Source: a virus
Strand: one strand, 5' to 3'
DNA length: 21,870 bases
Virus record (IMG/VR): IMGVR_UViG_3300021134_000034
Location: 1-21,870 of that record
The notes under the pieces were generated by a model. It did not search any database. It was not told the origin of the DNA and was given only the letters and a program-made list of their open reading frames with translations. A program made the position numbers and the translations under genes. Numbering within the stretch: position 1 is the first letter of the stretch; each line of letters begins with the position of its first letter. This document shows positions 1-21,870 of this stretch, in pieces.

Positions 1-279
1 GAAAAGAAGAGTCTGTCCCGAACGGCCAATCGTGATGGTGGGAGAGGCTGCATCATAGGTGATGGCACCAAGCGTGACCGTATTGAGAGTGCCCGAACCG
101 TCGCCATCGGTAAGCAAGGTCAGGGAACCACCACCGGTGAAGCTCAGCGGAACAGCCGAGCCCACGCCGGTGAGGTTGATGCCAAAGACCTTCTTCAACG
201 TTGGTCGTCTTTCTATAATGCAGTCAATGGCGACCAATACCCGGAGGGGAACTTCGTTAGAAATATCGCCCCCCCGCAT
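1..279 (-). CDS. Partial beta-rich hypothetical protein, 3' end outside window
   Basis: I do not recognise this gene. The minus frame is open from an ATG at 279-277 to the window edge (93 codons). From about codon 28 on it reads as a plausible Gly/Thr/Ser-rich beta protein (FGINLTGVGSAVPLSF, TLLTDGDGSGTLNTVTLGAI, TYDAASPTITIG). Codons in that part end in G or C about two-thirds of the time, unlike the phage genes upstream, which favour A/T. The ATG lies 2 bases after the stop of the SWIM gene but has no visible ribosome binding site, and it is followed at once by a run of seven Gs. The plus strand is also open here and ends at 285, but its translation is low-complexity and basic, as expected for an antisense shadow. 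The junction near 200-240 may be a recombination or assembly join, so the start and the first 25 codons are uncertain. Confidence 0.4.
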   Translation of the reverse strand, partial: MRGGDISNEVPLRVLVAIDCIIERRPTLKKVFGINLTGVGSAVPLSFTGGGSLTLLTDGDGSGTLNTVTLGAITYDAASPTITIGRSGQTLLF

Positions 280-281
280 AT

Positions 282-566
282 TTAAACTACTTCGATTTTA
301 CCAAAGTTAATCAGAAGTGTTCTGAAACTCTCTGGACTTTTGCTGGCGATAATAGTTTCGATTCGTGATACACGATTGGAAACCTCTGTAGGATAGATTC
401 CGCCGTTCTCATCCATCTTCTCTCGCACAAAGTTGACATGCTTGCAAGCGCTACGAGTTGTATAACCTGGACAGTCACAACGTAACTTGTGAGAAGAAAG
501 GTTGATAGAAACTTCGTGCACCCCAGTGTCCGATAGGAACAACTGCGTAATCTGCCATGTATCCAT
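282..566 (-). CDS. Small SWIM-type zinc-finger protein (94 aa)
   Basis: The protein holds a compact SWIM signature, CxCx8CxH: C30-D-C32, eight residues, then C41-K-H43. SWIM fingers bind zinc and act in DNA or protein binding, for example in recombination mediators and transposase-like proteins. The domain fills the first half; the second half (residues 50-94) is charged and probably helical, with no motif I know. The frame is open further upstream to an ATG at 662, but that would overlap the helicase-loader gene by 89 bases. The ATG at 566, 7 bases after the loader's stop, is the better choice. A GGAG lies about 20 bases upstream of it, which is too far; the same GGAG sits 8 bases before an in-frame ATT at 578, so a non-canonical start cannot be excluded. 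The position next to initiator and helicase-loader genes suggests a role in DNA replication or recombination (inference). Confidence 0.72.
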   Translation of the reverse strand: MDTWQITQLFLSDTGVHEVSINLSSHKLRCDCPGYTTRSACKHVNFVREKMDENGGIYPTEVSNRVSRIETIIASKSPESFRTLLINFGKIEVV

Positions 567-573
567 TGAAGTC

Positions 574-1257
574 TTAATTTCTCTTTCTCCTATCCCCCAC
601 AGGTGATTGTAGCGCAAGTGACACGAAAGCTTCATACGCAAAGCTTCCCATTGGTTCTCCATAAACTTCGCCCCATTTCTTCAATGGAACGTTAGTAGTA
701 ACTATAGTGGGTAGACCCGCGTTAAAACGGCTACGGAGCAGAGAGTCGAACGTATTTTCTGCCCAACCGCTAGCAGTGCGATATTCTTTGCCCAAATCAT
801 CTAGAACAAATACCTTTACGTTGTGCTCACGATCTGCATCACCGTTGATACCGTCTAAGAGGATCTGTGCGTCATCATCAGGCTCTGACCACTGAGCTTG
901 CTTCAAACGAAGTAGCTTTGGGTAGTCTGAGAAGTACACCGGACGGCGAACTGTACCGACAGGGTTTCCCCAAGCGAGTCGTGGCATTGTCCGAACTAAT
1001 TCTTGGACAGCTACCGACGCAAGTGTTGTCTTGCCATGACCAGGTTCGCCAACGAGCATAAGTCCCATACCACATAGTGGCTGACCGATTGCTTGAATAA
1101 CCTTTTCTGACCGAACATTGTCAACCCACTTCTTAACAGCATCTACTGTTGGACTTGGATCTAGATCTGAGAACTCCATGCCGATAGACTTCATAGGAAG
1201 ATTAGCACCAAGGATCTGTGACCTAATGTGTCCGTGCAATTCTGATACGTCGTACAT
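574..1257 (-). CDS. DnaC/IstB-like helicase loader ATPase (227 aa)
   Basis: This is an AAA+ ATPase of the DnaC type, which loads the replicative DnaB-family helicase onto DNA at the origin. With the start used here, Walker A is GEPGHGKTT at residues 70-78, Walker B is VFVLDDLGKE at about 149-158, and a sensor-I-like PTIVTTNVPLKKW lies at about 183-195. The DDLGKE form and the following LRSRFNAGLPTIVTTN stretch are typical of DnaC/IstB loaders. The frame is open upstream to an ATG at 1383. I chose 1257 because that ATG overlaps the stop of the preceding gene as TAATG, sits 3-4 bases behind a GGAGGGG, and avoids a 127-base overlap with the initiator. Coupling to the initiator gene supports joint action in starting phage DNA synthesis. 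No DnaB-family helicase is visible in the window, so the host or another phage gene must supply it. Confidence 0.88.
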   Translation of the reverse strand: MYDVSELHGHIRSQILGANLPMKSIGMEFSDLDPSPTVDAVKKWVDNVRSEKVIQAIGQPLCGMGLMLVGEPGHGKTTLASVAVQELVRTMPRLAWGNPVGTVRRPVYFSDYPKLLRLKQAQWSEPDDDAQILLDGINGDADREHNVKVFVLDDLGKEYRTASGWAENTFDSLLRSRFNAGLPTIVTTNVPLKKWGEVYGEPMGSFAYEAFVSLALQSPVGDRRKRN

Positions 1258-2201
1258 TACCCCTCCAATAACTTGAGCATCTTTTCTTGGTGAGCCAAGA
1301 AGTCGTCGTCTACATATATTGATTTCTTTTCTACCTGAACTAATCCGTGTACCGTTGGATAGAAGGCCAAGAATCTTCGCCACAGTGGCTGACCGATTCC
1401 AGGATCTCTAATCAATCGCGGATCACCAAAGAACATTCTGATGGCTTTTAGAATAGCGGGACGTGATGAGCCTTCACTTACCATCTTGTTAATCCACGAG
1501 GCAAGGCTCTTGCCGTTTATCTGGCTAGGTACGCCAGGCGCTGCAGCACGAGATAAGTCATAGAATTCTGCGACAAGATCGCCGGTAGTCCAATCGTCTT
1601 CATCACGTGTGTCTCTGCGCATGGAAGCTGGGACTGCCTCGAATGAAGTCTTCTTATACTTCTCTCGCCGCATAGCAGCCTTATCTATAACCCTGCCTAC
1701 AGCGCCTGAGTCATCATCCGTATCGAGGTGTAGCTTACGCTTCTTAGGCTCTTCTTCATCGATTCCTGGCCAACCCATTTCTTTTCCCTCCTCGGGCGGC
1801 ACGCCCGTTATTAATACAGATACGTTAGTATCTGTATTAATAGTAGTACTTAAGCTATTAGCTTTATAGCTATCTATGGATAGAATGGCTGATTTTCGAC
1901 CATCGGTGCCGACAGTTGAATTTCCGCCATCGGTGGCAAAGTTTGGAACGTACGCGTTTAAGGTTTCGTCAGTAAAATACAAATTGGTACGCCAACGACC
2001 ATCACCAATCTGATAGCGTTCGATTGTGATGTATCCAGCTTTCTTGAGCTCCATCATGGCGCCCTTGATAGAATGCATGCCTTCAGATACTAAGTTAGAC
2101 TCAAAGAGTTCATTAGCTGACATGACTCGGCCTAAGTGTAGATATAGGCCATAAAGAGCTCGTGCCCTCAAAGATAAAATTGGATCAGTAATATAATCCA
2201 C
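1257..2201 (-). CDS. Replication initiator, winged-helix N-terminus (314 aa)
   Basis: This is a likely origin-binding replication protein. Residues 1-85 look like a winged helix of the phage initiator/DnaD-like kind (ARALYGLYLHLGRVMSANEL, then KGAMMELKKAGYITIERY and a beta wing at GDGRWRTNLYF). Residues about 90-200 form a polar, poorly structured linker. Residues about 203-290 form a second helical domain (TTGDLVAEFYDLSRAA, SLASWINKMVSEG, AILKAIRMFF, PLWRRFLAFYP), a plausible loader/helicase-contact domain. The start is GTG at 2201, with AGGAGG 9 bases upstream; it is followed directly by the DnaC-like gene (TAATG overlap), the classic initiator-loader pair. The linker-coding DNA contains an AT-rich island with a 15-bp inverted repeat, described separately. 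The family assignment rests on layout and context, not on a catalytic motif. Confidence 0.75.
   Translation of the reverse strand: MDYITDPILSLRARALYGLYLHLGRVMSANELFESNLVSEGMHSIKGAMMELKKAGYITIERYQIGDGRWRTNLYFTDETLNAYVPNFATDGGNSTVGTDGRKSAILSIDSYKANSLSTTINTDTNVSVLITGVPPEEGKEMGWPGIDEEEPKKRKLHLDTDDDSGAVGRVIDKAAMRREKYKKTSFEAVPASMRRDTRDEDDWTTGDLVAEFYDLSRAAAPGVPSQINGKSLASWINKMVSEGSSRPAILKAIRMFFGDPRLIRDPGIGQPLWRRFLAFYPTVHGLVQVEKKSIYVDDDFLAHQEKMLKLLEG
1809..1842. repeat. Perfect 15-bp inverted repeat with 4-base loop
   Basis: The arms TATTAATACAGATAC (1809-1823) and GTATCTGTATTAATA (1828-1842) are exact reverse complements, separated by GTTA. They lie inside the initiator gene and encode residues of about 120-131 in its linker. 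Such a long perfect palindrome is not demanded by the protein sequence. It could be an initiator-binding site, an operator, or an RNA hairpin in the message. Confidence 0.93.
1809..1890. promoter_or_regulatory. Candidate replication origin inside the initiator gene
   Basis: Bases 1811-1890 are about 29% GC by hand count, while the 60 bases on each side are about 52-53% GC. The island contains three inverted repeats in a row: the 15-bp one at 1809-1842, AGCTAT/ATAGCT at 1853-1858 and 1866-1871, and CTATC/GATAG at 1870-1883. Just outside it, CCATCGGTG is repeated in direct orientation at 1900-1908 and 1927-1935. In lambda-type phages the origin lies inside the initiator gene O, in the part coding for the linker between its DNA-binding and partner-binding domains. 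The same position here suggests an unwinding region flanked by binding sites. This is inference; the repeats and composition are seen directly. Confidence 0.5.
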
Positions 2202-2208
2202 TAGTTCT

Positions 2209-2222
2209 CCCCTCCTAGGGGG
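2209..2222 (-). promoter_or_regulatory. Ribosome binding site of initiator within a small GC hairpin
   Basis: On the minus strand the leader of the initiator gene reads CCCCCTAGGAGGGG. The AGGAGGGG is the ribosome binding site for the GTG start at 2201, and the CCCC just before it can pair with its GGGG. This could lower initiator translation, but the stem is only 4 bp with a 6-base loop, so regulation is tentative. Confidence 0.35.
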
Positions 2223-2228
2223 ATAACT

Positions 2229-2495
2229 TTATCTCATAGGTATGCGCTTTGGCAACTCTCGTGCAGATGGTTGATTAAATAGTTCTTCTACACCCATCGA
2301 CAATACTAGCCCTAAAAAGGTCACAGCAAGCCCGTAGATGGGCAAAAAACGAAGGTGGGTACCCAAGACTACCAAAGAAATAAAAGAGGCTCCTAGAGCC
2401 AGCAGGCCCCTAAATTTGCCTAATGAAATTAAGAAGGTTTCTACGGCTACAAGAATACATGCCGATGCTAATGAAGCTATGAACACATTAGACAT
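2229..2495 (-). CDS. Small three-span membrane protein (88 aa)
   Basis: The protein has about three hydrophobic segments, at residues 3-24 (VFIASLASACILVAVETFLI), about 28-47 (GLLALGASFISLVVLGTHL) and about 51-69 (LPIYGLAVTFLGLVLSMGV), followed by a polar, basic tail (ELPKRIPMR). It starts at ATG 2495 with AGGAGG about 5-6 bases upstream, 9 bases after the stop of the large tail gene. Size and topology would fit a holin or another phage inner-membrane protein, and its place after the tail-fibre gene is common for holins. However, no endolysin gene is next to it, and the following genes are for replication. I therefore leave the function open. Confidence 0.7.
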   Translation of the reverse strand: MSNVFIASLASACILVAVETFLISLGKFRGLLALGASFISLVVLGTHLRFLPIYGLAVTFLGLVLSMGVEELFNQPSARELPKRIPMR

Positions 2496-2504
2496 TATTG
2501 CCTC

Positions 2505-5500
2505 CTATTGTCTAAATACAACCCTATCAATCTCAAACGCTTGTGTAGCGTCTGGAGTTGCTGGGTTAAACGTAACAGATAGTATAGCATATGCAGCCCC
2601 CACTGTAGAGGTCGCGGGGAAGATGTTAGCAATATATCCCCAGCGGTCTGTGTGGGTGTTGGTTACGGTTACAGTTCTGTACGTGGTTGTCACGTCTGTG
2701 TAGGTAACCCCTGACGAAGATGGAAGCGAAGTGCTGATGATTCCGTTAGACCAATGGTAGACAGGAATCAAAACCTGGTTGGCATCATAGAAGTCTACAC
2801 GCATTGTGTAAGAACCCTCAGACACAGAGTTGAGTGGACGAATAGCTGCCGACGCATAATAGCCACGACCTGAAAGAACATTAGCTACATAGCTGGTCTT
2901 GATACCAAAGCTGCCTGTAGAACCAGTGCGGCTTACCAAACAGTATGCGGCTCCATGGGTTACGTATTGTCCGTATAGGGAACCGTTAGATACTACGCGC
3001 TTCAAAGAAGAGTTAACGCCAACCCATTGTCCCAAATCCTTTTCAAAGGAGGCTGAAGGAATCAAAGACTCAGTAAGGTCTGGATAGTTATCGGTAGGGT
3101 AACCAACTCTTACAGCCCATGTACTTCCTATTGGCATCACTAAACTTAATGAGTCGCGAAGACGTTGTGTCTTGATGGTGAGGTTAGAGATGTAGCTGCT
3201 CTTTCCACCATTGGTGCTCTGAGCTTGAGTAGTGTAGATAAGTGATGTGCCGTCTGTTGGGTTAACAATAGTGCCAGTGGTATTGGACGATGGGTTTACA
3301 AAAGCGTTTGGTACTCTACCGTACTCAGCTTGAACACCATCAATGTGGAAGAAAGAAGTTGGGGCAATTGTATAGCCTGGGCCTCCACCTGGTAAGAACG
3401 GTGCTGGTGGAACTATGCCAATACTTAGGGTAAAGCTTGTCTGACCAGCCACAAGTTGATAAACAGTGTGGGTGCGAATCCACTGGTACTGGTCGTGCTG
3501 ATAAACTTCCATGTCGGTAGACGCAGAGTTGCCGCTACCATTATCAGCTTTAATAGTGTATGTGCCCTCAGCAGCACGGACAGAGGCAGATACAACTACG
3601 TCTTCTCCACCCACTGCTGGCTGTGGAAGAGTTACTACGGTAGAGATACTGCCACCTACGGCTGGGTCATATTCAACTTTTCCAAGATATGTTCCATATA
3701 GGGCGTTGTAGAATACCGGAGCAATAACCGCATTAGCATATGTGCCATTAGGTTCTACAGCTCTAGATGCAGAAACTCCAGGACCTGGGTCTCGTACCAA
3801 CGTTGTGCCGGAGGCAGCTACCCAACTACTTGGGGTAGTACCACTTGATACTAATTCAAAAGATGGATTCTGAACATAGTTAGATAGGTTCTTATATTCC
3901 CATGTGCAATCGTTTAAAGAATAAAAACGACTGGCTAATGGGTTGGATGGAACAGGAGCACCTGAGCCATCAAAGAATGGGTCAAGGTTAGCGGAGTTCT
4001 CAAACAGAACCCCATCTACCCATGTAGTTTGTCCAGGAATCATATCTGGATAGTAGATAGTCAGCTTAGCCAGTGGCATACCTGAGTCACGAGTGTATTG
4101 TGGGGCAATAGCAGATACAGTAACTCGACTTTGAACAGGAACATACTGGATAGGGTATCCATTATATGTATCGGGTCCTGTACCAGCAGAGTATTGAGGT
4201 ACTAGCGTATCTACGATAGGGTGTCCAGTTCCATCGTCCACAGAGTTAGCAACCATTGTTACCGCTGTGCCGTCTACATAGTAAACAGTATTGTCATAGT
4301 ATTGCCCGTCAGCATCAGTAAGAATAGCGGTTTGCTTATCAACTGACTCACGATTAGAAAACTCAATACGCGCAATAGCTCTTCCTGCATTTGGGTATTC
4401 ACTAGTTACATAAGCGCTAAATGTATAGTTCTGTCCTGGCTCTACTTCAAACCAATCAGAAGTAATAAAAGATGTTCCCGGACTTTGAACTGTAAGTTCT
4501 CCAAGACAACTTCCGTAGAAGATAGCGGTGTTATAAACAGTTGGGTCTTGAGCAAATGAACAATTAAGCGAAGCAGTCCAACCACCGACTCCTTGTTCAA
4601 AGTCTGGGTTAGTAATCCAGTTCTCTTTTTCACCACGCAAATAAACAATAACCTTACGAGCATCTTCATACTCTAGGCTATCTACTGCCTCAGCCATCTG
4701 GAATAAATCAAACAGGCAGGTGGTGGCGGATGTTGTTGTGGGGGTTACGGTTATAGATATAGTTGCGTACTGAGCTTTAAGAGGAGACAACTGACCGTTA
4801 CGACCGGAGTCTGATTTAGAAGTAAACTCCGTCCAAGTTGTTGTAGAAGTTTTTGCAGTAGGCAGTGCTGTTGTACTTAGTAAGTTTGAGTTAAAATCAT
4901 ACCAGGAGATGGCAGCTGCCACCGTTGCTGGATTATCTAAATGTTTAAACCAACCAGAAAATAGATAGCGAGTATTTGGTTGAACGGGAATTCCATAGTT
5001 AATTACGCTAGTACTGCTTCCCGGAAGCGATAGTACAGCTGAGTTAGTAGAGGCAGGCAAAGCTAGCGCAGCAAATCCCTGCATACGTGGAGGATAACTA
5101 AAATCATAAAGAGGAAGAGATGGGCTTGTAACCGTACTGCTAAGATCGGTAAGGCTATTTACGTACAGGTGTTGGGTAAAGGTACCAGCACTTGTAACCC
5201 AACGTCCTACAGATTCTTCAAATGAAGAGTCGTTATAGTCAAGCATACGGTTGTGGCCTATTACGACCTTATTATCTAGGTGAGTAAGAGAAGTAACATA
5301 GGCGTTTACTGCAGGGGTGGTTCCCTTTAATCCATTAATTATGTTACCGGCCCTATATAAGGACCGATGATAGCCATCTCCCAAAGCAGCTTCGTAGTTA
5401 AAACCAAGAGTATCCATCTGAGCTGGAAGGAGACCGCTATGAATTGCACTCTGAGATGAGGTCTTTTCAAGTATGTTTGCCTCAGCACGTAGCTGATCGT

Positions 5501-6023
5501 AGGTTACGGCGTAAGCTAAAAGAACCTCAGAAAGATTATTAAGAGGATCGGCCTCTCCCAAGCTTTCACCAATATTATAAGAGTTATCCAACCAGGCCCT
5601 AGGTATCCATTTAGATATTAGATCAAATGTATTTGTGGCTTGAGGCACAACGATATTAACATCGCCGCAAAAGATCCATTGAGCGCTATTAAATACCCAA
5701 AGAGAATAGTTAGTTTGAATATTATCTGTGGCTACACTTGTATCAGAGTAGGTATTTCTAAAAGAATTGAATACATCACCGGCAATTATTGATCCGTTAT
5801 AGGGAGTATCTGGAGCACCGGCATAGCTTTTTACCAATGCCCAGTCAGTTAGATTAAATCCAAGAGCTACGTCAGCTGGGTCAGGACTGATAGAACCCCA
5901 GGAAAGAAACACAGAATTGTAGCCAGATACGTATGCGGACAGCGTTGTACTATAGTACGTGCGGCTGACTTCCTGCTCGCCGTACTTAGAAAGTCCGTAT
6001 ATACCAACTGCATACTTTGACAT
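2505..6023 (-). CDS. gpI-like tail protein with four carbohydrate-binding-like modules (1172 aa)
   Basis: Residues about 130-250 resemble the P2 gpI/tail protein I baseplate family (FDLISKWIPRAWLDN ... LRAEANILEKT ... LPAQMDTLGFNYE ... RAGNIINGLKGTTPAVNAYV), which links baseplate to fibres. After that come four jelly-roll-like modules, each opening with a [NS]xx[FS]E...W pattern and closing with a DxVxxE-like strand: about 258-447 (DSSFEESVGRW), 466-676 (NPDFEQGVGGW ... VDGVLFE), 714-904 (NPSFELVSSG ... IDGVQAE) and 985-1172 (SASFEKDLGQW ... IDRVVF). This layout is typical of CBM4/9-type sugar-binding folds. The protein therefore probably sits at the baseplate edge and binds cell-surface glycans. 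It starts at ATG 6023, 11 bases after the previous stop, with only a weak ribosome binding site. A downstream membrane-protein gene follows closely. Confidence 0.8.
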   Translation of the reverse strand: MSKYAVGIYGLSKYGEQEVSRTYYSTTLSAYVSGYNSVFLSWGSISPDPADVALGFNLTDWALVKSYAGAPDTPYNGSIIAGDVFNSFRNTYSDTSVATDNIQTNYSLWVFNSAQWIFCGDVNIVVPQATNTFDLISKWIPRAWLDNSYNIGESLGEADPLNNLSEVLLAYAVTYDQLRAEANILEKTSSQSAIHSGLLPAQMDTLGFNYEAALGDGYHRSLYRAGNIINGLKGTTPAVNAYVTSLTHLDNKVVIGHNRMLDYNDSSFEESVGRWVTSAGTFTQHLYVNSLTDLSSTVTSPSLPLYDFSYPPRMQGFAALALPASTNSAVLSLPGSSTSVINYGIPVQPNTRYLFSGWFKHLDNPATVAAAISWYDFNSNLLSTTALPTAKTSTTTWTEFTSKSDSGRNGQLSPLKAQYATISITVTPTTTSATTCLFDLFQMAEAVDSLEYEDARKVIVYLRGEKENWITNPDFEQGVGGWTASLNCSFAQDPTVYNTAIFYGSCLGELTVQSPGTSFITSDWFEVEPGQNYTFSAYVTSEYPNAGRAIARIEFSNRESVDKQTAILTDADGQYYDNTVYYVDGTAVTMVANSVDDGTGHPIVDTLVPQYSAGTGPDTYNGYPIQYVPVQSRVTVSAIAPQYTRDSGMPLAKLTIYYPDMIPGQTTWVDGVLFENSANLDPFFDGSGAPVPSNPLASRFYSLNDCTWEYKNLSNYVQNPSFELVSSGTTPSSWVAASGTTLVRDPGPGVSASRAVEPNGTYANAVIAPVFYNALYGTYLGKVEYDPAVGGSISTVVTLPQPAVGGEDVVVSASVRAAEGTYTIKADNGSGNSASTDMEVYQHDQYQWIRTHTVYQLVAGQTSFTLSIGIVPPAPFLPGGGPGYTIAPTSFFHIDGVQAEYGRVPNAFVNPSSNTTGTIVNPTDGTSLIYTTQAQSTNGGKSSYISNLTIKTQRLRDSLSLVMPIGSTWAVRVGYPTDNYPDLTESLIPSASFEKDLGQWVGVNSSLKRVVSNGSLYGQYVTHGAAYCLVSRTGSTGSFGIKTSYVANVLSGRGYYASAAIRPLNSVSEGSYTMRVDFYDANQVLIPVYHWSNGIISTSLPSSSGVTYTDVTTTYRTVTVTNTHTDRWGYIANIFPATSTVGAAYAILSVTFNPATPDATQAFEIDRVVFRQ

Positions 6024-6034
6024 GGTTTAGTTTA

Positions 6035-6592
6035 TTAGATTCCTGCTAGTAAGAATGGGCTGAATGGGTTAGCCGCTGCGGCTGCAGCAGCATTTGCGGC
6101 AGCAGTAGCTGCAGCAGTGATTTGTGTTATAAGATTATTATAGTCCGTACTATTAACATAGATGACGCTGTAGGTTCCCACCTTAGGTTTACCCGTGTAG
6201 TCTACGTTAAATCCTAGGTTGTTCTGGTAATCATAGGTACGAATGAGGTCCGTAGTACTTCCAGTTATGGCATTAAGTGTCAGGCCAACAGTTCCCGCAG
6301 GAGCAGTAATTGAGTCTCCAGCTTTAGAAAAGTATGGGCTAGCAACACCTGTAACACCATTAACTAAGCCACGCTCAATGTTGGAGATACGTGCAGACAC
6401 GCTTGACCAGTTTGTGGTCAGAGCAAAGCTGCCCGTATAGGTAGAGACATTGGGCGTATTTCCCAAAGTCGTCTCAATAGCATATACTTCATCTTGAAGC
6501 TGGTTAATGTTGTCAGCAAAGATAGTATCTTGAACGTCTACCTTTGGTGTAAAGGTTGCGGGGCTCGTTGGATACGATGCGTATGTTGTCAT
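6035..6592 (-). CDS. Short fibre-like tail protein (185 aa)
   Basis: The N-terminus has a stretch common at the start of phage tail fibre and minor tail proteins (VDVQDTIFADNINQLQDEVY, then AIETTLGNTP), where a small domain leads into a helix that makes a trimer. The middle (about 65-145) is beta-rich (GDSITAPAGTVGLTLNAITG). The C-terminus (about 150-178) is a strongly Ala-rich helix (ITAAATAAANAAAAAAA) ending in PFSPFLLAGI. The gene sits between baseplate J and the gpI-like protein. It may be a connector or chaperone for the large fibre protein; no enzymatic motif is seen. The start at 6592 has an AGGTAGG about 5 bases upstream. The Ala-coding DNA at 6069-6120 is GC-rich and repetitive. Confidence 0.6.
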   Translation of the reverse strand: MTTYASYPTSPATFTPKVDVQDTIFADNINQLQDEVYAIETTLGNTPNVSTYTGSFALTTNWSSVSARISNIERGLVNGVTGVASPYFSKAGDSITAPAGTVGLTLNAITGSTTDLIRTYDYQNNLGFNVDYTGKPKVGTYSVIYVNSTDYNNLITQITAAATAAANAAAAAAANPFSPFLLAGI

Positions 6593-6607
6593 TATTACCT
6601 ACCTATC

Positions 6608-8161
6608 TTAGAGCGGAATTCCGCCGGTTATATTGATTGTCAAATTAGCTTGTGGCAAATAAGCAATCTGACTTGGACTTAACACTACAGTATTAGCTGA
6701 TGCTGACCCATCAATATTAAACTGCGTAATTGTAGAGGATACAACGCCTTGATTATTATTTGCACTTTGGATAGCAGCGTATACTGCAGACAAAGGCATA
6801 GAGCGGCCAAAGGTAGCTGACGGATAGTCAAAGTACCCATTGACGCCAACCAAGGCTTTGTTAATAGCTAGTTTCATTGTACTTTGCTTTTGAGCTGCTT
6901 GAATACTTACATTGACTGTTAGGTGTAGTGGGACATAAGTTGGTGGAAGAACAGTCAGGGTAGTTCCTACCGGTGTTTTGTCTGCCATATAAGCCGACAC
7001 AGCTGTTTGAAGATCTGACCAGTTGGCAGTAGGTAATCCCCCGCTAATTCCTGGAGTAGAAGTGCCATCGTTTGCAGACTGTATGTAAAGGTTTACAGAG
7101 CTATATACACTGGCATCTGTGTTAGCTTTTCCAACTAGTGGTACTTGAGTAGCTAGGTAAGTATAGTCATACTTAGTAACTGCACGACGTCTAGCAATAA
7201 CAGCACCACGAATCTTATCTCTAAGTGCGTCAGTCGTATCTCCATCTGCTCCGCCTATTGCTGCATTGCTATTAGATACGGTAAAATAAGTGGGAACAGC
7301 TGTGTCAATATTTCCAGGGATAAAACTAATTTCATTTATAACGCCTGACTTAACGTTTCCGTAGCTACCTACGCTGACCTTATAAATAGAACTAATAAGC
7401 TGTGTCGTAGTTGGAATAGCTCCGTTAATTCCATCACCAAAGATAACTGTCAATGTACCGTCAGTATTTTGCTGAGTAGTAAATACAAGATCTGAAGGGC
7501 CGTACTCTACCAAGGTATCTACATACGTCCAAGGAGCAAATGCCACACCCTGTCCTACATAAACAATTACAGAACTGGTAATAATATTAATATCATAGAT
7601 AACAAAGGTCTGGTTTGCTGAACCATCAGAGGTTCCAACGTTAGCTGGAAGAGGCTTGTGATATACGGGATCGATAAAGTCTTCACGATCCGTATTAACT
7701 GTCTTACCTTCCACGGCAGTTAAGTTAATAGTCTGCCCTGGAATAATCTGTGTGGCACCAACAGTAGTTTCAAAATAAGTCTGGGAGTATGGACCATAAG
7801 TTAAGGGGGCCAATACTTGGGTACCAATAGGCAGATCATAGGTTCCAGAGCTATTATTTGTAAAGGTCAGGGTAACTGTAGCTGGAGTAGGACCCGCAAC
7901 TTTATATCCGTATAGGCTTGCAAATCCCAAAAGGGTATCGGTCTTGACAGCCGTAGCAACCGTTGTTTCATTTGCCACACGGTCAAGGTAATACGACATG
8001 ATGTCGCCCATATAGGCAAAGGCTTCAACCAATACGTTACCCAGATCAGAGTTATCTGATGGGGTCCAGTTAGTACCAGTATTAGTACTAATCAGGTTAA
8101 TGATGTCAGCTTTAAGAGCGTTGTAGTCTCTAGCTGTATAGTCGATTGCGATTTCACTCAT
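6608..8161 (-). CDS. Baseplate J-like wedge protein (517 aa)
   Basis: This is a baseplate wedge subunit of the baseplate J/T4 gp6 family, which forms the ring around the hub and triggers sheath contraction. The N-terminal signature is clear: IDYTARDYNALKADIINL at about 6-23, and SDLGNVLVEAFAYMGDIMSY at about 39-58 followed by YLDRVANET. The centre carries VIFGDGINGAIP, a typical conserved strand-turn of the family, and the C-terminal half shows the GGADGDTTDALRDKIRGAV and RRAVTKYDYTYLA pattern. It overlaps the gp25-like gene by ATGA at 8158-8161, with GAGG 5 bases before the ATG. The length is normal for the simple (non-T4) contractile systems. Confidence 0.93.
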   Translation of the reverse strand: MSEIAIDYTARDYNALKADIINLISTNTGTNWTPSDNSDLGNVLVEAFAYMGDIMSYYLDRVANETTVATAVKTDTLLGFASLYGYKVAGPTPATVTLTFTNNSSGTYDLPIGTQVLAPLTYGPYSQTYFETTVGATQIIPGQTINLTAVEGKTVNTDREDFIDPVYHKPLPANVGTSDGSANQTFVIYDINIITSSVIVYVGQGVAFAPWTYVDTLVEYGPSDLVFTTQQNTDGTLTVIFGDGINGAIPTTTQLISSIYKVSVGSYGNVKSGVINEISFIPGNIDTAVPTYFTVSNSNAAIGGADGDTTDALRDKIRGAVIARRRAVTKYDYTYLATQVPLVGKANTDASVYSSVNLYIQSANDGTSTPGISGGLPTANWSDLQTAVSAYMADKTPVGTTLTVLPPTYVPLHLTVNVSIQAAQKQSTMKLAINKALVGVNGYFDYPSATFGRSMPLSAVYAAIQSANNNQGVVSSTITQFNIDGSASANTVVLSPSQIAYLPQANLTINITGGIPL

Positions 8162-8580
8162 GATAGCCTCGTCACTGTTCCGTTAGGTGTAAAGGTTGAT
8201 GTTGTTGTTGATAGGGTTGCAGCATAATTTCCAGGAACAATAACCTGAATGGTTACTGGTGATTCTCCATCTTGTTGTGGGGATCCAACGGTAACTTTAT
8301 CTACTACTACGTCTGGAAGCCAAGTAGTAATAGCAGCCCTTATAGCTTGCTCTATACTCTGGCTTAAAGTACCTGCCTCCCCAGGAATATTCATTCCTTG
8401 GTTTTCAAAAAGATACTTATTTATATCTGTACCATAGGATGGTTGCATAGGCCTAGAGCCTACGGTCGTAGACAAAAGAGTGACAAGACGATCTAGGTAT
8501 ATCTTAGGTACTAAAGTTGTAGACTCAACAACTCCAATAGCGTCTATGGTAAAGGGGTAGCTAATGGCTGTGGTAGTCAT
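8158..8580 (-). CDS. gp25/GpW-like baseplate wedge protein (140 aa)
   Basis: This is the gp25-like wedge subunit, which starts sheath polymerisation because part of it resembles the sheath C-terminus. The family core is visible near residues 35-65 (STTVGSRPMQPSYGTDINKY, then LFENQG), followed by a helix (QSIEQAIRAAITTWLPDV) and a strand pair. An upstream in-frame ATG exists at 8598, but I chose 8580. That ATG overlaps the preceding stop as ATGA and has GGAG 7 bases upstream, inside the end of the previous gene. It is coupled at its own end to baseplate J by another ATGA overlap. The order OB-fold protein, gp25, J is the standard baseplate order in contractile systems. Confidence 0.9.
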   Translation of the reverse strand: MTTTAISYPFTIDAIGVVESTTLVPKIYLDRLVTLLSTTVGSRPMQPSYGTDINKYLFENQGMNIPGEAGTLSQSIEQAIRAAITTWLPDVVVDKVTVGSPQQDGESPVTIQVIVPGNYAATLSTTTSTFTPNGTVTRLS

Positions 8581-8981
8581 GACTGTACTCCAATCCATAC
8601 TGGAAACTCAGGATCCCCGGCAATGAACATAACCCAGACCTTGGATCCTACGGCTGGGTAGTTAATAAGAGATACACCAGGCTTTGGTGTAACTGTTAAT
8701 GCAGGAATTGTAACACTTAGTGAACCGTTTTCGTCGGGTGTAGAGACGGACGTTGAGGCAGTTGTTAACACACTTGCATACTGTAAAGAAGTATTTGGTA
8801 CCGGTATGCAGGCATCGGCCCAAGGCCCAATTTCAGTACCAGTATGCTGCTCTACTTGAACTTGAATTCTGTTCTTATTTAGAGGGTCCGCATTTGATAT
8901 AACCGTTGCTGGATATATCCCATAAAATCTTGGGCGTCCCAAATAGTCCATACTGTAATCATAGGGATCATATGAACTCAT
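8577..8981 (-). CDS. gp5/VgrG-type OB-fold baseplate hub protein (134 aa)
   Basis: Residues about 17-60 (RFYGIYPATVISNADPLNKN, then RIQVQVEQHTG) and 105-133 (YPAVGSKVWVMFIAGDPEFP, then VWIG) form the OB-fold pattern of gp5/VgrG/baseplate assembly protein V. In these families the OB domain sits beneath the hub and holds the spike. No lysozyme insertion, beta-helix or PAAR-like tip is seen in the 134 residues, so the spike proper must be short or encoded elsewhere. The gene overlaps both neighbours by ATGA and has GGAGG 5 bases before its ATG. It follows the two hub genes, as expected. Confidence 0.85.
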   Translation of the reverse strand: MSSYDPYDYSMDYLGRPRFYGIYPATVISNADPLNKNRIQVQVEQHTGTEIGPWADACIPVPNTSLQYASVLTTASTSVSTPDENGSLSVTIPALTVTPKPGVSLINYPAVGSKVWVMFIAGDPEFPVWIGVQS

Positions 8982-9586
8982 ATCGTCCTCCCTGAATTAG
9001 TAGATACCCATTTTACCGTACGTCTAGGGTTGGTTTCACTAGGTGGGTAGGCAGCGTAAGGGTCAAGGATTGAATTGGTTAATGAAGCTGGTGGCATAGA
9101 AACAGGTGGGTTAACATTTGGGTTGGCACCAGGTATTGGGGCATTAGGAACTTTACTGTTGTTGGGGGAAACAGAGTAATCTACCAATACGCAATCGGTC
9201 AAGGCTATGGATTTACCAGCAAGCTCATTCTGTATATCCCTAGTAGCGCTAGCAGTACCGGCAGAGGGATTGATATCCCCGGGTGTATCAGTACCCACAA
9301 CTAAATGAAGAACATAGTATCCTGGGGCTTGTCCAAATGAGTGGGTAACAGATAGCACTGTCCAGTAACCAGACATTCCATTTGGAAGCCCATCAAGATA
9401 GATTGGGTCATAGGGACGAATTGTGTTGTCCCCAACGACTGTGACCTTAGCTTTATACTGATACCTGTAGGCATTATTTAAATCGATTGCCTTTTGTTTA
9501 GCATCAGCTTCACTACGAATTACCTCGTGTGGATAGTGCCGCTTAAACTTAGTATTAGCGGATGAGTTAGTAAATGCAGTGGTCAT
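8978..9586 (-). CDS. C-terminal half of a split gp27/gpD-type hub (202 aa)
   Basis: Residues about 20-100 read like the last domain of phage late control D/gp27 hub proteins: a helix (EADAKQKAIDLNNAYRYQYK), a strand pair (KVTVVGDNTIRPYDPIYLDG), then GYWTVLSVTHSFG and GYYVLHLVVGTD. In usual hubs this domain is on the same chain as the N-terminal hub domains. Here those domains are in the preceding gene, and the two genes overlap by ATGA. Residues 110-202 are Pro/Asn/Ser-rich and of low complexity (NAPIPGANPNVNPPVSMPPA), perhaps a flexible tail contacting other baseplate parts. Both genes look intact and well coupled, so I read this as a stable split, not a broken gene. Confidence 0.72.
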   Translation of the reverse strand: MTTAFTNSSANTKFKRHYPHEVIRSEADAKQKAIDLNNAYRYQYKAKVTVVGDNTIRPYDPIYLDGLPNGMSGYWTVLSVTHSFGQAPGYYVLHLVVGTDTPGDINPSAGTASATRDIQNELAGKSIALTDCVLVDYSVSPNNSKVPNAPIPGANPNVNPPVSMPPASLTNSILDPYAAYPPSETNPRRTVKWVSTNSGRTI

Positions 9587-10425
9587 GATAGGAAGTAATC
9601 CTCGTTAGGCACAACCGCACCCTGGTTAGACTTAGGTATGCTATGGGGCGTAGTAGTCTTAATAGACGCCTTGGTAACTCTATTCTGACCAGAGACGACA
9701 CGGTCTGTTTTAATTCCTGTCTCAGGAGATTCATCAGATACTATAGGGACAAAGTCTATAATAGAACCGAGGGCTCGCTCTGGAGTACTGAGAACTCCAT
9801 TGACTGTACTATCAATATAGTTAAAGTACGGGGCATTAGACTTCTTATCATTAAAGTATTTATCTCGAGAAACAAAAATAATAGTAGTGTTTTCAGCTCT
9901 AAGTGTAAAACCAATCTCCCTAGCTAGAGAACGAAATAGCTGCCAATAAGTTTGTCCTGCTTGCACAATAGCATTTCTAACTCTTGGATGACGTTGCGTA
10001 ACGGCAGCTAAACTATGAACTGAGCAGGCTTGAGAAATAACTTGGTCAGCTGTTACGTTCTTATAGATTTTTTGTGCGGTGTCTTTAAGAACATGAGAGG
10101 CAGAGATGCAGGTAACGGTTGTAGAAGCTGCACCATGGATATTGTTGTTCTGAGATATGTGGTGAACGTATCCTTTAAAGGTAGATGTAACCTTATTGTT
10201 AGTATAGGTAAAGGTAACTGGGTCCCCACTAAGTATAGAGGTTTCTAATTTAGCTGGCTTACCTTTAAAGTATATGTTAAGCAGGTCATGTTGCTCCATG
10301 CCCTGTACAAGGTCAGCGCTAATAGCAATGAGTTCTAGATTAGGTGACTTTGGAAATTCCACAGTAAACTTGGCATTGATATTTGCCGACTGCCAAACAT
10401 ACTGCTGAAGTATGCTATTGGCCAT
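9583..10425 (-). CDS. gp27/late control D-type baseplate hub, N-terminal part (280 aa)
   Basis: This is the main hub domain of the baseplate, which forms a trimeric ring continuing the tail tube. The typical pattern is seen: a first strand-rich domain (about 15-100, with DPVTFTYTNNKVTSTFKGYV), then NVTADQVISQACSVHSL, and TYWQLFRSLAREIGFTLRAE followed by NTTIIFVSR, which is the characteristic W-x-x-L-x-x-x-A-x-x-x-G-[FY] element of gpD/XkdQ-like hubs. The C-terminal domain expected of a full hub (350-400 aa) is absent here and appears in the next gene. It starts with a TGATG overlap at 10425 to the LysM gene. Confidence 0.83.
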   Translation of the reverse strand: MANSILQQYVWQSANINAKFTVEFPKSPNLELIAISADLVQGMEQHDLLNIYFKGKPAKLETSILSGDPVTFTYTNNKVTSTFKGYVHHISQNNNIHGAASTTVTCISASHVLKDTAQKIYKNVTADQVISQACSVHSLAAVTQRHPRVRNAIVQAGQTYWQLFRSLAREIGFTLRAENTTIIFVSRDKYFNDKKSNAPYFNYIDSTVNGVLSTPERALGSIIDFVPIVSDESPETGIKTDRVVSGQNRVTKASIKTTTPHSIPKSNQGAVVPNEDYFLS

Positions 10426-10724
10426 CAGCTTGCCTCCACCACTGGAACACGAATAACGGTGCCTGGTTCTATAGAAAATGGGTCGGTGATTTCTGGATTA
10501 ATGTCCATAATCTCCCACCAAAACTTAGGACCACCGCAGCACTTATCTGCAAGTACCGCCAGGGTATCCCCATAAACCCAGGTGTACTCGTAGAAACGAA
10601 CAGTTTTAATTGTCCAGTTTCTATACACAGTTGTTACATAGGTACCAGTATGCTCATAGAGATGAGAATTAAGGGTGCCGTCAATATACCGGGATACACG
10701 TTCAATACTTGAACCAGCCATCAT
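10425..10724 (-). CDS. LysM-domain baseplate/tube-cap protein (99 aa)
   Basis: Residues about 45-95 form a LysM-like fold: YTWVYGDTLAVLADKCCGG, a short helix (KFWWEIMDINPE) and the closing IEPGTVIRVP. In contractile phages and injection systems such a small LysM protein (gp53- or gpX-like; fused in Afp7/Pvc7) sits around the tube near the hub. It probably acts in assembly, and not as a free peptidoglycan binder. Two adjacent ATGs are present at 10724 and 10721. The first overlaps the previous stop as ATGA, and GGAG lies 4 bases (first ATG) or 7 bases (second) upstream, so the exact start is open by one codon. Confidence 0.85.
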   Translation of the reverse strand: MMAGSSIERVSRYIDGTLNSHLYEHTGTYVTTVYRNWTIKTVRFYEYTWVYGDTLAVLADKCCGGPKFWWEIMDINPEITDPFSIEPGTVIRVPVVEAS

Positions 10725-12457
10725 GTAGCTCCTGTCGCTGCTGTTACGTTTCCAGAGGCTATGTACTTAGCCAATGAAGAAGTAGATGAAAGACCGTCGT
10801 TGAATATAACTGGGATGCGTGCTATCTGTATATCCACTGTAGTTAAAATAGGAACCATATTCTTATCAAACATTACGTGGTTCACATTCAAACTACTAAT
10901 AGTTCCATAGATTCTCAGGTTATCGTTTAGCTTTACCCAAATAGGGATAGCTTTAAGCACGCCATAATCCGCACTATACCTTGCTGTGCCCGGGTTACCC
11001 AGCATTTGATTACCAAGTATTGGATCCCCACCAGTAACGCGGTATAGAAATTCTATATCGTATTCGGTACCACGATAACGTAGCCCGTCTACTTCCATAG
11101 GAGTAAGGCTAGGAATCCAACCTTTACTTCCAATATTAGTATCCATACCAGCATTGAGATTTCTGTATATCTGTGATAAATCAGAGATTCTATTTAAATA
11201 GACAGTGAAACTAAACATGGTATTTCCAGGAAGAATACCAGAGGGGCTAGAAGCTCCATATGTCCAGTCGATACTATTACTGGTATTTAAGTTATATTGA
11301 ATAGTAGTGGGGTTGTACATGAATCTAAATCCCCAGATATTACTACCATCAGCTGGATTTCCAGCTTGGTTCAATGAGGCAGCCATAGTTTTATCTTGAT
11401 ATATGGTTCCTACACTGCCAAGTCCACCAGGACCATTAGCTGCAAAAAATGTTTTTAATGCCGCCGCGTCGGATTCATTTACAACACTTGGAGTTGTAAT
11501 ATAGGAGTCAGAAGTTACTAAACCTAAAGTTTTATTATCGGCAAAAAACTTTTCAAAAGAACGTGTAGTGATGTGTGGTGGTGGATTCCAACGAGGACCC
11601 ATAGCAGAACTATCAGGATTGTTAGGTGATGGCGGTAATGTCCCAGATGGTGCTTGATAGTTTGCAACCTTAGCTGGCAACTGAGATTTAGGCCCATTAT
11701 GAATACTATCAATAGCATCAACAAGCAGGCTTTGTGCTGCCTTCTTAGCATTGCCCGGCTTATTTACTGGGTCACAACCTAGAGAACTTGGTCCAACCGT
11801 TTTCTTAGTTACAGGGTTATAGGTATTTACAAAGTAACAGGTTTGCTTTGAGTTAGTTGTAGAGGTAATAAAAACAAACTGTTTATTAGCATAGTCCCAG
11901 TGGATATTACTATAGTTTCCATTTAATAATGGAAGTATTTCTTTTGGAATAGGCGGCTGGGTAACTGCTTGCGTAATAGATACCGACTGATAACGAATAT
12001 ATCCCACAGTGCCATCTGTTTGAGTAATAGGCCAATCGTATACACCTAAAAAGGTATTGGGATCAGATTTTAATATCACATCAAAATATGGGTAAATTAC
12101 TATAGGCCACTTTATGCCGTTAGCGGATAAAAGACTGTTTACTACTTTAGCAGTAAAGCTATTAGAGTTAGTTTGTACTTCAGCAAAATATCCATGGCCC
12201 TGGGAACCAGCGCTTACGTGTACAGCGTATTTAGACATATCTGTAGCTGGTGTAAATTGATTTGTTACATCATTGTAAGTACCAGGAATAATTTGCCACT
12301 CTAGAGTATCCCCACCGTAGGTGGTAGCACCTGCAGTAGCAGTACCTCCTGGAACAAGGTCAGTAAAGCTTACTTTAATGTCCGGTACTTCAATGGGGAC
12401 ATAGCTTCCATTAATAACCTGGAATAGCTTTTGCTGGTATACATTTCTAGTAGCCAT
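10721..12457 (-). CDS. CIS-tube-like baseplate/tube-initiator protein with N-terminal extension (578 aa)
   Basis: The C-terminal part (about 373-550) follows the pattern of contractile-injection-system tube proteins of the Afp7/Pvc7 type: GFRFMYNPTTIQYNLN, a strand-rich middle, FLYRVTG, and YGTISSLNVNHVMFDKNMVP followed by ILTTVDIQIARI. In those systems the tube-like domain is fused to LysM; here LysM is the next, overlapping gene. Residues 1-165 form a separate beta-rich domain, and 165-340 is a mixed linker with a Pro/Asn-rich stretch (PSGTLPPSPNNPDSSAMG). The role is probably the adaptor between tube and hub. It overlaps the tape measure stop by TAATG at 12457. The N-terminal domain is not one I can name. 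Confidence 0.65.
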   Translation of the reverse strand: MATRNVYQQKLFQVINGSYVPIEVPDIKVSFTDLVPGGTATAGATTYGGDTLEWQIIPGTYNDVTNQFTPATDMSKYAVHVSAGSQGHGYFAEVQTNSNSFTAKVVNSLLSANGIKWPIVIYPYFDVILKSDPNTFLGVYDWPITQTDGTVGYIRYQSVSITQAVTQPPIPKEILPLLNGNYSNIHWDYANKQFVFITSTTNSKQTCYFVNTYNPVTKKTVGPSSLGCDPVNKPGNAKKAAQSLLVDAIDSIHNGPKSQLPAKVANYQAPSGTLPPSPNNPDSSAMGPRWNPPPHITTRSFEKFFADNKTLGLVTSDSYITTPSVVNESDAAALKTFFAANGPGGLGSVGTIYQDKTMAASLNQAGNPADGSNIWGFRFMYNPTTIQYNLNTSNSIDWTYGASSPSGILPGNTMFSFTVYLNRISDLSQIYRNLNAGMDTNIGSKGWIPSLTPMEVDGLRYRGTEYDIEFLYRVTGGDPILGNQMLGNPGTARYSADYGVLKAIPIWVKLNDNLRIYGTISSLNVNHVMFDKNMVPILTTVDIQIARIPVIFNDGLSSTSSLAKYIASGNVTAATGAT

Positions 12458-15384
12458 TAGTAAACGCTAATTCCTTTCGGTACCAATGAGGTTTCAATTC
12501 TTGATTTAAACTGCTGGAACATCTGTTCAGTTTCCTGAATGGATGCTCGAGCAATATGAACCTGCATTGTCACATTCATATTAATATTGGAACTAGTGTT
12601 TAGTGTAGCATTGCCTCCGCGTGTAGAAGACAAAGCAGGGGTAGAGTGGACTGAGGTAGCTCCCCAAGTACTATCTGGACCTCCGGTGCCTAAGCCTGTC
12701 TCTTGACCAACAGTCTGAGCTTCTTTAAGGAATGAAAAATAACGCGAGCTTCCATAGCTATGGGGCCACGCCTTATTCCAAATCTTTCCATTATGAGATA
12801 TGTCTTTAGCAATTAGCGCATTTGTAACGGGGTTATAAAGTGCGTCGTTGCTAGATAGGTGGTAACTCTTCCTTCTATCTGGTCCCATGTTTCCAAGCAT
12901 ATTAATTTGAAAAATACCATAGGAGTTGTCTCCTGTTTTAGGATCATAGTTATGGTCTCTAGGGTTTCCATTTGATTCAGTAAGAGCAACGGCAAATGCA
13001 GTCTCCAGTGCAGCCCCTCTAAAGCCGGCATTGTAAAGAATGCGCATAAGACCGTCTGGACTTCCACCAGCTATGCCCTTACCCTTAGGGATCTGGCTCA
13101 TAGCCGCAGGTAAATTCTGAGCAGCCTGTGCTGCAGCTTTAGGGACATACTTAGTTAAATTAGAGTAAGTTAAGGGTTGGCCTCTATAGAGTTCTTTACC
13201 AAGTAGGCTATTAACGTCGGCAGAACTTAGTTCTGATAATGTTATAGCTGACTGGGTGCCACTTAAGAAGTTAGCTTGGGCCTTAGAAGATTTGCTTTGA
13301 TTTCCAAACCCAAGGAAATTTTCTACAGTTTTTACACTCTTAGTAAATATGCCACTGAGCCAAGATGTGGCTTTACCAAACCAGTTCTGGGGATTTATAC
13401 GTCCACCTGCTCCGATACCGCCGTTATCTCTAAGCTCATGGTGAAGGTGTGGTCCCGTAGATTTTCCAGCACCCGGTGTTCCTGGGGTACCACCAGATAA
13501 AGCAATGACAGTTGTATGGTCTACAACATCGCCTTTCTTTACCATAATCTTACTTAAGTGGGCATAGAGAGTTGACTTACCACCATGGCTAATAATGATG
13601 TAGTTACCATAACCACCACCGTTACCTGTTTCTGTAACAGTACCTGGGCCTGCAGCACGAATAGGTGTGCCGTGCTTTACTCCATAGTCAATACCTAAGT
13701 GGGCAGCAGTCTTATTTGTTTTACCGTGGTAGCCTTGTGTAATAGGTGTGCCAGTAGGGGCTGGGGATTGCAACCCTGGGAATGTAGCGCCACTTGTACC
13801 GCTAGACGAAGTACTATTTGATGTATTAGGTCCACCAGTAAACGCCCCATAGGCACTGCCAAGCAGACCCCCAATTAATTCTGGTATGCCTGTAGCATCA
13901 AGTCCTGGAATTAAAGCTCCTATTGCTGCACCAGTTCCAGCATATTTAGCAGCCCTACCAAGTCTAGATCTAGTACTGCCATGTGCTGAGTTACCACCAA
14001 TTAAGCTTCCAGCAATTTGTCCTCCTACGGAATATAACCCTCCACGCATAAATCTACGTGCAAGTCCGCTTAGGCCTCCCAGCATTCCACTACTTCCTGA
14101 GCTTTTACCCAATAATGCTGCACTCATCTCTGCTTCAGTAAGGCCGGTAACTGAATCTACTGCGCCTGTAGCTGCGCCCGCACTTCCACCTAAACCATAC
14201 ATACGGTTCATTAATGAATATTGAGCAAACTGACCACCAATACCCATTAACCCACCAGCCATGCCGGATAGACCGCCACCAACACTTCCTGTATTAGGGA
14301 AGGTTTCTAAAAATCCTTTAAACGCCATAAGGGCATTAGTTGCTCCCTGTAATTGGGTAGCCATACCAGCCAAGCCATTAGTTATAGCTGCATTTGTATC
14401 AAGAGCCCCATTGTAACCAGATACTAACCCTTGTTGAGTTGCACCAAGTAATTTATTTTGTGCGCTGTTATTTTTAAAGTTAGCGCGAATTGGGCTGTCT
14501 TTTGGTACACCCATAATATCAAGAGCCTGCTGAGCATTCTTCATATCCCCAGCAGTTAGGGCACTTCCCTTTTTAGCACGGGTAAGAACAGCCATAGCAA
14601 TGGTCTGGAAAAGATTTTGATCTCCACCTACAATAGCCATTAGGCCTGCACCAAGTGGGGAGTTAGGATTTAGAATAGTCGCTGCTTGATCCTGAGTAGG
14701 GGTTCTTCCACCAAACAAAACTCTGAATACATCATTAACAATAGTATTCATTGGTTTTAGATTTCCTTGGCCATCACGTATAGAAATACCGTAACGAAGG
14801 AAATTCATTCCATTCATGCCACCAAGAGTGGCTGCAACCTGTTCATTTGATTGACCAGTCATGGCGCTTAATCCACCGACGCTAGCCATAATATTTTTAG
14901 AGCTTGCACTGCCGGCTGTGTAACCGCCGCTATAGAAGGCTGCCATAGTAGCCATGGTTGGTCCCATAGCACTTGTTGCTCCGCCTTGTACAGCAGAATT
15001 AGCACTACGCATAACGGCCTGAGAGTTACCCATTCCAGGACCTTGAGTGCTAAATCCAGATACAGCATCAGCAGCCATACGCTGCGTAACAGCAGCCATT
15101 GTATTTGGGGCCATGCTCATAAATGAACCGGCAATAGCTGTGCCGCCTATAGCGGCACCGCCCATTAATCTTTGAGTAGGGGTGAATGAGTTCCAGGCAT
15201 TTTTGGCTACAGTACCAAGACCAAGGTTGCTACTTCCAGTAGCATTGCCGCTAAGATTTTTACGGATAGATGCGCTATACTTGTCTGCTTTTTCAAGTAT
15301 TGTTTCAATCTCTTTAAACTCGTCTAGAAACGCTTGAGCGCCCTCATAGAGGTTTTGTTCAATCTTATCTTCGTCTTGAGCCAT
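12457..15384 (-). CDS. Tape measure protein with M23 peptidase and lysozyme-like domains (975 aa)
   Basis: This protein sets tail length and is ejected through the tube. Residues about 1-520 are Gly/Ala/Met-rich and helical with hydrophobic stretches, as in other tape measures. Residues about 545-670 form an M23/LytM metallopeptidase: H562-L-G-I-D566, YAH609, and H646-L-H648, matching the zinc and catalytic residues, so it should cut peptide cross-links. Residues about 772-890 form a lysozyme/transglycosylase-like domain with the likely catalytic E803 in ALTES and the SYGIFQIN motif at 821-828, so it should cut the glycan chains. The remaining tail, with a helical end (ETEQMFQQFKSRIE), probably contacts the hub. 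The ATG at 15384 has GAGG 9 bases upstream. The two wall-cutting domains imply local digestion of peptidoglycan during DNA entry. Confidence 0.93.
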   Translation of the reverse strand: MAQDEDKIEQNLYEGAQAFLDEFKEIETILEKADKYSASIRKNLSGNATGSSNLGLGTVAKNAWNSFTPTQRLMGGAAIGGTAIAGSFMSMAPNTMAAVTQRMAADAVSGFSTQGPGMGNSQAVMRSANSAVQGGATSAMGPTMATMAAFYSGGYTAGSASSKNIMASVGGLSAMTGQSNEQVAATLGGMNGMNFLRYGISIRDGQGNLKPMNTIVNDVFRVLFGGRTPTQDQAATILNPNSPLGAGLMAIVGGDQNLFQTIAMAVLTRAKKGSALTAGDMKNAQQALDIMGVPKDSPIRANFKNNSAQNKLLGATQQGLVSGYNGALDTNAAITNGLAGMATQLQGATNALMAFKGFLETFPNTGSVGGGLSGMAGGLMGIGGQFAQYSLMNRMYGLGGSAGAATGAVDSVTGLTEAEMSAALLGKSSGSSGMLGGLSGLARRFMRGGLYSVGGQIAGSLIGGNSAHGSTRSRLGRAAKYAGTGAAIGALIPGLDATGIPELIGGLLGSAYGAFTGGPNTSNSTSSSGTSGATFPGLQSPAPTGTPITQGYHGKTNKTAAHLGIDYGVKHGTPIRAAGPGTVTETGNGGGYGNYIIISHGGKSTLYAHLSKIMVKKGDVVDHTTVIALSGGTPGTPGAGKSTGPHLHHELRDNGGIGAGGRINPQNWFGKATSWLSGIFTKSVKTVENFLGFGNQSKSSKAQANFLSGTQSAITLSELSSADVNSLLGKELYRGQPLTYSNLTKYVPKAAAQAAQNLPAAMSQIPKGKGIAGGSPDGLMRILYNAGFRGAALETAFAVALTESNGNPRDHNYDPKTGDNSYGIFQINMLGNMGPDRRKSYHLSSNDALYNPVTNALIAKDISHNGKIWNKAWPHSYGSSRYFSFLKEAQTVGQETGLGTGGPDSTWGATSVHSTPALSSTRGGNATLNTSSNINMNVTMQVHIARASIQETEQMFQQFKSRIETSLVPKGISVY

Positions 15385-15395
15385 TATTCACCGCC

Positions 15396-15533
15396 TCACC
15401 TATTTTTTACTTTTAACATCCATGTAACTCGCTCTCTAAAGTTTAAAGAGCGTATTTCGTTCAATGTCCATCCTGGGTATGCTTGAGTTAAAAAGTTCCA
15501 TACTTCTACTAGAACTTCATAATCAATTTCACC
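15396..15533 (-). CDS. Tail assembly chaperone extension in +1 frame (45 codons, no own start)
   Basis: The frame entered at GGT 15533 encodes 45 residues ending at TGA 15396, 11 bases before the tape measure ATG. It begins GEIDYEVLVEVWNFLTQAYP and ends with the basic segment NFRERVTWMLKVKNR, which looks like a real helical protein. No ATG, GTG or TTG occurs in this frame between the upstream in-frame TAG (about 15555) and a TTG deep inside the coding stretch, so independent translation is unlikely. In long-tailed phages the gene pair directly upstream of the tape measure is commonly expressed by ribosomal frameshifting to give a short and a long chaperone. The present stretch fits the long form's C-terminus. 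The fused product would be 314 aa. Confidence 0.72.
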   Translation of the reverse strand, partial: GEIDYEVLVEVWNFLTQAYPGWTLNEIRSLNFRERVTWMLKVKNR

Positions 15534-15537
15534 CCTG
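15528..15537 (-). promoter_or_regulatory. Candidate programmed +1 frameshift site CAG-GGG-TGA
   Basis: The chaperone gene ends CAG GGG TGA. A tRNA-Gly on GGG can slip one base forward to GGT (also Gly) while the ribosome waits at the TGA stop. The next codon then becomes GAA and the 45-codon extension is read. This parallels known +1 sites that combine a slippery codon with a slow stop, such as CCC-TGA in Listeria phage PSA. A -1 shift would hit TAG within ten codons and gives no sensible protein. I saw no obvious downstream pseudoknot. Confidence 0.6.
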
Positions 15538-16341
15538 AAACAACTCCGCTAGAGTTAGCGGAAGCGGTACCTCCTGGCCGCAGGATTGACAAGGTTTTGA
15601 TACTTCAGCGAGTTGTGGTCCTGGGTTGCGGTCTGTTATCTGCTTAATAATTTCACGACGATCCTTGATACTAAGGTTCTTAACATGTTCCGTAGTAACT
15701 GCGGGGTTGCCGTTTATTGCCTGGATACAACCCTTAAGAAGGATAGTATCTAATTCAGCCGCATTCTTTCCAGTAGCTGCAACAATTGCTTTTTGTACGT
15801 GTCCGTTAGGCAGTCTAACGCTCACTTTTCCAACTTTGCAATCTACAGTAAAGTCACGGTCTTCTTCATCTAAAGTCTTTACCTTTATATCATCCTTTAG
15901 GTTGATATCAAAGGTTTGTTCAACTGAGCAATGTGGGCAGTTTCCTGGCCCAATCTTTGTTTCTTCTCCGAAGGTGAATCTACGAATAGCTAAAAGCAAT
16001 AGCTCGCGATCTCCCGCAAGCATCATATCCAGCATATCCTTGTCAGCTTTTTTATCGCCAATCTTAACAACTGCTCGCTCTAAGATAGCTAGAAGAGCTT
16101 TACCATTGTCTCCAATACGGGCAATGACTTCTTCGTCTGCCCCAGTAAGCTCTCTTACTTCCGCTGTTCTAATGACACCTTCAAAAGGATCAAACAAACC
16201 ACCGGCTAACTCTACGACTGTATCAGGCGGCGTTGCGACAGATATGTCACGAGGCGCCGCCTTCTCAGTAAGAGCTTCTTCTACTAATTGATTCGCCAAT
16301 GCTGGGTTTGAAGCAGCATTGATTGTCTTTTCGTTTTCCAT
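15529..16341 (-). CDS. gp26-like tail assembly chaperone, short form (270 aa)
   Basis: The protein resembles the T4 gp26-type baseplate/tail chaperone group found in simple myoviruses between the tail tube and tape measure genes. Recognisable pieces are ELTGADEEVIARI (about 64-76), GDRELLLLAIRRFTFG (110-125), and a zinc site made of C135-P-H-C138 and C251-Q-S-C254. The N-terminal 40 residues are polar and likely disordered. By position and by the frameshift at its end, it should coat the tape measure during tail assembly. The ATG at 16341 has AAAGGG about 8 bases upstream. It stands 22 bases after the tail tube gene. Confidence 0.75.
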   Translation of the reverse strand: MENEKTINAASNPALANQLVEEALTEKAAPRDISVATPPDTVVELAGGLFDPFEGVIRTAEVRELTGADEEVIARIGDNGKALLAILERAVVKIGDKKADKDMLDMMLAGDRELLLLAIRRFTFGEETKIGPGNCPHCSVEQTFDINLKDDIKVKTLDEEDRDFTVDCKVGKVSVRLPNGHVQKAIVAATGKNAAELDTILLKGCIQAINGNPAVTTEHVKNLSIKDRREIIKQITDRNPGPQLAEVSKPCQSCGQEVPLPLTLAELFQG

Positions 16342-16363
16342 ATTATTTACCCTTTAGTCGTTA

Positions 16364-16993
16364 TTAGATAGTGAAACTTGGTGCCGTATTCTTGTAATCA
16401 GAGGCGAACTGTACATCAAAGCCTTCATGTACGATAGTCATTTCCTCAACCATGAGGGTATTCTGACCAGCGTCCAAGTTGCTGTACCCAATGTTAGCAA
16501 TCCAGGCGTTATACACACGGAAGCGCATTGATGTGTGCTGTGAAGCATCATCTGTAGCTGGTGCGGTATTACCTAGAGCTGCATAACCTTGTGGGTTTGG
16601 ATGGCTAAGAACTGCGATGTCCAATGTGCAGCGAAAGTCTGTTCCGACTCCTCCACCAACAGCGTTGGTAGGGTTGAGCACTGAGAACAGGCGCTTCATC
16701 CACAACCAGTTATCATTTTGTCCGAGCATAACGCCCTTAGACAAGGTGATAGGGGTGAAAGAAGACTGACCAGGAATCTGGTGGACGTTAGTGTTGTATC
16801 CACCCTCACGGTAAGCGATTGGCTCTGTGGAGACTGAAAGTCCAGACACCGAGACGAATCCCATCTTACCGAAGTTGTTACCCCAGGTAGAACCTGAGTC
16901 ACCGTTTGGGGTGAACGTTACAAGGAACTTAAACGTACGGATTGGATCCGACGCCAAACGATCCTTGACGATATTATCGATTGATAGTGCCAT
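16364..16993 (-). CDS. Tail tube protein, gp19-like (209 aa)
   Basis: This is the inner tube protein of the contractile tail. The family pattern of T4 gp19-like tubes is plain: FKFLVTFTP near the start, then GFVSVSGLSVSTEPIAYREG, NTNVHQIPGQ and ITLSKGV (about 45-87), and near the end WIANIGYSNLDAGQNTLMVE with MTIVHEGF. Its hexamers stack on the baseplate hub and form the channel filled by the tape measure protein. The gene lies just after the sheath gene, as usual. The ATG at 16993 has AAGGAG 9 bases upstream, a strong site in line with high expression. The length is a little above T4 gp19 (163 aa). Confidence 0.94.
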   Translation of the reverse strand: MALSIDNIVKDRLASDPIRTFKFLVTFTPNGDSGSTWGNNFGKMGFVSVSGLSVSTEPIAYREGGYNTNVHQIPGQSSFTPITLSKGVMLGQNDNWLWMKRLFSVLNPTNAVGGGVGTDFRCTLDIAVLSHPNPQGYAALGNTAPATDDASQHTSMRFRVYNAWIANIGYSNLDAGQNTLMVEEMTIVHEGFDVQFASDYKNTAPSFTI

Positions 16994-17007
16994 TATTATT
17001 TATCTCC

Positions 17008-18585
17008 TTACGCCGTAGCGCTTCCTGTGAGTTGTCCGATCTTAATGACAACAAACTCTGCTGGGTACTGTAGAGCCACGCCTACTTCAATATTAACGAG
17101 ACCGTTAGAAATATCTGTAGCCGAAGTTGTAGTTGAATCGCACTTAACATAGAAAGCCTGAGCTGCTGTAGCTCCACGCAATCCGCCATTCTGCCAGTAA
17201 GCAGCTAGGAAGTTAGTGATTGCAACATTAATCTTTGTCCACAGGTAGGTGTCATTGTTTTCAAAGACAGCAAACTGTGTCAGATCTTTACATTCTTTTT
17301 CAATGTAGGTCAAAGAACGACGGATATTGATGTAGCGATTGCTAACATCTGTATCCATTGTGCGTCCACCCATGATAACAATGCCTGCACCAGGAACCTG
17401 GCGAATAGCGTTGATAGGACGGGTAGCTGTGTTAAGAGTATCAAGCTCAGCATTTGAGAACTGATGCTCTGTAGCAACTGCAAGAGCGATCTTGTTTCCA
17501 AGTCCTGCTGGAGTCTTAAAGACACCACGTGAAGCATCTGTAGCTAGGTACTGTCCAACTACTGAAGCTCCTGGAGCCTGAAGACGTGTTACGCCTGGAA
17601 CAGAACGCTTAACATCTGGAATTACTAACCATGGGTAGTAAATAGCTGCACGAGTACCATTAGATGATCCAGCATAGGCTGCAGCAAGATCCACAGCAAA
17701 CTGCTCAGCATCAGCTGCTGAAAGTCCTGCAGGAGTCTCTAGAACAGCAAAGCCATCTCCACGACCCTCGCAATAAGCAACTACATCTGACATAATGTTC
17801 AAAGCATTTGAACGATCCGTGCCAGAACCTGAGGTCGTATAGATATAAGGAGCGTCTGTGTTATTAATAACCAATGGGTTATTAATTGGATCCAGTGCGG
17901 CTAATGCTACAGCATAGTTCGAACGAGTTGGTGTATCTCCATCTGTACCTGCAGTTGTAGAACCAAGAGCATACAAAGTTGTACCAAGAACAGGCATGTT
18001 ATTTGGAGCAACTGAAGCTGAGTGCTGGTCATAGGCAATGATGTATGAAGATGAGGTATTGATCGTTGTTACAAAGTAACGTGGATCAGTACTGCTCATA
18101 GATAGATCTGGGATCTGCTCCAAAAGGTTAGAGGTAAGGTTACCTGCAATTGTAGGAGCACCAAATACAGCCAATGAAAAACGAGTAGGATCTGTAGTTG
18201 GTCGGATCTGAACTGCAAGTGCGTTACCCCATGAACCAGGATTTGCTGCCTGGAGCAAGATGGTGTTTAGTTGATTGGTAGAGCTGTCTGTGATCATAGT
18301 CTGCGCTGAAGCAGCACCTGATCCAGTAACACGCTTTACGTAAAGCTGACGTCCGCCATTGGCAAAGAAGTTATATGCAGCCCAAGTGGTTGGATATGCA
18401 TCGTTAAGGCTTCCAAAAATCTGTGTGAATTTTGCCCAAGTATCGACTAGTACGGGTACGCTTGTAGGACCTTTAGGTAAAGCACCAACAAATGCACCAA
18501 TAGCTTGTCCACTATCGGCAACTTCAATCGTCTGTGGAAGTTCTACTTCTTCGATAAAGACGCCTGGTCTACTGTATGTAGCCAT
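17008..18585 (-). CDS. Contractile tail sheath protein (525 aa)
   Basis: This is the sheath subunit that contracts around the tube at infection. It opens with the hallmark YSRPGVFIEEVELPQTIEVA (about 4-23) and continues with IGAFVGALPKGPTSVPVLV. Near residue 75 it shows FFANGGRQLYVKRV, and the conserved C-terminal domain carries RRSLTYIEKECKDLTQFAVF, ENNDTYLWTKI, and the closing LQYPAEFVVIKIGQLTG. All are typical of phage sheath proteins. The length lies between the short P2-like (about 390 aa) and the long T4-like (about 660 aa) forms, owing to one middle insertion domain. The ATG at 18585 has AAGGAG 8 bases upstream. Confidence 0.97.
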   Translation of the reverse strand: MATYSRPGVFIEEVELPQTIEVADSGQAIGAFVGALPKGPTSVPVLVDTWAKFTQIFGSLNDAYPTTWAAYNFFANGGRQLYVKRVTGSGAASAQTMITDSSTNQLNTILLQAANPGSWGNALAVQIRPTTDPTRFSLAVFGAPTIAGNLTSNLLEQIPDLSMSSTDPRYFVTTINTSSSYIIAYDQHSASVAPNNMPVLGTTLYALGSTTAGTDGDTPTRSNYAVALAALDPINNPLVINNTDAPYIYTTSGSGTDRSNALNIMSDVVAYCEGRGDGFAVLETPAGLSAADAEQFAVDLAAAYAGSSNGTRAAIYYPWLVIPDVKRSVPGVTRLQAPGASVVGQYLATDASRGVFKTPAGLGNKIALAVATEHQFSNAELDTLNTATRPINAIRQVPGAGIVIMGGRTMDTDVSNRYINIRRSLTYIEKECKDLTQFAVFENNDTYLWTKINVAITNFLAAYWQNGGLRGATAAQAFYVKCDSTTTSATDISNGLVNIEVGVALQYPAEFVVIKIGQLTGSATA

Positions 18586-18634
18586 TCGGTTTTCTCCTTA
18601 ATCTTTTGTTTGTTATCTCTAGGGGGTCCTGGTT

Positions 18635-19234
18635 TTAGTCTTCTAGTACAATTTCAGTGTCGGTGACCATATTATACAAAGCAAGATTTGGCGTTTCCAA
18701 AACTTGCTGTGGGTTTACAAGCTCTCTGAGTACCTCAGAGCTTACGCGTACTGTAAAGACATTCATGAATAGGCGCTTGTCCGATTCAGTTGTGTCTCTT
18801 TTAGAAAACCCTAGGGTATCCAAACGACGAAAGGTTCCGTCTTCTGGGACGTAGAGTTGTCCAAATCTAACTGGCAGTCTTCCCATTTTAAATAGCTCAG
18901 CAAGTAGCTGCCTATCGTGGCGGGGTTGACGTGCATAGGTTGTAATCTGGTAATCCAGATTTATAGCCATAGGGTACATTGTCTCATAGTTTGCCGTTGG
19001 ATCTGCCCCTTCTGGGGTATATCCGAGCTTAACCCAACCGGACTGTACACGCTCACTGGCTTCTGTAACAGAGATAAGGTCTATGGTGATGTAGGGAAAA
19101 GCCTGCTGACGAATTTCCTTATCTGGCTGGCCATAGAATACTCCTACGGGGCGAGCAGGGTTTCCAGCATCAGATACGGTAATTCCCTGAAGCAAATTCT
19201 TTAGGGCCCCATCCTCATTATTGATAAAAGGCAT
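18635..19234 (-). CDS. Putative tail terminator/completion protein (199 aa)
   Basis: I do not see a decisive motif. The position directly before the sheath gene is that of a tail terminator or tail completion protein. The sequence has an early helix (GALKNLLQGITV), strands (AFPYITIDLISVTEAS), a helical part with conserved-looking basic residues (ARQPRHDRQLLAELFKMGRL), and a DTTESDKRLFMNVFTVRVSS strand. This pattern of a compact alpha/beta protein with a helix RQLLAEL resembles other terminators in which the protein caps the tube. The gene overlaps the upstream gene by TAATG at 19234, with GGAGG 7 bases before the ATG. Confidence 0.6.
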   Translation of the reverse strand: MPFINNEDGALKNLLQGITVSDAGNPARPVGVFYGQPDKEIRQQAFPYITIDLISVTEASERVQSGWVKLGYTPEGADPTANYETMYPMAINLDYQITTYARQPRHDRQLLAELFKMGRLPVRFGQLYVPEDGTFRRLDTLGFSKRDTTESDKRLFMNVFTVRVSSEVLRELVNPQQVLETPNLALYNMVTDTEIVLED

Positions 19235-19524
19235 TAGCGGTCCTCCCCATTATTAGCTAGGTAGTTACGCATAGCAGGGGTAGGCTGTAGGTCTATATCA
19301 CCATGCTCAAGGGTAAAGATTTTTTCCTTATGCTTTTTGGCATAGTAAAATCCGACCTTCCCTGGTGGTTCCTTATCAATAGGCTTTAGGGAAATGTCGT
19401 TGACAACGTTGGTTGGCCATCCGTATTTTACAATGGCTTCTTTACGAAAAGCTCGGGTGTGCTTCTTCGCCATCTCGGACAGAATAATTGAGCGAAAACC
19501 CTTTACTGATACTCTTTTAGTCAT
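19234..19524 (-). CDS. Small basic neck-type protein (96 aa)
   Basis: The frame is open further up to an ATG at 19650, but its first 42 codons overlap the 53-aa gene and look like a shadow. The ATG at 19524 (MTKRVSVKGF) overlaps the stop of that gene by 8 bases, so I place the start there. The protein is basic, with a helix (FRSIILSEMAKKHTRAFRKE) and the C-terminal piece LEHGDIDLQPTPAMRNYLAN. The latter is vaguely like the end of HK97 gp10-type neck proteins, but the likeness is weak. Location between head-side genes and the tail terminator fits a neck or joining role (inference). Confidence 0.6.
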   Translation of the reverse strand: MTKRVSVKGFRSIILSEMAKKHTRAFRKEAIVKYGWPTNVVNDISLKPIDKEPPGKVGFYYAKKHKEKIFTLEHGDIDLQPTPAMRNYLANNGEDR

Positions 19525-19678
19525 TCTTATGAAGAGCTCTCGAGAGTAAGTAGCCTGCGACAAACATGACTGCAGTCTTACGCTGACCGTTGTCTTTGAG
19601 ACCGGCCACACCTCGAACAAACTCTTCTTTATCGGCATCAGTCTCCGCACGGAGAAGCCGTTGTGCTAAAAAGATCAT
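19517..19678 (-). CDS. Small unrecognised protein (53 aa), first gene after terminator
   Basis: This short gene has ATG 19678 with GGAGG 4-6 bases upstream and ends at TAA 19517, overlapping the next start (ATGACTAA). The product is a mixed helical peptide: MIFLAQRLLRAETDADKEEF, then a short charged loop, then TAVMFVAGYLLSRALHKND. The second segment could be amphipathic or membrane-associated. No family is recognised. The good ribosome binding site, coupling to the next gene and its position as first gene after an intrinsic terminator argue that it is real. Confidence 0.68.
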   Translation of the reverse strand: MIFLAQRLLRAETDADKEEFVRGVAGLKDNGQRKTAVMFVAGYLLSRALHKND

Positions 19679-19719
19679 AAATCCTCCAAATGAAGGCGCA
19701 AGGGTAGAGCTGCAGGGTT

Positions 19720-19733
19720 CCGGATTGCTCCGG
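19720..19733. repeat. Small hairpin CCGGA-TTGC-TCCGG
   Basis: The arms at 19720-19724 and 19729-19733 are exact reverse complements. On the minus strand the loop is GCAA, a GNRA-type stable loop. It lies in the leader of the tail operon, between the terminator and the 53-aa gene, and is not followed by a T run. It may stabilise the mRNA 5' end (inference). Confidence 0.45.
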
Positions 19734-19753
19734 CGTCAAGATAAGGATAAACG

Positions 19754-19775
19754 AAAAAGGCCCCTCTCGGGGCCT
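19754..19775 (-). terminator. Intrinsic (rho-independent) terminator
   Basis: On the minus strand AGGCCCC, loop GAGA, GGGGCCT is followed by TTTTTCGTTT. This is a 7-bp GC-rich stem with a GNRA tetraloop and a T run, 7 bases after the stop codon of the Lys-rich 47-aa gene. It should separate the small head-side gene group from the tail genes, possibly to set their relative levels. Confidence 0.88.
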
Positions 19776-19781
19776 AAGTCG

Positions 19782-19925
19782 TTACTTCTTTTTGTCTGCC
19801 TTTTTCTTAGAGGTCTTCTTGACCTTCTTGGCTAACTTGGCATCATTCTTTTCATCCTGAGCCTCAAACTTTTTCTTCTGAGCTGGGGTCATACCCTTCT
19901 CAAACTTGCTGTCTTTATGGGCCAT
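19782..19925 (-). CDS. Very Lys-rich small protein (47 aa)
   Basis: The peptide is MAHKDSKFEKGMTPAQKKKF followed by mostly Lys, Ala and Asp residues, ending ADKKK. About 18 of 47 residues are Lys. Such basic peptides can bind nucleic acid or be packaged, but no family is recognised. The ATG lies directly after the stop of the Cys-rich gene (TAAATG), and the intrinsic terminator follows its stop. Too short to judge function. Confidence 0.6.
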   Translation of the reverse strand: MAHKDSKFEKGMTPAQKKKFEAQDEKNDAKLAKKVKKTSKKKADKKK

Positions 19926-20018
19926 TTACTTGCCCTTCTTGGTTGTAGGCTTGCCCTTTTTCTTGCAGGCGCCCTTGCAGTTAGGCTTTGAGCATCCGCA
20001 TCCGCATGACTTGCACAT
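19926..20018 (-). CDS. Cys-rich micro-protein (30 aa)
   Basis: This 30-aa product starts MCKSCGCGCSKPNCKGACKK and ends in a basic tail. It has six Cys (positions 2, 5, 7, 9, 14, 18), enough for a zinc knuckle or a metallothionein-like cluster. The ATG at 20018 has GGAG 6 bases upstream, just 3 bases after the stop of the acidic gene. The close ribosome binding site, tight spacing and the same-strand order make translation likely. Function is unknown. Confidence 0.62.
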   Translation of the reverse strand: MCKSCGCGCSKPNCKGACKKKGKPTTKKGK

Positions 20019-20021
20019 ATT

Positions 20022-20174
20022 TTACTCCTTATCTTCTGTCGGTTCTTCTGGTGCTTCAGTATCTGAAGCGGCAGCCTCTAGGGGCTGGTTTTCAATTTCG
20101 GTATTGATATCTAGTTCAAAGTGGGCAGAGTTGTCTTCTGAGACGGTCTCCCCTTCAATTGGTAAACTTGTCAT
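20022..20174 (-). CDS. Acidic small protein (50 aa)
   Basis: The start chosen is ATG 20174 (MTSLPIEGE), which overlaps the stop of the preceding gene as TAATG and has GAGG about 6 bases upstream. A further ATG at 20204 would overlap the neighbour more. The product is strongly acidic, rich in Glu and Asp (EDNSAHFELDINTEIENQ, TEAPEEPTEDKE), with no fold I can name. Next to strongly basic products, it could act as a charge partner (inference). Confidence 0.6.
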   Translation of the reverse strand: MTSLPIEGETVSEDNSAHFELDINTEIENQPLEAAASDTEAPEEPTEDKE

Positions 20175-20362
20175 TATCGTCCTCTCGAATTGTTTCGGTG
20201 CCACTGCTTGCTAGCAGCAAGCCCTTTGCTTACTGTATTAATCTTTTTATCCTTCTTGGTAAGGTCAATAGTAGGTCCCCCACCAGGGTGCGATACAACT
20301 ATATCACCCTTAGAGTTCTTGGTTACCTTATGTACTTTACCAGCAATCTTTTCTTTAGCCAT
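20174..20362 (-). CDS. Small basic protein (62 aa)
   Basis: The product is MAKEKIAGKVHKVTKNSKGD followed by IVVSHPGGGPTIDLTKKDKK and a basic C-terminus (KQWHRNNSRGR). The beta-type repeat of GKVHKVTK and GDIVVSHP followed by IDLT looks like a small strand-rich domain, but I do not recognise it. It starts 2 bases after the stop of the 163-aa gene, with AGG 6 bases before the ATG. It is coupled to the acidic gene after it. The charged composition suits a virion or DNA-associated peptide (inference). Confidence 0.65.
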   Translation of the reverse strand: MAKEKIAGKVHKVTKNSKGDIVVSHPGGGPTIDLTKKDKKINTVSKGLAASKQWHRNNSRGR

Positions 20363-20364
20363 TT

Positions 20365-20856
20365 TTAACCTACGTTATAGATAGTCAAGTTTGCACTTGG
20401 GGAGGCAGGACGGGTTGGATTAGTTCCAGCAGCTGTAGCAAGAAGGGACATGCCTGCAGCACCTGACCACCAGTGAAATTGAATGTAGTCATTTGGTACA
20501 ACAGTAATTGGGGACTCAATGTTTGCTAAAACTTGTGAGCCTTGCGCTGAGGCCGTGGTAAAGGTAAAAGCAGATGCCGGAACTTGAACGCCGTTTTTAG
20601 AGAACCAAGTTGTGATGTGGTAGTCACTTGTACCACCAGTGAAGTTAAACTGACCTAAAAAGTTAAGGTTATAAGTACCCGAATTTGCAAACACGATTTT
20701 AGTAGTGTCTGAGCCTATAGACATACCCTTACTTAGGTTTGTTGTATCCCAGCTAATGACGTTATCTGAGGTTGTGCCGGCGCTAGACATGTTGGTACTT
20801 CTAGAAAAGTTGCCGTAATAAAGAGGTGTTGGTGGAGTGATTATTTTAATGCTCAT
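20365..20856 (-). CDS. C1q/TNF-like jelly-roll virion protein (163 aa)
   Basis: The sequence has the alternating strands of a C1q/TNF-like jelly roll: KIVFANSGTYNLNFLGQFNF, TTWFSKNGVQVPASAFTF, IESPITVVPNDYIQFHWW and a final ANLTIYNVG. Such domains occur in phage surface decorations and fibre tips as trimers. It overlaps the 102-aa gene by ATGA at 20853-20856. Placement before the tail genes suggests a head decoration or neck-whisker protein, but a receptor-binding role is possible as well. Confidence 0.65.
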   Translation of the reverse strand: MSIKIITPPTPLYYGNFSRSTNMSSAGTTSDNVISWDTTNLSKGMSIGSDTTKIVFANSGTYNLNFLGQFNFTGGTSDYHITTWFSKNGVQVPASAFTFTTASAQGSQVLANIESPITVVPNDYIQFHWWSGAAGMSLLATAAGTNPTRPASPSANLTIYNVG

Positions 20857-21161
20857 TGAGCCACCGTCAACACTGCAACGTTAGAAGAACCAGTAGAGAT
20901 AGCGTATAAAACGCTGCTTGGGTCTAGATTATCGATAGAAATAGAACCTAGAGGTGGGATCGCATATCCGTAAGAAGATGAGGTTACCGTAGAGCTACCA
21001 AGGTATACAGTTGCTGCGCTATCTACATTTTGAATGGCGATATTAGCACGGCCGTATGCGTAATACTTTTCCCCGGTTACTGGGTCCGTATTTACAGCGT
21101 CTACGTTTAGAGCTGTAGCAGTTGAGCTATTAAGAGCTGTGAGTGAGTGCAAGATTGCCAT
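20853..21161 (-). CDS. Small beta-rich virion protein (102 aa)
   Basis: The sequence is beta-rich with a pattern seen in small phage structural proteins: RANIAIQNVDSAATVYLGSS, YGYAIPPLGSISIDNLDPSS, and a final LYAISTGSSNVAVLTV. This looks like one small sandwich domain. It is paired by an ATGA overlap with the jelly-roll gene, so the two may form one decoration complex (inference). The ATG at 21161 follows the previous stop directly, with GAAGG 5 bases upstream. Confident as a gene, less so for the role. Confidence 0.65.
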   Translation of the reverse strand: MAILHSLTALNSSTATALNVDAVNTDPVTGEKYYAYGRANIAIQNVDSAATVYLGSSTVTSSSYGYAIPPLGSISIDNLDPSSVLYAISTGSSNVAVLTVAQ

Positions 21162-21353
21162 TTATACCTTCTTCAATCGTGGGTTTTTATTCTTTGCTGC
21201 TGGTGATGCTCCACGAGAAGAGGAGGCTAGGATTGCTCCAGCTGCCTTCTTTGAAACACCTTCTTTTTTTGCAATGCTATTCTGAGCGCTTTCAAAGCCT
21301 GGGTGTGCTGACTTCTTACGCTTTTTTGATACTAGTGCTACTTTTCTTGCCAT
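21162..21353 (-). CDS. Small basic phage protein with AGAILAS-NPRLKKV ending (63 aa)
   Basis: The product is basic, with a helical core (HPGFESAQNSIAKKEGVSKK, then AAGAILASSSR) and the ending KNKNPRLKKV. I recall this layout, a GF-x-A-x-x-x-IAKKEG helix, an A-x-AILA helix and a C-terminal NPRLxxV, as a widespread small phage protein of unknown function. The start at 21353 lies inside the end of the 51-aa gene and has AAGG 9 bases upstream. It is directly followed by the 102-aa gene (TAAATG). Its wide occurrence in virion-gene neighbourhoods hints at a role in packaging or structure, unproven. Confidence 0.72.
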   Translation of the reverse strand: MARKVALVSKKRKKSAHPGFESAQNSIAKKEGVSKKAAGAILASSSRGASPAAKNKNPRLKKV

Positions 21354-21471
21354 GTTTCTTCACCTTCTTAGGGAGTTTCTTTCCTTTGGGCGTATGCTCT
21401 TCCCATTTTTCTGCCATCTTAGGGTCATTAGCATACATCCATTTACGCTGGGATTGGGATTTAAAAGGCAT
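21316..21471 (-). CDS. Small basic phage protein, FKSQxQRKWMYAxxP type (51 aa)
   Basis: The product begins MPFKSQSQRKWMYANDPKMA, continues EKWEEHTP and ends in a run of Lys. The opening S-x-x-Q-[RK]-[KR]-W-M-[YF]-A-x-x-P-x-M-A is, from memory, a common small phage protein of unknown function. It starts 3 bases after the stop of the partial virion gene and overlaps the next gene by 38 bases in another frame. The ribosome binding site is weak (ACGG about 8-9 bases upstream). The recurring motif makes it likely to be real. Confidence 0.72.
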   Translation of the reverse strand: MPFKSQSQRKWMYANDPKMAEKWEEHTPKGKKLPKKVKKHGKKSSTSIKKA

Positions 21472-21474
21472 TTT

Positions 21475-21870
21475 TTATACCGTCGTTGGATCAAATGGGT
21501 TGTAATTAGCGTAGTGGCGGAACTGCTCATCATTGACAAGCTCTTCAGGATTGACCTGAACACAGTCCATACCCCACAAAGTGTACTTGTTCTTGACAAT
21601 ACCTAGGGGGTACATCTTGGTTGGGCTAAATACCTCATCACGAAATACGATGCGGTCACGTAGGAACTCATCGGGATTGTTCTCAAAAGTCTCAAAGTGC
21701 GGCATAGTAACCGAGTTAGATCCCACTAGATCAGTGCCTCGTTCGATTACATCTATGTTCATAGTAATACGCAATAGGTCAGTATTATAGAAACCACGGT
21801 CATTCTGCATGGTAACACCCTGATAGATAACCGCCTTAACTACTGGCAGGATCAAAGGACCAGTCCATTG
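21475..21870 (-). CDS. Partial virion/connector-like protein, 5' end outside window
   Basis: The frame is open to the window edge (reading QWTGPLILPVVKAVIYQGVT), so the real start is outside; a TTG at 21855 is not needed. The 131 visible residues contain NTDLLRITMNIDVIERGTDL, MPHFETFENNPDEFLRDRIV, FRDEVFSPTKMYPLGIVKN and the end VNDEQFRHYANYNPFDPTTV. I do not know the family. Position upstream of the small virion genes and tail block fits a head-to-tail connector or minor head protein. Confidence 0.7.
   Translation of the reverse strand, partial: QWTGPLILPVVKAVIYQGVTMQNDRGFYNTDLLRITMNIDVIERGTDLVGSNSVTMPHFETFENNPDEFLRDRIVFRDEVFSPTKMYPLGIVKNKYTLWGMDCVQVNPEELVNDEQFRHYANYNPFDPTTV

Follow-up and report, generated by a model that had tools for sequence, protein, structure and literature searches.

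What is a long perfect palindrome doing inside the coding sequence of a phage replication initiator? In the 21,870-base stretch of viral DNA analysed here (the window), the initiator gene occupies positions 1257–2201 on the minus strand and encodes 314 residues from a GTG start with the Shine-Dalgarno sequence TAGGAGGGG. A preliminary description of the window had reported, within this gene, a perfect 15-bp palindrome with a 4-base loop. The palindrome is real: hairpin I (1809–1842, plus strand) has the form TATTAATACAGATAC-GTTA-GTATCTGTATTAATA, a perfect 15-bp stem whose GTTA loop is closed by a C-G pair. It sits where GC is lowest within the gene's linker-coding region and is the only inverted repeat in the window with arms of at least 11 bp and a loop shorter than 10 bases. 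The GC content, said to fall from 52% to 29%, is 28% for 1809–1890 and 52.5% for the flank at 1721–1800, but the remaining initiator gene averages 47%. A lower GC content is found in just 17 of the 21,788 82-bp segments. Three inverted repeats in a row had also been noted; all exist, but the last two (1852–1864 and 1870–1883) have stems of only 5 bp and show no sign of being kept in relatives. On the other side of hairpin I, one base away, lies a GC-rich hairpin that the earlier description did not include and that is stronger than the 5-bp repeats: hairpin II (1793–1807, plus strand), CGGGCG-GCA-CGCCCG.

When the codon order of the linker was shuffled 5000 times, the longest arm obtained was 11 bp, compared with 15 bp in the real sequence, and an arm of 15 bp was reached in 2 of 5000 synonymous recodings. 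Folded as single-stranded DNA, the hairpin region gives z-scores against shuffles of -7.3 on the plus strand and -6.0 on the minus strand.

We asked how the palindrome fares in related phages. Two IMG/VR searches yielded a first set of 89 loci with a linker, all of which carry hairpin I. Three further searches yielded 68 loci that were not used in forming the hairpin rule, and hairpin I is present in 66 of them; a query with one locus, L099, matched itself only. Many of these contigs are near-identical, with approximately 28 distinct hairpin I stems among them, so the independent evidence is smaller than the number of loci. Changes in relatives that break the repeat had been proposed as evidence against an origin here. 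What we find is that the sequence changes while hairpin I remains paired, and in the same place, in 155 of the 157 loci. The palindrome is thus conserved as DNA, well in excess of what the codons require, but it is the pairing and the loop type that are kept and not a fixed sequence. On a tree of 105 sequences, built from the initiator protein outside the linker, 86 of 90 inferred pair changes are double: both partners changed, and the new pair is again Watson-Crick. Watson-Crick pairs fill 1505 of the 1509 cells of hairpin I, where the arm ends were set by a scoring that disfavours mismatches and biases the outer stem positions; the arms are at least 11 bp everywhere. At the place of hairpin II, relatives have a hairpin whose stem varies but stays paired. 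Two close relatives, L201 and L203, have neither hairpin and no substitute on their contig fragments, and they retain the TA-rich linker, the internal Shine-Dalgarno sequence and the ATG that follows it. The hairpin is therefore not indispensable.

The kind of base pair bears on whether the symmetry is that of DNA or of RNA. Under a scoring that tolerates G.U, such pairs make up about 1% of hairpin I, at stem ends only, and 2% of hairpin II, versus 15.7% in 40 terminator-like hairpins from six of the same genomes, a comparison set in which some false positives may be present. G.U pairs are tolerated in RNA structures, and hairpins I and II are almost devoid of them; DNA-level symmetry is therefore favoured over RNA pairing.

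The loops follow a strict rule. Read on the plus strand, the hairpin I loop takes one of three forms in all 155 loci, c(GTTA)g, c(GTA)g or c(GAA)g, and it never appears inverted or on the opposite strand. The hairpin II loops are less uniform: among 23 types in the first set, 13 are GNA, three GNNA and one g(CNNG)c, and the second set is more variable still. GNA trinucleotide loops are described as forming extraordinarily stable DNA minihairpins (Yoshizawa 1997, as cited in PMC6479982), and the title of Nakano 2002, as referenced in PMC5090098, counts both d(cGNNAg) and d(gCNNGc) as stable DNA tetraloops, in a set of four such motifs. To extrude, the phage N4 promoters need the base pair that closes the loop, a G at the loop's 5' end and an A at its 3' end, and their non-conserved stem bases are free provided they pair (PMC4496689). 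The loops described here match the published GNA/GNNA rule for stable, extrudable DNA hairpins, and an extruded hairpin is a plausible, putative working form of the element.

Symmetry at the DNA level could also mean a plain duplex operator or initiator-dimer site, similar to a single lambda iteron, at which no hairpin forms. In lambda, dimers of O bind iterons that are inverted repeats of 19 bp (PMC5043065). Counted outwards from its loop, hairpin I has nearly constant stem positions 1, 3, 6, 8 and 9, as expected for contacts. However, positions 4, 5, 7 and 10–15 vary freely and are still perfectly symmetric, initiator genes encoding nearly identical N-terminal domains (97–98.5%) have stems with 3 to 8 differing pairs, and a fixed loop orientation is not expected of such a site. 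The pairing of variable positions and the differing stems beside near-identical N-domains argue against a simple duplex binding site, which we consider unlikely. Alternatively, the two-arm changes may be a functionless by-product of replication. Template switching homogenises short repeat arms in coding DNA and can keep them perfect, which would explain simultaneous changes in both arms, but it also inverts short spacers (PMC8604942), and in none of the 155 loci is the loop inverted. Furthermore, nearly all relatives have kept the hairpin at this one site, with its loop rule and the second hairpin, which calls for selection. We regard such a by-product as highly improbable; as judged from the sequence comparison, the hairpin is almost certainly a selected DNA-level element.

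The loop rule raises the question whether the hairpin is a promoter or a priming site for RNA polymerase, like those of phage N4 or of single-strand plasmid origins. The likeness to the N4 early promoters is close: conserved stem bases are mixed with variable but paired ones, and a C-G closed loop with a 5' G and a 3' A forms on one strand (PMC4496689). The N4 promoters, however, have short stems (7 bp in the solved complex), whereas the stems here are 11–15 bp, about twice that length, and there is one such hairpin per genome, located in the initiator gene. No matching polymerase was found: the two complete relatives with listed open reading frames have none of the size of a very large RNA polymerase. 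A search with PF00940 (N4-type virion RNA polymerase) gave no match, and the control was equally silent. We think a promoter or priming function very unlikely.

The position of the hairpins relative to translation has to be considered as well. On the sense strand, hairpin II terminates at or beside an internal Shine-Dalgarno sequence, GAGGAGGG (1786–1793, minus strand), which is followed by an in-frame ATG at 1778–1776, codon 142 of the initiator. This internal start just downstream of the hairpins is absent from the preliminary description. At codon 142, 137 loci have ATG, and the nine loci in which it codes for Val all use GTG, although GTG accounts for only about 9% of the Val codons in these phages. 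The anti-Shine-Dalgarno energy at the internal start has a median of -8.0 kcal/mol over 64 contexts, compared with -2.6 for controls, and the internal Shine-Dalgarno sequence is kept across differing encoded peptides. Because the start and its Shine-Dalgarno sequence are conserved in frame, a second product is predicted, the C-domain alone (173 residues; 1257–1778, minus strand), and the initiator gene probably yields two proteins.

Could the two hairpins, lying 5' of this start, be an mRNA element that governs how the short C-domain product is translated or how stable it is? The conserved start, the closeness of hairpin II to the Shine-Dalgarno sequence, and the good folding of the region as RNA (z = -5.8) count in favour of such an element. 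The pairing pattern speaks against it, with hardly any G.U pairs and hardly any single-sided changes, as do loops that are neither GNRA nor UNCG in the RNA sense and the retention of the Shine-Dalgarno sequence and ATG in L201 and L203, which lack the hairpins. Control at the mRNA level is therefore a rather unlikely explanation.

If the hairpin acts as DNA, its surroundings bear on its role. Next to hairpin I is a TA-step-rich stretch of low stability (1843–1890, assigned to neither strand), which together with hairpin I forms a putative unwinding element. The record comprises the 21,870-base window only, so genome-wide tests were run on six complete relatives of approximately 100 kb. In these genomes and the window, no 60-bp segment exceeds the best of the element in TA steps. 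In some genomes its stability ranks at the extreme; in others the rank is modest, with up to 1% of 60-bp segments less stable. The Ser, Thr and Asn codons of the linker are often AGT, ACT and AAT, giving rise to TACTAG repeats. GC skew was rejected as origin evidence: the slope of the raw skew shifts close to the element, yet no such switch is seen at fourfold-degenerate sites, so the shift is accounted for by gene content.

Recombinase sites are, in outline, dyads with an asymmetric centre, and the perfect dyad around an asymmetric loop resembles them. A site for site-specific recombination, integration or telomere resolution is nevertheless extremely unlikely: none of the six complete relatives contains a tyrosine integrase or a ResT/TelK domain, the assemblies run through the element, and it is located inside a conserved reading frame.

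Two copies of a 9-bp repeat, CACCGATGG, at 1900–1908 and 1927–1935 (both minus strand), are candidate initiator sites. Many relatives have ACCGACG and CGTCGGT repeats, which fall in two reading frames and precede the hairpin by about 40–115 bases; repeats of this type are possible initiator sites. ACCGACG was rejected as a universal iteron; only about half of 33 representative linkers carry it, and in some genomes it is clustered beside the element. A lambda-like array of about four 18–19-bp iterons was not found in the window, which contains only the two 9-bp copies.

The predicted structure of the initiator protein consists of a winged-helix N-domain (approximately residues 5–78), a linker (approximately 86–164) predicted to be disordered, mostly with pLDDT below 50, and a helical C-domain (174–312). 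The linker is poorly conserved, with many indels among relatives. Six of 44 relatives match HTH_36. In structure alignments, the winged helix matches 4pql ('N-Terminal domain of DNA binding protein', Z 7.3), 5kbj ('Structure of Rep-DNA complex', Z 6.8) and 4pt7 ('Structure of initiator', Z 6.7), scores that tie with many unrelated winged helices. For the C-domain fold, Foldseek and VIA-align returned no significant PDB match, and a DnaD similarity was not recovered. The initiator had no match in the phage database searched and no relative in the collection of cellular genomes searched.

The claimed pairing of the initiator with a DnaC-like helicase loader is borne out. The loader gene (574–1260, minus strand; 228 residues as scanned) matches phrog_50 with an E-value of 6e-23 and lies directly downstream of the initiator gene, an arrangement kept in relatives. 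In one relative, G001, the loader is followed by a DnaB-type helicase, a DNA primase, a further DNA helicase, a DNA polymerase, a UvsX-like recombinase and exonucleases. The end of the loader gene is overlapped by a small protein at 282–662 with a weak match to a SWIM zinc finger. Positions 1–166 of the window have a GC content of 56–61% and are unmatched by the near-identical contig L001, which corresponds to 167–3549 at 99.6% identity; these positions are probably a chimeric contig end.

The nearest cultured relatives, judged from DNA polymerase and tail sheath (35–39% identity), are Streptomyces phages such as the myovirus BRock, and for this reason the host is likely to be actinobacterial. 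These cultured phages have no comparable hairpin close to the loader gene. A syntenic protein of 374 residues in them was considered as a homologue of the initiator and proved to be unrelated. In BRock, GiJojo, pSt2308 and Alone3, a gene for a protein of about 155 residues lies directly before the DnaC-like loader, or, in BRock, one small gene further up. The protein aligns collinearly with the initiator C-domain at 24% identity, which is not significant, and perhaps it is a stand-alone version of that domain.

Known replicons provide precedents for an origin inside an initiator gene. The lambda origin lies within gene O and comprises four 19-bp iterons and a 40-bp AT region (PMC5043065). The locus described here is similar in that the site is in the initiator gene by an AT-rich unwinding stretch, with dyad-symmetric DNA and a helicase-loader gene next to it. 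Unlike lambda, it has a single long hairpin that covaries, a GC hairpin beside it and an internal translation start that is conserved. The lambda O layout invoked earlier thus holds for the site in the linker of the initiator gene but not for lambda-like iterons. In pSK41, the origin is located inside the rep initiator gene (PMC5703833). RepA_N plasmids (pSK41, pSK1 and the hybrid pPR9) encode an initiator of about 319 residues with a winged-helix N-terminal domain, an origin-encoded linker and a helical C-terminal domain, and the N-terminal domain of pPR9 is pfam13730, the family also matched by the six members here (PMC5703833). In contrast to the hairpins, these plasmids have four Rep boxes, and the DnaD similarity of their C-terminal domain has no counterpart in our searches. 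The pT181-type double-strand origin also has a cruciform-forming palindrome within the rep coding region (PMC5703833), but it is nicked by a rolling-circle Rep, whereas the initiator here is a winged-helix protein, without a recognised nickase domain, that is accompanied by a helicase loader.

Based on its position, its unwinding signature, the neighbouring loader and the lambda and pSK41 precedents, we suggest with moderate confidence, as its most probable function, that the element is part of a putative phage replication origin. The origin proposed in the preliminary description is favoured by the DNA-level pairing, the disordered linker, the loader neighbour and a location at the TA-richest place; the missing iteron array counts against it. 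The tandem hairpins would fit as an unusual addition to an initiator-embedded origin of the kind found in lambda O and pSK41 rep. From these sequence features, we propose the following order of events. The winged-helix N-domain would bind the region, possibly at the ACCGAC-type repeats and the conserved inner stem, and negative supercoiling would open the TA-rich stretch. Hairpins I and II could then fold, with the plus strand favoured by the GNA/GNNA loops. The folded strand would mark the site and the strand at which the C-domain and the DnaC-like loader place a DnaB-type helicase.

More tentatively, the locus may represent a new type of phage origin, a possibility that we put forward with some doubt. 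Tandem GNA-capped hairpins would extrude from one strand of the initiator gene where it encodes the TA-rich linker, and their structure, not their sequence, would be the signal for strand-specific helicase loading. An internal start immediately after the hairpins would let the same gene also produce its loader-binding domain as a separate protein. The internal start would add a regulator or a loader-only form of the initiator, a form that a plain ORF call misses. For large uncultured phages, the replication origin is hardly ever known, and the hairpin makes it testable whether natural origins use hairpins extruded by supercoiling. If this reading is true, a double-stranded phage origin would be recognised by DNA secondary structure and not by iterons, and the hairpin would provide a rule for finding origins in a large group of phages of approximately 100 kb.
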